A stretch of 64,000 nucleotides of DNA, taken from the NCBI RefSeq assembly GCF_031458235.1, contig NZ_JAVDYB010000001.1:8581001-8645000 (forward strand), written 5' to 3'. The notes beneath the pieces are model-generated. The model saw only the letters and a program-made list of their open reading frames with translations. It searched no databases and was not told the origin of the DNA. Source of the stretch: Catenuloplanes atrovinosus. Lineage in GTDB: Bacteria > Actinomycetota > Actinomycetes > Mycobacteriales > Micromonosporaceae. Positions 1-64,000 of this stretch are shown here, one piece after another. A program made the position numbers and the translations under genes. How positions within the stretch are numbered: the first letter of the stretch is position 1; each line of letters begins with the position of its first letter.

Positions 1-270
1 GACGAGCGGCGCCGCGAGCGCTACGTGGTCGACGACGAACTGCTCTACCAGTCGACGATGGCCAGCGCCCGGTCCACCGCCCACCTCGGCGAGATCGCCC
101 GGCAGGGCGTGAGCGTGCTCGGCGCGGGCACGCCGGCCGCCGCCCGGCTGGAGAACATCGCCCGCTTCGTCGACTTCGTCTCCGAGGGCATCGCCCGCGC
201 CGCGAACCAGGCCCGCGAGATCCTGCGCAGCGGGCCCGGCCCGGACGGCGAGGTCACCGCGCCGGAGTGA
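1..270 (+). CDS. C-terminal part of a protein of unknown function (5' end cut by window)
   Basis: The frame is open from base 1 and ends at TGA 268-270, giving 89 residues. The first GTG, at 25, is probably internal because an in-frame Arg/Glu-rich stretch (DERRRERY) precedes it. The segment is mostly helical and alanine-rich, with no signal, membrane segment or motif that I recognise. Its last 17 bp overlap the 3' end of the oppositely oriented ABC transporter gene, so the two genes converge with no room for a separate terminator. I cannot name the family. Confidence 0.6.
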   Translation, partial: DERRRERYVVDDELLYQSTMASARSTAHLGEIARQGVSVLGAGTPAAARLENIARFVDFVSEGIARAANQAREILRSGPGPDGEVTAPE

Positions 271-1966
271 GCGGACGCGGGGTGGCGATGCGCAGCGCCT
301 CGACCAGGCGGCGGTAGAGGTCGTCGGTCTCCAGCAGCTGCGCGTGCGTGCCCTGGGCGCGCACCCGACCCGCCTCCAGCACCACGATCCGGTCCGCGTC
401 GAGCACGGTGGAGAGGCGGTGCGCGATGGTGACGACCGCGCCGGTGCGGGACTGGGCGCGCACGCACTCCTGGAGCGCCTGTTCGGTGAGCGCGTCCAGT
501 TGCGCGGTGGCCTCGTCGAGCAGCAGGACCTCGGGGGTACGGATGACGGCGCGGGCCAGTGCGACGCGCTGACGTTCGCCGCCGGAGAGCTCGGTGGCGG
601 AGAGCGGCGTGTCCAGGCCCTGCGGGAGCGCGGCGACCCGCTCGGTGAGCCGGACCGCGGCCAGCGCGGCGGCCAGTTCCTCGTCGGTGGCGTCCGGGTG
701 GGTGAAACGCAGGTTGTCCCGGATGGTGCCGGGAACCAGCGGCGTCTCCTGCTCGACGTACGCGAAGCGCGACCTGACCTGGTGCGATCCGTAGGGCACG
801 CCGTCCAGCAGCAGGGTGCCGGAGGTGGGCTCGACGAAGCGCAGGACCAGCGAGAACAGCGTGGTCTTGCCGGCGCCGGACGGGCCCACCACCGCGGTGT
901 GGCCCAGGCGAGGGATGGTCAGGTCGATCTCGTGCACGGCGTCCGGGCCGTCCGGCGCGTACCGGGCGGTGACCCGGCGCAGCTCCAGCACCGCGTCCGG
1001 CCGGGCGGAGTCCGGCGGCGGGCCGGTGAAGTCCTCGGTGGGCAACTCGTCGATCGTGCGCAGCCGGGCCGCGGCGGCCATCCCGGCCTGGAGCGTGGTC
1101 AGGTTCTGGGTGATCTCGGTGGCCGGGCCCATCAGCTGGAAGAGATACAGCAGGAACGCGATCAGGCTGGACACCTCCAGCAGGCCCAGCTCCACCCGCC
1201 AGGCGCCGAGGCCGAGGATCACGATGATCGCGAGCTGGATGCCGGTCCAGGAGACGGTCCACACCTTGGCCGCCTGGTGCGCGGCGTGCAGGCCGTGCCG
1301 GAACGCCTCCGAGGCGGCCGCCACGATCCGGCCGGACTGGCGCTCCTCCGCGCGGCTGGCCTTGACCGTCCGGATCGCGCGGATGCTGCCCTCCAGCGTG
1401 CCGCCCAGTTCGCCGATCGAGGCCTGCGCGGCCTCCTGCGCGCGGCCGATCGACGGCAGCAGCGTCACCATCACGGCGCCGACCAGCAGCACGGCCAGGA
1501 GCGTGCTGCCCAGCAGCACCGGGTCGAGCACGGCCATCAGCACCAGCGTGGCCAGGAAGCCGAGCACGTTCGTGACCAGGCTGACCACGCTGGCGGCCGC
1601 GTCGTGCAGCAGCGCCGGGTCGGAGGTGGCGCGGGTGACCAGCTCTCCGGTCGGGCGGCCGGTGAGCGCGCCGACCCGGGCCGCGAAGTAGCGGCGGACC
1701 ACGGAGACGCGCGCCTCGTAGACGATCCGCTCGGCCAGTGTGGCCATCATCATCCACTGCCGGAACGAGATCACGGTGCCGACCACGACCAGGCCCACCA
1801 GCACCGCGACCGGGCGGCCCGGGAAACCGCCGTCGCCGAGCGAGTCGATGATCTCCTTGGCGGCCAGCGGCGTGGCGAGCCCGGCCGCGCTTCCGAGCAG
1901 ACCCAGGACCAGACCGATCAGGAGGGTACGGCGGTGCGGGCGCAGATACCCGATTAAGACAGTCAT
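254..1966 (-). CDS. ABC exporter, fused membrane and ATPase domains
   Basis: This 570-residue half-transporter has a type IV (ABC exporter) membrane domain of about 300 residues followed by an ATPase domain. The ATPase shows Walker A GPSGAGKTT, signature LSGGERQRVALARA, Walker B VLLLDEAT and an H-loop AHRLST. As a half-size exporter it would act as a homodimer or heterodimer in the inner membrane, exporting a drug, lipid or peptide; the substrate cannot be read from sequence. It starts at ATG 1966 and is divergent from a TetR gene across a 55-bp gap that contains an inverted repeat, so control by that TetR is the simple inference. No partner half-transporter is adjacent. Confidence 0.9.
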   Translation of the reverse strand: MTVLIGYLRPHRRTLLIGLVLGLLGSAAGLATPLAAKEIIDSLGDGGFPGRPVAVLVGLVVVGTVISFRQWMMMATLAERIVYEARVSVVRRYFAARVGALTGRPTGELVTRATSDPALLHDAAASVVSLVTNVLGFLATLVLMAVLDPVLLGSTLLAVLLVGAVMVTLLPSIGRAQEAAQASIGELGGTLEGSIRAIRTVKASRAEERQSGRIVAAASEAFRHGLHAAHQAAKVWTVSWTGIQLAIIVILGLGAWRVELGLLEVSSLIAFLLYLFQLMGPATEITQNLTTLQAGMAAAARLRTIDELPTEDFTGPPPDSARPDAVLELRRVTARYAPDGPDAVHEIDLTIPRLGHTAVVGPSGAGKTTLFSLVLRFVEPTSGTLLLDGVPYGSHQVRSRFAYVEQETPLVPGTIRDNLRFTHPDATDEELAAALAAVRLTERVAALPQGLDTPLSATELSGGERQRVALARAVIRTPEVLLLDEATAQLDALTEQALQECVRAQSRTGAVVTIAHRLSTVLDADRIVVLEAGRVRAQGTHAQLLETDDLYRRLVEALRIATPRPLTPAR

Positions 1967-1976
1967 GTATCAGAGT

Positions 1977-1992
1977 GGAACACTCATGTTCC
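1977..1992. promoter_or_regulatory. Candidate TetR operator between ABC exporter and its regulator
   Basis: GGAACACTCATGTTCC is a perfect 6-bp inverted repeat (GGAACA/TGTTCC) with a 4-nt centre. It lies 10 bp upstream of the exporter start codon and over the expected -35 position of the TetR gene. An overlapping GAGTG/CACTC repeat (1973-1985) adds further symmetry. Position and symmetry fit a site where the TetR dimer represses both divergent genes. Binding is inferred. Confidence 0.6.
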
Positions 1993-2021
1993 GTTCTGGT
2001 CAAGGAGTATCCTCAAGCGTC

Positions 2022-2609
2022 ATGACCGTCGACGTACCGAACAGCGGCAGCCGTGCGCGTACCCGCCGGGCGATCCTGGACGCCGCGATCGCGGCGCTCG
2101 GCCGGAACCCGGCCGCCTCGCTCGCCGAGATCGCCACCGCCGCCGGCGTCGGCCGCACCACGCTGCACCGCTACTTCGCGGACCGCTCCGACCTGCTCGC
2201 GGCCGTGAACACCGAGGGCATCGCGCGGATCGACCGCGCCGTGCGGCTGGCCCGCCTCCCCGAGGGCACCGGCGGCGACGCGATCGCGCGGCTGGCCCGG
2301 GAGTACTTCGACCTCGGCGACCTGCTCTCCCTGCTGTTCGCGGACCCGCAACTGGTCGGCGACCCGACCTGGGAGGGTGGCGCCGACGCCTGCGACCCCC
2401 GGCTGGAGGAGGTCGTCACGCGCGGCCACCGCGACGGCACCATCGACCCGGAGCTGCCCCCCGGCTGGGTGCAGAGTCTCATCTGGTCCCAGCTCTACGC
2501 CGGCTGGGGCTACACCGCCGCCGGCGCCTCCCGCCACGACGCCCTGCGCCTCGTCCTGCGCACCCTGACCGGTGCGCTGGCCCCACGCCCGGACCGCGAG
2601 GTCCGGTGA
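2022..2609 (+). CDS. TetR/AcrR-family transcriptional repressor
   Basis: This 195-residue protein has an N-terminal TetR helix-turn-helix of about 45 residues (RRAILDAAIAALG ... GVGRTTLHRYFADRSDLL) and a divergent C-terminal ligand domain. ATG 2022 is chosen because a TATCCT box (2008-2013) ends 8 nt before it, the arrangement of a leaderless mRNA, and because the open frame upstream runs into the divergent exporter gene. An AAGGAG at 2002-2007 is rather far to act as ribosome binding site. It most likely represses the adjacent ABC exporter and itself through the 1977-1992 repeat. The inducer is unknown. Confidence 0.9.
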   Translation: MTVDVPNSGSRARTRRAILDAAIAALGRNPAASLAEIATAAGVGRTTLHRYFADRSDLLAAVNTEGIARIDRAVRLARLPEGTGGDAIARLAREYFDLGDLLSLLFADPQLVGDPTWEGGADACDPRLEEVVTRGHRDGTIDPELPPGWVQSLIWSQLYAGWGYTAAGASRHDALRLVLRTLTGALAPRPDREVR

Positions 2610-2651
2610 CGGCCGTGCGGAAAATGCCGCGAGCGGATTCGTGGGCCCGGC

Positions 2652-2657
2652 TACCCT
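2652..2657 (+). promoter_or_regulatory. -10 box (TACCCT) of a leaderless leader transcript
   Basis: TACCCT ends 7 nt before the ATG at 2665, so transcription should start at or next to that ATG. No clear -35 hexamer is seen, which is common in actinobacteria. This would be the promoter of the leader ORF and the following ABC-F gene. Confidence 0.5.
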
Positions 2658-2664
2658 GAGCCGC

Positions 2665-2688
2665 ATGCCATACGTGCTCTACCTGTGA
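2665..2688 (+). CDS. Seven-codon leader peptide MPYVLYL upstream of ABC-F gene
   Basis: This tiny ORF reads ATG to TGA and encodes MPYVLYL. Its ATG falls 7 nt after a TACCCT box, so it would be the first codon of a leaderless mRNA. It lies 110 bp before the ABC-F start and is followed by two GC hairpins. Known antibiotic-inducible ABC-F and erm genes carry short leader ORFs on which the drug stalls the ribosome; the msrD leader MYLIFM is similarly short and hydrophobic. I infer that it is a sensing peptide. Expression and drug response are not shown by sequence. Confidence 0.5.
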   Translation: MPYVLYL

Positions 2689-2691
2689 GAC

Positions 2692-2718
2692 GGCCGACGG
2701 CCTGAGGCGCGGTGCGCC
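2692..2718 (+). promoter_or_regulatory. Tandem hairpins after leader ORF (possible attenuator)
   Basis: Two small stems directly follow the leader stop codon: GGCC/GGCC (2692-2702, 3-nt loop) and GGCGC/GCGCC (2706-2718, 3-nt loop). No T-run follows, so termination here is not obvious. They could be alternative structures that a stalled leader ribosome disrupts. Confidence 0.3.
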
Positions 2719-2798
2719 CGGTCGATCGTCGTCCACATAAGCCTCGTCGAGCGTCGCCCGCGGGTCGTGCGGGTGCGGCGCTCCGTGCTGGGAGAGCA

Positions 2799-4385
<1,587 letters not shown>

Positions 4386-4473
4386 AGGCCGCTACGTCAA
4401 GCGATTGTCCGGTGACGGATAGCATCCTTGCTGGGGATGGTGATCAATATTGAGCCGCGGATAACTTGTCCGC

Positions 4474-5169
4474 ATGCCCGCGCTTCTGGAGATCGCCGCG
4501 GTCGCGCCTGATTCGGGAGTCAACAAGGTGGCGTGGGCCGGCGCGCTGCTGGCCTGGCTCCTGGCCGTGCCGGCGTACGTCGTCTTCGGGCTGATCGACA
4601 CGATCGCGCACGAGGGCGGCCACGCGCTGCTGGCCAAGCTGCTGTTCCAGCGGGTGCGGGCGATCCGGCTGTTCCCGGACGGCGGCGGCGCGACGTACTT
4701 CGACGACGACATGCCATGGGCGGTGGACGTGGCGGTCAAGTTCATCGGGTACGTCGCGCCGTCGCTGTTCGGCCTGGCCGCCGCGTGGCTGCTGGCCCGC
4801 GACCTGGTCGACGTCACGCTCTGGGCCAGCCTCGGCTTCCTCTTCGTCATGCTGTTCGCGGTGCGCGGGCTGCTCGGCTGGCTGGTCGTACCGTCGCTGA
4901 TGGTGGTGATCTGTTATGTCGCGCTGGCGGTGGAGCCGCCGATGCGCGAGCTGTTCGCGCACGTGTGGGCCTGGTTCCTGCTGATCGCGGCCGTCGAGAC
5001 CATGCTGATCTTCCTGCGCGCCCGCGGTTACCACCACAACGCCTCGGACGCGGGCGCGCTACGCCGCCTGACCAGCCTGTCCGGCGAGTTCTGGGCGGTG
5101 CTGATGCTGATCGGCACGACCGCGGCGCTGATCTACGGCGGCGTGATGATGCTCCGCGCCGCCACCTGA
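4474..5169 (+). CDS. M50-like integral membrane metalloprotease
   Basis: This 231-residue protein has about five or six membrane segments and a zinc-binding HEGGH motif at residues 46-50, near the end of the first segment, as in the M50 family. The second-half metal ligand (an NxxPxxxxD-type motif) is not clear, so activity is uncertain. ATG 4474 follows a TAACTT box (4462-4467) by 6 nt, suggesting a leaderless mRNA. It stands alone, ending before a large hairpin shared with the convergent GH3 gene. Known M50B-like proteins of this size are mostly uncharacterised. Confidence 0.75.
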   Translation: MPALLEIAAVAPDSGVNKVAWAGALLAWLLAVPAYVVFGLIDTIAHEGGHALLAKLLFQRVRAIRLFPDGGGATYFDDDMPWAVDVAVKFIGYVAPSLFGLAAAWLLARDLVDVTLWASLGFLFVMLFAVRGLLGWLVVPSLMVVICYVALAVEPPMRELFAHVWAWFLLIAAVETMLIFLRARGYHHNASDAGALRRLTSLSGEFWAVLMLIGTTAALIYGGVMMLRAAT

Positions 5170-5190
5170 AAGATCACGATCAAGGGCATC

Positions 5191-5254
5191 CGAGGGTACG
5201 GCCGGCGACTGCCACCTCCCGCACGGGAGTCACCGGACGCCGGCCGTACCCTCG
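5191..5254. terminator. Large stem-loop between convergent genes
   Basis: Arms at 5191-5207 and 5238-5254 form a perfect 17-bp stem around a 30-nt loop, and the loop contains its own CTCCC/GGGAG stem (5216-5229). It sits between the 3' ends of the M50-like gene and the GH3 gene, so it can serve as terminator or RNA 3'-end stabiliser for both. No T-run is present. Confidence 0.65.
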
Positions 5255-5260
5255 GCGGAC

Positions 5261-7552
5261 TCACCGCACGGTGAGCGTGGCCGACGACTCGCCGGCCGAG
5301 ATCACGTACCGTCCGGGCGCTACGCGCGGGTCCTGGGTGGAGAGCATGTCGCCGGGCGTGACCGCGAGCCGGGACGCCGGGAAGTTGAGCGTCACCGTCC
5401 TCGTCTCGCCCGCGGCCAGCGCCACCTTGGTGAACGCCACCAGCCGCTTCGGCGGCGCCAGCGGGTTCGCCACCGGCTGGCCGGCGTAGACCGGGACCAC
5501 CAGGTCACCGGCCCGGCCGCCGGTGTTCGACACCGTGACCGTGACGCGCACGTTGTCCTTGGGCCGCACCGTGCCGGACGCCAGCGCGACGCCACCCGTG
5601 GTGAACGACGTGTACGACAGGCCCGCGCCGAACGGGTACGCCGGCGTGTAACCGGAGTTCACGCCGGCGTTCGTGCCCGGTAGCTGCTGGTAGTACAGCG
5701 GCTGGTTGCCGACCACGGCCGGCCAGGACACCGGCAGCCGGCCGCTCGGGTTCGCCCGGCCGTAGAGCACGTCCGCGATCGCGTTGCCGCCCTCGCTGCC
5801 CGGCTGCCACGCCGCGATCAGCGCGTCCGACTCGCCGGCCGGCCCGAGCACCAGCGGCCGGTCCGACACGACCACCACGACCACCGGCGTGCCGGTCGCC
5901 TCCAGCCGCGCGACCAGCTCCTGCTGGTCCGGCGCGAGCACCGGGTTCGGCATGTCAGCCTCGCCCTCGGCCGCGGCGCGGTTGCCGACCGCGACCACCA
6001 CCGCGTCCGCGTCCTCGGCCTGCGCGACCGCGTCGTCCGGACTGGACGTGCCCACCACGGTGGTGCCGGCCGGCGCGGTGTCACGCAGGCCCTGCAGGAT
6101 CGTGGTGCCCGGGATGGTGACGCCGTCCGGCACCCCCTGCCAGCCGATCGTCCAGCCGCCGACCTGGTCGCGCAGGTTGTCCGCGTTCGGCCCGGCCACC
6201 ACGATCTTCCGGGTGTCCGGCCCGAACGGCAGCGTGCCGTCCGTGTTGCGCAGCAGCACCAGCGACTCGGTGGCGGTCTGCCGGTTGAGCGGCCGGTTCG
6301 CCTGGATCACGGCCGCGTCCGCGGCGGCCGGGTCCACGTACGGCCGGTCGAAGAGGCCGAGCTGGAACTTGAGCGTCAGAATCCGGCCGACCGCCTGGTC
6401 CAGCCGCCGCTTGGAGATCAGATTCTGGTTCACCGCGTCCAGCGCGGCCTGGTGGAAGCCGCGGTCGTCCGGCGGGACCATCGCCATGTCCACGCCCGCG
6501 TTGACCGCGGCCGCGACCGCGCCCGCGTACGAGTCCGTGATGTGGTATGCGGTGTGCAGCAGCCGGACGTCGTTCCAGTCGCTGATCGTCACGCCCTTGA
6601 AGCCCCACTCGTCGCGCAGCAGGTCGGTGAGCAGCCAGCGCGAGCCGGTGGCCGGGATGCCGTTGACCGCGCCGGAGTTGACCATCACGGTCAGCGCGCC
6701 GGCGTCCACCGCGGCCTTGTACGGCGGCAGGATCGTGTCCTGGAGGTAGCGCGGGGACAGGTCGGCCGGCGCGCGGTCGTGCCCGTTGAACGGCTCCGAG
6801 TAGCCGGCGAAGTGCTTGACCGTGGCCGCGACCGGGCGGCCGGAGGCCCGGTTCTGCAGGCCGGTGACCGCGCCCGCCGCGAGCGTGCCGGCCAGCACCG
6901 GATCCTCCGCGTACGTCTCGTAGTAGCGACCCCAGCGCTGGTCCCGGGCCAGGTCCGCGACCGGCGAGAAGTTCCAGGTGGTGCCGGTGGCCGCGACCGC
7001 GCGCTGGGTGGCCTCCGCGGTGCGCTGGTTCAGTGTGGTGTTCCAGGTGGCGCCGAGCCCGATCTGGTGCGGGAAGACGTCCGTGCCGAGCACGTTGTTG
7101 TGCCCGTGCACCGCGTCCACGCCGTAGACGATCGGGATGCGCAGGCGGGAGTGCTCGATCGCGTACCGCTGGATGGTGTTGACCATCTCGGCCCAGGCCC
7201 GGGGCGTGTTGACGGCCGGCGCCGCGCCCCCGCCGGAGAGGACCGACCCGGCGTGCTGGTCGGCGAGGACCTCCCGCATGCAGGTCTCGTTGAGCGCGCC
7301 GCCGCTCCAGTTGCAGTCGCCCTGCATGCGGTTGACCGCGATCTGCTGGAGCTGGCCGACCTTCTCCTCCACCGTCATCCGGCGGAGCAGGTCGGCCACC
7401 CGGGACGGAACGGACGCCTTCGGGTCGAGGTAGCGCTCTCCGACCGCGCCGGCGGGCGTGGCGGTGAGCGTGAGAATCAGGACGCCGACGACGGCGGGTG
7501 CCAGCAGCCGACGCCGGGTCGAGGAACGAACGAGCAGGGAACGGAGTCGCAT
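5261..7552 (-). CDS. Secreted GH3 beta-glucosidase
   Basis: This 763-residue protein opens with a basic, hydrophobic signal peptide (cleavage likely after TPAGA-like residues, about 36). A GH3 N-terminal barrel domain follows, containing KHFAGYSEP and the nucleophile aspartate in the GVTISDWNDV motif. Next come the GH3 C-terminal domain and a fibronectin type III-like domain at the end. It should hydrolyse beta-glucosides or short beta-glucans outside the cell. ATG 7552 has a GGGAGG ribosome site just upstream. No transporter or sugar regulator is adjacent, although a GH16 beta-glucanase lies 24 kb away and could feed it oligosaccharides. Confidence 0.93.
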   Translation of the reverse strand: MRLRSLLVRSSTRRRLLAPAVVGVLILTLTATPAGAVGERYLDPKASVPSRVADLLRRMTVEEKVGQLQQIAVNRMQGDCNWSGGALNETCMREVLADQHAGSVLSGGGAAPAVNTPRAWAEMVNTIQRYAIEHSRLRIPIVYGVDAVHGHNNVLGTDVFPHQIGLGATWNTTLNQRTAEATQRAVAATGTTWNFSPVADLARDQRWGRYYETYAEDPVLAGTLAAGAVTGLQNRASGRPVAATVKHFAGYSEPFNGHDRAPADLSPRYLQDTILPPYKAAVDAGALTVMVNSGAVNGIPATGSRWLLTDLLRDEWGFKGVTISDWNDVRLLHTAYHITDSYAGAVAAAVNAGVDMAMVPPDDRGFHQAALDAVNQNLISKRRLDQAVGRILTLKFQLGLFDRPYVDPAAADAAVIQANRPLNRQTATESLVLLRNTDGTLPFGPDTRKIVVAGPNADNLRDQVGGWTIGWQGVPDGVTIPGTTILQGLRDTAPAGTTVVGTSSPDDAVAQAEDADAVVVAVGNRAAAEGEADMPNPVLAPDQQELVARLEATGTPVVVVVVSDRPLVLGPAGESDALIAAWQPGSEGGNAIADVLYGRANPSGRLPVSWPAVVGNQPLYYQQLPGTNAGVNSGYTPAYPFGAGLSYTSFTTGGVALASGTVRPKDNVRVTVTVSNTGGRAGDLVVPVYAGQPVANPLAPPKRLVAFTKVALAAGETRTVTLNFPASRLAVTPGDMLSTQDPRVAPGRYVISAGESSATLTVR

Positions 7553-7587
7553 GAATCCTCCCGTGCAAGGTCAAAAGAATCGATCAG

Positions 7588-7617
7588 ACGCTATGCGCTG
7601 GCATGTAAGCACGTCAA
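7588..7617 (-). promoter_or_regulatory. Promoter of the GH3 gene
   Basis: On the minus strand TTGACG (7612-7617) and TAGCGT (7588-7593) are separated by 18 nt, a good vegetative-type promoter. It lies 35 bp upstream of the GH3 start codon. GCAT/ATGC half-sites around the -35 box could be part of an operator. Confidence 0.6.
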
Positions 7618-7693
7618 TGCGGTGGGTGAGGATGCGCGGAAAAGTCCGGTCGCGCGTTGAACCATCGGGACGCCCGCATCCGAACAAGTGGGC

Positions 7694-9370
7694 ATGAGGT
7701 GGGTACGGCTGATCGCCGCGATGCTGCTGGGTGCGCTGGCCGTGCTGATCGGCCCGGTCTCGCCCGCGTCCGCGCACGCGGTGGTCGTCGACACGGTCCC
7801 GGCCCGCGGCTCCGTGGTCGGCAGCGCGCCCGCCACCGTGACCATCACGTTCAGTGAGGCGGTCCGGCTGGTGCCGGGCAAGGTCAAGGTGGTCGCGCCG
7901 GACGGCACGCCGGTCACCGGCGGCGAGCCCACGCTGACCGGCGCGGTGATGAGCATCCCGATCGCGCCGGCGGAGCGGCCGCTCGGCACGTACACGGTCA
8001 GTTACCGCGTGGTGTCCGCGGACAGCCACCCGGTCGGCGGCGGCTTCTCGTACTCGGTCGGCGCGCGCTCCACGTTCGACGGCGCGGTCACCGGCGACGC
8101 GGTCCACGCGGGCGTGACGGCCGGCATCTCGATCGCGAAGTACGTCGGCTACGTCGGGCTCACGCTGCTGGTCGGGCCCGCGCTGCTGATGCTGTCGATC
8201 TGGCCGCGCCGGTTGCTGCGCACGCCGGCCGCGCGGCGCGGGCCGCGGATCATGATGTTCACCGGCGCCGGGCTCGTCGCGCTCTCCGCGATCGCGGCGG
8301 TCTGGCTGCAGGCGCCCTACGCGTACGGTGGCGGGCCGCTGGACGCCACCGCGTCCGGGCTGGGCGAGGTGCTGCGCAGCCAGTTCGGGCTGGCGCACCT
8401 CGGGCGGCTGGTGGCGCTGGCGCTGGCCGTACCGCTGCTGACCATCAGGGGTTTCCGGGGTCGTGGCGCGGTGCTGGCGCTGGTCGCGACCGCCGGCATG
8501 CTGACCTGGCCGCTGTCCGGGCACCCGATCGCGTCGCGCATGCCCGTGGTCACGGTGCTGGCGGACCTCGCGCACCTCGGCGCGATGGCGGTCTGGCTCG
8601 GCGGCCTGGTCGCGCTGGCCGCGTTCCTGCTGCGCCGCGCGGACGCCCGCGAACTGCGGGTGATCCTGCCGGTCTGGTCGCGCTGGGCCGCGCTCGCGGT
8701 CTACTGCCTGATCGCGGGCGGCGTGCTTCAGGTGATGGTCGAGGTCGGCGCGGTCTCCCAGTTGGTCACCACGCGGTTCGGCCAGCTCATTTTGGCGAAG
8801 ACCGCGCTGCTCGCCGTGGTGCTGGCCGTCGCGGGCGCGGCCCGGCTGCTGGTCCGGCGGATCGTGGCCGGCACCGCGACCGGGTGGACGGCGCGGCTGG
8901 TGCCGGGCGGGGCGCCGGTGACCTGGCTGCGCCGCTCGGTCGCGGCCGAGTTGGTGGTGACCATGGTGGTGCTGGCCGCGAGCGCGGTGCTGGTGCAGAC
9001 CACGCCGTCGCGCAACGTCGGCGAGGAGGCGCCGGTCGTGGTGCCGGAGACCTACAGCGAGACGCTGACCAGCCCGATCTACACGCTCCAGTTCGAGATC
9101 TACCCGGTGCAGCGCGGCGAGCACAACACGCTGCACGGCTTCGTCTACACGCCGGAGGGCAAGCCGATCCCGATCGAGGAGTTCAAGGTGTCGCTGGCGC
9201 TGCCGTCCGCGGGCCTGGAACCGATCGACGCGCCGATGGCCATCCTGGACGAGAGCCACGGGCTGGGACCGCTCAACTTCCCGCTGCCCGGCGAGTGGAC
9301 CGTGAAGTTCACGATCCGGATCTCCGAGATCGACCAGGCTACGGTGTCCGCCGTGGTGAACGTTCCCTAA
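7694..9370 (+). CDS. CopC-CopD fusion, copper-binding and membrane transport protein
   Basis: This protein of about 558 residues begins with a signal peptide ending ...SPASA and then mature HAVVVDT. The exposed N-terminal His together with SADSHPVGGG further on matches the copper site of CopC (YobA type). A CopD domain of about eight or nine membrane segments follows. A C-terminal extracytoplasmic segment of about 120 residues (PVVVPETYSETL onward) resembles the YtkA-like tail of such fusions. The role is periplasmic copper binding and delivery across the membrane. ATG 7694 is preferred over GTG 7688, which would add only MG. No copper regulator is adjacent. Confidence 0.88.
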   Translation: MRWVRLIAAMLLGALAVLIGPVSPASAHAVVVDTVPARGSVVGSAPATVTITFSEAVRLVPGKVKVVAPDGTPVTGGEPTLTGAVMSIPIAPAERPLGTYTVSYRVVSADSHPVGGGFSYSVGARSTFDGAVTGDAVHAGVTAGISIAKYVGYVGLTLLVGPALLMLSIWPRRLLRTPAARRGPRIMMFTGAGLVALSAIAAVWLQAPYAYGGGPLDATASGLGEVLRSQFGLAHLGRLVALALAVPLLTIRGFRGRGAVLALVATAGMLTWPLSGHPIASRMPVVTVLADLAHLGAMAVWLGGLVALAAFLLRRADARELRVILPVWSRWAALAVYCLIAGGVLQVMVEVGAVSQLVTTRFGQLILAKTALLAVVLAVAGAARLLVRRIVAGTATGWTARLVPGGAPVTWLRRSVAAELVVTMVVLAASAVLVQTTPSRNVGEEAPVVVPETYSETLTSPIYTLQFEIYPVQRGEHNTLHGFVYTPEGKPIPIEEFKVSLALPSAGLEPIDAPMAILDESHGLGPLNFPLPGEWTVKFTIRISEIDQATVSAVVNVP

Positions 9371-9451
9371 TTTCCCAATCTTGCCCGTTACAGGTTATTC
9401 GACTGAAAAATGGGGCCGTAGGGTATTTGTCTCTTCGGGAAGGGGCGGCGC

Positions 9452-11080
9452 ATGACCACCCTCGAAGCCCCGGCCACCGCGATCGCCGACACCGGCCCGG
9501 CCCGGCCGCTGCACGTCTTCCGATCCCGCCCCCACTTCGGCGTCCCCTTCTGGCGCTGGGAATGCCGATCCTGCGGCGACTCCGGCGGCGGCGGCAGTCA
9601 GCCGGACGCGGTCGGGCGGGCGCTCACCCACTGCGTTGAACATCCGGACCACCGCTCCTCGCTGGTCCCGCCGGTCACCTGCCGGCAGGAGAACCCGCGG
9701 GCCCCGCTGCGCACGATCTACGAGTGGCTGGTGGCGCGCAGCACCCTCGAACCGCTGGACGAGGACGACCCGTTGATCCCGGTGGTGGACGGACCGACGC
9801 CGGGTGCCGAGCCGGGCTTGCCGATCATCGCCGAGGACGTCGATCACGGCGACCCGGAGGGCGGCGTGCCGTGGGCCGACGGGTGGTCGCGAGCACTGCC
9901 CGCGAACTGGCCGCCGGAACTGCTGGAGCACGAGCCGACGCCGTCCGACGAGCCGCGGGGGCCGGTCTTCGGCCCGCGACCGGACGGCCGGTTCGCGCCG
10001 CTCGCGAACGATGCCGCCGGCTCGCCCGAGGCCGCCGCCTCGCCCGAGGCCGCCGCCTCGCCCGAGGCCGCCGTTGTGCCTGCGGTCGGCGCCTCGCCCG
10101 AGGCCGCCGCCTCGCCCGAGGCCGCCGCCTCGCCCGAGGCCGCCGTTGTGCCTGCGGTCGGCGTCTTGCCCGAGGTCGGCGTTGTGCCTGCGGTCGGCGT
10201 CTTGCCCGAGGTCGGCGTTGTGCCTGCGGTCGGCGTCTTGCCCGAGCTCGGCGTTGTGCCTGCGGCCGCTGCCTCGCCCGAGGCCGGCAGTGTCCCTGCG
10301 GCTGGCATTTTGCCTGAGGCCGGCAGTGTCCCTGCGGCTGGCATTTTGCCTGAGGCCGGCGTCTTGCCTGAGGCCGGCGCCGCGCCCGGCCTCCGCGAGG
10401 CCGGTGGTGACTTCGCCACAGGGCTCTCCCGGCTTCCGCTCTCGGCCGCCATGGTCTCGCGGGACGCCGGACTGCTGGATGCCTCCGAGTCCGGGACGGC
10501 GGACGGCACGGCCGCCGCCCGCGAGCCGGCCATCGGTGCGATGCTGCCGAGCCGCAGGTTCCTGCTGCCGACCGCGGGCCTGCTGCCGGTCCTGGAGCAG
10601 GACCCACCGGCAACGCGCGGAATCGACGCCGATCCAGCCGGTTCCGGCGCGGCGCATGCAGAGCCGACCGGGCCGGGCCGGGACGCCGCCGCCGAGGAGG
10701 GTCCCGGCGCGGTCGGCCCCGGCCTCGACGCTCGCGTGTCGGCGGATTCCGGCGACGTCGGCCCGGCGGATTCCGGCGCGGTCGGCCCCGGCCTCGACGC
10801 TCGCGTGTCGGCGGATTCCGGCGACGTCGGCCCGGCGGATTCCGGCGCGGTCGGCCCCGGCCTCGACGCTCGCGTGCCGGCGGATTCCGGCGACGTCGGC
10901 CCCGCGGAGTCCGGCGCGGCCGGTGCGGGGCCGGATGACGTCGGCCCGGTGGATCCGGACGCGGCCGGCGCGGGCGCTGACGACCTGAGCCCGTCGCAGG
11001 AGGCCCCCGAGAGCCACACCGAGACGGCGTCGGTCACGCAGGACGAACTGCCGGGGCTGGAGACGCACGTGACCTGCTGA
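9452..11080 (+). CDS. Protein with zinc-ribbon-like N terminus and Ala/Pro-rich repeat regions
   Basis: This 542-residue protein is of unknown function. The N-terminal 75 residues contain CRSCGD and later ALTHC, suggesting a small metal-binding module. A linker follows, then a block of SPEAA / VPAVG five-residue repeats (10020-10385), then three near-identical 23-residue repeats (10706-10912) and an acidic tail ending THVTC. No signal or membrane segment is seen. ATG 9452 has a GGAAGGGG site upstream. Two long frames are also open on the opposite strand here, but this strand is preferred for its start site and non-repetitive N-terminal domain. Confidence 0.6.
   Translation: MTTLEAPATAIADTGPARPLHVFRSRPHFGVPFWRWECRSCGDSGGGGSQPDAVGRALTHCVEHPDHRSSLVPPVTCRQENPRAPLRTIYEWLVARSTLEPLDEDDPLIPVVDGPTPGAEPGLPIIAEDVDHGDPEGGVPWADGWSRALPANWPPELLEHEPTPSDEPRGPVFGPRPDGRFAPLANDAAGSPEAAASPEAAASPEAAVVPAVGASPEAAASPEAAASPEAAVVPAVGVLPEVGVVPAVGVLPEVGVVPAVGVLPELGVVPAAAASPEAGSVPAAGILPEAGSVPAAGILPEAGVLPEAGAAPGLREAGGDFATGLSRLPLSAAMVSRDAGLLDASESGTADGTAAAREPAIGAMLPSRRFLLPTAGLLPVLEQDPPATRGIDADPAGSGAAHAEPTGPGRDAAAEEGPGAVGPGLDARVSADSGDVGPADSGAVGPGLDARVSADSGDVGPADSGAVGPGLDARVPADSGDVGPAESGAAGAGPDDVGPVDPDAAGAGADDLSPSQEAPESHTETASVTQDELPGLETHVTC
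10020..10385 (+). repeat. 15-bp minisatellite encoding SPEAA / VPAVG repeats
   Basis: Units of the type TCGCCCGAGGCCGCC recur about two dozen times in frame, with variants such as GTTGTGCCTGCGGTC. Block-wise homogenisation is visible, for example the VLPEVGVVPAVG pair repeated. It lies within the 9452-11080 gene and should vary in copy number between strains. Confidence 0.85.
10706..10912 (+). repeat. Three 69-bp tandem repeats (23 codons each)
   Basis: Units at 10706-10774, 10775-10843 and 10844-10912 are nearly identical in DNA and keep the reading frame. Each encodes a Gly/Ala/Asp-rich segment containing GPGLDARV. They lie within the C-terminal part of the 9452-11080 gene. Confidence 0.9.
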
Positions 11081-11098
11081 GGTGCGCCGCGCGATGAG

Positions 11099-11123
11099 GG
11101 CGGCCTCCGTGACGGAGGCCGCC
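11099..11123 (+). terminator. Terminator hairpin after the repeat-rich gene
   Basis: An 11-bp perfect stem (11099-11109 with 11113-11123) has a 3-nt loop and begins 19 bp after the stop codon at 11080. Only two T residues follow directly. It also lies beyond the convergent SnoaL-like gene and could serve both. Confidence 0.7.
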
Positions 11124-11131
11124 TTCGCTAT

Positions 11132-11266
11132 CGCGCGCGCGTCACCCGGCCGCCGCCGGGAAGCGGTCGAAGCCGATCACGGAGGTGATCAGTCCTCCGC
11201 GCGCGCGTCACCCGGCGGCCGCCGGGAAGCGGTCGAAGAAGCCGATCACGGAGGTGATCAGTCCTC
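11132..11266. repeat. Tandem duplication of the 3' end of the SnoaL-like gene
   Basis: Two adjacent copies occupy 11132-11197 (66 bp) and 11198-11266 (69 bp). The second contains the last codons and stop of the minus-strand gene ending at 11208. The first is an extra copy downstream that still encodes LITSVIGFDRFPAAAG and a stop but lacks one Phe codon. The copies otherwise differ by only about one base, so the duplication is recent or maintained by conversion. Confidence 0.85.
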
Positions 11267-11582
11267 GGTCGTCCAGGGTCAGCACGTCGGAGCCGATCAC
11301 CGCTGGTTCCGTACCGTCCGGGGTGATGGCCCAGCGGAATCGGACCACGTCGTGGTGGGTCTCCGGGGTGCCCAGCGGGCGCAGTGGCGAGCCGGGGAAC
11401 AGCGCGCCGATCTGTCGCTGCGCGCCCGCGATCGCGGCGTCCAGCGCGTCCCGGCCGGTCGCGTCGATCAGCGGGTCGACGTAGCGGCAGTCCGGCGCGA
11501 ACGTCTCCGCCACCAGGTCGCGGCGGCGCGCCGGGTCGGTCTCGTTCCACGCGGCCAGGTAGCGGTCCACCGGATCGGACAT
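11208..11582 (-). CDS. SnoaL/NTF2-like small protein
   Basis: This 124-residue protein has the NTF2-like fold pattern: a helix beginning DRYLAAWNETDPARRR, then ETFAPDCRYVDPLIDATGRDAL and beta strands ending LITSVIGFFDRF. SnoaL-like proteins act as polyketide cyclases, isomerases or ligand-binding proteins. ATG 11582 is chosen for the AGGAGG just upstream; a longer frame exists but lacks a better site. It is divergent from an XRE/MmyB regulator across 120 bp with a clear inverted repeat, so it is the likely regulated target. Its last codons are duplicated downstream. Confidence 0.82.
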   Translation of the reverse strand: MSDPVDRYLAAWNETDPARRRDLVAETFAPDCRYVDPLIDATGRDALDAAIAGAQRQIGALFPGSPLRPLGTPETHHDVVRFRWAITPDGTEPAVIGSDVLTLDDRGLITSVIGFFDRFPAAAG

Positions 11583-11648
11583 GGTTCCTCCTCGATTCGA
11601 CGTGGTCGGCAGGGCACCAATCATCAGCGGGTACGGGTGGGGGCGTCG

Positions 11649-11665
11649 ATTACCCGGGAGGTAAT
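11649..11665. promoter_or_regulatory. Candidate operator ATTACC-N5-GGTAAT
   Basis: This perfect 6-bp inverted repeat with a 5-nt centre lies between the divergent SnoaL-like and XRE genes, just upstream of the expected -35 position for the XRE gene (TAGCGT -10 at 11689-11694). It is the probable binding site of the XRE/MmyB protein. Confidence 0.6.
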
Positions 11666-11702
11666 GGCCGGGGCGCGGCCGGGACGGCTAGCGTCTGGCC
11701 GT

Positions 11703-12488
11703 ATGACGATCGCCGCCGAGCCGGAACCGGCGGGCCGGGTGCTGCGCCGGTGGCGTGAGCGGCGCCGGCTCAGCCAGCTGGAGCTGTCCATCCGCGCGGA
11801 GATCTCCACCCGGCACCTGAGCTTCATCGAGACCGGCCGTTCGCGGCCCACGCCGGAGATGATCCTGCGCCTGGCGGACCAGCTCGACATGCCGCTGCGG
11901 GAGCGCAACGCGGCGCTGCTGGCCGGCGGGTACGCGCCGCGGTACCCCCGGTCCGAGCTGGGCGCGCCGGAGCTGGCCGAGGTCCGGGCCGCGCTGCGGT
12001 CCGTGCTGACCGGCCACGAGCCGTATCCGGCGCTGGTGCTGAACCGGTGGTGGGAGCTGCTGGACGGCAACGCGGCCGTGCCGCCGCTGGTCGAGGGCGC
12101 GGCGGCGCACCTGCTGGAGCCGCCCGTGAACGTGTTGCGCCTGACGCTGCACCCGGACGGCCTGGCCCGGCGGATCGTCAACCTCGCGCAGTGGCGGGCG
12201 CACCTGCTCGGCCAGCTCCGCCGCCGTGCCGATCACCTCGGCGACGACCGGCTGGCCGGGCTGCACGAGGAACTGCTGGCGTACCCCGGCGGTCTTGATC
12301 ATGCTGTGCCCGCGCAGCGGGTGGTGCTGCCGCTGCGGCTGCGCGTGGAGGGTGGCGAGGCCGCGCTGTTCTCCGTCGCGTCGCGCGTGGAGACGGCCGC
12401 GGACGTGACCGTGGAGGAGCTGACGATCGAGACGTTCTACCCGGCCGATGCGGCGACCGCAGAACTGTTTCGCACGAGATTATCTTGA
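11703..12488 (+). CDS. XRE-family regulator with MmyB-like ligand domain
   Basis: This 261-residue protein has an N-terminal XRE helix-turn-helix (VLRRWRERRRLSQLELSIRAEIS...SFIETGRSRPTPEMILRLADQL). A C-terminal MmyB-like domain follows, containing the typical NRWWELLDGN and NLAQWRAHLLGQLRRRA segments. Such proteins usually regulate an adjacent oxidoreductase or small enzyme in response to a hydrophobic ligand. ATG 11703 follows TAGCGT by 8 nt, consistent with a leaderless mRNA. The neighbouring divergent SnoaL-like gene is the likely target. Confidence 0.9.
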   Translation: MTIAAEPEPAGRVLRRWRERRRLSQLELSIRAEISTRHLSFIETGRSRPTPEMILRLADQLDMPLRERNAALLAGGYAPRYPRSELGAPELAEVRAALRSVLTGHEPYPALVLNRWWELLDGNAAVPPLVEGAAAHLLEPPVNVLRLTLHPDGLARRIVNLAQWRAHLLGQLRRRADHLGDDRLAGLHEELLAYPGGLDHAVPAQRVVLPLRLRVEGGEAALFSVASRVETAADVTVEELTIETFYPADAATAELFRTRLS

Positions 12489-12514
12489 GCGGGACGGCTC
12501 GCTATCCTGGATGG

Positions 12515-12997
12515 ATGACCGCACCACAGCGCACTGCACCCGACGTGTCGTTCCTGCTCAACCATGCCGCGCACGTGTTGCGGACCCGGATGGCGGCGGC
12601 GCTCGCGGAGGCCGGCCTGACGGCGCGGATGCACTGCGTGCTCACCCACGCGATGGGCGAGGAGCGGACGCAGGCGGAGCTGGCCGAGCTGGGGGACATG
12701 GACAAGACCACGATGGTGGTCACCGTGGACGCGCTGGAGCGGGCCGGCCTGGCGGAGCGGCGTCCGTCGGCGAAGGATCGCCGCGCGCGGATCATCTCGG
12801 TGACGGATGCGGGTGCGGAGCTGGCGGAGCGGAGTCAGCGGATCGCGGATCAGGTGCACGCGGACGTGCTGGCCGCGTTGCCGCCGGACGAGCGGGAGGT
12901 CTTCCTGCGGGCGATGAAACGGCTGGTGGAGGGGCATCTGGCCGAGCCGGTGGAGGCGCCGGTGCCGGCCAGGCGGGCGCGGCAGCGGGAGAACTGA
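12515..12997 (+). CDS. MarR-family transcriptional regulator
   Basis: This 160-residue winged-helix protein shows the MarR core (FLLNHAAHVLRTRMAAAL ... LTHAMGEERTQAELAELGDMDKTTMVVTVDALERAGLAERRPSAKDRRARIISVTDAG). ATG 12515 follows a TATCCT box (12503-12508) by 6 nt, a leaderless arrangement, which rules out the earlier in-frame start. It lies 76 bp upstream of an MFS exporter on the same strand. A drug-responsive MarR controlling that efflux pump is the natural reading. It begins 26 bp after the XRE gene but has its own promoter. Confidence 0.9.
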   Translation: MTAPQRTAPDVSFLLNHAAHVLRTRMAAALAEAGLTARMHCVLTHAMGEERTQAELAELGDMDKTTMVVTVDALERAGLAERRPSAKDRRARIISVTDAGAELAERSQRIADQVHADVLAALPPDEREVFLRAMKRLVEGHLAEPVEAPVPARRARQREN

Positions 12998-13014
12998 GCT
13001 TCCGTAATGGATCG

Positions 13015-13025
13015 TCTGTAACAGA
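13015..13025. promoter_or_regulatory. Candidate MarR operator TCTGTAACAGA
   Basis: This perfect 5-bp inverted repeat around one central base lies in the 76-bp gap between the MarR gene and the MFS gene, upstream of a possible TACGGT -10 box. It is a plausible MarR site controlling the exporter. Its short length keeps confidence low. Confidence 0.35.
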
Positions 13026-13073
13026 ACTATCTGCTACGGTTCGACCTGTCGTTGTCCGGCAGGGAGGACCGCC

Positions 13074-14525
13074 ATGTCCGTCGCATCCGTACCAGAGCCG
13101 TCGCGCCGCACCTGGGTCGCGCTCGGCGTGCTCGCCACCACCACGCTCATGACCATCCTGGACGGCAGCATCGTCACGGTCGCGCTGCCCGCGATGCAGG
13201 CCGATCTCGGCTTCTCGCCGGGCGCGCTGAGCTGGGTGGTCAACGCGTACCTGCTCGGCTTCGGCAGCCTGCTGCTGCTCGCCGGGCGGCTCGGTGACCT
13301 GATCGGCCGGCGCCGCGTGTTCCTGGCCGGCACCGCGATCTTCACGGCCGCGTCCGCGCTGGCCGGCGTGGCCGCCTCGGCCGAGGTGCTGCTGGCCGCG
13401 CGGTTCCTTCAGGGTGTGGGCAGTGCGGCCGCCACCGCGGTGAGCCTCGGCATCCTGGTCACGCTGTTCGGCGAGGGCCGGCACCGCGGCCTCGCCATCG
13501 CGATCTTCAGCTTCACCGGCGCGGCCGGCGCCGCGATCGGTCAGGTGGCCGGCGGCATCCTCACCGGCGCGGCCGGCTGGCCCTCGATCTTCCTGATCAA
13601 CCTGCCGATCGGCGTGGCCGCGATCGTGGCCGGCGCGCTCGTCCTCCCCGCCGATCGCGGCGCCGGGCTGCGCGCGGGTGCGGACGTGCTGGGCGCGCTG
13701 CTGGTGACGGCCGGGTTGGCGCTGGCGCTGCACGCGGTGGTCACCGGCACCGAGCACGGCTTCTCCGGCGCCGTGGCGCTCACCGCGCTGGCCGCGGCCG
13801 TGCTGCTGGCGGCGTTCCTGGCCCGGCAGGCGCGCACGGCGTACCCACTGATGCCCTTGAGGATCTTCCGCTCCCGCGCGGTGGCCGGTGCGAACGCGGT
13901 GCAGGTGCTGATCATGGCGGCGATGTTCGGCTTCCAGGTGCTGAGCACGCTGTTCATGCAGCGCGTGCTGGGCTGGTCCGCGCTGGAGACCGGCCTGGCG
14001 ATGCTGCCCGCCGCGCTCCTGATCGGCGCGATCTCGCTCGGCCTGTCCGCGCCGCTGATGGCCCGGTTCGGCGCACGCGCCGTGCTGCTGGCCGGCCTGG
14101 CGCTGCTCGCGCTGCTGTTCGGCTGGCTGACCCGGGTGCCGGTGGACGCCGAGTACCTGCCGGACGTGCTGCCCGCGATGCTGCTCGCCGCCGGCGCCGG
14201 CCTGGTGCTGCCCGCGCTCACCACGCTCGGCATGTCCGGCGCCGGCCCCGACGACGCCGGCCTCGCCTCCGGCGTCTTCAACACCACCCAGCAGATCGGG
14301 ATGGCTCTCGGCGTCGCCGTCCTCTCCGGCCTGGCCGCGACCCACACCCAGGACCTGATCAGCGAGGGTACGACCGAGGCCGCGGCCCGGACCGGCGGCT
14401 ACCGCCTGGCGTTCGCGGTCGGTGCCGCCCTGATCCTGGCCGCGATGGCGCTGGCCGCCATGGTGCTGCGCCCCGCGCCCGCCACCGCCCCGCCGGAGGC
14501 CGCGCGCCCGGTCGCTACCCGGTGA
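13074..14525 (+). CDS. MFS drug exporter, EmrB/QacA (14-TM) type
   Basis: This 483-residue protein has about 14 hydrophobic segments and the DHA2 hallmarks: LDGSIVTVALPAMQADLG in TM1, RLGDLIGRRRVFLAG (motif A) and the GxxxGPxxGG-like GAAGAAIGQVAGGIL (motif C) in TM5. It should export toxic organic compounds by proton antiport. ATG 13074 has AGGGAGG upstream. It follows a MarR gene that probably represses it, and its 3' end overlaps the convergent SDR gene by 11 bp. Confidence 0.93.
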   Translation: MSVASVPEPSRRTWVALGVLATTTLMTILDGSIVTVALPAMQADLGFSPGALSWVVNAYLLGFGSLLLLAGRLGDLIGRRRVFLAGTAIFTAASALAGVAASAEVLLAARFLQGVGSAAATAVSLGILVTLFGEGRHRGLAIAIFSFTGAAGAAIGQVAGGILTGAAGWPSIFLINLPIGVAAIVAGALVLPADRGAGLRAGADVLGALLVTAGLALALHAVVTGTEHGFSGAVALTALAAAVLLAAFLARQARTAYPLMPLRIFRSRAVAGANAVQVLIMAAMFGFQVLSTLFMQRVLGWSALETGLAMLPAALLIGAISLGLSAPLMARFGARAVLLAGLALLALLFGWLTRVPVDAEYLPDVLPAMLLAAGAGLVLPALTTLGMSGAGPDDAGLASGVFNTTQQIGMALGVAVLSGLAATHTQDLISEGTTEAAARTGGYRLAFAVGAALILAAMALAAMVLRPAPATAPPEAARPVATR

Positions 14526-15519
14526 GCAGTTCTTCGCTGAGTTCCCACAGCCGCCGCGCGGACGCCGGATCGAGTGCGTGCGGTGCGGCGTCGGAGAGCA
14601 CCACCGGCTCCTCGCCCACCGGCGTGGGTCCCCAGGGCGTGGGGTCCAGCGGCGCGACGTCGCTGTTCTTCAGGTAGACGCCGCCGATGCCGTCGAGCAG
14701 TGGGCTGGCCGCGCCGAACACGATCGTCGCGGCGGCCTGCTCGGGCGTCTTCTTCTCGTGCTCCGGGTCGATGATCGGCCGTTCGTTCTCGTCGACCAAC
14801 CCCATGGCCTGCAACTGCCGCATGGTGAAGGTGCCCTGCTCCAGGTGCGCCAGGTTCGAGGCGACGGAGATCCCCGGGTGTACGGAGAAGGCGCGGATGC
14901 CCTCGCCGGCCCAGCGGCGGTCGAGCTCGACGGCGAACAGCACCGCCGCGGTCTTGGTCTGCCCGTACGCGAGGTTGCCGTCGTAGCCCCGCGCGAAGTG
15001 TGGGTCGTCCCAGCGGATGTCGCTGGTGCGGTGCGCGCCGGAGGAGACGTTGACGACCCGGGCGCCGTGCGCCGCGCGCAGCGCCGGGTGCAGCGCGAGG
15101 GTGAGCTGGAAGTGGCCGAGGTGGAACGCGGCGAAGCCCGCCTCGTAGCCGCGGGCGTCCAGTGTGCGTTGTCCGTAGGCGTTGCCGGCGCAGTTGATGA
15201 GGACGTGCAGCGGCCGACCGGTGGCGAGGTAGCGGCGCGCGAACGCGTCGATCGAGGCCGGGTCGAGCAGGTCCAGTTCGCCGACCTCGACGCGCTCGAT
15301 GCCGGCCAGGGTGGCGGCGGCGCGTCCGGGATCGCGGGCGGTCACGGTGACCGAGGCGCCGGCCTCGCTCAGCGCGCGGGTGGCCTCCCGGCCGAGGCCG
15401 CCCGCGCCGCCGGTGATGACGACGTTCCGGCCGGTCAGGTCGAGGCCGGTCAGGACGTCGCGGGCCGTCGACGCGGCCGTGAACGGGGTGCCTATCGGGT
15501 GTTGCCGTGCGGTGGTCAT
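14515..15519 (-). CDS. Short-chain dehydrogenase/reductase
   Basis: This 334-residue Rossmann-fold enzyme has a cofactor loop TGGAGGLGRE, an NCAGN motif, the catalytic Ser in VNVSSGAHR and the active-site YGQTK. It is larger than the classical 250-residue SDR and resembles the retinol dehydrogenase/WW-domain oxidoreductase-like group that uses NADP. The substrate is unknown. It is divergent from an AraC regulator across 72 bp, a very common arrangement in which the AraC protein controls the SDR. Confidence 0.9.
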   Translation of the reverse strand: MTTARQHPIGTPFTAASTARDVLTGLDLTGRNVVITGGAGGLGREATRALSEAGASVTVTARDPGRAAATLAGIERVEVGELDLLDPASIDAFARRYLATGRPLHVLINCAGNAYGQRTLDARGYEAGFAAFHLGHFQLTLALHPALRAAHGARVVNVSSGAHRTSDIRWDDPHFARGYDGNLAYGQTKTAAVLFAVELDRRWAGEGIRAFSVHPGISVASNLAHLEQGTFTMRQLQAMGLVDENERPIIDPEHEKKTPEQAAATIVFGAASPLLDGIGGVYLKNSDVAPLDPTPWGPTPVGEEPVVLSDAAPHALDPASARRLWELSEELLTG

Positions 15520-15551
15520 GAATCCACGGTATGGGCGATTTCCGTACTATG

Positions 15552-15571
15552 AATGCTTGATGGTTCGCATT
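15552..15571. promoter_or_regulatory. Inverted repeat AATGC-N10-GCATT in the SDR/AraC gap
   Basis: Half-sites AATGC (15552-15556) and GCATT (15567-15571) lie one helical turn apart between the divergent SDR and AraC genes, next to a TACTAT box (15545-15550). This fits a site for the AraC-family protein. It is inferred from symmetry and position only. Confidence 0.4.
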
Positions 15572-15591
15572 TTCCTTGCGATAGTCCGGGT

Positions 15592-16515
15592 GTGGACGAG
15601 TTCTCCGAGGTGTTCGACGTCGTGGAGGCGCGCGGGCAGGTGACCGGCGCGTTCGCCGCGCGCGGGCGCTGGGTGGCCCGCTCGTTCGGCCGTACCCCGC
15701 TCAAGCTCACCGTGATGGTGCGCGGCCGGGCCCGGCTGTCGGCCGACGGCCTCGACGCCCCCGTGCATCTCGACGAGGGCGACGTCGCCATCGCGAACGG
15801 CCGTTCCTGGCTCGAACTGGAGGGCGGCTCCGGCGACGGCCCGATCCGCGAGATCGAACCGGAGATCACCGACCTGACCGACGGCCTCCGCGACGCCGCC
15901 CCGGACTGCGATCTGGTCGTCGGCGGCCGGGTCCTGTTCAACCGGGCCGGCGAGGACCTGCTGCTCCAGGCACTCCCGCCGGTCGGCCACGTCCGCGCGT
16001 CCGCCACCGAGGCACCCCGGCTGCGCACCATCGTCGGCCAGTTGGTGGACGAGGTGAGCGCCGCCCGGCCGGGATCGGGCTTCGCCGTCCGCCAGTACGC
16101 CCAGCTGCTGCTGCTCGAGGTGCTGCGCGCCTACATCGGCCAGGCGCCGCTGCCGCCCGGCCGCCTCCGCGTGCTGACCGACATCCGCCTGCGCCCCGCC
16201 GTCAGCCGCATGCACGCCGACCCGGCCCGCTTCTGGAAACTGGAGGAACTGGCCCACGCCGCCGCCATGTCCCGCACCACCTTCACCGAACGGTTCCGCG
16301 CCGCCGCCGGCGTCCCGCCCCTGGCCTACCTCAACAGCTGGCGCATGCTCCTGGCCCAACGCGCCCTCCGCGACAACGACGCCCGGATCGGCACCATCGC
16401 CACCAGCCTCGGCTACACCTCCGAGAGCGCCTTCAGCACCGCCTTCAAACGCGAGACCGGCGAATCCCCCCTCCGCTACCGCGCCCGCCTCCGCGACAAT
16501 CCCTCAACAACCTGA
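15592..16515 (+). CDS. AraC-family regulator with N-terminal cupin domain
   Basis: This protein of about 307 residues has an N-terminal cupin-like effector domain (VVEARGQVTGAFAARGRWVARS...) and a C-terminal pair of AraC helix-turn-helix motifs (WKLEELAHAAAMSRTTFTERFRAAAG and IGTIATSLGYTSESAFSTAFKRETGESP). GTG 15592 is chosen because family members begin near DEFSEVFDVV and because the TACTAT box lies too close to the alternative ATG 15553 for that ATG to be in the mRNA. It probably controls the divergent SDR. Confidence 0.87.
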   Translation: MDEFSEVFDVVEARGQVTGAFAARGRWVARSFGRTPLKLTVMVRGRARLSADGLDAPVHLDEGDVAIANGRSWLELEGGSGDGPIREIEPEITDLTDGLRDAAPDCDLVVGGRVLFNRAGEDLLLQALPPVGHVRASATEAPRLRTIVGQLVDEVSAARPGSGFAVRQYAQLLLLEVLRAYIGQAPLPPGRLRVLTDIRLRPAVSRMHADPARFWKLEELAHAAAMSRTTFTERFRAAAGVPPLAYLNSWRMLLAQRALRDNDARIGTIATSLGYTSESAFSTAFKRETGESPLRYRARLRDNPSTT

Positions 16516-17043
16516 CCCCCGCCTGAGATCTTCAAGCCCCACGAGATCGTCCGCGTCGCGGGTGTCGACCGCCGCGTCACGGCCGTCCACGGTCCCCGCG
16601 CGGAGCAGGTCCGTCACGCACGCTCACGGTCGGCGCCCGATCCCGACTACGCGCTCCGCCAGCCGCGCGCGTAGCTGTCCGCGACGGCATCATCCACGGC
16701 AGCGAATTGATCACCGCTGAACGGCACCGAGCCGCGCCAGCCGCAGTGCCAGGCCTCGCCGCCTCCGCGACCAGCACTCCACCCGCAGTTCCGCGATACC
16801 GCCCACCCCATGGCCACCTCGCCGAACACCGAGCTCACGTCGGTGGCGATGAGCACGCCGGCATCGAGGAAGCCGCAAATCGCCGGAGCCCCCCCTGGCC
16901 CACCGCCACACCGCTCCCAGCGTGCGGAAGCCGATCCGGCTCGCCAGAGCCGGCCTGAACCACCGGCGCACCGCTCCCAGCGTGCGCAAGCCACCCCCGG
17001 AACGCGGGGCCTCCGGGGCTCGGCCCCGGAGCAGAAATGCGAA
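16516..17043. other. Gene-poor region with decayed coding remnants
   Basis: No convincing gene is found in about 530 bp. A minus-strand frame ending at 16647 reads like a protein C terminus (FSGDQFAAVDDAVADSYARGW), but upstream it runs through low-complexity sequence and the tRNA, so it has no possible start and may be a pseudogene fragment. Two copies of CACCGCTCCCAGCGTGCG (16909-16926 and 16969-16986) form a short 60-bp-period repeat. Confidence 0.5.
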
Positions 17044-17084
17044 GAGGGACCTGTGTCCGCGCTCTCCGCGGACACAGGTCCCTC
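17044..17084 (-). terminator. 18-bp perfect hairpin downstream of the tRNA
   Basis: Arms 17044-17061 and 17067-17084 are perfectly complementary over 18 bp around a 5-nt loop. It lies 8 bp beyond the 3' end of the minus-strand tRNA. It is the likely transcription end for the tRNA, though no T-run follows. Confidence 0.75.
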
Positions 17085-17092
17085 GTCACTCG

Positions 17093-17166
17093 TAGCGGGG
17101 GCCAGATTTGAACTGACGACCTCTGGGTTATGAGCCCAGCGAGCTACCGAGCTGCTCCACCCCGCG
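17093..17166 (-). tRNA. Initiator tRNA-Met (anticodon CAU)
   Basis: Read on the minus strand it starts CGCGGGG and folds into a full cloverleaf with anticodon CAT in the loop CTCATAA. The acceptor stem pairs bases 2-7 but leaves position 1 (C) opposite T at position 72, and the anticodon stem carries three consecutive G-C pairs (GGG/CCC). Both are initiator tRNA features. The T stem GTCAG/CTGGC encloses TTCAAAT. CCA is not encoded; CGA follows the discriminator A. It stands alone between a gene-poor stretch and clpP. Confidence 0.95.
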
Positions 17167-17368
17167 TCGCTGGGTAAACAGTAGCTCGCGTACCCCGGGT
17201 TCTGCAAAACGATTGGCGCTCGATCGTGTTTTGGCTGGTGGAGAGGCGAGGCGGCGGTGGGGCGGGGTGGGGCGAATAATGGGCGGTGTTCGCTGTGCGG
17301 GGAATCGCTTGGTGCGGGGGCCGTGGCGGCGGAGGGTTGACCGAGACGTTTATCCGAGGGGTGGTTGC

Positions 17369-17974
17369 ATGGGTAGGGATGAGCTCGTGATGCGTGCGGG
17401 CGGCGGCAGCTTCGACGACGAGGTCTTCCAGCGGCTGCTGCGTGAGCGGATCATCTTCCTGGGCAGCCAGGTGGACGACGCGGTGACGAACCGGATCACG
17501 GCGCAGATGCTGCTGCTGGCGTCGGAGGACAGTGAGAAGGACATCTCGCTGTACATCAACTCGCCGGGTGGTTCGATCAGCGCGGGCATGGCCGTCTACG
17601 ACACGATGCAGTACATCAAGAACGATGTGGTGACGATCGCGATCGGCATGGCGGCCTCGATGGGCCAGTTCCTGCTGTGCGCGGGCACTCCGGGTAAGCG
17701 GTACGCGCTGCCGCACTCCCGGATCATGATGCACCAGCTGTCCGGCGGCATCGGCGGTACGGCGGCGGACATCGCGATCCAGGCGGAGAGCATGCTGCAC
17801 ATCAAGAAGGTCATGAACGAGCGCATCGCGTTCCACACCGGGCACACGCCGGAGCAGATCGAGCGTGACTCCGACCGTGACCGCTGGTTCACGGCGGCGG
17901 AGGCGAAGGAGTACGGCATCGTCGACCACGTGATCAGCAGGGCGAACGCGGGCGCGGGCGCGAATCTGCTGTGA
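17369..17974 (+). CDS. clpP: ClpP serine protease subunit
   Basis: This 201-residue protein has the ClpP fold markers: YINSPGGSISAGMAVYDTM, catalytic Ser in GMAASMGQFLL, catalytic His in SRIMMHQLSGG and the C-terminal RDRWFTAAEAKEYGIVDHV with the catalytic Asp. ClpP forms tetradecameric chambers degrading proteins fed by ClpX or ClpC. ATG 17369 has GAGGGG upstream. It is a solitary copy, with no second clpP and no clpX beside it. Actinobacteria usually also carry a clpP1P2-clpX locus, so this is probably an extra paralogue. Confidence 0.95.
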   Translation: MGRDELVMRAGGGSFDDEVFQRLLRERIIFLGSQVDDAVTNRITAQMLLLASEDSEKDISLYINSPGGSISAGMAVYDTMQYIKNDVVTIAIGMAASMGQFLLCAGTPGKRYALPHSRIMMHQLSGGIGGTAADIAIQAESMLHIKKVMNERIAFHTGHTPEQIERDSDRDRWFTAAEAKEYGIVDHVISRANAGAGANLL

Positions 17975-17982
17975 CGCATCGG

Positions 17983-18011
17983 GGGTGGGGGTGGAACCGG
18001 CGCCCCCACCC
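17983..18011 (+). terminator. Hairpin after clpP
   Basis: A perfect 9-bp stem (GGGTGGGGG/CCCCCACCC) with an 11-nt loop begins 8 bp after the clpP stop. It has no T-run. Confidence 0.65.
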
Positions 18012-18043
18012 TTAGTTGCGCCGGTCCCACACCACACGTGAGC

Positions 18044-18075
18044 CTTCCCCGGCCGCACGCCGTGGGACGGGGAAG
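18044..18075 (-). terminator. Hairpin after the convergent hypothetical gene
   Basis: CTTCCCCG (18044-18051) pairs with CGGGGAAG (18068-18075). It lies 50 bp beyond the stop of the minus-strand gene at 18126 and between convergent genes. Confidence 0.5.
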
Positions 18076-18125
18076 CCTCGTTGGGCGAGCCGGTGGCAGC
18101 CGGCCCGCCGGAGAATGTCTGAGGG

Positions 18126-18797
18126 TCAGTGCAGCGTGCGGCTGCGGTGGACGGCCGCGAGCGCGGCGTCCGCGTACTCCCGCTCCTGCTGGAAGCCGAG
18201 GAGCAGCGCGCCGGGCAGCGGCACGGAGCCGACCTTGCGCTGGAAGTTGGGGCCGTTCAGCAGCCCGCCCAGCGTCGCGATCTTGGTCTCGTTGAGTCCG
18301 AGCACGTCGGCGTGCTGGATGCGGAAGCCGGCGATGGCCCGCCGCAGGATGTTCGCCAGGAAGCCGCCGCCGACGTCGCCGCCGGAGAGCGCGAGCGTGG
18401 GGCGCCCGCCGGCCAGCGCGGCGCCGCAGACGAGGAGCACTTCCTGGGTGGAGTGCACGTAGAGGTGGTACGGCCACTGGTAGAGCAACTGGCCGACCAT
18501 GGCGCGGCTGTCCCGGCGGCGGATCCAGGCGCGGTGGCTCCAGGCCCGGCCGCGGTCGGCCGCGTTCTCCCGGTCCATCGGGCCGGCGAAGGTGAGGCGC
18601 CGATCAGTGACCATGACGGTCGTCGAGGGCGGCAGCGTCCACCGGACGGCGGAGCGGGTCATGGTCTCGCTGTACAGGTGTTCCGCGACGCTGGCGCGGC
18701 CGTGCCACAGCAGTTGTTCGCCCTCGTGGAGCCGGGGTCCCTCGGGCAGCCGTGCCCCTTCCGTCAGGCGGAAGTAGGAGGACGAGTGATCGGCCAT
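18126..18797 (-). CDS. Conserved hypothetical protein, possible bacterial PH-like domain
   Basis: This 223-residue soluble protein has no signal or membrane segment. The central part (TTVMVTDRRLTFAGPM) resembles the strand pattern of bacterial PH/YokE-like domains, where a stretch of this kind defines how a protein is unfolded onto a beta barrel. Family assignment is tentative. ATG 18797 is supported by a GAGGAGG on the minus strand about 10 nt upstream. It is separated by 80 bp from the next minus-strand gene (a LuxR regulator), so co-transcription is possible but not required. Confidence 0.65.
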   Translation of the reverse strand: MADHSSSYFRLTEGARLPEGPRLHEGEQLLWHGRASVAEHLYSETMTRSAVRWTLPPSTTVMVTDRRLTFAGPMDRENAADRGRAWSHRAWIRRRDSRAMVGQLLYQWPYHLYVHSTQEVLLVCGAALAGGRPTLALSGGDVGGGFLANILRRAIAGFRIQHADVLGLNETKIATLGGLLNGPNFQRKVGSVPLPGALLLGFQQEREYADAALAAVHRSRTLH

Positions 18798-18876
18798 GAA
18801 AGAAACCTCCTCAATGCCCCACTCTGGTGGTTGAAGGCTCCACAGTCATGACACCTGTTGGGGGGTCAACCCCCGT

Positions 18877-19551
18877 TCAGTACCGATTCGACGCGTTTGA
18901 CCGATATTCCTGGACATCGTCTGGTTTTATCAGACCGTCCTCGATCGCCCTAGCCAGCAACGCGGCCTTGGACGCGGCCGGGCGACCGGCCTTGGCGTAT
19001 TTGATCCGGGCGCGGTCCACGTACTGCTTCACGGTGTGCTCGCTGATCTGCATGCGGCGGGCCACCGACGCCTTCGACATGGACTGGAACCAGAGCAGCA
19101 GCGCCTCGCGCTCCTTCTCGGAGAGCGAGGGGCGCTCCGGCCGCCGGTCGCCGACCATGGCGCCGGCCAGCGCGGGTGCCACGTACGGCTGATCCATCGC
19201 GGCGGCGAGCACGGTGGCGACGCAGTGCTCCTTGCCCTCGTTCTTCGCCAGGAACGCCACGGCGCCGGCCTCGACCACGCGGAGCACCGTCTCCGGCTCG
19301 GTGTGCTCGGAGTAGACCACCACGCGCAGGCCGGCCTCGCACAGCTCGGAGACCCGGTCGATGACCATGCGGCCGTGCAGGCTGAGGTCGAGTAGCAGGA
19401 CCTTCACGTCACCGGCGGCGGCCAGCACCTCGTCGATGGAGGAGCCGGTCGCGACCACGCGCAGGCGCGGATCGTCGGCGAGCCAGGAACGCACGCCCTC
19501 GAGCACCACCGGGTGGTCGTCGACTATCGCCACCGTGACGGGGGTGTCCAC
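18877..19551 (-). CDS. NarL/LuxR-type response regulator (orphan)
   Basis: This 224-residue protein has a receiver domain (VAIVDDHPVVLEGVRSW, phospho-acceptor Asp in VLLLDLSLHG, Lys in FLAKNEGKE) and a C-terminal LuxR helix-turn-helix (SEKEREALLLWFQSMSKASVARRMQISEHTVKQYVDRARIKY, a variant of the usual motif). GTG 19551 is chosen for the AGGAGG directly upstream, and the longer frame has no comparable site. No histidine kinase is adjacent. The HTH variant KYAKAGRPAASKAALLARAIEDG is typical of a group of actinobacterial orphan regulators. Confidence 0.88.
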   Translation of the reverse strand: MDTPVTVAIVDDHPVVLEGVRSWLADDPRLRVVATGSSIDEVLAAAGDVKVLLLDLSLHGRMVIDRVSELCEAGLRVVVYSEHTEPETVLRVVEAGAVAFLAKNEGKEHCVATVLAAAMDQPYVAPALAGAMVGDRRPERPSLSEKEREALLLWFQSMSKASVARRMQISEHTVKQYVDRARIKYAKAGRPAASKAALLARAIEDGLIKPDDVQEYRSNASNRY

Positions 19552-19757
19552 AGCGGTTCCTCCTACCGGTAGCAGCCGTCGGTCGCCGAAACGGGCCCCA
19601 GCCGGCCCGGAAACACACCGCGAGGACCGAAGTTCGCAATGATTGAACTCTGCATCAAATGGCGTGCGCAAGGCCTGTATCGGAAATGCCTACTTCCGAC
19701 ACAAGGGCAGCTCGCAGGCGATCCCTTTCTGGTGCGACATCAATATATCGAAAGGGG

Positions 19758-20624
19758 TCAGATTTCGGGGCGCTCCGGCCGGAGCAGTTCCGGCGGCGGC
19801 GGTGAGGACTCCGCGTCCGCGTCCGTGACCACGTGCCCGCCGTCCGCGAAGCGGTCCAGTTCCGGCCCGGCCTCCACCCGGCTGGGGAACCAGTCGCCGG
19901 CCATCCGCCGGCGCAGATCGGGCAGCGGCAGCGGGGTACGGCCGGCGGCCACCACCAGGTTGCCGTACCGGCGCCCGCGCAGCACCGTGGCGTCCGCGAT
20001 CAGGCACAGCTCCGGCAGCACCGCGCGCACCGTGGCCACCGCGTTGCGGCCGAACCGCAGCGGCGGGCTGTCCGCCATGTTCAAGATGTAGCGGCCGTCC
20101 GGGCGCAGCACCCGGGCCACCTGGCCGACGAACTCCACCGAGGTCAGGTGCGCGGGCGTGCGGGCCTCGTCGAACACGTCGCCGATCACCACGTCGTAGG
20201 CCGCGTCCGGGCTGGCGGTGACCACCTCGCGCGCGTCGCCCTGGCGTACCCGGATGCGGGAGTCCCTGGGCAGCGGCAGCGTCTCGCGGATCAGCTCGAT
20301 CAGCGCGCCGTCGATCTCCACCACCCGCTGCGTGGAGCCGGGGCGGGTGGCGGCCAGGTAGCGCGGCAGGCTGAGCGCGCCGCCGCCGAGGTGCAGCACG
20401 CGCAGCGGCGCGCCGGGCGGCGCGGTCAGGTCGAGCACGGCCGCGATCCGGCGCATGTACTCGAACTCCAGCGCGGTGGGGTCGGCGAGGTCCACATGGG
20501 ACTGCTGGGTGCCGTCGACGAGCAGCAGGAACGCGTTCTCCCGGTCGCGGTCGGGGACCACCTCGGCCACGCCGCCGCCGCGCACGACCCGGCGCACGGT
20601 GCCGTCCCGCTTCTCTCTGCCCAC
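19758..20624 (-). CDS. Spermidine-synthase-like methyltransferase-fold enzyme
   Basis: This 288-residue protein has the spermidine synthase core: VLHLGGGALSLPRYLAATRPGS, VEIDGALIELIRE, an RVRQGDAREVV acid loop and YDVVIGDVFDEARTP. Actinobacterial members of this group (often annotated spermidine synthase or fused-MFS SpeE-like) bind decarboxylated or normal AdoMet; polyamine synthesis is plausible but unproven. GTG 20624 starts the protein. It is divergent from the DUF1800 gene over 130 bp, which holds two direct TCCGGTTGCGG repeats. Confidence 0.82.
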   Translation of the reverse strand: MGREKRDGTVRRVVRGGGVAEVVPDRDRENAFLLLVDGTQQSHVDLADPTALEFEYMRRIAAVLDLTAPPGAPLRVLHLGGGALSLPRYLAATRPGSTQRVVEIDGALIELIRETLPLPRDSRIRVRQGDAREVVTASPDAAYDVVIGDVFDEARTPAHLTSVEFVGQVARVLRPDGRYILNMADSPPLRFGRNAVATVRAVLPELCLIADATVLRGRRYGNLVVAAGRTPLPLPDLRRRMAGDWFPSRVEAGPELDRFADGGHVVTDADAESSPPPPELLRPERPEI

Positions 20625-20754
20625 GCGTCAACCCTCTCGCGCCGCCGCGATCTCGCGCAAATATGAGGGCGGCGCGGGTGCGATCCGGTTGCGGCCGGGC
20701 GCAGTCCGGTTGCGGTGGTTCAGGTGCGCGGCGGCTCCGGCGACTGTGCCCGGC

Positions 20755-22290
20755 ATGACCGCACAGACCTCCCGGCGTACGCTGCTCGGCGCCGCCTCCG
20801 CGGCCGGCGCCGCCCTGGCGATCGGCACGCCCGGCACGGCGCACGCCGCCGACGCCTCCGGCGGGGAACTGGTCGCGGCCGACCCGCTGCTGCACCTGCT
20901 GCGCCGCGCCACGTACGGCCCGACGCCCGCCTCGATCGCGGAGATCCGCTCGCTGGGCGCCACCCGCTGGCTGGACCGGCAGCTCAACCCGGCCGCGATC
21001 CCGGACAGCGCCTGCGCCGCCGTGCTCGCCCGGCTGCCGCTGGCCGGCCGGGACATCGCGGGCGTGCGCGCGGCCGCGTCCGCCGGCGTGTTCAAGCGGT
21101 ACGGCTGGGAGGCGATGTTCCAGGTCGGCACCGCGGCCGTGACCCGGGCGATCTGGAGCAACCGCCAGCTGTTCGAGGTCATGGTCGACTTCTGGTCCAA
21201 CCACCTCAACGTGACCTGCCCGAACGGCGACGTCTGGGACAGCCGGCCGGACTACGACGCCGCGGTGATCCGCCGGCACGCGCTCGGCCGGTTCGCGGAC
21301 CTGCTCAAGGCCAGCGCGCGGCACCCGGCGATGCTGACCTACCTGGACAACCGCTACTCGACGCGGGCGAAGCCGAACGAGAACTACGCGCGCGAGCTGC
21401 TGGAGCTGCACACGGTCGGGCTGATCTACGGCGAGGCCGACGTGCGCCAGGCCGCGGTGCTGCTCACCGGCATGACCGTGGACAGCCGGACCGGCCTCTA
21501 CCGGTACGACCAGGCCGCGCACGCGACCGGCGCGGTGACCGTGCTCGGCTTCCGCCACCCGAACGCGAGCGCGGCCGGCGAGCCCGCGGTGACCGCGCTG
21601 CTCGACTACCTGGCCACCCACCCGGCCACGGCCGAGCGGATCGCCCGGAAGCTGTGCGTGCGGTTCGTCGCGGACGAGCCGCCGGCCGCGCTGGTCGCCG
21701 CGCTGGCCAAGGTCTACCTGGCGAACGGCACGGCGATCGCGCCGGTGCTGCGCGCGCTGTTCACGTCCGCGGAGTTCGCCGCGTCGGCCGGCCGCAAGCA
21801 GCGCACGCCGCTGGAAGACCTGGCCGCCACGGTACGGACGCTGGGCTTCGGCCCGGACGCCGCCGGCACGGCCGGGCTGTCCTCGCTCTACTGGGCGCTG
21901 GAGCCGAGCGGGCACCAGCCGATGGCGTGGGCGCCGCCGAACGGCTACCCGGACGTGGCCGCGGCCTGGGCGTCGCCGTCCGGGATGCTGAGCCGCTGGA
22001 ACCTGCACATGAACCTGGCCGCGAACTGGTGGTACAAGCAGCTCACCCGGCCGGCGTCGCTGCGGGCCGCGCTGCTGCCGACCGTGCCGGCCACCTACGG
22101 CGCACTGGTGGACGCGCTGGCGCTGCGGCTGTGCGGCACCAGGATGTCGGCGGCCCACACCGCCGCGCTCGCCGCCTATTTCGGGAAAAGCACCGGAACC
22201 GCGCTGAAATCCACCGATCCCGCGGTGAACGGCAATTTTCCCTATCTCGTCGCACTCGTCCTTGACTCGCCGTACTTCCTCGTGCGCTGA
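20755..22290 (+). CDS. DUF1800 Tat-exported protein
   Basis: This 511-residue protein has a twin-arginine signal (SRRTLLGAASAAGAALAIG) and the DUF1800 pattern: HLLRRATYGPTPASIAEI, the central VDFWSNHLNVTCPNGD and KPNENYARELLELHTVG, and VRFVADEPPAALVAAL near the C-terminal third. Function is unknown, but this family is almost always paired with DUF1501, as here. ATG 20755 places the Tat motif at the N terminus. The downstream DUF1501 gene begins 32 bp after the stop, indicating an operon. Confidence 0.88.
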   Translation: MTAQTSRRTLLGAASAAGAALAIGTPGTAHAADASGGELVAADPLLHLLRRATYGPTPASIAEIRSLGATRWLDRQLNPAAIPDSACAAVLARLPLAGRDIAGVRAAASAGVFKRYGWEAMFQVGTAAVTRAIWSNRQLFEVMVDFWSNHLNVTCPNGDVWDSRPDYDAAVIRRHALGRFADLLKASARHPAMLTYLDNRYSTRAKPNENYARELLELHTVGLIYGEADVRQAAVLLTGMTVDSRTGLYRYDQAAHATGAVTVLGFRHPNASAAGEPAVTALLDYLATHPATAERIARKLCVRFVADEPPAALVAALAKVYLANGTAIAPVLRALFTSAEFAASAGRKQRTPLEDLAATVRTLGFGPDAAGTAGLSSLYWALEPSGHQPMAWAPPNGYPDVAAAWASPSGMLSRWNLHMNLAANWWYKQLTRPASLRAALLPTVPATYGALVDALALRLCGTRMSAAHTAALAAYFGKSTGTALKSTDPAVNGNFPYLVALVLDSPYFLVR

Positions 22291-22322
22291 ACCCGTACCT
22301 GCTATTGATTGGTGTTGAATTC

Positions 22323-23552
22323 ATGACGCTGCCGACCGAGTGCGGATGCGCGGAGAACAGGGGCCTCACCCGGCGCGGGCTGCTGGGCCGCGGGCTGGCG
22401 GCCGGGTTCGCGGGGCTGGCCGGCGCCGGGCTCTCCAGCCAGCTGGCGTTCGCCGCGACGCCGCACACCGGCGACGTGCTGGTCGTGGTCTCGCTGCGCG
22501 GCGGTTTCGACGGGCTCTCCGCGGTGGTGCCGGTCGGCGACCCGGACTACTACGCGGCCCGGCCCGGCATCGCGGTGCCGAAGTCGCGGATCGTGGCCGG
22601 TGACGCCATGTTCGGCCTGCACCCGGCGTTGAGCCCGCTGGTGCCGCTGTGGCAGCAGGGCAGGATGGCCGCGGTGCACGCGGTCGGCCAGGCCGCGCCG
22701 AACCGCTCGCACTTCGCCGCGATGGAGGAGCTGGAGCGCGCCGCGGCCGGCACCGCCACGCGTACCGGCTGGCTGGACCGCATGCTGGGTGGGCTCGGCG
22801 CGACCGGGCCGCTGGCCGGCGTGGCGGTCGGCTCGGCGCAGCCGCACCGCGGGTTCGCCGGCCCGAGCGCGGACCTGAGCCTGCGCACGATCGACTCGTT
22901 CACGCTCGGCGGCGAGTCGAACGGCCGGATGGCGACCGCGCTGTCCGCGCTCTACTCCGGAGTGTCGCCGGAACTGGCGACGCCGGCCCGGTCCGCGGTG
23001 GGCGCGCTCGCCGCGGTCGGCGCGGTGCGCGCGGTCACCACGGACGTGACCTATCCGGACACCCCGCTGGGGCGCGCGCTGCGCGACGTGGCCCGGCTGA
23101 TCAAGGCGGACACCGGGCTGGTCGCGGCCGCGGTGGACTCCGGCGACTGGGACATGCACGAGGGGCTCGCCGGGCGCATGCACGACAACCTGTCCGGGCT
23201 GGCCGGCGCGCTGGCCGCGTTCGCGGCGGACACCGCGCTGCGCAACGTCACGGTGCTCACGATCAGCGAGTTCGGCCGGCGGGTCGCGGAGAACGGCTCC
23301 GGCGGGCTGGACCACGGGTACGGCAACGCGATGCTGGTGCTCGGCGGCGCCGTGCGCGGCGGCACGGTGTACGGCGCGTGGCCGGGGCTGAGCGCGGCCC
23401 GCCTGGTCAATGGCGATCTCGCGGTGACGACCGATTATCGTTCCGTGATCGGGGAGATTCTGCGGAAGCGCTGCGGCGTCTCCGCGACCGCGCTGGCGAA
23501 CGTATTCCCCGGCGTCAACGGAAACGATCTAGGATTGGTTCTGTCTTCATGA
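22323..23552 (+). CDS. DUF1501 Tat-exported protein
   Basis: This protein of about 409 residues has a Tat signal (TRRGLLGRGLAAG) and the DUF1501 features VLVVVSLRGGFDGLSAVVP, GDPDYYAARPGIAVP, GDWDMHEGL, ISEFGRRVAENGSGGLDHGYGN. The fold is related to alkaline phosphatase/sulfatase proteins and metal binding is plausible. ATG 22323 is preferred over the in-frame 22305. It follows the DUF1800 gene closely and would be co-transcribed and co-exported with it. Function is unknown. Confidence 0.88.
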   Translation: MTLPTECGCAENRGLTRRGLLGRGLAAGFAGLAGAGLSSQLAFAATPHTGDVLVVVSLRGGFDGLSAVVPVGDPDYYAARPGIAVPKSRIVAGDAMFGLHPALSPLVPLWQQGRMAAVHAVGQAAPNRSHFAAMEELERAAAGTATRTGWLDRMLGGLGATGPLAGVAVGSAQPHRGFAGPSADLSLRTIDSFTLGGESNGRMATALSALYSGVSPELATPARSAVGALAAVGAVRAVTTDVTYPDTPLGRALRDVARLIKADTGLVAAAVDSGDWDMHEGLAGRMHDNLSGLAGALAAFAADTALRNVTVLTISEFGRRVAENGSGGLDHGYGNAMLVLGGAVRGGTVYGAWPGLSAARLVNGDLAVTTDYRSVIGEILRKRCGVSATALANVFPGVNGNDLGLVLSS

Positions 23553-23735
23553 TCACTGATTTCCGGACGCGCGAGCGATACGCGGCGGCCGGAGGCTGAC
23601 CCTAGGATCGCACGGATCGAGGATTGTTCGGCGCCGCACTCGACCGGCGCGTCACCGTCGGTAACCACGGTGGACTCCGCCGCGCTGACCGATCCTCACC
23701 ACCCTCCAGCCGTTCCATCTCGGAGGCTTCATCCG

Positions 23736-25859
23736 ATGCGTTTGACCCCTTCCAAGGCCGCTGTGGCGCTTGCCGGCGCCGCGGCGCTGGTCGCCACCGC
23801 GGCACCCGCGCAGGCCGCTCCGGCCACCGTGGACCTCCAGCTGCTCGCGATCAACGACTTCCACGGCCGCCTGCAGTCGCCGGCGACCGTCAACGGGCAG
23901 GCGGTGGGCGGCGCGGCCCAGCTGGTCGGCCTGGTCGACCAGTTGCGCGCGACCAACCCGAACACCGCGTTCATCTCCGCCGGCGACAACATCGGCGCGT
24001 CGACGTTCGTGTCCGCCATCGACAACGACAACCCCACGCTGGACGTGCTCAACGCCGGCGGGCTGGACGTGTCGGTGGTCGGCAACCACGAGTTCGACAA
24101 GGGCATCGACGACCTGCTCCACCGCGTCATCCCGCGCTCGGAGTTCGACTTCCTGGGCGCGAACGTCTACCGGGACGGGGTCCGCGCGCTGCCCGCCTAC
24201 TCCGTGCAGGAACTGGGCGGCGTCACGGTCGGCTACGTCGGCGTGGTCACCACCCAGACCGGCGAGATGGTCAGCCCGGACGGCATCCGCGGCGTCGAAT
24301 TCCGCGACCCGGTCACGGAGGCGAACGCGGTCGCGGCCGAGCTGTCCGACGGCGACGCCGGCAACGGCGAGGCGGACGTGGTCGTGCTGCTCGCCCACGA
24401 GGGCGCGGCGGCCGAGAACATCACCTCGGTCGAGGACCTGGCCGGCGACCCGGTGTTCGGCCGGTTCATCGACGCCAGCGCGGACATCGACGCGATCTTC
24501 AGCGGGCACACCCACCAGCCGTACGCGTTCCTGGCGCCGGTCCCCGGCACCGACCGGACGCGCCCGGTCATCCAGGGTGGCGAGTACGGCAAGATGCTCA
24601 GCAAGGTCACGCTGACCGTGGACGCCACCACCGGTGACGTCACCGCCGCCACCGCGGCGCTGCTCGACGTGGTCGGCGCGCCGTCCAACGGCACCGTCGC
24701 CGGCGTGGTCAACGCGGCCGTGGCCAACGCGGCCGTGCTCGGCGCCCGGCCGCTCGGCCAGGTCACCGCGGACATCAAGCGCGCCTACACGGACGGCAAC
24801 GAGAACCGTGGCCTGGAGTCGCCGCTCGGCAACTTCATCGCGGACGTGCAGCTCGACGGCACCAAGGACGCCGGCCGGGGCGGCGCGCAGATCGCCTTCA
24901 TGAACCCGGGTGGCCTGCGCACCGACCTGCTCTACGCGCCGGACGGCGTGGTCACCTACTCCGAGGCCTTCTCGGTGCAGCCGTTCTCCAACGACGTGAT
25001 CACCCAGACGCTCACCGGCGCGCAGATCAAGCAGGTGCTCGAGGAGCAGTGGCAGCCGGAGGGCGCGTCCCGTCCCAAGCTGCACCTGGGCGTCTCCAAG
25101 GGCTTCAGCTACCGGTACGTCGAGGACGCGCCGCGCGGCTCGCACGTGATCGCTGGCTCGATCACGCTCAACGGGCAGCGGATCAGCCCCACCGCCACGT
25201 ACCGGGTGACCTCGAACTCGTTCCTGGCGGCCGGCGGCGACAACTTCACCACGCTCGGCCAGGGCACGGACCGCGTCACCACCGGTGACAACGACCTGAC
25301 CATGCTGACCGCGTACCTGGCGAAGTACTCGCCGGTCACCGCGGACCAGGCGCCGCGCTCCGCGGTCGGCCCGGCCTGCACGCAGAGCGTCACCGGCACC
25401 GTCAAGGGTGCACTGACCGTCTCGTCCGGCCTGGTCTGCGTCGACGGCGCCACCGTGCGCGGCGCGATCACGGTCCTGCCCGGCGCGAGCCTGATCGTCG
25501 ACGGCGGCACCGTGCAGGGCGCGATCACCGCGCTGTTCGGCGCCGAGGTCGAGATCACCGGCGCCACCGTCACCGGCGCGATCAGCCTGATCGGCGGCAC
25601 CGGCGCGGTCACCGTCACCGGCGGCACGATCAAGGGCGCGGTCAGCGTGCTCTCCGGCCGGGGCGGCGTCACGCTGGACACCAACACGGTGAACGGCGCC
25701 GCGCTGCTCACCGGCAACACCGGCACCGCGGCCAACACGGTCGCGGCAAACACGGTCAAGGGCACGCTCGTCTGCACCGGCAACACGCCGGCGCCGGCCA
25801 ACGACGCCCGCCCGAACACGGTCAAGGGCCTCGCCCTCGGCCAGTGCAAGGGCCTCTGA
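23736..25859 (+). CDS. Secreted 5'-nucleotidase/metallophosphatase with beta-solenoid-like tail
   Basis: This 707-residue protein has a signal peptide (cleavage after APAQA), a calcineurin-like phosphatase domain (LLAINDFHGRL, SAGDNIGAS, VVGNHEFDKG, SGHTHQPYAF) and a 5'-nucleotidase C-terminal domain (NFIADVQ, MNPGGLRTDL, TSNSFLAAGGDNF). It should release phosphate and nucleosides from extracellular nucleotides. The last 150 residues are five or more repeats of about 20 residues rich in GAI and TV (for example TVRGAITVLPGA), which look like a beta-solenoid. ATG 23736 has CGGAGG upstream and puts the signal peptide first. Confidence 0.92.
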   Translation: MRLTPSKAAVALAGAAALVATAAPAQAAPATVDLQLLAINDFHGRLQSPATVNGQAVGGAAQLVGLVDQLRATNPNTAFISAGDNIGASTFVSAIDNDNPTLDVLNAGGLDVSVVGNHEFDKGIDDLLHRVIPRSEFDFLGANVYRDGVRALPAYSVQELGGVTVGYVGVVTTQTGEMVSPDGIRGVEFRDPVTEANAVAAELSDGDAGNGEADVVVLLAHEGAAAENITSVEDLAGDPVFGRFIDASADIDAIFSGHTHQPYAFLAPVPGTDRTRPVIQGGEYGKMLSKVTLTVDATTGDVTAATAALLDVVGAPSNGTVAGVVNAAVANAAVLGARPLGQVTADIKRAYTDGNENRGLESPLGNFIADVQLDGTKDAGRGGAQIAFMNPGGLRTDLLYAPDGVVTYSEAFSVQPFSNDVITQTLTGAQIKQVLEEQWQPEGASRPKLHLGVSKGFSYRYVEDAPRGSHVIAGSITLNGQRISPTATYRVTSNSFLAAGGDNFTTLGQGTDRVTTGDNDLTMLTAYLAKYSPVTADQAPRSAVGPACTQSVTGTVKGALTVSSGLVCVDGATVRGAITVLPGASLIVDGGTVQGAITALFGAEVEITGATVTGAISLIGGTGAVTVTGGTIKGAVSVLSGRGGVTLDTNTVNGAALLTGNTGTAANTVAANTVKGTLVCTGNTPAPANDARPNTVKGLALGQCKGL

Positions 25860-25874
25860 GCAGCTCATCCGACG

Positions 25875-25909
25875 CCGGCACCCCGCGACTTCGCGGGGTG
25901 CCGGTTTTT
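25875..25909 (+). terminator. Intrinsic terminator of the nucleotidase gene
   Basis: A 14-bp perfect stem (25875-25888 with 25891-25904) is followed by TTTTT, a classic factor-independent terminator starting 16 bp after the stop codon. Confidence 0.93.
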
Positions 25910-25915
25910 GGTCCA

Positions 25916-25975
25916 CCCGCTTCCGGCGTGGTCGCGGTCCGCACGCTCGGAACGGGCACGGCCGGCCGCAGGAGC
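25916..25975 (+). repeat. Dispersed intergenic repeat, copy A (diverged)
   Basis: It begins CCCGCTTCCGGCGTGGTCGC and matches copies B-E over about 35 bp before diverging. It lies right after the nucleotidase terminator. Confidence 0.7.
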
Positions 25976-26019
25976 GCAGCGGGTGGGCGGCCGGGCTTCC
26001 CGCCGGGGCCGTCGTGGGC

Positions 26020-27978
26020 TCAGTGCTTGTTGAGGATCTTGATGATGCGCTCGACGCGGGGGTCGGTGCGGAACTCCTCCAGCGTGGCGGGGAGCGGGAT
26101 GCGCCAGTTCGGGTACTGGTCGACCGTGCCGGGCAGGTTGGGCTGGCGGGGTTCGCCCAGGACGTCGTAGGGGGAGGCGACGACCAGACGGCACGGGGTG
26201 GCGGCCAGCGCCTCGTGCATCGCGACGATGATCTCCTCGACCGAGACCGGCGCCGGCTCGGGCGGCAGGAAGCCGTTCTCGCGCAGCAGCGCGACCAACT
26301 GGCCGCGGTCCCGGCGCGCCTCCGCCTCCGCCTCGGCGACCGGGCCGGCCAGCAGCTCCAGCGACGACCGGACGCCGATGTGCGCCTCGGTCAGGAAGCC
26401 GGCCGCGGTCGGCAGGTCGTGCGTGGAGATCGAGGCCAGCGCGTTCGGCTGCCAGCCGGAGAGCGGGATGAAGCCGTCCGCCCACGCGTCCGGGTCGCGG
26501 GCGAACCACATGACCGCGGAGCCCAGCATGTTGCGCCGCTGGAGGCCGCGCGTCACGATCGGCAGCACGGTGCCCAGGTCCTCGCCGATCACCACGGCGC
26601 CGGCCCGGTGCGCCTCCAGCGCCAGGATGCCGGCCATCGCCTCCGGGTCGTACGTGACGTAGGTGCCGTCCGCGGGGCCCGCGCCGGGCAGCACCCACCA
26701 GAGCCGCCACAGCCCGGCCACGTGGTCCACCCGGAGTCCGCCCGCGTACCGCAGGATGCCGCGCAGCATCTCCCGGTACGCCCGGTAGCCGGTCGCGACC
26801 AGCTGGTCCGGGCGCCACGCGGCCAGGCCCCAGTCCTGCCCGAGCTGGTTGAACGCGTCCGGCGGCGCGCCCGCGTGCACGCCGGCGGCCAGCACGTCCT
26901 GCAGCATCCAGCCGTCCGCGCCGCCCGGGTCGATGCCGACCGCGAGGTCGTGCACGATGCCGACCGGCATGCCGGCCGCGGCCGCGGCGTCGTTCGCGGC
27001 CGCGAGCTGCGCCTTGCACAGCTCCTGGAGCCAGCAGTGGAACGCGACCCGCTCGCGCAGCTCCGCGGCGAGCGCGACCACCGCGGGGGCGGCCGGATGC
27101 CGCAGCTCCGTCGGCCACTCCCGCCAGTTCGCGCCGTGCACCTCGGCGATCGCGCAGTACGTGGCGTACCCGCGCAGGTCCTGATCGTCCGAACCGGCGT
27201 AGCCGGAGAGCGGGAAGAGCAGCTCCAGCGCGGCCCGCTTGGCCCGCCAGACCTCGTCGTAGTCGATCAGATCGCCGAGCGCCGGGCGCAGCGCGTCGAT
27301 CTCCGCGCGCTTGTCCTGATAGCCGGGCACGTCGCTGATGCGCAGATAGAGCGGGTTCCAGAACCGGCGGCTGGACGGCGAGTACGGCGAGGACGGCACC
27401 GGGTGCACCGGGACCGGCGCGTGCAGCGGGTTGAGCAGCGTCAGCCCGGCGCCGGACTCGCCCGACCAGGACGCCAGCGTGCGCAGGTCGCCGAAGTCAC
27501 CCATGCCCCACGACTCCGCGGAGTGCATCGCGTACAGCTGGAGCATCCAGCCCCAGGCCCGGGGCGCCTCGGGCAGCGCGTCCGGCACCACGACCAGCGT
27601 CACGTCCTGGCCCGCGCAGGTCAGCCGGTGCCAGCCGAGCGGCAGGCCGGCGGGCAGCTCGCCGGTCACCTCACGGGACGAGCCGTCCTCGAACGTGATC
27701 GTGCCCGGGGACGGCAGCGCCCGGGTGGCGGACGCGCGCAGCACCACGGTCGCGGGCAGCCGGCGCGGGTCGTGCGCGGCGCGGACCTCGGCCAGCGCGG
27801 CGGCGACCGAGTCCGGCGTGGAGGCGTCCACGCCGAGCAGGCGCAGCGTGCCGGTGACGGCGGCGCGGCTGACGTTCGTGGGCTCGCGGCGCCAGTTCTC
27901 GTACCAGGTGGCGACGCCGTGCGCCTCGGCCAGCGCGACCAGATCGGGCTCCAGGTCCCGGTTGACGTACGTCTCCAA
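26020..27978 (-). CDS. malQ: 4-alpha-glucanotransferase (amylomaltase, GH77)
   Basis: This 652-residue protein has the GH77 hallmarks: SSPYSPSSRRFWNPLYL, catalytic nucleophile region GLRVDHVAGLWRLW, acid/base region VIGEDLGTVLP and STHDLPTAAGF. It disproportionates maltodextrins in the cytoplasm. TTG 27978 is inferred as start: the minus strand has GGAGGGGCGCG then TTG encoding METYVNRDLEP, and further upstream the frame is GC-rich low-quality sequence running into the solute-binding gene. It follows a sugar-binding lipoprotein gene on the same strand by 80 bp. Confidence 0.92.
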   Translation of the reverse strand: METYVNRDLEPDLVALAEAHGVATWYENWRREPTNVSRAAVTGTLRLLGVDASTPDSVAAALAEVRAAHDPRRLPATVVLRASATRALPSPGTITFEDGSSREVTGELPAGLPLGWHRLTCAGQDVTLVVVPDALPEAPRAWGWMLQLYAMHSAESWGMGDFGDLRTLASWSGESGAGLTLLNPLHAPVPVHPVPSSPYSPSSRRFWNPLYLRISDVPGYQDKRAEIDALRPALGDLIDYDEVWRAKRAALELLFPLSGYAGSDDQDLRGYATYCAIAEVHGANWREWPTELRHPAAPAVVALAAELRERVAFHCWLQELCKAQLAAANDAAAAAGMPVGIVHDLAVGIDPGGADGWMLQDVLAAGVHAGAPPDAFNQLGQDWGLAAWRPDQLVATGYRAYREMLRGILRYAGGLRVDHVAGLWRLWWVLPGAGPADGTYVTYDPEAMAGILALEAHRAGAVVIGEDLGTVLPIVTRGLQRRNMLGSAVMWFARDPDAWADGFIPLSGWQPNALASISTHDLPTAAGFLTEAHIGVRSSLELLAGPVAEAEAEARRDRGQLVALLRENGFLPPEPAPVSVEEIIVAMHEALAATPCRLVVASPYDVLGEPRQPNLPGTVDQYPNWRIPLPATLEEFRTDPRVERIIKILNKH

Positions 27979-28058
27979 CGCGCCCCTCCACCCGTGCTGC
28001 GGCCTGCGCCGCCGTGCATACCCTTTCACGGTGGCGCTTACTCCGGGCGGTTTAGACG

Positions 28059-29336
28059 CTATGTCAGTGCCGCGTTCGCCTCCGTGACGAACTGCGTCGC
28101 GGCCAGCGCGGGCGTGAGCGTGCCGGTCTGCGCGGCCTCCGCGGCCTTGACCAGCGCGGCGCGGATCGCGCCGTGGCCCTTCGGCGGCGGCAGCGGCGCG
28201 CTGCCGTACCGGGTGCTCATCTCGTTGGTGTACGCGATCGACGCCTTCATGATCGGGTCGGTCAGCGAGACCTCGAGCGCGCGCCGGTTCTGCAGGTTGG
28301 GCGCGAGGCCGCGCTCGGTGCCGAGGATCTCCGCCGCCTCCGGGTCGTTGATCAGGAAGTCGATCACGCCGGCGACCGCGTCCGCGTGCGGCGTCTCGCG
28401 GTAGCCGCTCCAGTACATCGAGGCGCGCGCCCAGGCCGCGGACTCGGTACCCGGGTACGACACGATGCCCAGCTCGTTCTCGGTTCTCGTCTGCATCTCG
28501 GGCAGCTGGTTGGACCACATGAACGAGGTGGCGGCCTTGCCGGTGACCACCGGTTGCTTGGTGACGTCGCCCACGTTCGCCTCGTGGGTGACCGCCGCGG
28601 GCGGCGTGATGCCCTGGTCGCGCGCGTCCTTCCACAGCGTGAACCAGGCGGTCGCGTCCGCCTCGGTGAAGCCCAGCGCGGAGCCGGCGTAGAACTCCTT
28701 GCCCTGCGAGCGCAGCCAGAGCCAGAACGCCTTGTAGTCGCCGGACGCGTCGGTGGTGCCGGCCACCGCGCCCGCGCTCTTCCGGCTGACCTGCTCGGCC
28801 CACCGGAGGTAACGGGGGTAGTCCATGCCGTTGGTCGGCGCGTCGACGCCGAGCCGGCCGAGCAGCGTCTTGTCGTAGACCAGCGCGGCCGTGTTCTCCG
28901 CCGCGGCCACGCCGACCTGCTCGCCGTCCACCCGGCCGTACCGGACCAGCCCGTTCGACACCTGGGTCAGGTCGATCCGGTCGTCCGCGACGTAGGCGCC
29001 GAGGTCGAGAAGGTAGTCCCGCTGGGCGAACTCGGTGAGGTAGTTGTCGTCGATCTGGAACAGGTCCGGCGCGTCGCCGGCGTCGATGCGCGTCGCCAGC
29101 GTGTCGAAGTAGCCGGAGTTCGGCTGCGCGGCCACCGAGAACGAGATCTCGGGGTGGCGCCGGTGATAGAGATCCAGCACCTTCTCGGTCAACTCGATGC
29201 GCTTGTCGCCGCCCCAGAAGAAGAACTTGAGCTGCACCGCCTCGTCGCCGGTCCCGCCCTGGTCGCAGGCGGCGGCACCGAGGACCAGCAGGACGGCGGC
29301 GGCCGCTCGCAGCGCGGTGGATGGTGAAAAGCCCAC
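28059..29336 (-). CDS. ABC sugar-transporter solute-binding lipoprotein
   Basis: This 425-residue family 1 binding protein has a lipoprotein signal ending LLVLGAAAC (lipobox, Cys lipidated) and typical motifs (FFFWGGDKRIEL, DAPDLFQIDDNYLTEFAQRDYLLDL, NTAALVYDKTLLGRLG, FMWSNQLPEM). GTG 29336 is chosen because CTGGAGAC lies just upstream and it puts the signal first. The permease genes expected in such a system are absent, so it must work with permeases encoded elsewhere. The malQ neighbour suggests a maltodextrin or related oligosaccharide ligand, but this is inferred from position only. Confidence 0.88.
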   Translation of the reverse strand: MGFSPSTALRAAAAVLLVLGAAACDQGGTGDEAVQLKFFFWGGDKRIELTEKVLDLYHRRHPEISFSVAAQPNSGYFDTLATRIDAGDAPDLFQIDDNYLTEFAQRDYLLDLGAYVADDRIDLTQVSNGLVRYGRVDGEQVGVAAAENTAALVYDKTLLGRLGVDAPTNGMDYPRYLRWAEQVSRKSAGAVAGTTDASGDYKAFWLWLRSQGKEFYAGSALGFTEADATAWFTLWKDARDQGITPPAAVTHEANVGDVTKQPVVTGKAATSFMWSNQLPEMQTRTENELGIVSYPGTESAAWARASMYWSGYRETPHADAVAGVIDFLINDPEAAEILGTERGLAPNLQNRRALEVSLTDPIMKASIAYTNEMSTRYGSAPLPPPKGHGAIRAALVKAAEAAQTGTLTPALAATQFVTEANAALT

Positions 29337-29468
29337 GATGTCTCCAGCCAGACCGAGTGACGCCCGTCTCTTCAGCGGCAGCCAGTCTCCAGCGTCCGGC
29401 GATTCCTGAAACGACACCCGAACGGGGGTCAAGTCGCCATCCTTGCGGGGGAAGGTCAAGATGGATAC

Positions 29469-29714
29469 ATGTCTGACCTGAAGCGCTGGGCCGCCCGCCT
29501 GGGCGCGCTGTTCACCACCCTGACCCTGAGCATCCTGGTCCCGGCCGCGGCCTGGGCGAGCACCAACGGCGTCGCCGACGCGCTGATCGAGGAGCGCCGC
29601 CGGCGCGGCGGAGGCGGTGGGATCTTCATCATCGGCGCGCTGTGCTGCGTCGGCGTCGTCGTCGTGATCGCGGTCATCGTCCTGCTGGTGTCCCGCGGCC
29701 GTCGCCGTAAGTGA
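29469..29714 (+). CDS. Small membrane protein with signal peptide and C-terminal TM segment
   Basis: This 81-residue protein has an N-terminal signal-like hydrophobic segment (residues 9-30, ending AAAWAS), a short loop with RRRRGGGGG, a strong transmembrane helix (IFIIGALCCVGVVVVIAVIVLLVS) and a basic end. It resembles small actinobacterial membrane proteins of unknown role. It starts at ATG 29469 and lies between the divergent binding-protein gene and purC. Confidence 0.65.
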   Translation: MSDLKRWAARLGALFTTLTLSILVPAAAWASTNGVADALIEERRRRGGGGGIFIIGALCCVGVVVVIAVIVLLVSRGRRRK

Positions 29715-29736
29715 GGGCCGTGATGTACTAGCCCGC

Positions 29737-30567
29737 GTGGAGCTGCTGCACTCGGGCAAGGTCCGGGACGTCTACGCGGACGGCGAGGACCTGATCCTCG
29801 TCGCGTCCGACCGCGTCTCGGTCTACGACGTGGTCCTGCCGACGCCGATCCCGGACAAGGGGAAGATCCTCACGCAGCTCTCCCTCTGGTGGTTCGACCA
29901 GCTCGCCGACCTGATCCCGCACCACGTGATCAGCGCGACCGACGTGCCGGAGGAGTGGGCCGGTCGCGCGATCCGGTGCAAGCGGCTGCGCATGGCCAAG
30001 GTCGAGTGCGTCGCGCGCGGCTACCTGACCGGCTCCGGCATGCGGGACTACCTGCGGGACGGCGCGGTCTCCGGCGTACCCCTGCCGGAGGGTCTGGTCG
30101 AGGCGTCCCGGCTGCCCGAGCCGATCTTCACGCCGAGCACCAAGGCGCCGCTCGGCGAGCACGACGAGCCGATGACCTTCGCCGAGGTGGAGAAGGAGGT
30201 CGGCGCGGACGTCGCGGCCCGGCTGCGCGACGTCACGCTGGCCGTCTACCGGCGCGGTGCCGAGATCGCGGCCGAGCGCGGCCTGATCATCGCGGACACC
30301 AAGCTGGAGCTGGGCTGGGACGCGGACGGCGTGCTGACGCTCGGGGACGAGGTGCTCACGCCGGACTCGTCCCGCTTCTGGCCCGGCGACGAGTACCGGC
30401 CCGGCCGCGTGCAGTTCTCGTTCGACAAGCAGTACGTGCGCGACTGGTCGGTGAGCACCGGCTGGGACAAGACGCCGCCCGCGCCGGAGGTGCCGGCGGA
30501 CGTGGTCGAGGTCACCCGCGCCCGCTACGTCGACGTCTACGAACGGATCACCGGCACGCGCTGGTGA
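29737..30567 (+). CDS. purC: Phosphoribosylaminoimidazole-succinocarboxamide synthase
   Basis: This 276-residue enzyme of purine biosynthesis joins CAIR and aspartate with ATP. It has LLHSGKVRDVY at the N terminus, SDRVSVYDVV, VECVARGYLTGS, FTPSTKAPLGEHDE and ADTKLELGWD, all typical of PurC. GTG 29737 follows a TACTAG box (29726-29731) by 5 nt, suggesting a leaderless or near-leaderless mRNA. No other purine gene adjoins it, which is common in this group. Confidence 0.95.
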   Translation: MELLHSGKVRDVYADGEDLILVASDRVSVYDVVLPTPIPDKGKILTQLSLWWFDQLADLIPHHVISATDVPEEWAGRAIRCKRLRMAKVECVARGYLTGSGMRDYLRDGAVSGVPLPEGLVEASRLPEPIFTPSTKAPLGEHDEPMTFAEVEKEVGADVAARLRDVTLAVYRRGAEIAAERGLIIADTKLELGWDADGVLTLGDEVLTPDSSRFWPGDEYRPGRVQFSFDKQYVRDWSVSTGWDKTPPAPEVPADVVEVTRARYVDVYERITGTRW

Positions 30568-30588
30568 GGACGGGTAATCTCCCGCCTC

Positions 30589-31569
30589 ATGGCGCACTTC
30601 GATCTACCGCTGGACGAGCTGCGGACGTACCGGCCGGAGCCGCACGTTCCCGAGGATCTGGACGCGTTCTGGGCGGAGACGCTGGCCGAGGCGCGGTCCG
30701 CGGCGGCCCGCCCGGTCGCGACGCCGGTGGAGACCCCGTTCGCGAACCTCCGCACCTACGACGTGACGTTCACCGGTTTCGCCGGGCAGCCGGTCAGGGG
30801 CTGGCTGAACGTGCCGGCCGGCGCGGACGGCCCGCTGCCGGTGGTGGTGGAGTTCATCGGGTACGGCGGCGGCCGCGGTCTGCCGCACGAGTGGCTGCTG
30901 TGGGCGTCCGCCGGCTACGCGCACTTCGTGATGGACACGCGCGGGCAGGGCGCGTCCTGGCGCGGTGGTGACACGCCGGACCCGGGCCCGGACGGCGCCG
31001 GCCCGTCCCACCCCGGCTTCATGACCCGGGGCGTCCTCGACCCGTACACCTATTACTACCGGCGGCTGTTCGCGGACGCGGTGCGCGCGGTGGAGAGCGC
31101 GGCCGACCTGCCCGGCGTGGACGCGTCGCGGCTCGCGGTGGCCGGCACCAGCCAGGGCGGCGCGCTCTCGCTGGCCGTGGCCTCGCTGGCGCCGTCGCTG
31201 GTCAAGGCCGTGGTGTCGCAGGTGCCGTTCCTCTGCCACATCCGCCGGATGGTCACGCTGACCGACAGCGACCCGTTCCACGAGCTGGTCCGGTTCTTCC
31301 GGGTCAACCCGGACCGGGTCGCCGCCGCGCAGCGGACGCTGGACTACGTCGACCTGCTGCACCTGACGCCGCGGGCGACCGCGCCACTGCTGGCGTCGGC
31401 CGCGCTGATGGACGCCACCTGCCCGCCCTCGGGGATCTTCGCCGCGGTCAACGCGTACGGCGGCGCGGAGAAGGACATCGCGGTCTACGAGTGGGACGGT
31501 CACGAGGGCGGACGCGCCGACTTCCAGGCCCGGAGCGTCGCGTTCGTCAACGGCGTCCTCACGCGCTGA
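30589..31569 (+). CDS. CE7 acetyl xylan esterase / cephalosporin deacetylase family
   Basis: This 326-residue alpha/beta hydrolase without a signal has VEFIGYGGGRGLPHEW, catalytic Ser in GTSQGGALS, Asp in MDATCPPSG and His in DGHEGG. It belongs to the CE7 family, which deacetylates xylo-oligosaccharides and related acetyl esters inside the cell. ATG 30589 follows TAATCT by 8 nt. It is followed by a good intrinsic terminator. Its role may be paired with the extracellular glycosidases of the window, though it is not in an operon with them. Confidence 0.9.
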   Translation: MAHFDLPLDELRTYRPEPHVPEDLDAFWAETLAEARSAAARPVATPVETPFANLRTYDVTFTGFAGQPVRGWLNVPAGADGPLPVVVEFIGYGGGRGLPHEWLLWASAGYAHFVMDTRGQGASWRGGDTPDPGPDGAGPSHPGFMTRGVLDPYTYYYRRLFADAVRAVESAADLPGVDASRLAVAGTSQGGALSLAVASLAPSLVKAVVSQVPFLCHIRRMVTLTDSDPFHELVRFFRVNPDRVAAAQRTLDYVDLLHLTPRATAPLLASAALMDATCPPSGIFAAVNAYGGAEKDIAVYEWDGHEGGRADFQARSVAFVNGVLTR

Positions 31570-31583
31570 TCCCGCGACGGAGA

Positions 31584-31617
31584 AGCGGGTCGCGGCGTGA
31601 GCCGCGACCCGCTTTTT
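31584..31617 (+). terminator. Intrinsic terminator of the esterase gene
   Basis: A perfect 12-bp stem (31585-31596 with 31601-31612, GTGA loop) is followed by TTTTT at 31613-31617. Confidence 0.94.
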
Positions 31618-31641
31618 GTGCTCTTTCTCAGCCACCCACCC

Positions 31642-31718
31642 GACGTGCAGGGAGGAGCGCCAGCGACGACCGGTGCCCGCGGGAGCATGCGGGCAGCACC
31701 ACGCCGGAAGCGGGAAAA
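31642..31718 (-). repeat. Dispersed intergenic repeat, copy B
   Basis: It is full length and matches copy C almost base for base when reversed: a GACGTGCAGGGAGGAG end, CCCGCGGGAGCATGCGG core and ACGCCGGAAGCGGGAA end. It lies between the esterase terminator and the 3' end of the GH16 gene. Confidence 0.8.
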
Positions 31719-31723
31719 TGGAT

Positions 31724-33025
31724 CTAAGCTCTGTTCCACTTCTGGTTCGGCGTGCCCGCGCAGTCCCAGAGCTGCAGCTTCGCGCCGCCGCCGGTCGCGC
31801 TGTCGCGGACGTCGACGCACTTGTTCGCCGCGATGTTGACCAGGTCACCGGCGCCGCTCAGGGTGAACTGCTGCCAGCCCGAGCCGTTGCAGTTGGCCAG
31901 CTGGATGTTCGTGCCGTTGGCGGGGTTGCCGCCGGCCACGTCCATGCACTTGCCGACCGCGGTCAGCGAGCCGTTGCCGTTGAACGTCCACTTCTGTGCC
32001 GCGGTGTTGTTGCAGTCCCAGATCTGCAGCGGCAGGCCGTCCTGCGACGCGCCGTTCGGCACGTCGATGCAGCGGCCGGACTGCACGCCCTTGAGCGAGA
32101 CACCACCGGTGGCCGGCGGCGGCTGCGTGCCGCCGTCGTAGGAGTAGACCCGCACGTAGTCCGCGACCAGGCTCTGCGGGAACTGGGTGCTGCCGTCCGG
32201 GTTGCCCGGCCAGTTGCCGCCGACCGCGAGGTTCATGATCATGAAGAACGGCTTGTCGAAGACCCAGCGGTTGCCGTTCAGGTTGGCCGGCGTCTTGCGG
32301 GTGTACTCGACGCCGTCCAGGTACCAGACGATCAGGTTCGGCGACCAGTCCACCGTGTACGTGTGGAAGGCGTCGCCGAGCGGGGCGTTGTGCACCTTCG
32401 AGCCGGTCAGGCCGCCACCGCCGGAGTAGCCCGGGCCGTGGATGGTGCCGTAGACCGTGTTCGGCTCCTTGCCGACGTTCTCCATGATGTCGATCTCGCC
32501 GCTGTTCGGCCAGCCGACCGAGCCGATGTCCGCGCCGAGCATCCAGAACGCCGGCCAGATGCCCTGGCCCTTCGGCAGCTTCAGGCGGGCCTCGAACCGG
32601 CCATACGTCTGGGTGAACTTGCCGTTCGTCATCAGGCGCGCGGACGTGTACTGACACGAGCCGTAGTGGCACTGGAAGCCGCCCGGGTTCTCCCGGCGGG
32701 CCGTGATCACCATGTTGCCGGCGCCGTCCAGCGACGCGTTGCTGGCACGGTTCGTGTAGTACTGGAGCTCGTTGTTGCCCCAGCCGTGTCCGCCGGTCTC
32801 CATGGTCCACTTGCCGCCGTCCGGCAGTGTGCCGGCGGCACCGTTGAACTCGTCCGACCAGACCAGCGTGCTGGCCGCGGACGCCTCGGGCTCGCTGTTG
32901 GTCAGGTACAACGCACTGCCGAGTCCGGTCGCGACGACGGACAGCGCGAGGAGCGATCGGCCGATCTTGCTGGAGTAGAGCCAACGGGCGCGTCGGGGGC
33001 GGTGGGCCCCGGGCATCCGGTGCAT
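31724..33025 (-). CDS. Secreted GH16 beta-glucanase with ricin-type (CBM13) domain
   Basis: This 433-residue protein has a signal region of about 50 residues with an Arg-rich start (RRARWLYSSKIGRSLLALSVVATGL) and a GH16 domain with catalytic GEIDIMENVG. The C-terminal ricin B-type lectin domain has three QxW-like repeats (LQIWDCNNTAAQKWTF, NGSGWQQFTL, LQLWDCAGTPNQKW). The enzyme should cleave beta-1,3 or mixed-linkage glucan, and the lectin domain binds polysaccharide. ATG 33025 has GGAGGTG upstream. A perfect GAGAGCGCTCTC palindrome 75 bp upstream suggests sugar-regulated repression. Confidence 0.93.
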   Translation of the reverse strand: MHRMPGAHRPRRARWLYSSKIGRSLLALSVVATGLGSALYLTNSEPEASAASTLVWSDEFNGAAGTLPDGGKWTMETGGHGWGNNELQYYTNRASNASLDGAGNMVITARRENPGGFQCHYGSCQYTSARLMTNGKFTQTYGRFEARLKLPKGQGIWPAFWMLGADIGSVGWPNSGEIDIMENVGKEPNTVYGTIHGPGYSGGGGLTGSKVHNAPLGDAFHTYTVDWSPNLIVWYLDGVEYTRKTPANLNGNRWVFDKPFFMIMNLAVGGNWPGNPDGSTQFPQSLVADYVRVYSYDGGTQPPPATGGVSLKGVQSGRCIDVPNGASQDGLPLQIWDCNNTAAQKWTFNGNGSLTAVGKCMDVAGGNPANGTNIQLANCNGSGWQQFTLSGAGDLVNIAANKCVDVRDSATGGGAKLQLWDCAGTPNQKWNRA

Positions 33026-33100
33026 GGGGGTGCACCTCCGGTCGAACGTGGTGGTAAACGGAACATCTGGATGGCACCTTATCGATGCGCCTCGCGTCAA

Positions 33101-33112
33101 GAGAGCGCTCTC
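33101..33112. promoter_or_regulatory. LacI-type operator upstream of the GH16 gene
   Basis: GAGAGCGCTCTC is a perfect 12-bp palindrome. The CebR/CelR operator of cellulolytic actinobacteria is TGGGAGCGCTCCCA, so this matches the AGCGCT centre. It is a likely repressor site released by a glucan oligosaccharide. No LacI gene is in the window. Confidence 0.65.
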
Positions 33113-33177
33113 AAATTTAGGGTGGACTTAGGCCGGGCCTGCTCAACGATGATCAGGCCGTGGTTAAGCTGCCAGCC

Positions 33178-34116
33178 GTGCGTGACATCGCAGTGTTCAG
33201 CGGAAGTGCCCACCCGGAACTCGCCGAGGAGATCTGCAGCCACCTCGGCGTACCGCTTCTCCCCACCCGCGTCTCCCGATTCGCCAACGACTGCCTGGAG
33301 GTCCAGCTACAGGCCAACTGCCGGGAACGCGACGTCTTCCTGATCCAGCCGCTGGTCCCGCCGGTCCAGGAAAACCTGGTCGAGCTGCTGCTCATGCTGG
33401 ACGCGGCCCGCGGCGCCTCCGCCGCCCGCACCACGGTGGTGCTGCCGCACTACGCCTACGCCCGCTCCGACAAGAAGGACGCGCCGCGCATCTCCATCGG
33501 CGGCCGGCTCGTCGCCGACCTGCTGGTCACCGCGGGCGCCGACCGCGTGCTCGCCATGACGCTGCACTCGCCGCAGGTGCACGGCTTCTTCAGCATCCCC
33601 GTCGACCACCTGCACGCGCTGCGCGAACTGGCCAGCCACTTCAAACAGTACGACCTGACCGACACCGTCGTGGTCTCGCCCGACCTGGGCAACGCCAAGG
33701 AGGCGGCCGCGTTCGCCCGCATGCTCGGCACCCCGGTCGCGGCCGGCGCCAAACAGCGCTTCACCGACGACAAGGTCCAGATCTCCGCCGTCATCGGCGA
33801 CGTGATCGACCGCGACGTGATCGTCCTGGACGACGAGATCGCGAAGGGCAGCACGGTGATCGAGCTGATGGACCACCTGCGCGACCTCAAGGTCCGGTCG
33901 ATCCGGCTGGCGTGCACGCACGGACTGTTCTCCAGCGACGCGTTGCAGCGGCTCAGTGACCAGCCCGGTGTGCTGGAGATCGTGTGCACGAACACGGTGC
34001 CGATCCCGGAGGGCAAGCGGGTGCCGAAGCTGCGCATGCTCTCGGTGGCGCCGGCTCTCGCGGAGGCCATGCGCCGCATCCACAACGGCGAATCGGTGAG
34101 CGCCCTCTTCCTGTAG
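33178..34116 (+). CDS. Ribose-phosphate pyrophosphokinase paralogue
   Basis: This protein of about 312 residues has the PRPP synthetase layout (SGSAHPELAEEICSHLGVPL, PHYAYARSDKKDAPRISI, VVVSPDLGNAKEAAAFA). Two signature loops differ from the standard enzyme: the PRPP-binding loop reads LDDEIAKGSTVIE instead of DDxxxTGGT, and the ATP region FANDCLEVQLQANCRERDVFL replaces the usual FSDGE form. This matches a conserved actinobacterial second paralogue rather than the housekeeping PrsA. GTG 33178 is preferred over 33160 because TAAGCT (33165-33170) lies 7 nt before it and homologues begin VRDIAVFSGSAHP. Confidence 0.88.
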   Translation: MRDIAVFSGSAHPELAEEICSHLGVPLLPTRVSRFANDCLEVQLQANCRERDVFLIQPLVPPVQENLVELLLMLDAARGASAARTTVVLPHYAYARSDKKDAPRISIGGRLVADLLVTAGADRVLAMTLHSPQVHGFFSIPVDHLHALRELASHFKQYDLTDTVVVSPDLGNAKEAAAFARMLGTPVAAGAKQRFTDDKVQISAVIGDVIDRDVIVLDDEIAKGSTVIELMDHLRDLKVRSIRLACTHGLFSSDALQRLSDQPGVLEIVCTNTVPIPEGKRVPKLRMLSVAPALAEAMRRIHNGESVSALFL

Positions 34117-34150
34117 CGGTCCCCCCAGCCCTTCACGGCTCTCGCGGTAC

Positions 34151-34338
34151 GCGCCCGAAATTTCGTCATATCGCGGTATCTCGGGATCTCGCCGAAGGCG
34201 TGATCGTGGTTTCGGATTCGCTGGTCGGTCACCTTGTGAGGCGTAGGCACGTTATTCGGCGCGAATTACGTGCCTGGGGCTCACATAGTCGCGGTGGGCG
34301 ATCGACTGGCGTTCGCAATATGGTGAAATTTCGGGCGC
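34151..34338. mobile_element. MITE-like element I (188 bp)
   Basis: The ends 34151-34171 and 34318-34338 are inverted copies matching at 19 of 21 positions (CCCGAAATTTC...CATAT type). An internal 14-bp hairpin with one mismatch lies at 34245-34275. It is AT-richer than its surroundings and non-coding, and element II 370 bp away is a sister copy. No clear target duplication is seen. Confidence 0.75.
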
Positions 34339-34709
34339 GCAGCGCCCGGGTGCCGGTAGCGGGAACCGTCTCGCCGGGGTTGCGCGGGCTGCCGAGGGTC
34401 TCGCGGGTCGCGCTGGTCCCGGGTGCTCTCATGGGACGCGCCGGGTTCGGGGTTGTGCGGGTCTTCTTGTGGGTCTCGGGTGGTTTCGTGGGATGCGGGT
34501 CTCGTGGCGCGTGCGGAGTTCGGCTGGTCCCGGCGGGTTCGGGGTCGTGTGGGTCTTGCGAGGCTCGGGTGGGCTCGCGGTTCCGCTCCGCGCCGGTGAG
34601 TACCTCGGCGTCGGGTCGCGCCGATCTCGTGTTCGCGCGGGTCCGGCCGGTCCGCTGCGTCCGCGGTGAATCAGATCGTGCCTCACTTGCTTACATGTCC
34701 TCACGCCTG
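34339..34709. other. Spacer between the two MITE-like elements, no gene seen
   Basis: About 370 bp rich in GGGTCTCG / GGGTTCGGG-like motifs. Short frames exist in it but none has a start site or recognisable protein. I see nothing else. Confidence 0.5.
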
Positions 34710-34891
34710 CCCGAAATTTCACCATATAATTGTCTCGTCGCATCGCTCGGCGAGGCGTGATCTTCGTGCGGATCCGCTGGTTGGCCACTTTGTCAGGCGT
34801 AGGCACGTTATTCGGCGCGAATTACGTGCCTGAGGCTCACATAGTCACAGTGGACGGCCAGTTGCCGCTCGCAATATGGTGAAATTTCGGG
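34710..34891. mobile_element. MITE-like element II (182 bp)
   Basis: The 18-bp ends 34710-34727 and 34874-34891 are perfect inverted repeats. The same internal hairpin as element I occurs at 34801-34831 (identical arms). The two elements share long identical stretches, for example around AGGCACGTTATTCG. It ends 41 bp from the stop of the MFS gene. Confidence 0.8.
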
Positions 34892-34932
34892 TCCGGAGTG
34901 CCCGGACGTGCCAGCGACCTAAGCCGTCATGC

Positions 34933-36903
34933 TCAGGCCACGTCGATGCGCTGCTTTGGGGCGAACCGAACGTCGCCGGAGTCGGACTTGCCAGCCAGGC
35001 TGACCTTGCCAGCCTGGCTGGATATATCGGCTCCGCCGGATGTGTCGGTCGCGTCGGACGTGCCGGACTCGGTGGAGATATCGGTCCCGCCGGATGTGCC
35101 GGTCGTGCTGGACATGCCGGTCCCGCTGGACGTGCCGGTGCCGCCGGAGGTGCCGGTCCCGCTGAACGTGCCGGTCCTGCCGGAGGTGCCGGTGCCGCTG
35201 GACGTGCCGGCCTCGTCGGAGGTGCCGGTCGCGCTGGACGTGCCGGTCCCGCTGGACGTGCCGGTCGCGTTGGAGGTGCCGGTCCTGCCGGAGGTGCCGG
35301 TCGCGCTGGACGTGCCGGTCCCGCTGGACGTGCCGGTCGCGTTGGAGGTGCCGGTCCTGCCGGAGGTGCCGGTCGCGCTGGAGGTGCCGGTCCCGCCGGA
35401 CGTGCCGGTCGCGCTGGAGGTGCCGGTCGCGTTGGAGGTGCCGGTCCTGCCGGAGGTGCCGGTCGCGCTGGACGTGCCGGTCCCGCCGGACGTGCCGGTC
35501 CCGCCGGACGTGCCGGTCCCGCCGGACGTGCCGGCCTCGCCAGACGTGCCGGCCTCGCCGGACGTGCCGGCCTCGCCGGATATAGCCGGCTGGGTTGTGG
35601 CTGTGCGGGGGGCCAGCAGAAGTGTGGCCAAGGCGGCGGTGGCGGTGAGTGCCAAGGCGCCGGTGAAGCCCCACGGGCCGAGCCCGTGGAAGACCAGCCC
35701 TGTCACGGAGAGTGCGATGCTGGCGGCGGCAGCGTCGGAGATGGCCTTGGCGCCGAGGTTGAAGCCCTGGGTCTCGGAGGTCGAGAAGGCGAGCACCGCG
35801 GTGCTGACCCGTGGGTACATCGTGCCCATCCCGCCGCCCGCGAGCAGCCACCCGAGGCCGGCCACCAGCGGATGCAGGCTGAAGGCGGCGGTGGCGAGGA
35901 CCAGCAGGACTCCCACCGCGAGCAGCCCGCCACCGAGCCGGATCACGACGTGGTGCGGGGTGCGGGCCGCGAAGCGGCGGCCCTGGAGGTCGGAGGCGAG
36001 GGCCCAGGAGAGCGCGGCCGCGGTGAGGAACGCGCCGGACAGCCAGGCGGGGTAGCCGTACCGGTCCTGGAGGAGCAGGGGGAGGTAGGCCTCGGTGCCG
36101 AAGAAGGCGGCGCCGGCCGTACCGCAGATCAGGATGGTGGAGGGCAGGCCGCGGGTGGCGCGCAGCGTGCCGCGGGGGAAGAGCGGGCGCAGCGCGAGGG
36201 CGGCGGCGATCAGGGCCGGTGCGACCAGCAGCCAGGTGGAGGCGAGGCTGAGCGCGAGGACGGCGGTCGCGACCACGGTGGCGGCGGCGGTCCGGAACAG
36301 GTCGTGGCGGGACAGCGGGGTCGGCGTGACCGGGGGGAGGCGGCGCAGCGCGGGCAGGATGAGCGTGGTGACCAGCGCGACCAGGGCGAGTACGCCGAGG
36401 AAGACCCAGTGCCAGGAGAGTGCGTCGGTGACCAGGCCGGCGGCGAACGGGCCGATCAGCGACGGGACGACCCAGGCCGCGGCGAACAGGCCGAAGACGC
36501 GGGGGTGGAGCGCGGGCGGGTAGACGCGGGCGACCAGCACGTTGAGCGCGACGGCGTAGGCGCCGTAGCCGAGGCCCTGCAGCAGGCGGCCGGCGACGAA
36601 GACGGTCATGGTGCCGGCCAGGCCGGCGAGCGCGAGTCCGGCGGCGAAGACGCCGATGGCGGCCAGCAGCGGGCCGGCGGGGCCGCGACGGTCGGCGAGC
36701 GTGCCGCCGGTGACCATGCCGACCGCGGCGGCGGCGAGCGTGGCGGCGAATCCGAGCGTGTAGAGGTCTCGGCCGCCGAGGTCGGCCGTGATGACCGGCA
36801 TGACCGTGGTGACGGCCAGCGACTCGAACGCGGCGAGGAAGACCAGGCTGACCGCGCCGATCGTGGTCAGCAGATGGCGGCGGTCGAACACGCTGTCGAT
36901 CAT
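34933..36903 (-). CDS. MFS transporter with long Gly/Thr/Ser repeat tail
   Basis: This 656-residue protein has an MFS transporter core of about 440 residues (12-14 hydrophobic segments, LADRRGPAGPLLAA motif A region, GRLLQGLGYGAYAVALNVLV) and a C-terminal tail (residues 442-633) of 32 six-residue repeats such as SGGTGT, SSATGT, SNATGT, ending with a 23-residue unique segment. The core should export a small molecule; the tail is unusual for an MFS protein and probably extends from the membrane as a disordered linker. It lies 28 bp after an anti-sigma-like ATPase gene on the same strand. ATG 36903 is the only plausible start. Confidence 0.85.
   Translation of the reverse strand: MIDSVFDRRHLLTTIGAVSLVFLAAFESLAVTTVMPVITADLGGRDLYTLGFAATLAAAAVGMVTGGTLADRRGPAGPLLAAIGVFAAGLALAGLAGTMTVFVAGRLLQGLGYGAYAVALNVLVARVYPPALHPRVFGLFAAAWVVPSLIGPFAAGLVTDALSWHWVFLGVLALVALVTTLILPALRRLPPVTPTPLSRHDLFRTAAATVVATAVLALSLASTWLLVAPALIAAALALRPLFPRGTLRATRGLPSTILICGTAGAAFFGTEAYLPLLLQDRYGYPAWLSGAFLTAAALSWALASDLQGRRFAARTPHHVVIRLGGGLLAVGVLLVLATAAFSLHPLVAGLGWLLAGGGMGTMYPRVSTAVLAFSTSETQGFNLGAKAISDAAAASIALSVTGLVFHGLGPWGFTGALALTATAALATLLLAPRTATTQPAISGEAGTSGEAGTSGEAGTSGGTGTSGGTGTSGGTGTSSATGTSGRTGTSNATGTSSATGTSGGTGTSSATGTSGRTGTSNATGTSSGTGTSSATGTSGRTGTSNATGTSSGTGTSSATGTSDEAGTSSGTGTSGRTGTFSGTGTSGGTGTSSGTGMSSTTGTSGGTDISTESGTSDATDTSGGADISSQAGKVSLAGKSDSGDVRFAPKQRIDVA
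35005..35580 (-). repeat. 18-bp minisatellite in the MFS gene (32 units)
   Basis: Thirty-two in-frame 18-bp units occur, with a higher-order 72-bp pattern (SSATGT, SGRTGT, SNATGT and a fourth unit) repeated about three times. Units at the 3' end are more diverged. The opposite strand is also open and reads as Gly-Ala-Pro-like collagen-type repeats, which is a shadow. Confidence 0.92.
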
Positions 36904-36931
36904 GGCCCGACGGTACGAGCTGAAGCCGGGT

Positions 36932-37348
36932 TCAGGTCAACCCGGAGGAGACCCGCACCGTGGTCCCGTCCGGGCCGCTGGCCACGTCGATGCGGTCCGT
37001 CAGCCGGCCGGCCAGGAACAACCCCCAGCCGCCGGGCGCGGCCGGGACCGGCAGCCGCTCGGCTCGGGCCGCCACGTCGAAGCCGGTGCCGCGGTCCGCC
37101 ACCTCGCACGCCAGTGACGTGCCGTCCCGCCACAGCCGGAGGCCGCCGTGCCCGCCGCCGTGCCGGACCGCGTTGGTGAGCAGCTCGTACACCGCGAGCA
37201 CGAAGTCGTCGAGCCGCTCGCCGCGCAGGCCCGCGTCCGCGGCGCAGGCCGCGACCCGGTGCCGCAGCGCGGTCACGGTGGCCGCGTCGAACCGCGTCTC
37301 GAGCAGCACGGAGGAGCCCGCGAGCGGGGGAGTGGGGTGGTCGGCCAT
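36932..37348 (-). CDS. Anti-sigma-factor-like histidine-kinase-type ATPase
   Basis: This 138-residue single-domain protein has the HATPase_c N box ELLTNAVRHGG, G1 box DRGTGFD and G2 GGWGLFLAGRL. It resembles RsbW/SpoIIAB-like regulators that bind sigma factors or anti-anti-sigma partners. ATG 37348 has GAGGGG upstream and fits the family start. The adjacent MFS gene 28 bp downstream may be co-transcribed; no partner is adjacent. Note that a divergent histidine kinase begins 98 bp away. Confidence 0.85.
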   Translation of the reverse strand: MADHPTPPLAGSSVLLETRFDAATVTALRHRVAACAADAGLRGERLDDFVLAVYELLTNAVRHGGGHGGLRLWRDGTSLACEVADRGTGFDVAARAERLPVPAAPGGWGLFLAGRLTDRIDVASGPDGTTVRVSSGLT

Positions 37349-37445
37349 GCGCGGTTCCCCTCGCCTGCTGGTCAAGGGCGTACGGCATCACCACAGTACG
37401 CGTTCCACCGCTCACCGGCGCACCGGCGTGTGGCACGGTGACACC

Positions 37446-38594
37446 GTGCAACCAGGTCTAGCGACTCCCATGTGGCGCGCGATCGGCGCGTACCGGATCG
37501 CCTCGCTCGTGTACGTCATGGTCCTGATCGTGCGCAACGTGGACCGGTACGAGAATCCGCTCGCCGCCGGCCCGGTGCTGGCGCTGATGGTCGGCTGGAC
37601 CGCGTTCGCGACCGCCGCGTTCTCCCGGCCGCAGTGGCGGGGCTGGCCGATGCTGATCGCGGACCTCGCGGTCTCGCTGGTCGTGGTGATCGTCAGCCCG
37701 TACGTGGTCGGCCAGGCCACCCTGAACGACGGCGTGCCCACGCTGGCCGTCGCCTGGCTCGGCGCGCCGGTGCTGGCCTGGGCGGTCTCCGGCGGCCGGC
37801 GGCGCGGGCTGGCCGCCGCGCTGGTGCTCGGCGGCGCCGACGTGCTGGTCCGCGACCGGCTGCACCCGTCCACGCTGAACGGGGTGGCGCTGATGGTGCT
37901 GGCCGGGTTCGTGGTCGGGCTGGTGGCGCGGCTCGCGGTGGACGCGGAGGAGCGCATGCAGCGCGCGATCGAGCTGGAGGCCGCGACGCGCGAGCGGGAG
38001 CGGCTGGCCCGCGACATCCACGACTCCGTGCTGCAGGTGCTGGCGCTGGTGCAGCGGCGCGGCGCGCACCTGGACGGCGAGGCCGGCGAGCTGGCCCGGC
38101 TCGCCGGGCAGCAGGAGGCGAAGCTGCGCATGCTGATCGCGGACGGCCCGGCCGGCCCGCCCGCGGGCGAGGAGGGCGAGGCGGACCTGCGGACGGTGCT
38201 CGGCCGGTTCGCGTCGGACACGGTGTCGATCGCGAGCCCGGCCACGCCGGTGCCGCTACCGGTGCGCGCGGCCGAGGCGGTCGGCGCCGCGGTCGGCGCC
38301 ACGCTGGACAACGTGGCGCGGCACGCGGGACCGGCCGCGCGCGCGTGGGTGCTGCTGGAGGACGACGACACCGCGATCACGATCTCGGTCCGGGACGACG
38401 GCCCGGGCTTCCCGGCGGGCCGGCTGGAGGAGGCGGCGTCCCAGGGCCGGCTGGGCGTGGCGCAGTCGATCCGCGGCCGCGTCGCCGACCTGGGCGGCAC
38501 CGTGGAGATCTATTCACAACCCGGCGAGGGTACGGAGGTGGAGCTGCGCGTGCCGCGACGTGGGCGCTCCGGCCGTACCGGCGGACGGTCGTGA
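37446..38594 (+). CDS. Membrane sensor histidine kinase (NarL-type, HisKA_3)
   Basis: This 382-residue protein has about five N-terminal hydrophobic segments, the HisKA_3 phospho-acceptor region RERLARDIHDSVLQVLALV and an ATPase domain (GATLDNVARHAG, VRDDGPGFPAG, GRLGVAQSIRGRVADLGG). It pairs with the response regulator starting 15 bp downstream. GTG 37446 is chosen; an ATG at 37470 is possible. The signal it senses, presumably at the membrane, is not evident. Confidence 0.88.
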   Translation: MQPGLATPMWRAIGAYRIASLVYVMVLIVRNVDRYENPLAAGPVLALMVGWTAFATAAFSRPQWRGWPMLIADLAVSLVVVIVSPYVVGQATLNDGVPTLAVAWLGAPVLAWAVSGGRRRGLAAALVLGGADVLVRDRLHPSTLNGVALMVLAGFVVGLVARLAVDAEERMQRAIELEAATRERERLARDIHDSVLQVLALVQRRGAHLDGEAGELARLAGQQEAKLRMLIADGPAGPPAGEEGEADLRTVLGRFASDTVSIASPATPVPLPVRAAEAVGAAVGATLDNVARHAGPAARAWVLLEDDDTAITISVRDDGPGFPAGRLEEAASQGRLGVAQSIRGRVADLGGTVEIYSQPGEGTEVELRVPRRGRSGRTGGRS

Positions 38595-38609
38595 CCTTAA
38601 GGTAAGCCT

Positions 38610-39257
38610 GTGACCCGGGTGATGGTGGTGGACGACCACCCGATGTGGCGGGACGGCGTGGCCCGTGACCTGACCGAGGCCGGCCACGAGGTGGTCGCGG
38701 CCACGGGGGAGGGGCGGCAGGCGGTGCGGATCGCGGCCGCGGCCCGGCCCGACCTGGTGGTGCTGGACCTGCAACTGCCGGACATCGACGGGGTCGAGGT
38801 GATCAGCGGGCTGCTGGCCGCGCTGCCCGGGGTGCGCATCCTGATGCTGTCCGCCAGCGGCGAGCAGCAGTCGGTGCTGGACGCGGTGAAGGCCGGTGCC
38901 ACCGGTTACCTGCTGAAGTCCGCCGGTCAGGCCGAGTTCCTGGCCGCGGTGGAGGCGGCGGCCGCGGGCGAGGCGGTGTTCACGCCGGGGCTGGCCGGGC
39001 TGGTGCTGGGCGAGTTCCGGCGGCTGGCGACCGAGCCGCCGCGCACCGAGGACGACGGCGCGCCGCGGCTGACCGACCGGGAGACCGAGGTGCTGCGGCT
39101 GGTCGCGAAGGGGCTGTCGTACAAGCAGATCGCCGAGCGGCTGGTGCTCTCCCACCGCACGGTGCAGAACCACGTGCAGAACACGCTCGGCAAGCTTCAG
39201 CTGCACAACCGGGTCGAGCTGACCCGGTACGCCATCGAAAAGGGTCTGGATCAGTGA
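38610..39257 (+). CDS. LuxR/NarL-type response regulator
   Basis: This 215-residue protein has a receiver domain (VMVVDDHPMWRDGVARDL, Asp in VVLDLQLPDIDG, Lys in YLLKSAGQ) and a LuxR HTH (LTDRETEVLRLVAKGLSYKQIAERLVLSHRTVQNHVQNTLGKLQLHNRVELTRYAIEKG). It is the partner of the histidine kinase just upstream. GTG 38610 follows TAAGGT (38598-38603) by 6 nt, so it may have its own leaderless transcript. Its stop overlaps the start of the folP-like gene by 4 bp. Confidence 0.92.
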   Translation: MTRVMVVDDHPMWRDGVARDLTEAGHEVVAATGEGRQAVRIAAAARPDLVVLDLQLPDIDGVEVISGLLAALPGVRILMLSASGEQQSVLDAVKAGATGYLLKSAGQAEFLAAVEAAAAGEAVFTPGLAGLVLGEFRRLATEPPRTEDDGAPRLTDRETEVLRLVAKGLSYKQIAERLVLSHRTVQNHVQNTLGKLQLHNRVELTRYAIEKGLDQ

Positions 39258-40144
39258 GTTTCTTCGAGCCGGAGATCGTGTCGCCGAAGCGGCGGATCGG
39301 CGCGCGCGAGTTCGACTTCTCCCGGCAGGTCGCGGTGATGGCGATCGTGAACCGGACGCCGGACTCGTTCTTCGACCGGGGGCGCACGTTCGCGCTGCGG
39401 GCGGCCGTGGACGCGGTGCTGGCCGCGGCGGCGGACGGCGCCGACTGGATCGACATCGGCGGCGTGCCGTTCGGCCCGGGCCCGGAGGTCACCGAGGCCG
39501 AGGAACTGGACCGGGTGATCCCGGTGGTCGAGGCGGTGCGCGCGGCCAGCGACGTGGTCATCTCGGTGGACACGTACCGGACCGGTGTGGCGCGGGCCGC
39601 GATCGACGCGGGCGCGGACGTCATCAACGACACCAGCGGGCTCCAGGACGACGCGCTGGCGTCGCTGGTCGCGGAGAGCGCGGCGCACCTGGTGATCACG
39701 CACAGCCTGGCCTCGCCGCCGCGCACGCCGCACCCCAGGCCGGTCTATCGGGACGTGGCCGGGGAGATCGGCGGGTTTCTCGCCGATCGGGCCGCCCGCG
39801 CGGTGTCGCTGGGCGTGCCGCCGGAGCGGATCATCATCGACCCGGGCCACGACCTGAACAAGAACACCCGGCACACGCTGGAGCTGTGCCGGCGGCTGCA
39901 CGAGATCACCGCGATCGGCTACCCGACGCTGGCCGCGGTCTCCAACAAGGACTTCATCGGCGAGACGCTGGACCTGCCGGCCGGGCTGCGGCTGCCGGGC
40001 ACGCTCGCGGCCGTGGTGCTGAGCATCGTGCAGGGCGCGCGGATCGTGCGGGTGCACGACGTGCCGGCGGCGGTCTCGGCGGTGCGGCTGACCGAGGCGG
40101 TGCTCGGCTGGCGCGAGCCGGCCTACACCCGGCACAACGCATGA
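39254..40144 (+). CDS. Dihydropteroate-synthase-like protein (FolP2 type)
   Basis: This 296-residue protein has the DHPS barrel (VAVMAIVNRTPDSFFDRG, VISVDTYRTGVA, INDTSGLQDD, IIIDPGHDLNKNT). The DHPS signature is DIGGVPFGPG rather than the standard DIGGESTRPG. Mycobacterial FolP2 shows the same kind of change and did not complement DHPS loss, so enzymatic DHPS activity is doubtful. GTG 39254 overlaps the response regulator stop. The next gene, a RibD-C-like reductase, overlaps it by 4 bp, so the two are translationally coupled. Confidence 0.88.
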   Translation: MSFFEPEIVSPKRRIGAREFDFSRQVAVMAIVNRTPDSFFDRGRTFALRAAVDAVLAAAADGADWIDIGGVPFGPGPEVTEAEELDRVIPVVEAVRAASDVVISVDTYRTGVARAAIDAGADVINDTSGLQDDALASLVAESAAHLVITHSLASPPRTPHPRPVYRDVAGEIGGFLADRAARAVSLGVPPERIIIDPGHDLNKNTRHTLELCRRLHEITAIGYPTLAAVSNKDFIGETLDLPAGLRLPGTLAAVVLSIVQGARIVRVHDVPAAVSAVRLTEAVLGWREPAYTRHNA

Positions 40145-40860
40145 GGTCGCTGCTCGCCGGCGGCGACCCGGTGGATCTGACCGCGGCGTACGCGATGGAC
40201 CGGCCGTCGCTACGGGTCAACTTCGTGGCCAGCGCGGACGGCGCGGCCACGCTGGACGGGCGCTCCGGCGGGCTGGGCAACGCCAACGACCAGCACATCC
40301 TCGGCCTGCTCCGGCGGCTGGCGGACGTGCTGGTGGTGGGCGCGGGCACGCTGCGCGCCGAGGGGTACGGCCCGCTGGTGCTGGGCGGGACCGCCGTGGC
40401 CTGGCGCCGCGATCACGGAATGCCGGACCACCCGCGCCTGGCCGTGGTCTCGGCCCGGTTGCACGGCCTCGGCCCGGAGCACCCCTCGTTCGCCGGCGCG
40501 CCGGTCCGGCCGCTGGTGGTCACGGTCGGGGCCGCGCCGGAGGATCGCCGCCGCGCGCTGGCGGACGTCGCGGACGTGCTGATCTGCGGCGACGACGAGT
40601 TGGACGCGGCCGCGCTGCCGGAGATGCTGGCGGCGCGCGGCCTGCCGGGCGTGCTCTGCGAGGGCGGGCCCACGCTGTTCGGCGCGCTGGTCGCGGCGGA
40701 CCGGGTGGACGAGCTGTGCCTCACGCTCAGCCCGTGGCTGGCCGGCGCCGGCGCGAGCCGGATCGTGGCGGGGCCGCCCGCGGTGCCGCGCCCGCTCACG
40801 CTGCGGCACGTGCTCACCGACGACGAACTGCTGTTTCTCCGGTACGCCCGCCAAGTCTGA
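40141..40860 (+). CDS. RibD C-terminal-like pyrimidine reductase
   Basis: This 239-residue protein has a dihydrofolate-reductase-like RibD_C domain (RPSLRVNFVASADGAATLDGRSGGLGNANDQHILGLLRR is the canonical start, and VLCEGGPTLFGALVAADRVDELCLTLSPWLAGAGASRIV is near the end). It probably reduces a pteridine or deaminated pyrimidine sugar with NADPH. It overlaps the FolP2-like gene by ATGA, suggesting that the two act on the same pterin-like or flavin-related compound. No ribA/B/H genes are adjacent. Confidence 0.88.
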   Translation: MRSLLAGGDPVDLTAAYAMDRPSLRVNFVASADGAATLDGRSGGLGNANDQHILGLLRRLADVLVVGAGTLRAEGYGPLVLGGTAVAWRRDHGMPDHPRLAVVSARLHGLGPEHPSFAGAPVRPLVVTVGAAPEDRRRALADVADVLICGDDELDAAALPEMLAARGLPGVLCEGGPTLFGALVAADRVDELCLTLSPWLAGAGASRIVAGPPAVPRPLTLRHVLTDDELLFLRYARQV

Positions 40861-40912
40861 CCCCTCGGTCAGCAAAAACCGTCCCGCTGCTCAGCCCATA
40901 CTGCGCCGCGAC

Positions 40913-41896
40913 TCAGCGAGCGCGGCGCCGCGCGGTCAGGATCGCCGCCGCGCCGACGGCCAGGCCGGTGGCCGCGCCGGCCCGGAGCAGCATCCGGGTC
41001 CGCCCGTGCCACCCGCCGCGCTCCTCCCCGGTGGCCCGGCTGCCGGTCAGGTTGCCGGTGGTGTCCGGCGCGCCCCGGCGGCCCACCGCGGTCCGCGCGC
41101 CGTACGCGCCGAGCACCCGCTCGGTGATCCCCGGCATCAGCCGCCACTGGTACCCGAGCAGCGCCGCGGCCAGTCCCGCGTACGTCTCCCGGCGCGGGTG
41201 CTCCAGCATCCGGACGATCGCGCGGGCGACCACCCCGGGCGGGTAGACCGGCGGCGGTGGCGTCGGCTCGCGTCCGGAGTGATTCGCGGCATGTGCGAAG
41301 AACGGCGTGTCGATGGTGGCGGGCAGCACCGTGCAGACCGAGATCCGCCGCCCCCACGGCTCGTGCCGCAGCTCCTGCCGCACGGTGTCGGACAGCCCGC
41401 GCACGCCGTGCTTGGCCGCGTTGTACGACGACATGTACGGCATCGTGACCTCGGCCAGCACGGACGCGTTGTTGACGATCACGCCGCCGCCGGCCGCGCG
41501 CAGGTGCGGCAGCGCGGCCCGCATGCCGTACGCGGTGCCCAGCAGGTTGACCTCCACCACCCGGCGGAACTCCTCCGGCGGCACGTCGCCGAGCAGCCCG
41601 TACGCGGCCTCGGTGGCGTTGTTCACCCACCCGTCGATCCGCCCGGCCGAGGCCGCCGCGCGGGTGGCCAGGTCCGCGACCGCGGCCGGGTCGGTGACGT
41701 CGGTCGGCACCGCCAGCGCCCGCCCGCCGGCCGCCCGGCAGTCCTCCGCCACCCGGCCGAGCGCGTCCGTACCGCGCGCGGCCAGCACCACGGACGCGCC
41801 GCGCCCGGCGAGCGCGCGGGCGGTGGCCGCGCCGATGCCGCCGGACGCTCCGGTGATCACGATCGTCGACTGGGAGAGCGGTCTGCTGAGGGGCAT
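40913..41896 (-). CDS. SDR oxidoreductase with C-terminal membrane anchor
   Basis: This 327-residue enzyme has the cofactor loop TGASGGIGAATARAL, a variant WVNNATEA (usually NNAG), Ser in VIVNNASVLAE and active-site YNAAKHGVRGL. A C-terminal extension ends with a hydrophobic segment (LLRAGAATGLAVGAAAILTARRRAR). This group is common in actinobacteria with membrane-linked SDRs. It is divergent from a glycosyltransferase over 160 bp. Confidence 0.88.
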   Translation of the reverse strand: MPLSRPLSQSTIVITGASGGIGAATARALAGRGASVVLAARGTDALGRVAEDCRAAGGRALAVPTDVTDPAAVADLATRAAASAGRIDGWVNNATEAAYGLLGDVPPEEFRRVVEVNLLGTAYGMRAALPHLRAAGGGVIVNNASVLAEVTMPYMSSYNAAKHGVRGLSDTVRQELRHEPWGRRISVCTVLPATIDTPFFAHAANHSGREPTPPPPVYPPGVVARAIVRMLEHPRRETYAGLAAALLGYQWRLMPGITERVLGAYGARTAVGRRGAPDTTGNLTGSRATGEERGGWHGRTRMLLRAGAATGLAVGAAAILTARRRAR

Positions 41897-42055
41897 GTCG
41901 CCCGCGTACCCAGCGGCGCCCGCGGCTATCCGGAACCGGGTGAGGTTTTGCGACCGCCCCGCCGGGTTAAGCAGTGACCGGCTCTCTCAGCTGTACGTCA
42001 CCCTGCCGGCGGCTGGTTTTCTGGTGTCCGTATGTCGAAACAGCGGAGGTGAGCG

Positions 42056-43222
42056 ATGCGTGTGGGCCTGATCAGGGCCAATGCCCGTCCCATGGAGGCG
42101 GGCACGTCCAGGGTGGCGGCCGAACTGGCCGCGCTCGGCCACGACGTCCGAATCTTCGAGTGCCGCGGCTCCGGGCCGGCCGCCGGCGATGAGGTCTTCA
42201 CCGAGTCCGGGTACGCCGTGCACCGCGTCTCGCCGCCCGCGCCCCAGGGCCAGGGGCCGGCCGGCCGCTTCGTCGCGCAGTTGGCCGGCGTGGGCCGCCG
42301 GCTGGCCGACCGGTGGTCCAGCGGCTGGGTCCCGGACGTCGTGCACGGCCACTACTGGCTCGGCGGGCTGGCGGCCGCCACCGCGGCCCGCGGCTCCGGG
42401 CTGCCGATGGTCCAGACGTTCTACTCGGTCGGCTCCGCGCAGCGGCGGCTCGGCAAGCCGGACGCCTGCCTCGGCGAGCGCATCGCGATGGAGCGGGTGC
42501 TCACCCGGGCGGCGGACGTGACGGTCGCGCAGTCCCCGGACGAGGCGGACGAGCTCACCCGGCTGGGCGCGCCGCGCGCCTCGGTCGCGCTGATCCCGTC
42601 CGGCGTCGACACCGCGATGTTCCAGCCGGACGGCGAGGCGGAGGCCCGGACCGGCGGCATGGAGCGCATCGTCTCGGTCGGGCTCGGGCCCGGGCACGGT
42701 CAGGATCACCTGATCAGGGCGCTGCGGTACGTACCCGGGGCGGAATTGGTGATCATCGGCGACGCGGGCGGGGACGGCCACGGCGACGTGGTGCGCGCGC
42801 TGGGCGAACTGGCCCGGCGCAGCCGCGTGGAGGACCGGGTGCGGATCGTCGGCGCGGTGCCGCACGAGCGGATGGCCCGCTGGTACCGCTCCGCGGACGT
42901 GGTGGCCTGCACGCCCCGCACCGCGCCGAGCGGCGCCGTCCCGGTCGAGGCGATGGCGTGCGGCGTGCCGGTGGTCGGCTACGCGCTGGGCGGCATCGCG
43001 GAGAGCGTGGTGGACGAGGTCACCGGCCGGCTGGTGAAGCCCGGCGACGTGCGCGCCACCGGGTCCGCGCTGCGCGAGCTGATGAGCCGGAAGGTGCAGC
43101 GCACCGCGTTCGGCGACGCGGCCGTGGACCGGGTGCGGTGCCGCTACACCTGGGAGCGCACCGCGTCCGCGCTGGAGGCCGTCTACGAGCGCCTGCTGAC
43201 CCCGCAGGCGGTGCCGGCCTGA
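42056..43222 (+). CDS. GT4-family glycosyltransferase
   Basis: This 388-residue GT-B glycosyltransferase has an N-terminal acceptor domain (GTSRVAAELAALGHDVRIFE, DVVHGHYWLGGLAAATAA) and a C-terminal donor domain (IPSGVDTAMF, VSVGLGPGHGQDHLIRAL, TPRTAPSGAVPVEAMACGVPVVGYALGGIAESVVDEVTGRLV, including the ExxxxG-like EAMACG). It resembles MshA/PimB-like GT4 enzymes using nucleotide sugars. ATG 42056 has GGAGGTGAG upstream. No acceptor is indicated; its 3' end abuts the convergent DMT-like gene by 1 bp. Confidence 0.88.
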   Translation: MRVGLIRANARPMEAGTSRVAAELAALGHDVRIFECRGSGPAAGDEVFTESGYAVHRVSPPAPQGQGPAGRFVAQLAGVGRRLADRWSSGWVPDVVHGHYWLGGLAAATAARGSGLPMVQTFYSVGSAQRRLGKPDACLGERIAMERVLTRAADVTVAQSPDEADELTRLGAPRASVALIPSGVDTAMFQPDGEAEARTGGMERIVSVGLGPGHGQDHLIRALRYVPGAELVIIGDAGGDGHGDVVRALGELARRSRVEDRVRIVGAVPHERMARWYRSADVVACTPRTAPSGAVPVEAMACGVPVVGYALGGIAESVVDEVTGRLVKPGDVRATGSALRELMSRKVQRTAFGDAAVDRVRCRYTWERTASALEAVYERLLTPQAVPA

Positions 43223-43223
43223 G

Positions 43224-44150
43224 CTAACTCCGAGACCGCTCCGAGCCGACCGTGAGGGGCACGTACTTTCCCGGCGGCGCGGGCGGCGGCGTGACCCGGC
43301 GCCGTGCCGGTGCGGTCTCATGGTGGTGCTGTGGCTCGGCGTACCGGGTCAGGCCGATCACCGCGAGCAGCGTGACCACGAACCCGAGCGTGGCCAGCCA
43401 CTCGCGGCCCGGCCAGATCCGGTCGCCGAGCAGCAGCAGGCCGACCACCGCGGCCGGCACCGCGCCGGCCGCGTCCATCGCGGCCACCGCGGCCGTGGTG
43501 GAGCCGCGTTGCATGGCCATGCCGAGCAGCAGCTGTCCGACGATCGAGTGGGCGATCAGGAGGTAGAGCAGCGGGTCGCTGAGCAGGCCGACCACCGAGT
43601 GGGCGGAGGCGAGCGGCCGGGCCGCGACCGCGGCGGCGGAGAACGCGATGCCGGCCAGCGAGCCGAGCACCACCGAGCCGGGCGCGCCACGGAGCCGGAC
43701 CGCGAACACGCCGAGGAACCCGAGCACCAGCACGGCCACGCCGAGCGCGATCACGCCGGACATCGGCAGCGGCCGGGCGGGCGCCGGGCGCGCGGCCACG
43801 ACCAGCGCGACGATGCCGCCGAACAGCACGGTGATCAGCGCGATCTCGGCCATGGGCAGCCGCCACTTGAGCAGCACGACGCCGAGCACCGCGGTCACCC
43901 CGAGCCCGGCCGCGACGGCCGACTGCACCAGGAACAGCGGCAGGTCGCTGCGGGCCAGGAAGGCGAGCACGAATCCGAGCACCTGACAACCCAGTCCGAC
44001 GAGGTATGCCCGGTGACCGGCCAGCCTCAACAGCAGCCCGGGGTCGAACGTGTGGTGCACGGTCGTCCGGGTCGCCGCGATGGATTGAAGCAGGTTGGAG
44101 ACGCCGTACGCGATGATCATCGCGCCCAGGAACCACCATCCAGCCGACAT
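43224..44150 (-). CDS. DMT-superfamily-like integral membrane protein
   Basis: This 308-residue protein has about nine or ten hydrophobic segments (WWFLGAMIIAYGVSNLLQ onward) and an internal repeat character typical of EamA/DMT transporters. ATG 44150 is chosen for AGGTG upstream and the hydrophobic start. The C-terminal tail (EPQHHHETAPARRRVTPPP) is basic and cytosolic. Substrate unknown. Confidence 0.8.
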   Translation of the reverse strand: MSAGWWFLGAMIIAYGVSNLLQSIAATRTTVHHTFDPGLLLRLAGHRAYLVGLGCQVLGFVLAFLARSDLPLFLVQSAVAAGLGVTAVLGVVLLKWRLPMAEIALITVLFGGIVALVVAARPAPARPLPMSGVIALGVAVLVLGFLGVFAVRLRGAPGSVVLGSLAGIAFSAAAVAARPLASAHSVVGLLSDPLLYLLIAHSIVGQLLLGMAMQRGSTTAAVAAMDAAGAVPAAVVGLLLLGDRIWPGREWLATLGFVVTLLAVIGLTRYAEPQHHHETAPARRRVTPPPAPPGKYVPLTVGSERSRS

Positions 44151-44261
44151 CACCTGGCGAGGATAGACCGCGCCAGGGGGCCGCCGCAGTTGCACCGGGG
44201 CAACTGGTGGACCTTAACCGGGTGATCTTTCAACCGGGTGGTCGTACCGTTACGAAGAGGT

Positions 44262-45074
44262 TCACAACGCGCGGATGCCGGAGGAGGTGAGCCGTTCGAG
44301 CACCTCGGTGTGCAGGCGCCCGTTCGTGGCGACCGCGCTGCCGCCGCCCGGGCCGGGCCGCCCGGTGAGATCCGTGAACCGGCCGCCGGCCTCGGTCACG
44401 ATCGGGACCAGCGCGGCGACGTCCCAGAGCGACAGCTCCGGCTCGACCATCGCCTCCACCGCGCCCTCGGCCACCAGCATGTAGCCGTAGAAGTCGCCGT
44501 ACGCCCGGTTCCGCCAGGTCTGGCGCATGATGTCCAGCATCGGGGCGAGCCGGCCGGACTCCTCCCACCCCATCAGGTCGGAGTAGCAGAAGCTCGCGTC
44601 GCTCAGCCGGCCGACGCCGGAGACCCGGATCGGCGTGGCCGCGGCGGTGTGCTTGCCGGCGAACGCGCCGTGCCCGGTCGCGGCCCACCAGCGCCGGCCC
44701 AGCGCGGGCGCGGAGACCAGTCCGACCACCGGCGTGTCGCCCTCCATCAGCGCGATCAGCGTGGCCCAGACCGGGACGCCGCGGATGAAGTTCTTGGTGC
44801 CGTCGATCGGGTCGATGACCCAGCGCCGGGTGCCTATGCCGACCGCGGCCTCGGTCTGGCCGTACTCCTCGCCGAGCACCGCGTCCCGGGACCGGGTGCG
44901 GGCCAGCGTGGCGCGGATCGCCTTCTCCACCGCGGTGTCCGCGTCGGAGACCGGCGTGAGGTCGGGTTTGGCCTCCACGTGCAGGTCCAGCGCCCGGAAC
45001 CGGGCCATCGAGATGGAGTCCGCGGTGTCGGCGAGCACGTGGGCGAGCGAGAGATCGTCGGCATAGCTGGCCAT
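44262..45074 (-). CDS. hisN: Histidinol-phosphatase / inositol-monophosphatase family
   Basis: This 270-residue member of the IMPase superfamily has metal-ligand motifs LGEEYGQT, WVIDPIDGTKNFIRGVPVW and ELSLWDVAALVPIVTEAGGRFTDL. Actinobacterial HisN (histidinol-phosphate phosphatase) has this layout and size. It ends 33 bp before rsgA (both minus), with aroA next, so an aroA-rsgA-hisN transcript is likely. Other inositol-phosphate substrates cannot be excluded. Confidence 0.85.
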   Translation of the reverse strand: MASYADDLSLAHVLADTADSISMARFRALDLHVEAKPDLTPVSDADTAVEKAIRATLARTRSRDAVLGEEYGQTEAAVGIGTRRWVIDPIDGTKNFIRGVPVWATLIALMEGDTPVVGLVSAPALGRRWWAATGHGAFAGKHTAAATPIRVSGVGRLSDASFCYSDLMGWEESGRLAPMLDIMRQTWRNRAYGDFYGYMLVAEGAVEAMVEPELSLWDVAALVPIVTEAGGRFTDLTGRPGPGGGSAVATNGRLHTEVLERLTSSGIRAL

Positions 45075-45106
45075 GGCGGAAAAACTAGCCGATCACACCG
45101 AGTGGG

Positions 45107-46144
45107 CTAACCTCGGTCGGGCCCTTCCAGCCCGTCGCCGCCGGATCGGGAGGCCAGCAGCCGCCGGTACGACTCCAGCCGCCGCGCGTCCGCGTGCCCG
45201 GCCGCCACCCAGGCGGGCAGCGCGCACTCCGGGTCGCCCTCCGTGTGCTCGCAGTTCGGCGGGCACTCGACGGTGCCGTCGATCAGGTCCGGGAAGCCGT
45301 GCAGCAGGCTCTCCGCGGAGACCAGCGCCAGGCCGAAGCTGCGGACGCCGGGCGTGTCGACGATCCAGCCCGGATCTTCCCTGCGCCGCGTGGGGAGCCG
45401 CAGCGCGACCGCGCTGGTGGAGGTGTGCCGGCCCTTGCCGACCGCGCTGACCACGCCGACCGCCCGGTCCGCGTCCGGCACCAGCCGGTTCACCAGCGTG
45501 GACTTGCCCACGCCGGAGTGGCCCACCATCACCGAGACGCGCCCGGCCAGCACCTCGCGCAGCGCGCTCAGGTCGCCGTCCGGCGCGGAGAGCACGTACG
45601 GCAGGTCCAGCTCCGCGTAGTAGCCGAGCACCTCCTCGGGCCCGGCCAGGTCCGCCTTGGTGAGGCAGAGCAGCGGCGTGATGTCCGCGTCGTACGCCGC
45701 GACCAGGCACCGGTCGATGAACCCGGTCCGCGGCGGCGGGTCGGCCAGCGCGCTCACGATCACCAACTGGTCCGCGTTCGCCACCACGACCCGCTCCAGG
45801 CGGCCCTCGGCGGTGGTGTCGTCGTCGTCCGCGGTGCGGCGCAGCACCGAGGTGCGCTCCTCGATCCGGACGATCCGGGCGAGCGAGCCGGCGCTGCCGG
45901 AGACGTCGCCGACCAGCCCCACCCGGTCGCCCACGACCACCGACTTGCGGCCCAGCTCGCGGGCGCGCATCGCGGTCACCGGCTCGTCGTCGACCATGCA
46001 GGTGTAGCGGCCCCGGTCGACCGCGACCACGAACCCCTCGATCGCGTCCTCGTGCTTCGGACGGGTACGGGTGCGGGGGCGCGACGACCTGCCCGGTCGG
46101 ATGCGGACGTCGTCCTCGTCGTACTCCCGCCGCTTGCCGGCCAG
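45107..46144 (-). CDS. rsgA: Ribosome small-subunit-dependent GTPase RsgA, probable CTG start
   Basis: This protein of about 345 residues has an OB-fold and a circularly permuted GTPase with the G4 motif CLTKADL, G1 GHSGVGKSTLVN, G3 DTPGVRSFG, and a C-terminal zinc knuckle CPPNCEHTEGDPEC. RsgA matures the 30S subunit. The frame starts at CTG 46144, with AGGAGG 6 nt upstream and a stop just beyond. The first 38 codons (AGKRREYDEDDVRIRPGR...) contain no ATG/GTG/TTG, and this N-terminal sequence is the normal RsgA extension. GTG 46030, the first conventional start, would remove it. It lies 12 bp after aroA. Confidence 0.88.
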   Translation of the reverse strand: MAGKRREYDEDDVRIRPGRSSRPRTRTRPKHEDAIEGFVVAVDRGRYTCMVDDEPVTAMRARELGRKSVVVGDRVGLVGDVSGSAGSLARIVRIEERTSVLRRTADDDDTTAEGRLERVVVANADQLVIVSALADPPPRTGFIDRCLVAAYDADITPLLCLTKADLAGPEEVLGYYAELDLPYVLSAPDGDLSALREVLAGRVSVMVGHSGVGKSTLVNRLVPDADRAVGVVSAVGKGRHTSTSAVALRLPTRRREDPGWIVDTPGVRSFGLALVSAESLLHGFPDLIDGTVECPPNCEHTEGDPECALPAWVAAGHADARRLESYRRLLASRSGGDGLEGPDRG

Positions 46145-46156
46145 TGCGGTCCTCCT

Positions 46157-47455
46157 CTATCGAACATCCTCGACCATCGCCGACCATAGTGCCGGGAAGT
46201 CGGGCAGCGTCTTCGAGGTACACGCTACGTCGCTCAGTTCCACGCCGGGGACCGCCAGGCCGATGACCGCGGCCGCGTGCGCCATCCGGTGGTCGCGGTC
46301 GGTGTCGACCACGCCGCCGCGCAGCGGCCGGGGCGCGATCCGCAGCCCGTCGGCCAGCTCGGTGACGTGCGCGCCGACCGCCCCGAGCGCGCGGGCCAGC
46401 ACCGCGAGCCGGTCGGTCTCGTGGCCGCGGATGTGCCCGATGCCGCGCAGCGTGCTCGGCGAGTCCGCGAGCGCGGCCACCGCGGCCAGCACCGGCGCCA
46501 GCTCGCTCAGCCCGGAGAGGTCCGCGTCCAGCCCGTGCACCCGGCCGGTGCCGCGCACGGTCAGGCCGCCGGTGCCGAGCCGTACGTCCGCGCCCATCCG
46601 CCGCAGCAGCCCACGCAGCTGCTCGACCGGCTGCATGCTGCTGCGCGGCCAGCCGGGCAGCACCACCTCGCCGCCGGTCACCAGCGCTGCCGCGAAGAAC
46701 GGCAGCGCGCTGGACAGGTCCGGCTCGATCTCCCAGCCGCGCCCGGACAGCCGGCCCGGCGCGACGCTCCACACGTCCGGTGTGGCGTCGTCCACGCCGG
46801 CGCCGGCCGAGCGCAGCATCGCCACGGTCATCCGCAGGTGCGGCGCGGCCGGGACCGGCGGGCCGAGGTGCCGCACCGTGATGCCGCGCGCGAACCGCGG
46901 GCCGGCCAGCAGCAGCCCGGAGACGAGCTGGCTGGAGGCGGACGCGTCGATCACCACCTCGCCGCCGTGCACCTCGCCGGTGCCGTGCACGGTCAGCGGC
47001 AGCACGCCGCCGGGGGCGCCCTCCACCCGTACGCCGATCGCGCGCAGCGCCTGGATGAGCGGGCCGAGCGGGCGCCGCCGGGCGAGCGGGTCGCCGTCGA
47101 ACGTGGCCACCCCGGCCGCCAGGCCCGCGACCGGTGGCAGGAACCGCATGACGGTGCCGGCCACGCCCACGTCGATGTGGCCGGCCGCGTGCAGCGGGCC
47201 GGGGCGGACCACCCAGCGGTCGTCCGCGGCGGTGGAGACGTGCGCGCCGAGCGCCCGCAGCCCGGCCACCATCAGCGCGCTGTCCCGGGCCAGCAGCGGC
47301 GCGGCCAGCGTGGACGGGCCGGTCGCGAGCGCGCCGAGCACGAGCGCGCGGTTGGTCACGGACTTGGACCCGGGCAGGTGGACGACGGCGCCGACCGGGC
47401 CGGCCGCGGTGGGCGCCCGCCACGGCTGGGTAACTGTAGGTTTCGCCACCGTCAC
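46157..47455 (-). CDS. aroA: 5-enolpyruvylshikimate-3-phosphate synthase
   Basis: This 432-residue shikimate-pathway enzyme has LPGSKSVTNRALVLGALATG, AGTVMRFLPPVAGLA, ASASSQLVSGLLLAGPR and IRGHETDRLAVLARALG, typical of EPSP synthase. It transfers enolpyruvate from PEP to shikimate 3-phosphate, on the way to aromatic amino acids. The downstream rsgA begins 12 bp after its stop, suggesting an operon aroA-rsgA-hisN. It is divergent from the SRAP gene. Confidence 0.95.
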   Translation of the reverse strand: MTVAKPTVTQPWRAPTAAGPVGAVVHLPGSKSVTNRALVLGALATGPSTLAAPLLARDSALMVAGLRALGAHVSTAADDRWVVRPGPLHAAGHIDVGVAGTVMRFLPPVAGLAAGVATFDGDPLARRRPLGPLIQALRAIGVRVEGAPGGVLPLTVHGTGEVHGGEVVIDASASSQLVSGLLLAGPRFARGITVRHLGPPVPAAPHLRMTVAMLRSAGAGVDDATPDVWSVAPGRLSGRGWEIEPDLSSALPFFAAALVTGGEVVLPGWPRSSMQPVEQLRGLLRRMGADVRLGTGGLTVRGTGRVHGLDADLSGLSELAPVLAAVAALADSPSTLRGIGHIRGHETDRLAVLARALGAVGAHVTELADGLRIAPRPLRGGVVDTDRDHRMAHAAAVIGLAVPGVELSDVACTSKTLPDFPALWSAMVEDVR

Positions 47456-47553
47456 AGTCTGACGTGTCCGTCCATTGCCCTCCGTCGCTCTCTCGCTGAG
47501 CGGGAAGCGCGTATCCGGCCGGCATGTCGTACCCCCGGCGTAGCGTGGACCTC

Positions 47554-48285
47554 ATGTGCGGCAGGTATGCGACCACCCGGAGTTCCGTCGATCTCGGCGC
47601 GCTATTCGGTGCCGAGGACGAGACCGAAATGCCGATTACCGCGCGATTCAATGTTGCGCCGACTGATCCGGTGCCGATCGTGCGCGTCTCGCACCGGCGT
47701 GAGCGCCGCGTTCTGCAGACCGCGAGATGGGGCCTGCTGCCGCCGTGGGCCAAGGACGTGCGCGCCGGCGCCCGCATGATCAATGCGCGCGCCGAGACGG
47801 TCGCGACGTCGCGGGCGTTCGCGCCGTCGTTCGCGCGCCGCCGCTGTCTGGTGCCGGCCGACGGCTGGTTCGAGTGGACCGCGCCGGCGGGTGGCGGCAC
47901 GCGCAAGCAGGCGTACTACATGACGCCGGCGGACGGCGGCGAGCTGGCCTTCGCCGGACTGTGGACGGTCTGGGGCGAGGGTGACGACAAGCTTCTGACC
48001 TGCAGCATCGTTACCACGGCCGCGCGCGCCACGCTCACCGCCGTGCACGACCGGATGCCGCTGGTGCTGCCGCCGGACCGGTGGGACGCCTGGCTCGGCG
48101 AGGGCGCGGACGAGGAGGTGCTGCTCGCGCCGCCACCCGACGACTACCTCGCCGGGCTGGAATTGCGGCCGGTCGGCCCCGCCGTGGGCAACGTCCGGAA
48201 TGACGGTCCTGAACTCATTGCACCGATTCAAGCCGATGCGCTTCGTCCCCCACCGGACGATCCGGCGACATTGACACTCTTCTGA
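47554..48285 (+). CDS. SRAP-domain abasic-site shield protein (YedK/HMCES)
   Basis: This 243-residue protein begins MCGRYA; the Cys at position 2 forms a thiazolidine link with abasic DNA. Other family markers are INARAETV, ADGWFEWT and VHDRMPLVL. It protects abasic sites in single-stranded DNA at replication forks. ATG 47554 is fixed by the required Cys2 and by a TAGCGT box (47541-47546) 7 nt upstream, a leaderless arrangement; the in-frame 47524 start is therefore rejected. Confidence 0.94.
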   Translation: MCGRYATTRSSVDLGALFGAEDETEMPITARFNVAPTDPVPIVRVSHRRERRVLQTARWGLLPPWAKDVRAGARMINARAETVATSRAFAPSFARRRCLVPADGWFEWTAPAGGGTRKQAYYMTPADGGELAFAGLWTVWGEGDDKLLTCSIVTTAARATLTAVHDRMPLVLPPDRWDAWLGEGADEEVLLAPPPDDYLAGLELRPVGPAVGNVRNDGPELIAPIQADALRPPPDDPATLTLF

Positions 48286-48396
48286 GCGATGCTTTGTGGA
48301 CCACTTCTTTGTAAAAAGATGTGAGCAATTCCCCGATATTCGATAGAAACTCTTGCCTGCCCTCCGCGAAGTGCGGTAGAACACAGCGCCGGCGGT

Positions 48397-48429
48397 TGGC
48401 GCGATTGTGGTTTCGGTGTGGTCGCGCCA
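48397..48429. promoter_or_regulatory. Inverted repeat TGGCGCGA-N17-TCGCGCCA upstream of the WhiB gene
   Basis: Perfect 8-bp arms lie 42 bp before the whiB-like start, within a 185-bp AT-richer gap. They could be an operator or an mRNA hairpin. No known consensus is matched. Confidence 0.4.
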
Positions 48430-48470
48430 TACCAAGAAAACATTGCCAGCCCCACGGGGGAGGTGGGTGA

Positions 48471-48887
48471 ATGACACGGGCGCGCATGCCACGCCCGCAA
48501 GAGGTCGCCGCAGCTCGCAAGGATCCGCGACTGCTGCGTGCCCTCGCCGAGCGACGCCTGGACGAGGCGTGGCGGACCAGGGGGGTCTGCCAGAGCGTCG
48601 ATCCGGAGACGTTCTTCCCGGCTCCTAACGAGCCGGCCGACGCCGCCATCGCCATGTGCGGCTCCTGCGAGGTGCAGGGCGCCTGCCTGGCCTGGGCGCT
48701 GGAGGTGGGTGACTGCCATGGGGTCTGGGGCGGCACCACGCCGCGCGAGCGCCGGGCCATGCTTCGCGTCTGGCAGGAGCAGGCCACCGGCGCCGGCGGG
48801 CAGGGTGATCAGGTCGCCGCGGAGATCGTGCTGGACGGGCCCCCGGTGCGGGACAGGTTGCTGAGGCTGGTGCCGGCCGGGCGGTGA
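48471..48887 (+). CDS. WhiB-like iron-sulfur transcription factor
   Basis: This 138-residue protein has four conserved Cys (C40, C63, C66, C72; pattern C-x22-C-x2-C-x5-C) that bind a 4Fe-4S cluster, followed by the GVWGGTTPRERR turn motif that contacts sigma factor or DNA. Wbl proteins control differentiation, redox response or antibiotic resistance in actinobacteria. It lacks an AT-hook, so it is not WhiB7/WblC. The subclass is unresolved. ATG 48471 has GGGGGAGGTGGG upstream. A long C-terminal tail of about 35 residues follows the motif. Confidence 0.92.
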   Translation: MTRARMPRPQEVAAARKDPRLLRALAERRLDEAWRTRGVCQSVDPETFFPAPNEPADAAIAMCGSCEVQGACLAWALEVGDCHGVWGGTTPRERRAMLRVWQEQATGAGGQGDQVAAEIVLDGPPVRDRLLRLVPAGR

Positions 48888-48936
48888 CCGCCCGGACCGA
48901 TCTCCTCGCGTGGGGCGCGCGGGGGAAGATCGAGGC

Positions 48937-49542
48937 ATGAGCGAGATCGTGATCGGTACGGCTCGCGGGCCGGCCGGGGTGGACGTCGACCGTCCGCCGG
49001 CCGCGCCCGTGAGCCTGCTGGTGCTGGGCCACGGCGCGGGTGGCGGCGTGGACGCGCCCGACCTGGTGGCGCTCCGCGATGCCGCCCGCGCGGCCGGGGT
49101 GCTCGTCGCGCGCGTCACCCAGCCGTACCGGGTGGCCGGCCGCCGCGCCCCCGCGCCCGCCGGTCACCTCGACGAGGCGTTCATCGAGGTCGTCCGCCGG
49201 CTGCATGCGGAACACCCCGTCCCGCTGCTGCTCGGCGGCCGGTCCAGCGGTGCCCGGGTCGCCTGCCGCACCGCGCGTGAGCTCGGCGCCGCGGCGATCG
49301 TGGCGCTCGCGTTCCCGCTGCACCCACCCGGGAAGCCGGAGAGGACGCGGGCGCCGGAGCTGGCCACCGGGCTACCCACGCTGGTGGTCAACGGCGACCG
49401 GGACGCGTTCGGCGTGCCCACCGCGGGCGGCACGGTGGAGGTGGTGGTGCGCCCCGGTGAGACCCACGACCTCAAGCGCGACCCGGCCGGCATCGCGGCC
49501 GAGGTCGTCGACTGGCTGCGCCGACGAGGCTGGACGAACTGA
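48937..49542 (+). CDS. Alpha/beta-hydrolase-fold protein (KANL3/Tex30-like)
   Basis: This 201-residue hydrolase-fold protein has [17 protein letters not shown], nucleophile elbow [12 protein letters not shown], Asp in [10 protein letters not shown] and a possible His in [10 protein letters not shown]. It belongs to the KANL3/Tex30-like dienelactone-hydrolase-related group. ATG 48937 is chosen; the in-frame start at 48910 is further from a good site. It is 50 bp downstream of the WhiB gene. The substrate is unknown. Confidence 0.85.
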
Positions 49543-49575
49543 GCCACGGCTCACGTCGTACCCCGGATGCTCTGT

Positions 49576-49601
49576 GGAATGTTGAACCCCGGCTCGTGGT
49601 T
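49576..49601 (+). promoter_or_regulatory. SigR-type promoter GGAAT-N18-GTT upstream of sigR
   Basis: GGAAT (49576-49580) and GTT (49599-49601) are spaced by exactly 18 bases, matching the consensus of the SigR/SigH redox sigma factors. It is the expected autoregulatory promoter. It lies about 275 bp before the assigned sigR start, leaving a long leader that is itself an open frame. Confidence 0.85.
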
Positions 49602-49877
49602 ACAGCCCCCGGAAGGCAACGAGCGGAAGGGGTGGATCTCGTGCGATCCGCAGTACGCGACCCGGGCCGGATGTCATCCGGTCCCGGCGCCGAGCGCGTC
49701 AGGGCGCTGCTGAACGGTCCCGAGTGGCCCGCGGCGCCGACCGAAGCCGAAGATCGGGGCAAATTGTCTGTGTTGACGACTACCAGTCGGGTGACACACC
49801 TGACACCGGACGTTTCCGAAACCATCGGCGGGGCACTCCACGTATCCTCTGCGGGACAGCGGAGGGGAGACGAACGG

Positions 49878-50483
49878 GTGACCCGAGCGGAGACAGCCGA
49901 GGAACGGCGCGCGCGCTTCGAGCGCGACGCCATGCCGTTCGTCGACCAGTTGTACGCGGCGGGCCTGCGCATGACGCGCAACCCGGCGGACGCCGAGGAT
50001 CTGGTGCAGGAGACGTTCCTGAAGGCGTTCGCCGCCTTCCACCAGTTCGAGGAGGGCACCAACCTCAAGGCGTGGCTCTACCGCATCCTCACGAACACGT
50101 ACATCAACTCGTACCGTCGCCGGCAGCGTCAGCCGATCCAGGCGCCGACCGAGGAGATCACGGACTGGCAGCTCGCCGAGGCGGAGTCGCACAGCTCCAG
50201 CGGGCTGAAGTCGGCCGAGACCGAGGCGCTGGAGCGGCTGCCCGACAGCGACATCAAGGACGCGCTGCAGCAACTCCCCGAGGAGTTCCGGCTCGCCGTC
50301 TACCTCGCCGACGTGGAGGGCTTCTCCTACAAGGAGATCGCGGACATCATGGGCACGCCGATCGGCACCGTGATGTCCCGGCTGCACCGTGGCCGGCGTA
50401 ACCTCCGCAAGCTGCTGGAGCGCTACGCTGCGGACCGGGGTTTCAACCGGGCCCCCGAGTCGGCGGCAGCGCAGGAGGTGTGA
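49878..50483 (+). CDS. sigR: Redox-stress ECF sigma factor SigR
   Basis: This protein of about 201 residues has regions sigma2 ([33 protein letters not shown]) and sigma4 ([48 protein letters not shown]) typical of SigR of Streptomyces and SigH of Mycobacterium. GTG 49878 has GGAGGGGAG upstream. The frame is also open upstream to 49596, so a longer isoform is possible. The next gene, an RsrA-like zinc anti-sigma factor, starts 4 bp after the stop. The pair responds to disulphide stress and induces thiol homeostasis genes. Confidence 0.94.
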
Positions 50484-50487
50484 CGCG

Positions 50488-50772
50488 GTGAGTTGCGGCG
50501 AGCCACACGAGACGGACTGCGACGAGGTGCTCGGCGAGGTGTACCTGTACCTCGACCTGGAGTGCGCCGACGAACGACGCGAGGTGATCCGCGAGCACCT
50601 GGACGAGTGCTCGCCCTGCCTGCGCGAGTTCGGCATCGAGCAGGAGGTGAAGGCGCTGGTGTCCCGCTGCTGCGGCGACGAGACCGCGCCGGAGGAGCTG
50701 CGCGCGCGGCTGCGCTCGAAGCTCAGCGAGCTGGTCGTGGAGGCCGGCACCCGGGAGTACCTGCCCGACTGA
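50488..50772 (+). CDS. rsrA: RsrA-type zinc anti-sigma factor
   Basis: This 94-residue protein has a ZAS motif with HLDECSPC, whose Cys and His residues bind zinc and open on oxidation, releasing SigR. More Cys (CCGDE, DCDEVL) occur nearby. GTG 50488 has GGAGG upstream and follows sigR by 4 bp, so the two are co-translated. An intrinsic terminator follows the gene. Confidence 0.94.
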   Translation: MSCGEPHETDCDEVLGEVYLYLDLECADERREVIREHLDECSPCLREFGIEQEVKALVSRCCGDETAPEELRARLRSKLSELVVEAGTREYLPD

Positions 50773-50786
50773 CCACCCGATTCGAG

Positions 50787-50818
50787 AAGCGGCACCCGGT
50801 GACGGGTGCCGCTTTTTT
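50787..50818 (+). terminator. Intrinsic terminator of sigR-rsrA
   Basis: A 10-bp GCGGCACCCG/CGGGTGCCGC stem (50789-50798 with 50803-50812, GTGA loop) is followed by TTTTTT at 50813-50818, starting 15 bp after the rsrA stop. Confidence 0.95.
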
Positions 50819-50827
50819 CGTGCCCGC

Positions 50828-50864
50828 TTGACACGGCTGGCTAATCGGATTAGCTTAAAGCTAA
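50828..50864 (+). promoter_or_regulatory. Promoter with overlapping TetR-type operators (hydrolase-TetR operon)
   Basis: TTGACA (50828-50833) and TAGCTT (50851-50856) are 17 bp apart, a near-perfect promoter. GCTAAT-CGG-ATTAGC (50840-50854) lies between the two boxes and TTAGCT-TAA-AGCTAA (50850-50864) covers the -10, both perfect inverted repeats. A repressor on them would block the promoter; the downstream TetR is the obvious candidate. Confidence 0.75.
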
Positions 50865-50891
50865 CGAACTTAGCCAACCGTGGAGGTCGTC

Positions 50892-51725
50892 ATGACCGAG
50901 TTCCTCACCGTCGACGGCGGCACGCTCGCCTACCAGGTGACCGGCGCGTCCGGCCCGCTGATCGTGCTCGCGCACGGCATGGGCGACAGCCGCGACGCAT
51001 ACCGTTTCGTCGTCCCCGAGCTGGCCCGGGCCGGATACCGGGTCGCGGCCGTGGACCTGCGCGGCTGCGGCGAGTCCAGCGCCCGGTGGCCGTCCTATTC
51101 GCGCACCGACATCGCCGGCGACCTGATAGCGCTGATCCGGCACCTGGGCGGCCCGGCCGTGCTGGTCGGCCACTCCATCTCCGGCGGCGCGGCCACCATC
51201 GCGGCCGCGACCGCGCCCGAGTTGGTCACCGCCGTGGTCGAGCTGGCCCCGTTCACCCGCAAGCAGTCGTACAAGCTGGGCGACCTGGCCGTGCCCCGGT
51301 TCCGCCGCGGCCTGGTCGGCCTGCTCGGCACCGCGCTGTTCGGCAGCGCCCGGCAGTGGCGGCGCTACCTGGAGGTCGCCTACCCCGGCCGCCGACCGGC
51401 CGACTGGGACGCGAGCATGGCCCGGATCGAGGCGATGCTGCGCGAGCCGGGCCGGATGACGGCGTTGCGGCGGATGGGTCAGACACCCCCGGTCGACGCC
51501 GGCGCCCAGCTCGCCAACGTCCGCTGCCCGGTGCTGGTCGTCGAGGGCACGCTCGACCCGGACTGGGCCTCGCCGCGCGCCGAGGGAGAGGCCGTCGTGG
51601 CCGCGCTCCCGTCCGGCCTGGGCCGCCTTGAGATGATCGACGGCGCGGGTCACTACCCGCACGCTCAGTACCCCGCGGAGGTGGTCACCATGATCCTGTC
51701 GTTCCTCGGGTCGGTCCGTGCCTAG
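50892..51725 (+). CDS. Alpha/beta hydrolase
   Basis: This 277-residue alpha/beta hydrolase has LIVLAHGMGDSRDAYRF, AVDLRGCGESSARW, nucleophile elbow GHSISGGAA, an Asp in EGTLDPDW and the catalytic His in GAGHYPHAQ. ATG 50892 has TGGAGG upstream. Its 3' end overlaps the TetR gene by 8 bp, so the two form an operon under a TetR-type operator. Likely an esterase or epoxide-hydrolase-like enzyme whose substrate also induces the TetR. Confidence 0.9.
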   Translation: MTEFLTVDGGTLAYQVTGASGPLIVLAHGMGDSRDAYRFVVPELARAGYRVAAVDLRGCGESSARWPSYSRTDIAGDLIALIRHLGGPAVLVGHSISGGAATIAAATAPELVTAVVELAPFTRKQSYKLGDLAVPRFRRGLVGLLGTALFGSARQWRRYLEVAYPGRRPADWDASMARIEAMLREPGRMTALRRMGQTPPVDAGAQLANVRCPVLVVEGTLDPDWASPRAEGEAVVAALPSGLGRLEMIDGAGHYPHAQYPAEVVTMILSFLGSVRA

Positions 51726-52335
51726 GGCCGGCCTGGACCGGGACACCGTGGTGGCGGCCGGCGCGGCGCTCGCCGACGAGGTCGGCTTGGCCGGGCTCAC
51801 CATGGCGCTGCTGGCCGAGCGGGTCGGCGTCCGGACCCCCTCGCTCTACAAGCACGTCGACTCGCTGGACGCGCTGCACCGCGGCATCGCCATCCGGGCC
51901 CAGACCGAGCTCACCGCCGTGCTCGCCCGGGCCACCGCCGGCCGCTCCGGCCCGGACGCGGTCCGGACCTTCGCCCGGGCCTGGCGCCGCTGGGCCGTCG
52001 ACCACCGCGGCCGCTACGACGCCGGCGTCCGGGCGCCCGCGGACGACGACGAGGAGCACCTCCGCTTGTCCAACGACACCCTGCAGGTCCTCTACGACGT
52101 GCTGTCCGGCTTCGACCTCACCGGCCCTCGGGTCACCGACGCCGCCCGCGCGCTGCGCTCCGCCCTGCACGGCTTCGCCATGCTGGAGTCCTCCGGCGGC
52201 TTCGGACTGCGCCGCGACCTCGACCGCAGCTTCGACTTCCTGGTCGAGACGCTGATTGCCGGCCTGCGGGCCGAGCACGACTCGCTCCCCGCCGACCGGG
52301 ACGGCCCGCCCCTCACCCACCGCACGCCTCCCTGA
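51718..52335 (+). CDS. TetR-family regulator with WHG-type C-terminal domain
   Basis: This 205-residue protein has an N-terminal HTH (VVAAGAALADEVGLAGLTMALLAERVGVRTPSLYKHVDSLDALHRGI) and a C-terminal effector domain resembling TetR_C_33/WHG (FARAWRRWAVDHRGRYDAGVRAP). GTG 51718 overlaps the hydrolase gene. It probably represses its own operon by binding the double repeat at 50840-50864. Confidence 0.9.
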   Translation: MPRAGLDRDTVVAAGAALADEVGLAGLTMALLAERVGVRTPSLYKHVDSLDALHRGIAIRAQTELTAVLARATAGRSGPDAVRTFARAWRRWAVDHRGRYDAGVRAPADDDEEHLRLSNDTLQVLYDVLSGFDLTGPRVTDAARALRSALHGFAMLESSGGFGLRRDLDRSFDFLVETLIAGLRAEHDSLPADRDGPPLTHRTPP

Positions 52336-52340
52336 ACGCG

Positions 52341-52381
52341 AAAAAGCCGCCGCCCGGCACCGTGATGCCCGGAACGGCGGC
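52341..52381 (-). terminator. Terminator of the bL37 gene
   Basis: On the minus strand GCCGCCG pairs with CGGCGGC (52375-52381 with 52346-52352), with an inner GGCA/TGCC stem, followed by a T-run (AAAAA at 52341-52345 on the plus strand). It lies 16 bp after the bL37 stop and just past the convergent TetR gene. Confidence 0.8.
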
Positions 52382-52396
52382 CTTCGCGCCGGCTGG

Positions 52397-52471
52397 TCAG
52401 CTGTTGGGGCGCTTGCCGTGGTTCGCGCCGCTCTTCTTACGGGCCTTCTTCTTGCGGGCCTTCTTCGCCAT
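52397..52471 (-). CDS. Small basic ribosomal protein, bL37-like
   Basis: This 24-residue ORF encodes MAKKARKKKARKKSGANHGK plus RPNS. It closely matches the actinobacterial bL37 protein seen in the mycobacterial 50S subunit (about 24 residues, MAKRGRKK... ending NHGKRPN-). A GGAAGG precedes the ATG and an intrinsic terminator follows. It is well below usual gene-finder limits and typically missed. Confidence 0.85.
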   Translation of the reverse strand: MAKKARKKKARKKSGANHGKRPNS

Positions 52472-52645
52472 GGCCGCGTCCTTCCACTCGTCGGTGCGCC
52501 GCGCGCTCCACCCGCCCACACGGGCCCGCGACACGGCGATCTGATCCACCGCTGATGCTAATCGCCCAGCGAGCCCGGCCTGCGAGCGCCCGCGTCATGA
52601 TTGGATGCAGGGTAACGAGGCGCGACGAGGGAGGGACCGCGAGCG

Positions 52646-52861
52646 ATGTCCGAGGAGATTCACGCCGAAATGGTCGCCAACGTCTGGAAGGTCGTGGCGA
52701 GCGAGGGCGACACCGTGGCCGAGGGCGACACCCTGGTCATCCTGGAGTCGATGAAAATGGAGATCCCTGTGGTCGCCGAGGCCGACGGCACCCTGACCCG
52801 CGTCGCCGTCCACGAGGGCGACGTGGTCCAGGAGGGCGACCTGATCGCGGTCATCGGCTAG
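52646..52861 (+). CDS. Single biotinyl/lipoyl-domain protein
   Basis: This 71-residue protein is one biotinyl domain, with the biotinylated Lys in ESMKMEI at about residue 37. It resembles the stand-alone biotin carboxyl carrier-like proteins of actinobacteria. It would carry biotin for an acyl-CoA carboxylase encoded elsewhere. ATG 52646 has GGGAGGGAC upstream. The stop is directly followed by a GAAAATC/GATTTTC hairpin. Confidence 0.88.
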   Translation: MSEEIHAEMVANVWKVVASEGDTVAEGDTLVILESMKMEIPVVAEADGTLTRVAVHEGDVVQEGDLIAVIG

Positions 52862-52877
52862 AAAATCCCAGATTTTC
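52861..52877 (+). repeat. Small hairpin GAAAATC-CCA-GATTTTC
   Basis: Perfect 7-bp arms occupy 52861-52877, starting at the stop codon of the biotinyl-domain gene and overlapping the start of dispersed-repeat copy C. Confidence 0.6.
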
Positions 52878-52949
52878 CCACTTCCGGCGTGGTCGCGGTC
52901 CGCACGCTCCCGCGGGCACCGGTCGTCGCAGGGCTCCTCCCTGCACGTC
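52871..52949 (+). repeat. Dispersed intergenic repeat, copy C
   Basis: It contains CTTCCGGCGTGGTCGCGGTC, CGCACGCTCCCGCGGGCACC and GCTCCTCCCTGCACGTC. It is nearly the reverse of copy B over about 78 bp. It lies straight after the biotinyl-domain gene. Confidence 0.8.
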
Positions 52950-52957
52950 CCGCAACC

Positions 52958-53130
52958 ACTCACCCCACCCCAGCGGCTGCCGCCTCCCGACGGCAGCCGC
53001 AACTCCCGGTTGCCACCCTTCCCGCGACCCACTCACCCCACCCCAGCGGCTGCCGCCTCCCGACGGCAGCCGCAACTCCCGGTTGCTACCCTTCCGCGAC
53101 CCACTCACCCCGATTCCGGCGGGTGCCGCC
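52958..53130. repeat. Tandem repeat of 72-73 bp (2.4 copies) with embedded hairpins
   Basis: Units 52958-53030 and 53031-53102 are near-identical; 53103-53130 starts a third. Each complete unit has a perfect 10-bp stem GCGGCTGCCG/CGGCAGCCGC with an 8-nt loop. Confidence 0.85.
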
Positions 53131-53232
53131 CCCGGCGGCGGTGGGCTGGCCTCTGGTGGCCCGTCTGCCGGCAGTCCCGTTGGCGCCGAGACCCTGATCG
53201 TCAGCGGTCCGCGCGAATGATCCACTGGTGAG

Positions 53233-53281
53233 AGATACGTAGAGCACGTGTGGAGCCGCCTATTACGTGCTCTACGTATCT
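53233..53281. repeat. 17-bp perfect inverted repeat
   Basis: Arms 53233-53249 and 53265-53281 are perfectly complementary around a 15-nt loop (AGATACGTAGAGCACGT type). It is AT-richer than its surroundings. Confidence 0.8.
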
Positions 53282-53339
53282 TTAGTCGCCGATACCCGCA
53301 GTGAAGAGGCCGCTATATCACGATATTTCGGTCAGGTCT

Positions 53340-53468
53340 CGCGAGGTGGTGCGGTCGCATCCGGCGGTGTGGCCCCGCGCCCCGCGCCCCGCGCCCCGCG
53401 AGTCGCGAGTCGCGGCGTGGGGTGGTGGGCCGTTGGCCGCCGCGAGGTGGTGCGGTCGCATCCGGCGG
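53340..53468 (+). repeat. 28-bp direct repeat, 101 bp apart
   Basis: Identical copies at 53340-53367 and 53441-53468 contain GCGAGGTGGTGCGGTCGCAT. Between them lies a short run of GCCCCGC units. No gene. Confidence 0.75.
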
Positions 53469-53664
53469 CGTGGCGGGGAAACCCGGCCGTGCGAGTCGGG
53501 TGGGTGATCGGCGAACCTGTGGTGGGAGACGGTGGAGGTGCATCCGGTGGCGCGCCGGATGATCCAGGCCGCGCGAGTCGCGTGGGATGTGGTGGCCGGT
53601 GGCCGTGAGGTGCGAGGCGATCGGGGACGTGGCTGGCAACGCGGCCGGGCAAGTCGCGTGGGGT

Positions 53665-53771
53665 GACCGGCGACGGGACCGGCTCCGATGCGGCGTCGGA
53701 GCGGCGGCGGAGCCGCCGCGGGGTTTGCCCGCGGGAGCATGCGGACCGCACCACGCCGGAAGCGGGAATAT
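53665..53771 (-). repeat. Dispersed intergenic repeat, copy D (with GC-rich extension)
   Basis: Read on the minus strand it runs TTCCCGCTTCCGGCGTGGTG, then CCGCATGCTCCCGCGGGC, then a GGCGGCTCCGCCGCC hairpin and CGGAGCCGGT. The second half matches the left half of copy E. Confidence 0.8.
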
Positions 53772-53806
53772 CGAAGTCAGGGGTCGCCGCCGGGAGTGGA
53801 AGCGTA

Positions 53807-53970
53807 GGGCGTGTCTGGTAGATCTTCGCCGGCCTGCGGCGTGGCCCGGGCGCCGCCTGGCCGCACGTCGCGAAAGCCCACATACGACACCGGTATGCGG
53901 ACTTCCGCGCCGCACACCCGGACGACACCTGGACCTCGCCTCGGCTCGACGAGATCCACCAGACACGCGC
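53807..53970. mobile_element. MITE-like element III (164 bp) flanked by TA
   Basis: The ends GGGCGTGTCTGGTAGATC and (reversed) GCGCGTGTCTGGTGGATC form an inverted repeat with 2 mismatches in 18. TA flanks both sides (53805-53806 and 53971-53972), as after transposition of a Tc1/mariner/IS630-type element. The interior is non-coding. Its right end abuts the stop codon of the TPR gene. Confidence 0.75.
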
Positions 53971-55808
53971 TAGCCGCGACCGCCGAGCAGCCGCCGCCAG
54001 AAGCCGGCCTTGCGCTGCGGGGGTGCCGGGGGCTCCTCCACCGGCCGTTCCGCCGCGATGATCGTGCGTGCCACCAGTTCCGTCTTCGCGTCGAGTTCCG
54101 GGGTGGCGAGGGCGAGTTGCGCGACGGACCAGGCGATGGTGACCGGGCGCCGGCGTACCACCTCGGCGATGTCGGCCAGGCGCTCGCGCACCAGCGTGGC
54201 CACGTCCGCGCGGACCTCCGGCGTCACCCAGGCGGCCGTGACCAGGGCGAACAGGGCCGCCTCGGTGATCCAGTCCTCGACGCCCCAGGCGAGGTCGAGC
54301 AGGACGCGGCGGCGGGTGCTGGTGCGCCAGGGCTCGTCGGTGCGGTGGTGCAGCAGGCCGAGGCAGGCCCACACCTGCACGCTGCGGACCCAGAGTGACG
54401 GATCGTGGGCGGCGAGTGCGGTGCCGAGTTCGGTGGCGGGCGGGGCCGGCGGGTGGACCAGCAGTGCGAGCAGGTCGTCCATGTCCAGCAGCGCCAGTGA
54501 GACGGCGGCGTCGTACGCGGACTGCGGGTGTGGCCAGGCGGGCAGCGCGAGCTGGCGGATGCGCTCGACCGCGGCATCGGACGGCTCGCGCAGCGCGGGC
54601 ATCGCGTCCGTCTCGAAGAACTCCCAGACCGATCGTCCGCCGGTACGGCGGGGAAGGCGGATGTCGGGCTCCGGCACCCGCTCGACCATCACGGCCATGT
54701 CCGGTAGCGCGGCGCCGACCGTGCGCATCGCGGACGGCGGCTCCAGGTTGCTCAGCCGCAGCCGGCCGCCGGTGATCGGGCCCTCGGTCTCCAGCATCTG
54801 CCGCAACACGTTGATCACCGCCTCGCCCGCGGCCGGGAGCCGGCCCAGCCAGGGCACGTCCTGGCAGCATTCGGCCAGGTCGGTGTGCTCGTGCGAGTCG
54901 TCCGGGTGGTGCCGTTGGAAGTCGGCGAGCGCCACGAGGTGGGACAGTTTGCCGTCGCGGCGGTAGCGCAGCCGGTGCGCGGTGTGCACGGCGCAGTCGA
55001 ACTCGGCGTCCCGGGCCAGTGCGTCGTCTATCCAGCGGATCGCCTCGTCGAGCTGCCCGTTGTCGGCGAGTGTGCCGGCGATGTCCGCGTACACGGAGAG
55101 GTCGGCCGGGTCGTGCGCGACGGCGCGGCGCAGCGCGGCGATCGACTCGCGGGTGCGGCCGGCGCTGCGGTACGCATACCCGAGCCACACCTCGCCGAGC
55201 TTGGACGGCATCACCCGCACGCCGCGCTGCGCCCAGTCGATCGCGATCGCGGTCTCGCCCATCCGCCGGGCCAGCGCGGACGCGGCGCCGAGCAGCAGCG
55301 CGTGCCGGGGGTGCGCGGCGGCGGCGTGCTTGGCGACCCGCAGGTACGGCCGGAGCGGCTCGCGCTGCTCGTCCGGCACCGGGTCGGGCACGCCCGCGCA
55401 GACCTGCATTATCGTGCGCGCGAGCTGGTCCGGGTCGACGCGCGTGGCCAGGTCCGGGTCGGCCACCCAGGGCACGCCGGCCCAGTCCACGGTCGGCTGG
55501 TGCCCGGTGGCGGCCGCGAGCAGTTCCAGCGCCTCGCCGGGCTTGCCGGCCGCGGCCAGCAGGTGCCCGCGCGCGACCACGGCGCCGATGTACACGTGGT
55601 CGGCGAGCGGGAAGAGGTCGAGGGCGCCGCCGGTGCGCGCCGCCAGCTTCGCCAGCAGCTCGTGCACCTCGGGCATGGTGGGCGCGTGCACCAGCGCGCC
55701 GGCCACGTGGTCCGCGGCGTGCCCGTAATCGGCCTCGTCGAGCGCCATCCGGGCCAGAGCCAGTTCGCCCTCCGCGGAGAGGCGTGGGTCGCCTATCCCC
55801 TCAGTCAA
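53970..55808 (-). CDS. TPR-repeat protein of unknown role
   Basis: This 612-residue soluble protein has tetratricopeptide-like repeats across about residues 10-300 (VAGALVHAPTMPEVHELLAKLAAR, AIDWAQRGVRVMPSKLGEVWLGYAYRSAGRTRESIAALRRAVAHDPADLSVYADIAGTLADNGQLDEAIRWIDDAL), followed by an uncharacterised helical C-terminal half (ending KAGFWRRLLGGRG). ATG 55808 is at the family-like start. The stop codon TAG is 53972-53970; its final base belongs to the adjoining MITE-like element, so the ending may have been altered by the insertion. Confidence 0.8.
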   Translation of the reverse strand: MTEGIGDPRLSAEGELALARMALDEADYGHAADHVAGALVHAPTMPEVHELLAKLAARTGGALDLFPLADHVYIGAVVARGHLLAAAGKPGEALELLAAATGHQPTVDWAGVPWVADPDLATRVDPDQLARTIMQVCAGVPDPVPDEQREPLRPYLRVAKHAAAAHPRHALLLGAASALARRMGETAIAIDWAQRGVRVMPSKLGEVWLGYAYRSAGRTRESIAALRRAVAHDPADLSVYADIAGTLADNGQLDEAIRWIDDALARDAEFDCAVHTAHRLRYRRDGKLSHLVALADFQRHHPDDSHEHTDLAECCQDVPWLGRLPAAGEAVINVLRQMLETEGPITGGRLRLSNLEPPSAMRTVGAALPDMAVMVERVPEPDIRLPRRTGGRSVWEFFETDAMPALREPSDAAVERIRQLALPAWPHPQSAYDAAVSLALLDMDDLLALLVHPPAPPATELGTALAAHDPSLWVRSVQVWACLGLLHHRTDEPWRTSTRRRVLLDLAWGVEDWITEAALFALVTAAWVTPEVRADVATLVRERLADIAEVVRRRPVTIAWSVAQLALATPELDAKTELVARTIIAAERPVEEPPAPPQRKAGFWRRLLGGRG

Positions 55809-55999
55809 AGCCTTATGTCCCTTGCGACGGCGTATGTCCGGGTGTCCAGCTGTCGTTGATCGTTCCCCCAGAACCGCAGCCTATGGCACGGCGGCTCGGA
55901 CGTATCCATCCCGGCCGCTGTTGCGCGATCTGTTGCGAATAGGCGTTGTTTCGTGCAGCATTGAGCATAGAGCGATCACCTGATGCGCGAGGAGTCGTC

Positions 56000-57061
56000 A
56001 TGCCTGAGGTGCAGCCCGGATCCGGGATGGCCACCGACATCGCGGAGCAGCCGGCCGGCTTCGCCCGCCTGCTCGAGACGCCGCACGCCACCGCGATCGC
56101 CACGGTCGCGGCCGCGGTCGTGGCCCGCCGCCCGCGGCACGTGGTGTTCGTGGCCCGCGGCACCTCCGACCACGCCGCGCTCTACGGGGCGTACCTGACG
56201 GAGATCCGCCTCGGGCTGCCCGCCAGCAGCTCCTCGCCGAGCGCGATCACCGTGTTCGGCGCCCGCCCCGACCTCTCCCAGGCGCTGGTCGTCGGCGTCA
56301 GCCAGAGCGGCGGCTCACCCGACCTGACCGAGGTGATGCGCGTGGCGCGCGCGTCCGGCGCGCTCACGGTCGCGGTCACCAATGTGCCCGGTTCGCCGCT
56401 CGGCGAGGCCGCGGAGCACGTCATCGACGTCGCGGCCGGGCACGAGCGGGCGGTCGCGGCCACCAAGTCGTACACGGCGGAGCTCCAGGCGCTGCTCATG
56501 CTGATCGAGGGCGTCCGGGCCGGCGACGGCGCGCTCCCGGCGGACGAGCGGGCCGCGCTGGCGGCGCTGCCCGCGCACGCGGAGCGGGTGCTCGCCGATC
56601 CCACCGCCACCGAGCTGGCGGCGCGCTACCGTTTCGCGGCGCGCATCCTGACCACCGGGCGGGGGTACGCGTACCCGACCGCCCGCGAGGCCGCGCTCAA
56701 GCTGATGGAGACCTGCTACCTGCCGTCGCTGTCGTTCTCCGGCGCCGACCTGATGCACGGCCCGCTGGCGCTGGCGGCCCCGGACGTGCCGGTCCTCGCG
56801 GTGGTCGGCTCCGGCCCCGGCGGCGCCTCGATGAGTGAGGTCCTCGGCCGCCTCACCGAGCGCAAGGCCGACGTGGTCGCCATCGGCTCCGGCGACGTCC
56901 CCGGCGCCGCCGCCCGCATCGCCATCCCGGCCCTGGACGAGCGCTACGCCCCGCTGCTCGACATCCTCCCGGCCCAGCAGCTCGCGCTCGCCCTCGCGGT
57001 CGCCCGCGGCGAGGACCCCGACGCCCCTCGCGGCCTCAAGAAGGTCACCGCCACCCTCTGA
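56000..57061 (+). CDS. SIS-domain aminosugar isomerase/deaminase-like (GlmS C-terminal type)
   Basis: This 353-residue protein has two SIS domains: HVVFVARGTSDHAALYGAYLTE, GVSQSGGSPDLTEVMRVARASGAL, ATKSYTAELQALLML and the second with REAALKLMETCYLPSLSFSGADLMHGP. It lacks the glutaminase domain of GlmS, so it resembles glucosamine-6-phosphate deaminase-type or AgaS-like enzymes. ATG 56000 has GAGGAG upstream. NagA or a sugar PTS is not adjacent. It follows the divergent TPR gene over 190 bp. Confidence 0.88.
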   Translation: MPEVQPGSGMATDIAEQPAGFARLLETPHATAIATVAAAVVARRPRHVVFVARGTSDHAALYGAYLTEIRLGLPASSSSPSAITVFGARPDLSQALVVGVSQSGGSPDLTEVMRVARASGALTVAVTNVPGSPLGEAAEHVIDVAAGHERAVAATKSYTAELQALLMLIEGVRAGDGALPADERAALAALPAHAERVLADPTATELAARYRFAARILTTGRGYAYPTAREAALKLMETCYLPSLSFSGADLMHGPLALAAPDVPVLAVVGSGPGGASMSEVLGRLTERKADVVAIGSGDVPGAAARIAIPALDERYAPLLDILPAQQLALALAVARGEDPDAPRGLKKVTATL

Positions 57062-57160
57062 AGGATGACGGCGCCGCGCTCGACGTGGCGCCCTGTCCCG
57101 AGACATCGGGCACGCCGCCGTGGCACCGGGCACCCAGGCGAGCAGCCCGACGTCTTGCGT

Positions 57161-57341
57161 CTTCCCGCTTCCGGGTGGCCGGGGCCCGCATGCTCGCTCG
57201 GGCCGACCTCGTGGCGGCTCCGCCGCCGCGTCGGAGCCGGTCTCGCCGTGCCGGACCCCGTGCGGGACCGGCAGGGAGGAGCTCTGCGACGACCGGTGCC
57301 CGCGGGAGCATGCGGAGAGGGACCACGCCGGAAGCGGGAAG
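57161..57341. repeat. Dispersed intergenic repeat, copy E: inverted pair
   Basis: The ends CTTCCCGCTTCCGG (57161-57174) and CCGGAAGCGGGAAG (57328-57341) are perfect 14-bp inverted repeats. The left half resembles copy D, the right half copies B and C, so this is two family members head to head. It lies after the SIS gene and upstream of the PdtaS-like gene. Confidence 0.8.
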
Positions 57342-57409
57342 AAAGGCTTTGTGAACTTCTGGTCGCGACTGGGCCGTGGGTGGAAACGAGGCTGTGAAAG
57401 GCTAACGGC

Positions 57410-58978
57410 GTGTCCACGCTGCGCGACCTCGTCGAGGAGCACACCAGGCTGTCCTCGTCCGACATCGACCACCTGCACCGGCTGGCCGGCGACTGGCAGT
57501 TGCTGTCCGATCTATCGTTCGCCGATCTGCTGCTCTGGGTGCCGGTGGGTGACGGGAGCACGGTGCGGTCGTTCCTGTGCGTGGCGCAGGTGCGGCCGAC
57601 GACCGGGCCGACGGCGTACCTGGACGATCAGGTGGGCCGGATCATCGGCGGGGCCGAGGTGGCGCACCTGGTGATCGCGCACCACCAGGGGCGGATCTGG
57701 CGTGAGGGCGATCCGGTCTGGTACGGCGAGACCCCCGCGCGGCACGAGGCGATCCCGGTGCGGACGCGCGACGAGGACGGCGAGCCCGGCGAGGTGATCG
57801 CGATCATCGGCCGGGACACCAACCTGTCCACCGCGCGCACCCCCAGCCAGCTCGAGCTGAACTACCTGACCACCGCGGACGACCTGGCGCAGATGGTGGC
57901 GGACGGCACGTTCCCGCCGCCGCGGCATCCGGGGGAGACCACGTCCGCGCCGCGGGTCGGTGACGGGCTGATCCGGATGGCGGCGAGCGGGCGGGTCACC
58001 TACGCCAGCCCGAACGCGCAGTCCGCGTACCGGCGGCTGGGGTTCTCCTCGCACCTGGTCGGCGAGGACCTGCCGGCACTGACCGGGCGGCTCGCCCGCG
58101 ATCCGCTGGACGGCACGGACATCACCGCGAAGCTGCTCTCCGCGCTGCGCGGCGAGGCGCCGGCCCGGCGCGAGATGGAGGCGCGCGGCGCGACCGTGCT
58201 GCTGCGCGCGCTGCCGCTGATGCCGGCCGGCGTGCCGATCGGCGCGCTGGTGCTGGTGCGGGACGTGACCGAGGTGCGCCGCCGGGACCGCGCGCTGGTC
58301 ACCAAGGACGCGACGATCCGGGAGATCCACCACCGGGTGAAGAACAACCTGCAGACCGTGGCCGCGCTGCTGCGCCTGCAGGCCCGGCGGGTGGACAGCG
58401 CGGTCGCGAAGTCCGCGCTGGAGGAGTCGGTGCGCCGGGTCGCGTCGATCGCGCTGGTGCACGAGACGCTCTCCATGTCCGGCAACGAGACCGTGGAGTT
58501 CGACGGGATCTTGGACCGGGTCGCCACGGCCGCGACCGAGGTCGCGGCGACCGACTTCACGGTCGCGATCCGGCGTCAGGGCAGTTTCGGCGTGCTCGCC
58601 GCGGAGACGGCGACCAGCCTGGTGATGGTGCTGAACGAGCTGCTCATCAACGCGGTCGAGCACGGCTTCCCGGCGCGGGAGGACGACGGGCCGGACCTGG
58701 CGGAGCTGACCGTGCCGCCGGGCAGCGCGGAACCGGTCGGCGAGGTGGTGGTCACGGTGCAGCGGCAGCGCAAGCAACTGGTGGTCACCGTGGCCGACAA
58801 CGGCCGGGGGCTGCCGGAGGGGTTCGTGGACGGGCGTGACGGCCGGCTGGGCCTGCAGATCGTGCGCTCACTCGCCACCGGGGAGCTGCGCGGCACCATC
58901 GAGCTGCGCAACCGGGCGGGCGGCGGCACCGAGGCGGCGCTGACCGTGCCGCTCGGCAAGCCGGGCGCGACCTCCTGA
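57410..58978 (+). CDS. PdtaS-like sensor histidine kinase
   Basis: This 522-residue cytosolic kinase has an N-terminal GAF-like region, a PAS-like region (RMAASGRVTYASPNAQSAYRRLG), the HisKA_2 phospho-acceptor IHHRVKNNLQTVAALLRLQARR and an ATPase domain (LNELLINAVEHGF, VADNGRGLPEG, GRLGLQIVRSL). It matches PdtaS of the PdtaS-PdtaR system, where the response regulator is an RNA-binding ANTAR protein, which is not adjacent here. GTG 57410 starts the frame. Confidence 0.9.
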   Translation: MSTLRDLVEEHTRLSSSDIDHLHRLAGDWQLLSDLSFADLLLWVPVGDGSTVRSFLCVAQVRPTTGPTAYLDDQVGRIIGGAEVAHLVIAHHQGRIWREGDPVWYGETPARHEAIPVRTRDEDGEPGEVIAIIGRDTNLSTARTPSQLELNYLTTADDLAQMVADGTFPPPRHPGETTSAPRVGDGLIRMAASGRVTYASPNAQSAYRRLGFSSHLVGEDLPALTGRLARDPLDGTDITAKLLSALRGEAPARREMEARGATVLLRALPLMPAGVPIGALVLVRDVTEVRRRDRALVTKDATIREIHHRVKNNLQTVAALLRLQARRVDSAVAKSALEESVRRVASIALVHETLSMSGNETVEFDGILDRVATAATEVAATDFTVAIRRQGSFGVLAAETATSLVMVLNELLINAVEHGFPAREDDGPDLAELTVPPGSAEPVGEVVVTVQRQRKQLVVTVADNGRGLPEGFVDGRDGRLGLQIVRSLATGELRGTIELRNRAGGGTEAALTVPLGKPGATS

Positions 58979-59000
58979 GAGGCCGCGCCCGGGATCACGC

Positions 59001-60290
59001 TCAGCGGCCGCCGAGCACCGGCGGGGGAGCGGAGCCGTCCTGGCCCCACACCATGTCGTCCTCGGTCAGCCAGGTGGTGCGCTCGTCCGCGTCGTCCTCC
59101 TCGCCGGTGGCGCCGCGACCGCCGGCCGCGTTCTGCGCGCCCCGCGCGCCGGCGGCGTTGCGGTTCTGCAGCGCGTCGACGCCGCCCGCGCCCTGGCGGG
59201 GGACGCCGAGCCGGTCCTTGCCCGCGCCCTGACCGGTGCCGGCGCCGCCGCCCGGCCGCGCGGCCGAGGAGGAGCCGAGACCGCCGGGACGCGCGGCGGA
59301 CTGGCCACCGCCGAGGCCGAGCGCGCCCGCGGCCAGCCCGCCCGCGGCGAGACCGCCGGCCGCGAGGCCACCGCCGCCGAGGCCGTCACCGAGACCGCCA
59401 CCGCCACCGCCACCGCCGCCACCGCCACCGCCGCCTCCGCCGGAGCCGAGGCCGGGCGTGGCGGCGCTCAGGCCGGTGCCCGTGCCGTCGCCGTCACCGG
59501 TGCCGTTGCCACCGCCGCCGGTGACGCCGGAGAGCGAGGTCGACGGGTCGGTGTCGGCCGTGTCGCCGCGACCGTCGGGGTCGCCGGTGCCGGAGACGAG
59601 CGACGGGCTGTCCGGTGCGTCGGCCCGGCCGGAGCCGGTGGACGAGCCGGTGCCGGTGCCGCCGAGGCCGCTGACGTTCGTCGCGCCGGGGCCGCCGGCG
59701 CTGCCGGGGCCGTCGTTGGAGACCGAGCCGGGCAGGTCCGGCGGGGTGATCGGCGGTGCGACGCCGCCGGTGGCCCAGGACAGCTGGTATTCGCCGGCGA
59801 GGTTGGCGACCAGCTCGACCGTGCGCGCCTTCGCCTTCTCCCGCTGCTCCTCGTCGCGGTTGTGGCCCCAGACCGCACCGACCACCGCGCCGGGCACGCC
59901 GGCCACGGCGCCGCCGGTCAGCGCGCCGCCCCACATGCTGGCGTTGTCGTCGGTGTCGGCCGGGTCGTCCACCGTGGCCTGCGCGGTCTTGAGGTTCGCG
60001 GCGAACGAGGCGAGAGCGATCTTGACCTGGCGCGCCTGCCGCGCGTTCTCCGAGGCGAAGTTGGCGATCACGGTCACCCGGCGGGTGAACTCGTCGCCCG
60101 AGTCACTGCTCCACTTCTCGTTCAGCGAGGCGAGGTCGCGGGTGAGCGCGGTGGCGATGTCGTCCAGCGTGTCGGCGACCGTGCCCCAGTTGTCGCCGGC
60201 GGTCTCCACCGAGGTGGGGTCGCCGTTCTGGAGCTGGTTGTAGAGCGCCTCGTGGCTCTGGCTCTGGTAGTACGACCTCAGGTCAGACAT
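59001..60290 (-). CDS. ESX-associated WXG100-like protein with long Gly-rich tail
   Basis: This 429-residue protein has an N-terminal helical hairpin region (LRSYYQSQSHEALYNQLQNGD ... LNEKWSSDSGDEFTRRV, with a W-x3-G-like turn), then a long low-complexity Gly/Ala-rich region (including a run of about 16 Gly), ending with acidic EDDADERTTWLTEDDMVWGQDG. Such proteins occur in actinobacterial type VII loci. ATG 60290 is chosen; its start overlaps the upstream gene stop by 8 bp, so they are translationally coupled. It could be a secreted substrate or a structural partner. Confidence 0.75.
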   Translation of the reverse strand: MSDLRSYYQSQSHEALYNQLQNGDPTSVETAGDNWGTVADTLDDIATALTRDLASLNEKWSSDSGDEFTRRVTVIANFASENARQARQVKIALASFAANLKTAQATVDDPADTDDNASMWGGALTGGAVAGVPGAVVGAVWGHNRDEEQREKAKARTVELVANLAGEYQLSWATGGVAPPITPPDLPGSVSNDGPGSAGGPGATNVSGLGGTGTGSSTGSGRADAPDSPSLVSGTGDPDGRGDTADTDPSTSLSGVTGGGGNGTGDGDGTGTGLSAATPGLGSGGGGGGGGGGGGGGGGLGDGLGGGGLAAGGLAAGGLAAGALGLGGGQSAARPGGLGSSSAARPGGGAGTGQGAGKDRLGVPRQGAGGVDALQNRNAAGARGAQNAAGGRGATGEEDDADERTTWLTEDDMVWGQDGSAPPPVLGGR

Positions 60291-60657
60291 TGCTCGACTC
60301 TCCCAGCGGTGCGCCCAGGTCACCCACGGTCGACGCGATCTCGTTGGCGCTGACCCGGTTGAGCTCCTCGGTCGTGGTGTAGTTCCGCAGGATCTCGGCG
60401 GTGGCGGTCTGTGCCGCGACGATCGCCGTGCGCAGTCGACGGGCGTTGCCGAGGTGCTGAGCGTGCCGGGTCGAGTAGTGGGAGCTGATCGTCGAGGCGT
60501 GATGGAACGTGCCGACCTGGAGCGGCGCGCTCAGCTTGTTGCTGAGCACGCTGATCACGTGGTCGACCTCGATCAGCCGCTGTGTGAGCTGGTCCTGGAA
60601 CTCTTGCAGTGAATCGACGTCTACAGTGGTGTTACCACCGCGAGCAGCCGGGCTCAT
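60283..60657 (-). CDS. ESX-locus helical protein (WXG100-like size)
   Basis: This 124-residue, mostly helical protein has heptad-like hydrophobics (LQEFQDQLTQRLIEVDHVISVLSNKLSAP) and ends at 60283, overlapping the next minus-strand gene. Its size and context suggest an ESX substrate or chaperone-like partner, although no exact WXG motif is visible. ATG 60657 is the start. It lies 157 bp downstream of eccB on the same strand. Confidence 0.65.
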   Translation of the reverse strand: MSPAARGGNTTVDVDSLQEFQDQLTQRLIEVDHVISVLSNKLSAPLQVGTFHHASTISSHYSTRHAQHLGNARRLRTAIVAAQTATAEILRNYTTTEELNRVSANEIASTVGDLGAPLGESSNV

Positions 60658-60814
60658 GACTCTTCGCCTCCCCGTCTATAAGCGAAATCCGAATCGGCTG
60701 TACGGCATTGGACGGCGGGTGACTCGGGCATCGACGGACGCCGTGGCACCCCCGAAGTGCCAGCGTAACCAATGGGTGCACGCCGCCGCACCGGCCGCCC
60801 GGACGGTGTCCGAA

Positions 60815-62227
60815 CTATCCGGTTGCCGCCGCACTCGTCACGCTTCGCCGCGCGGCCTCGATCTCCAGCGCGGGCCCGGCCGGAATCAGCTCGATCAGCT
60901 CGAGCGGGACCGGCGAGACCGGCGCGCCGGTGTAGCCGAGCGCGGCCTGCGCGCTGCCCCCCGTGTTGCCCAGCGCGAACTTGCGCCCGTCGTCGGTGAG
61001 CAGGTAGACCGTGGAACCCGGCGCGGCCTTGCCGTCCGGCAGCATGGACTGGATCAGCGCGCCCGCGCCGCCGGTCACCAGCACCCGGTCCACGGTCGCG
61101 GTCGCGCCGCGGATCGCGGAGTCGGTGTTCCCCTCCAGGCCGATGGCCAGCTCGTCCGGGCGCGTGTCGAACACCTCGATGGTGTGCCGGCTGTTCGGCA
61201 CGTCGTAGAGGTCGCAGATCGCGGTGCGGTCCCTGGACACGGACTGCCGCAGCCGCGGCATCGAGGCCGGGAAGCCCTCCGGCTCCACCCGCTCGTCCGT
61301 CTGGAGCCGGTCCACCTCCTGCGCCGTGGTCTCCCGCGGGTCGTCGCCGGTCGCGGCCGTCAGCAGCTCGGCCGTCAGCCGCCCGACCTGGGACAGCCCC
61401 GAGCCGGCCAGCACGTAGAACCGGTCGTTGACCTCGAACACGGTGCCGACGTCCGCGGTCTGGCCGTCCACCGTGCCGTCGAACGGCGTGCCCAGCCCCT
61501 CCAGCCGCGGTGCCTCCAGGTTCGGCCCGGCCTTGACCGCGTTGACCAGCTCCGCGGCCACCGGCAGCGCGCTGTTCGGATCCAGGCCGACCAGCGCGGG
61601 CCTCGGCACGGCCAGCCGCGTGTTGTTCCACAGCAGGTAGAACGCCTTCTCACCGCCGGCGTCGGCCGCATTCACCAGCACCGCCTCGTCCCCGGCCAGC
61701 GTGGCCGCGCCGCCCAGCGACCGGTTCACCAGCAGCGTGCTCACCGGCAGGTCGGTCTGGTCGGTGGTGAAGTTCGAGCAGACCCGCCACTCGTCGCCGG
61801 CCAGGTCCTTCGGATCGGGCAGCGCGTCCGGCGCGTTCAGGATGCCGACCGGGAGCGTGCGCGGCCGGTTCTTCAGCGAGCCGGCGGACATGTGCCGGAT
61901 GGTGGGGCTCTCGGTGCCGATGATCAAGCGCGCGGACGCGTAGTTGGTGACCAGGTACAGCTTGTCCCGGGTGAAGACGTACTTCGCGCCGGTCTCCTTC
62001 TCGACGACCAGCGTGTCCGGCTCCAGCGGCGCCCGGTTCTCGGTGAGCAGCCCGTACGCACCGAACACGCCGAGCACCAGCGCGCCCACCAGCACGCTGC
62101 CGACCAGGGCCAGCCCCAGCCGCCGCATCGGCAGGTCGTTGGTCTCCGGCTCGCCGGAGACCATCGCCGACACGATGCGGCGGGTCACGAAGCGGTACGC
62201 CTGCACCTGATCACGGCGGGTACGCAT
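60815..62227 (-). CDS. eccB: Type VII secretion component EccB
   Basis: This 470-residue protein begins RRDQVQAYRFVTRRIVSAMVSG, has one membrane segment (LGLALVGSVLVGALVLGVFGAYGLL, about residues 35-60) and a large extracytoplasmic domain, exactly the EccB layout, with Cys residues (VCSNF, ICDLY) for a disulphide. EccB forms part of the ESX membrane complex and bears ATPase-like folds in the periplasm. ATG 62227 starts it. Divergent from eccE across 126 bp. Confidence 0.93.
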   Translation of the reverse strand: MRTRRDQVQAYRFVTRRIVSAMVSGEPETNDLPMRRLGLALVGSVLVGALVLGVFGAYGLLTENRAPLEPDTLVVEKETGAKYVFTRDKLYLVTNYASARLIIGTESPTIRHMSAGSLKNRPRTLPVGILNAPDALPDPKDLAGDEWRVCSNFTTDQTDLPVSTLLVNRSLGGAATLAGDEAVLVNAADAGGEKAFYLLWNNTRLAVPRPALVGLDPNSALPVAAELVNAVKAGPNLEAPRLEGLGTPFDGTVDGQTADVGTVFEVNDRFYVLAGSGLSQVGRLTAELLTAATGDDPRETTAQEVDRLQTDERVEPEGFPASMPRLRQSVSRDRTAICDLYDVPNSRHTIEVFDTRPDELAIGLEGNTDSAIRGATATVDRVLVTGGAGALIQSMLPDGKAAPGSTVYLLTDDGRKFALGNTGGSAQAALGYTGAPVSPVPLELIELIPAGPALEIEAARRSVTSAAATG

Positions 62228-62353
62228 GAACGATTTCCTCCCCCGAAGCTGCGCCGCGAGACGTCACGGGTTCCTGCCGTGTCGCGCGCGTCCCTACGAT
62301 AAGGGTCCGCCGGTAGGGCCGGGGGACCGCGAGGCGAGGAAGGGCACACGGGG

Positions 62354-63544
62354 ATGACCATTACCGACACGAGGCGACGGGGCGCGCCCCCGCTCCCGGC
62401 CGAACGCCGGCGCGGCAGGCTGGGCGGCCTCTCCGTGGCGCAGCTGGTCTGCGTCGAGGTGGCCGTGGTGGCCGTGCTCGCGTCGCTCGGCGGCCCGGTG
62501 TGGGCGCTGCCCGTGGCCGGCGTGCTCGCCGTGGTGCTGCTGGTGCTGGCGTTCGCCCGGCGCAAGAGCCGCTGGTGGTTCGAGCACCGCGTGGTCAGCC
62601 GCCGGTTCCGGGAGCGGGCCCGGGCCGCCGCCGCGTCGCCGGACCGGGAGCTGGCCGCACTCGCGCCGCACCTGAGCGTGACGGAGATCCGGGAGCGCGG
62701 CACGCCGATCGGCGTGGGGCGCGACGACATGGGCTGGTTCGTGGCGCTGGCCGTGGACGCGGGCGGCGACACCGCCGCCGACGCCGGGCTCGGTGCGGAC
62801 CGGATCGGCCGGATTCTCGCCGAGTCCGCGCTGCCGGTCTCCGCGCTGCAGGTGGTCACCCATCTCGTACCGGCGCCGACCTCGTTCCTCGACCACGCGG
62901 CGCCGGCCGTCCGGTCGTACCGGGAGCTCCTCGGCGGCCTCACCATCCCCGCGGACTCGCGCGTCTGGGTCGCCGCCCGGCTGCGCCCCGCGGACGCGCT
63001 CGCCGCCAGCGCCAGCCGCGGCGGCGGGCCCGAGGGCGTGCACCGCGCGCTCGCCGCGCTGCTCGGCCGGATCGGCAAGACGCTGGACAGCGCCGGCTTC
63101 GTCTCGCAGCCGCTCACCGCGACCGAGCTGACCGCGGCCGTCGCCACCGTGGCCGGCCTCACCGGCGCGGCCGTCACCGGCGACGCCGTCCCCGCCCCGC
63201 AGGCCCCCCGGGAGAACTGGGCGGGCTGGCAGGGCACCGAGGCGATCCACGTCGGCTTCCTCGCCACCCGGCTCTCCCCGTCCGGCCTGTCCGTCGCCGC
63301 CCGCCGCCTCCCCGAGGTCGGCGCGCTCTCCGCCACCGTCGCCGTGGTGCTCAACCGCCGGCCGGACGGCGACCTGCGCATGCAGGCGATCGTGGACGTC
63401 GCGGCGCGCGCGACCACGGCCGCGGAGACGTTCGCCGCGGTCACCGGCATCTTCGACCAGTGCGGCATGCAGCTTCGCCGCCTCGACGGACAGCACGCCG
63501 CGGCGATCTACGCGACCGCGCCCACCGGAGGAGCGATCGGATGA
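62354..63544 (+). CDS. eccE: Type VII secretion component EccE
   Basis: This 396-residue protein has two close N-terminal membrane segments (LSVAQLVCVEVAVVAVLASL, VWALPVAGVLAVVLLVLAF) followed by a cytosolic or peripheral domain of about 300 residues, the EccE pattern. It is a structural part of the ESX membrane channel. ATG 62354 is the start. Its stop overlaps the next gene start by ATGA. Confidence 0.88.
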   Translation: MTITDTRRRGAPPLPAERRRGRLGGLSVAQLVCVEVAVVAVLASLGGPVWALPVAGVLAVVLLVLAFARRKSRWWFEHRVVSRRFRERARAAAASPDRELAALAPHLSVTEIRERGTPIGVGRDDMGWFVALAVDAGGDTAADAGLGADRIGRILAESALPVSALQVVTHLVPAPTSFLDHAAPAVRSYRELLGGLTIPADSRVWVAARLRPADALAASASRGGGPEGVHRALAALLGRIGKTLDSAGFVSQPLTATELTAAVATVAGLTGAAVTGDAVPAPQAPRENWAGWQGTEAIHVGFLATRLSPSGLSVAARRLPEVGALSATVAVVLNRRPDGDLRMQAIVDVAARATTAAETFAAVTGIFDQCGMQLRRLDGQHAAAIYATAPTGGAIG

Positions 63545-64000
63545 CCCAGTTGCACGCCGTCACCGGACGGTTCACCACGGAGCCGGACGGGCTCGCCGCG
63601 CTCACCACTCCGGTACCCCGCGGTGGCCTGCTGCTCGGCCGCGACCGCAACGGGGTGCCCGTACCGCTGCGGATCTTCCGTCCCGAGGGCACCGACGTCG
63701 CGCTGATCGGCAACTGGTGGGCCGCCCGCCTGATCGTCTTCCGCGCGCTCGCGCTCGGCGCCCGCGTGGTGGTCAGCTCGCACGCACCCGACCAGTGGCA
63801 GAACCTCGGCCAGTGGGCCACCGGCCGCCCCGACCGCCTGATGCTGGTCCACGGCCTGGCCAACCCCGGCTCCATCCCGTCCGGCACCGCCATCCAGCCG
63901 ATCCTGCACGTGGTCGACGTCAACCCCGAGGCCGCCGAGGCCGCGCTCACTCAGCCGCTCCAGCCCTGGCAGGCCCGCCTCACCGTGGTCCAGCAACTGG
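63541..64000 (+). CDS. ESX-locus protein, 3' end beyond window
   Basis: At least 153 residues are encoded (MTQLHAVTGRFTTEPDGLAALT...), overlapping eccE by 4 bp. It is a soluble, hydrophobic-core protein typical of the conserved unknown that follows eccE in micromonosporal ESX loci. The window ends before the stop, and I cannot name the family. Confidence 0.7.
   Translation, partial: MTQLHAVTGRFTTEPDGLAALTTPVPRGGLLLGRDRNGVPVPLRIFRPEGTDVALIGNWWAARLIVFRALALGARVVVSSHAPDQWQNLGQWATGRPDRLMLVHGLANPGSIPSGTAIQPILHVVDVNPEAAEAALTQPLQPWQARLTVVQQL

Follow-up and report, generated by a model that had tools for sequence, protein, structure and literature searches.

The genome of Catenuloplanes atrovinosus carries a seven-codon open reading frame lying between a promoter-like sequence and the gene of an ABC-F ATPase, which raises the question of whether this small ORF, translated without a 5' leader, is an antibiotic sensor that controls the ABC-F gene. 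The window, i.e., the whole stretch of 64,000 nucleotides that was analysed, comes from a genome represented by a single contig of 8.9 Mb; the elements of the locus described next are located on its forward strand.

Organization of the locus

Direct reading of the sequence showed the -10 box TACCCT (2652-2657), the 7-nt spacer GAGCCGC (2658-2664) and the candidate leaderless leader ORF ATGCCATACGTGCTCTACCTGTGA (2665-2688), which starts with ATG at 2665, encodes MPYVLYL and ends with TGA at 2686-2688. It is followed by the ABC-F gene (2799-4385), encoding a protein of 528 aa of the predicted ribosome-protection type, whose start codon ATG (2799-2801) is preceded by GGGAGAG. This order of elements is the one given in the initial annotation. 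Directly 5', and in the same orientation, lies the gene of a TetR-family regulator (2022-2609), whose stop codon is 42 nt away from the -10 box.

The pattern TANNNT, 6 or 7 nt, [A/G]TG, 5 to 20 codons and a stop occurs three times on the forward strand of the whole window and not once on the reverse strand, and the MPYVLYL ORF is the only one of the three that ends with an aromatic and an aliphatic residue. No known RNA family was found at 2500-3000, two weak matches lying far under their cut-offs. A pattern search of the own genome with one synonymous spelling of MPYVLYL gave zero matches and was uninformative.

The ABC-F gene

The best NCBIfam match of the encoded protein is NF000171, TlrC/CarA/OleB/SrmB (349.7 bits, below the cut-off of 800). 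The protein reaches 288.6 bits for NF000355, ribo_prot_ABC_F (below the cut-off of 380), on which six relatives score 266 to 319 bits, and 178.7 of 680 bits for the Msr model. Two ABC_tran stretches and no transmembrane family were found with Pfam. The initial annotation had taken the gene for a resistance-type ABC-F; the best match agrees with this assignment, but since the protein falls under the cut-offs of the matched resistance families, resistance is not established. Among the actinobacteria-specific ABCF groups AAF1-6, AAF1-5 are reported as predicted resistance factors (PMC6723617).

Conservation within the genus

Conservation of the peptide in related species had been set beforehand as a test of the proposed leader. 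An ABC-F orthologue, 75-100% identical, was found in all five genomes of the genus examined, and in each of them MPYVLYL is encoded with a TANNNT box 7 nt upstream; the only difference among the five leader ORFs is a single synonymous base in one genome. Identity across all five genomes extends to 29 of the first 30 leader positions, compared with 4 of 94 aligned positions of the window upstream of the -10 box. Farther upstream, the sequence appears by eye to be dissimilar in some of them, so the leader seems to travel together with the ABC-F gene.

Leaders in other actinobacteria

The ABC-F protein was searched in overlapping sets of 5, 150, 298 and 394 whole genomes. In total, 79 distinct relatives were considered, namely the best locus per genus member and, elsewhere, every genome match with E no higher than 1e-100 (150 genomes), 1e-120 (298 genomes) or 1e-110 (394 genomes), with genome G122 counted once. 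The leader scan covered 380 nt upstream for TANNNT, 6-7 nt, ATG or GTG, and 5-20 codons. The pattern was found in 69 of 78 upstream regions, one locus (L084) being handled apart; in 50 rounds of dinucleotide shuffling, a mean of 0.72 and a maximum of 3 of the 78 regions contained it, and on the opposite strand it was found in none of the 78. Three further loci, L084 as well as L066 and L070 with their more upstream gene starts, bring the number of relatives with TANNNT placed 6-7 nt ahead of the leader ATG or GTG to 72 of 79; in four more (L071, L074, L075 and L081), the leader belongs to this family but its -10 box departs from the consensus. Accordingly, a small ORF of the leader family is present in 76 of the 79 relatives, distributed over several actinobacterial genera. 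The three misses are L064; L072, in which the leader frame is disturbed; and L186, the most diverged locus. In L064, inspection by eye showed an in-frame ATG (locus position 1465, forward strand) that is preceded at 6 nt by TATCGT and could start the ABC-F itself, so the L064 gene may be leaderless. One in-frame TAG interrupts the ABC-F frame of L057, where leader and -10 box are intact.

Among ABC-F-like paralogues of the same five genomes, none of 25 has the leader pattern by the same criteria, with the scan running from 420 nt before the open frame and the frame of L024 opening beyond the fetched stretch. Scanning from the match start, which for some paralogues lies inside the gene, gave unlike GTG/TTG hits at two loci, with spacings of 5 and 8. 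In a further contig scan of loci L085-L097 without L088, mostly of other ABC-F subfamilies, the arrangement was found only in L085, from a Nesterenkonia MAG (MNFCMPSRRLRPVL); L089 has an unlike 5-codon hit at a spacing of 5.

A single ORF of seven codons would by itself be weak evidence, and it could have arisen by chance beside a promoter. Given the conservation in the genus (5/5) and in the family, the excess over shuffled sequences (69/78 vs. 0.72), the window scan and the paralogue control (0/25), a chance ORF is extremely improbable and was rejected.

Two classes of leader peptides

Classification was carried out for 73 leaders (L066, L070 and L084 were left out). Type 1, defined by a [FYLV][LIV] end without RLR or RRR, comprises 44 leaders of 6-10 residues, 23 of them distinct, including MPYVLYL of the window. 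Their second-to-last residue is F or Y in 44/44, a count partly conditioned by the definition, although L and V were also permitted at this position and did not occur; the last residue is L, I or V. The aromatic penultimate residue bears out the likeness to the MsrDL peptide MYLIFM proposed in the initial annotation. Type 2 comprises 29 leaders of 12-20 residues, all distinct, of which 23 are R-terminal; the +x+ motif of macrolide arrest is present in 14 and absent from 15. TASMRLR is contained in L183 (MLTASMRLRFRA) and L184, and SMRLR in others; L183 has two overlapping starts that fit, of which the one with a 7-nt spacing, giving the peptide with TASMRLR, was adopted. The stop codon is UGA in 39 of 44 type 1 and in 29 of 29 type 2 leaders.

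In the ABC-F tree (77 rows, without L057), a single group with support 100/99 contains every type 2 row, and the type 1 rows make up a second group plus the two outlying rows L082 and L083. The type 2 group also holds three loci then scored as having no leader, two of which proved to have +x+ leaders. Leader class thus tracks the ABC-F tree. The outlying relatives L082 and L083 have the 10-residue leader MGFGYGVFYL, and in L082 the predicted duplex of the leader with the ribosome-binding site (RBS) is very stable (-24.8 kcal/mol).

The abundance of L, F and Y in the peptides would suit a leader that senses a shortage of charged tRNA (Leu, Phe, Tyr) with no drug involved, and mycobacterial leaderless attenuators are reported to sense cysteine (PMC9031893, PMC13236596). 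This reading is nevertheless improbable: the invariant part of type 1 is an aromatic residue before the final aliphatic one and the stop rather than runs of codons, the sister clade bears +x+ drug-arrest motifs, and the downstream gene encodes an ABC-F.

Another reading assigns the leader to drugs of the peptidyl transferase centre (lincosamide, pleuromutilin, streptogramin A) acting at the first codons, with the sequence serving mainly for RNA pairing. The Streptomyces coelicolor leaders tiaAL and are5scL1 are reported to be stalled at start codons by such drugs (PMC12421871), and the leader nucleotides are nearly frozen inside the genus. Against it, like peptides in other genera are spelled with different synonymous codons, chiefly in third positions, and the class-specific C-termini point to sensing by the nascent chain; we regard this alternative as unlikely. 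In three groups of like peptides, differences at first, second and third codon positions number 4/0/9, 6/0/9 and 0/6/20; since likeness of the peptides was the basis for choosing the groups, the counts demonstrate spelling differences and are no unbiased test of selection. In the genus of the window and in the group of MMQQLLFL there is one difference each, too few to tell. The resemblance of the leaders to drug-arrest peptides is a likeness of sequence and no proof of drug sensing.

Start codons and promoters

The start codon is ATG or GTG in each of the 73 classified leaders; TTG, permitted in the family scan, is used by none. Leaderless translation is reported to be common in mycobacteria and, in M. 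smegmatis, to need ATG or GTG, TTG and CTG being ineffective (PMC4633059). A Shine-Dalgarno (SD) signal is absent ahead of the leaders, with a mean energy of -3.13 kcal/mol vs. -3.73 for the control and -6.73 for the ABC-F genes. The promoter spacing and the exclusive use of ATG and GTG fit a start codon placed at the 5' end of the RNA, and the leader RNA of the window would begin at the A of ATG 2665. The leaderless geometry suggested in the initial annotation was recovered in 72 of the 79 relatives.

Promoters of the WblC regulon of S. coelicolor are described as GAAAWY, 3 nt, the -35 position (TKGMNN), 16-19 nt and TANNNT, with transcription starting 7-8 nt past the -10 box (PMC7157823). 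In the window, the WblC/WhiB7-type box GAAAAT (2620-2625), which fits GAAAWY, lies 3 nt before the -35 position (2629-2634), followed by a 17-nt spacer to TACCCT, in agreement with the WblC layout; the -35 hexamer itself, GCGAGC, is weak and does not match TKGMNN. The box was first spotted by eye and counted afterwards: with at most one mismatch, it occupied the expected position at 26 of 44 type 1 loci (0-2 of 44 in ten control windows) and at 12 of 29 type 2 loci (0-1 in ten control windows).

Six WhiB proteins are encoded in the genome. One of them (L192, G000:C1:8564676-8564825), located about 16 kb before the window, has a C-terminal RGRPRK AT-hook; the AT-hook is a hallmark of WhiB7, and L192 is likely WhiB7/WblC. 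A second WhiB-family gene is located in the window (48471-48887); no AT-hook was seen in its product by eye, and GAAAAC is placed 35 nt before its start codon.

RNA folding and pairing with the ABC-F start site

The MFE of the RNA at 2665-2810 is -69.0 kcal/mol, mildly better than for shuffled sequences (z -1.52, 14 of 200 as good). In the predicted fold, the first seven bases, including the leader start codon, are single-stranded. Helix A joins leader codons 3-7 (2672-2684) to the stretch 2790-2802, which contains the SD sequence GGGAGAG and the ABC-F start codon; helix B (2685-2736) pairs the end of the leader and GACGGC after the stop with GUCGUC; and helix C is a hairpin (2740-2789). The initial annotation spoke of two hairpins: a structured region is indeed predicted, but with three helices.

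Across the five genomes of the genus, 96.7% of helix A cells are paired, and the 3' partner in helix B is GUCGUC in the window and GCCGUC in the other four. Covariation was not found inside the genus, 0 of the 53 pairs of the whole structure and none of helix A having changed on both sides. By inspection, L032 (MPYVFYL) builds helix A from different bases, with two compensated pairs relative to the window. When leaders and RBS were permuted, own duplexes of type 1 were better than permuted ones (5 of 5000 permutations as good, 14 non-redundant loci), and for type 2 (8 loci) 205 of 5000 permutations were as good. The pair found in the window does not stand out in this test, as its leader pairs better with 6 of the 13 RBS of other loci and its RBS with 5 of their 13 leaders.

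Masking of the RNA by a stalled ribosome raised the mean SD accessibility of type 1 from 0.17 to 0.36, with 18 of 44 loci gaining more than 0.2 and 2 losing, a gain that is in part trivial because masking removes pairing partners. For type 2, a mask at the last codon left SD accessibility unchanged (1 up and 2 down of 29), and a mask ending before the last sense codon, evaluated over a longer RBS stretch, raised it in 22 of 29 and lowered it in none, a result that is only suggestive, as this mask was chosen after the first had failed.

Type 2 leaders share the segments GACGGCG, CGCCGTC, GCCGGGCGG and GCCCGGCTC, found with at most one mismatch in 29, 29, 29 and 28 of 29; 22 of 29 have them in the order given. 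By the same criterion, 23 and 25 of the 44 type 1 leaders contain the first two, and 4 and 2 contain the last two. The segments are located around and after the leader stop (e.g., in L042, L038 and L183). By inspection, they could form two alternative pairings that end with the ABC-F start site, as in classical attenuators.

Neither an intrinsic terminator nor a U-tract site was found within 2600-2850, which favours translation attenuation as the putative mode of control at the window. The same leaderless sensor could instead act on transcription, with arrest blocking a terminator or a Rho-dependent end and helix A being secondary. MsrDL and other ABC-F attenuators are reported to work on transcription, and in L042 a strong hairpin followed by TTTTT was noted by eye; at the window, in turn, the lack of a terminator-like site and the better than permuted pairing of type 1 leaders with the RBS speak against this alternative, which is possible but doubtful.

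Proposed mechanism

Conservation of the peptide, promoter geometry and RNA pairing potential were computed; from these we infer the 5' end, translation, stalling, the identity of the drug, and induction. Taken together, they suggest that the locus is quite probably a drug-inducible attenuator, in which a sensor peptide translated without a 5' leader controls the ABC-F gene. A ribosome would bind the 5'-terminal ATG at 2665 without an SD sequence and synthesize MPYVLYL. With no drug, it would terminate and depart, and leader codons 3-7 would pair with the ABC-F SD sequence and start codon, keeping the gene off. In the case of drug-dependent arrest, the stalled ribosome would sit over the leader, the ABC-F start site would be freed and the ribosome-protection protein would be made. 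The WblC/WhiB7-type promoter would add a general input of translation stress, resulting in two-layer control.

For the family, it appears fairly likely that leaderless antibiotic-arrest peptides are widespread in actinobacteria, with the 5' terminus of the message serving simultaneously as promoter-proximal start codon, as nascent-chain drug sensor and as antisense lock on the ABC-F start site. The switch would be the first 70S ribosome to load on this leaderless RNA. The peptides would follow one of two grammars, termination arrest as in MsrDL or +x+ elongation arrest as in MefAL, according to the ABC-F clade.

Comparison with known systems and significance

MsrDL, the leader MYLIFM of streptococcal msrD, is reported to be arrested by erythromycin at its stop codon, with the second-to-last F5 clashing with release factors, and a change of its stop from UAA to UGA lowers induction (PMC10314930). 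Similar to MsrDL, type 1 includes hydrophobic leaders of 6-8 residues with an aromatic-aliphatic-stop end before an ABC-F gene, and the termination-arrest geometry of a penultimate aromatic residue is common to the whole class; MHLYFL, MRLFFL and MHYYFL share the length and register of MYLIFM, and MPYVLYL is one residue longer. The predominance of UGA stops in type 1 and the lack of a +x+ motif in half of the type 2 leaders are points against the proposed mechanism. MsrDL is also preceded by a ribosome-binding site, and its target is a Rho-independent terminator (PMC10314930), whereas the leader of the window has another sequence, no SD, predicted pairing with the RBS and no Msr-family gene downstream. 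MefAL/MefEL is MTASMRLR, and ErmDL begins with MTHSMRLR (PMC10314930, PMC4335068). MRLR is likewise present in several type 2 leaders, with TASMRLR in the two named above, but type 2 leaders are predicted to be leaderless, are longer (12-20 residues) and precede actinobacterial ABC-F genes.

Leaderless attenuator ORFs of cysteine genes are reported in mycobacteria (Canestrari 2020, cited in PMC9031893 and PMC13236596). The leaders described here would resemble these in being short ORFs, predicted to be leaderless, with a predicted action in cis on the downstream gene; the mycobacterial ORFs sense tRNA through poly-cysteine, whereas the present leaders resemble those of the drug type and MPYVLYL contains no Cys. 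The tiaA and are5sc genes of S. coelicolor (PMC12421871) also encode actinobacterial ABC-F proteins and show control by uORF attenuation and a WblC link, two features predicted for the present gene; as reported there, their uORFs differ in having ribosome-binding sites, in the peptides MVGDDDISG and MLV, and in belonging to the ARE5 subfamily. The candidate promoter resembles WblC/WhiB7 promoters in its box, spacing, TANNNT and presumed start distance and differs in the poor -35 hexamer.

Every element of the proposed system has precedent. The initial annotation had called the arrangement new; because leaderless cysteine attenuators are already published, the arrangement as such is not, and what appears to be new is its combination, in many actinobacterial genera, with peptides of the drug-arrest type. 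Among the matches listed, no leaderless leader was named as drug-sensing in titles or abstract openings, the subscription literature being mostly outside this coverage. The tool uORF4u is described as looking for SD sites before upstream ORFs, and such SD-based tools may overlook leaderless leaders. For the actinobacterial ABC-F Ard1, uORF4u is reported to have found no uORF, which its authors blame on too few close homologues.

If the proposed mechanism is true, a nascent chain together with a drug can arrest ribosomes that have initiated on leaderless RNA. The 23 type 1 and 30 type 2 peptides would then be a natural collection for learning the rules of arrest, and drug classes would become predictable for a large set of uncharacterised ABC-F genes.
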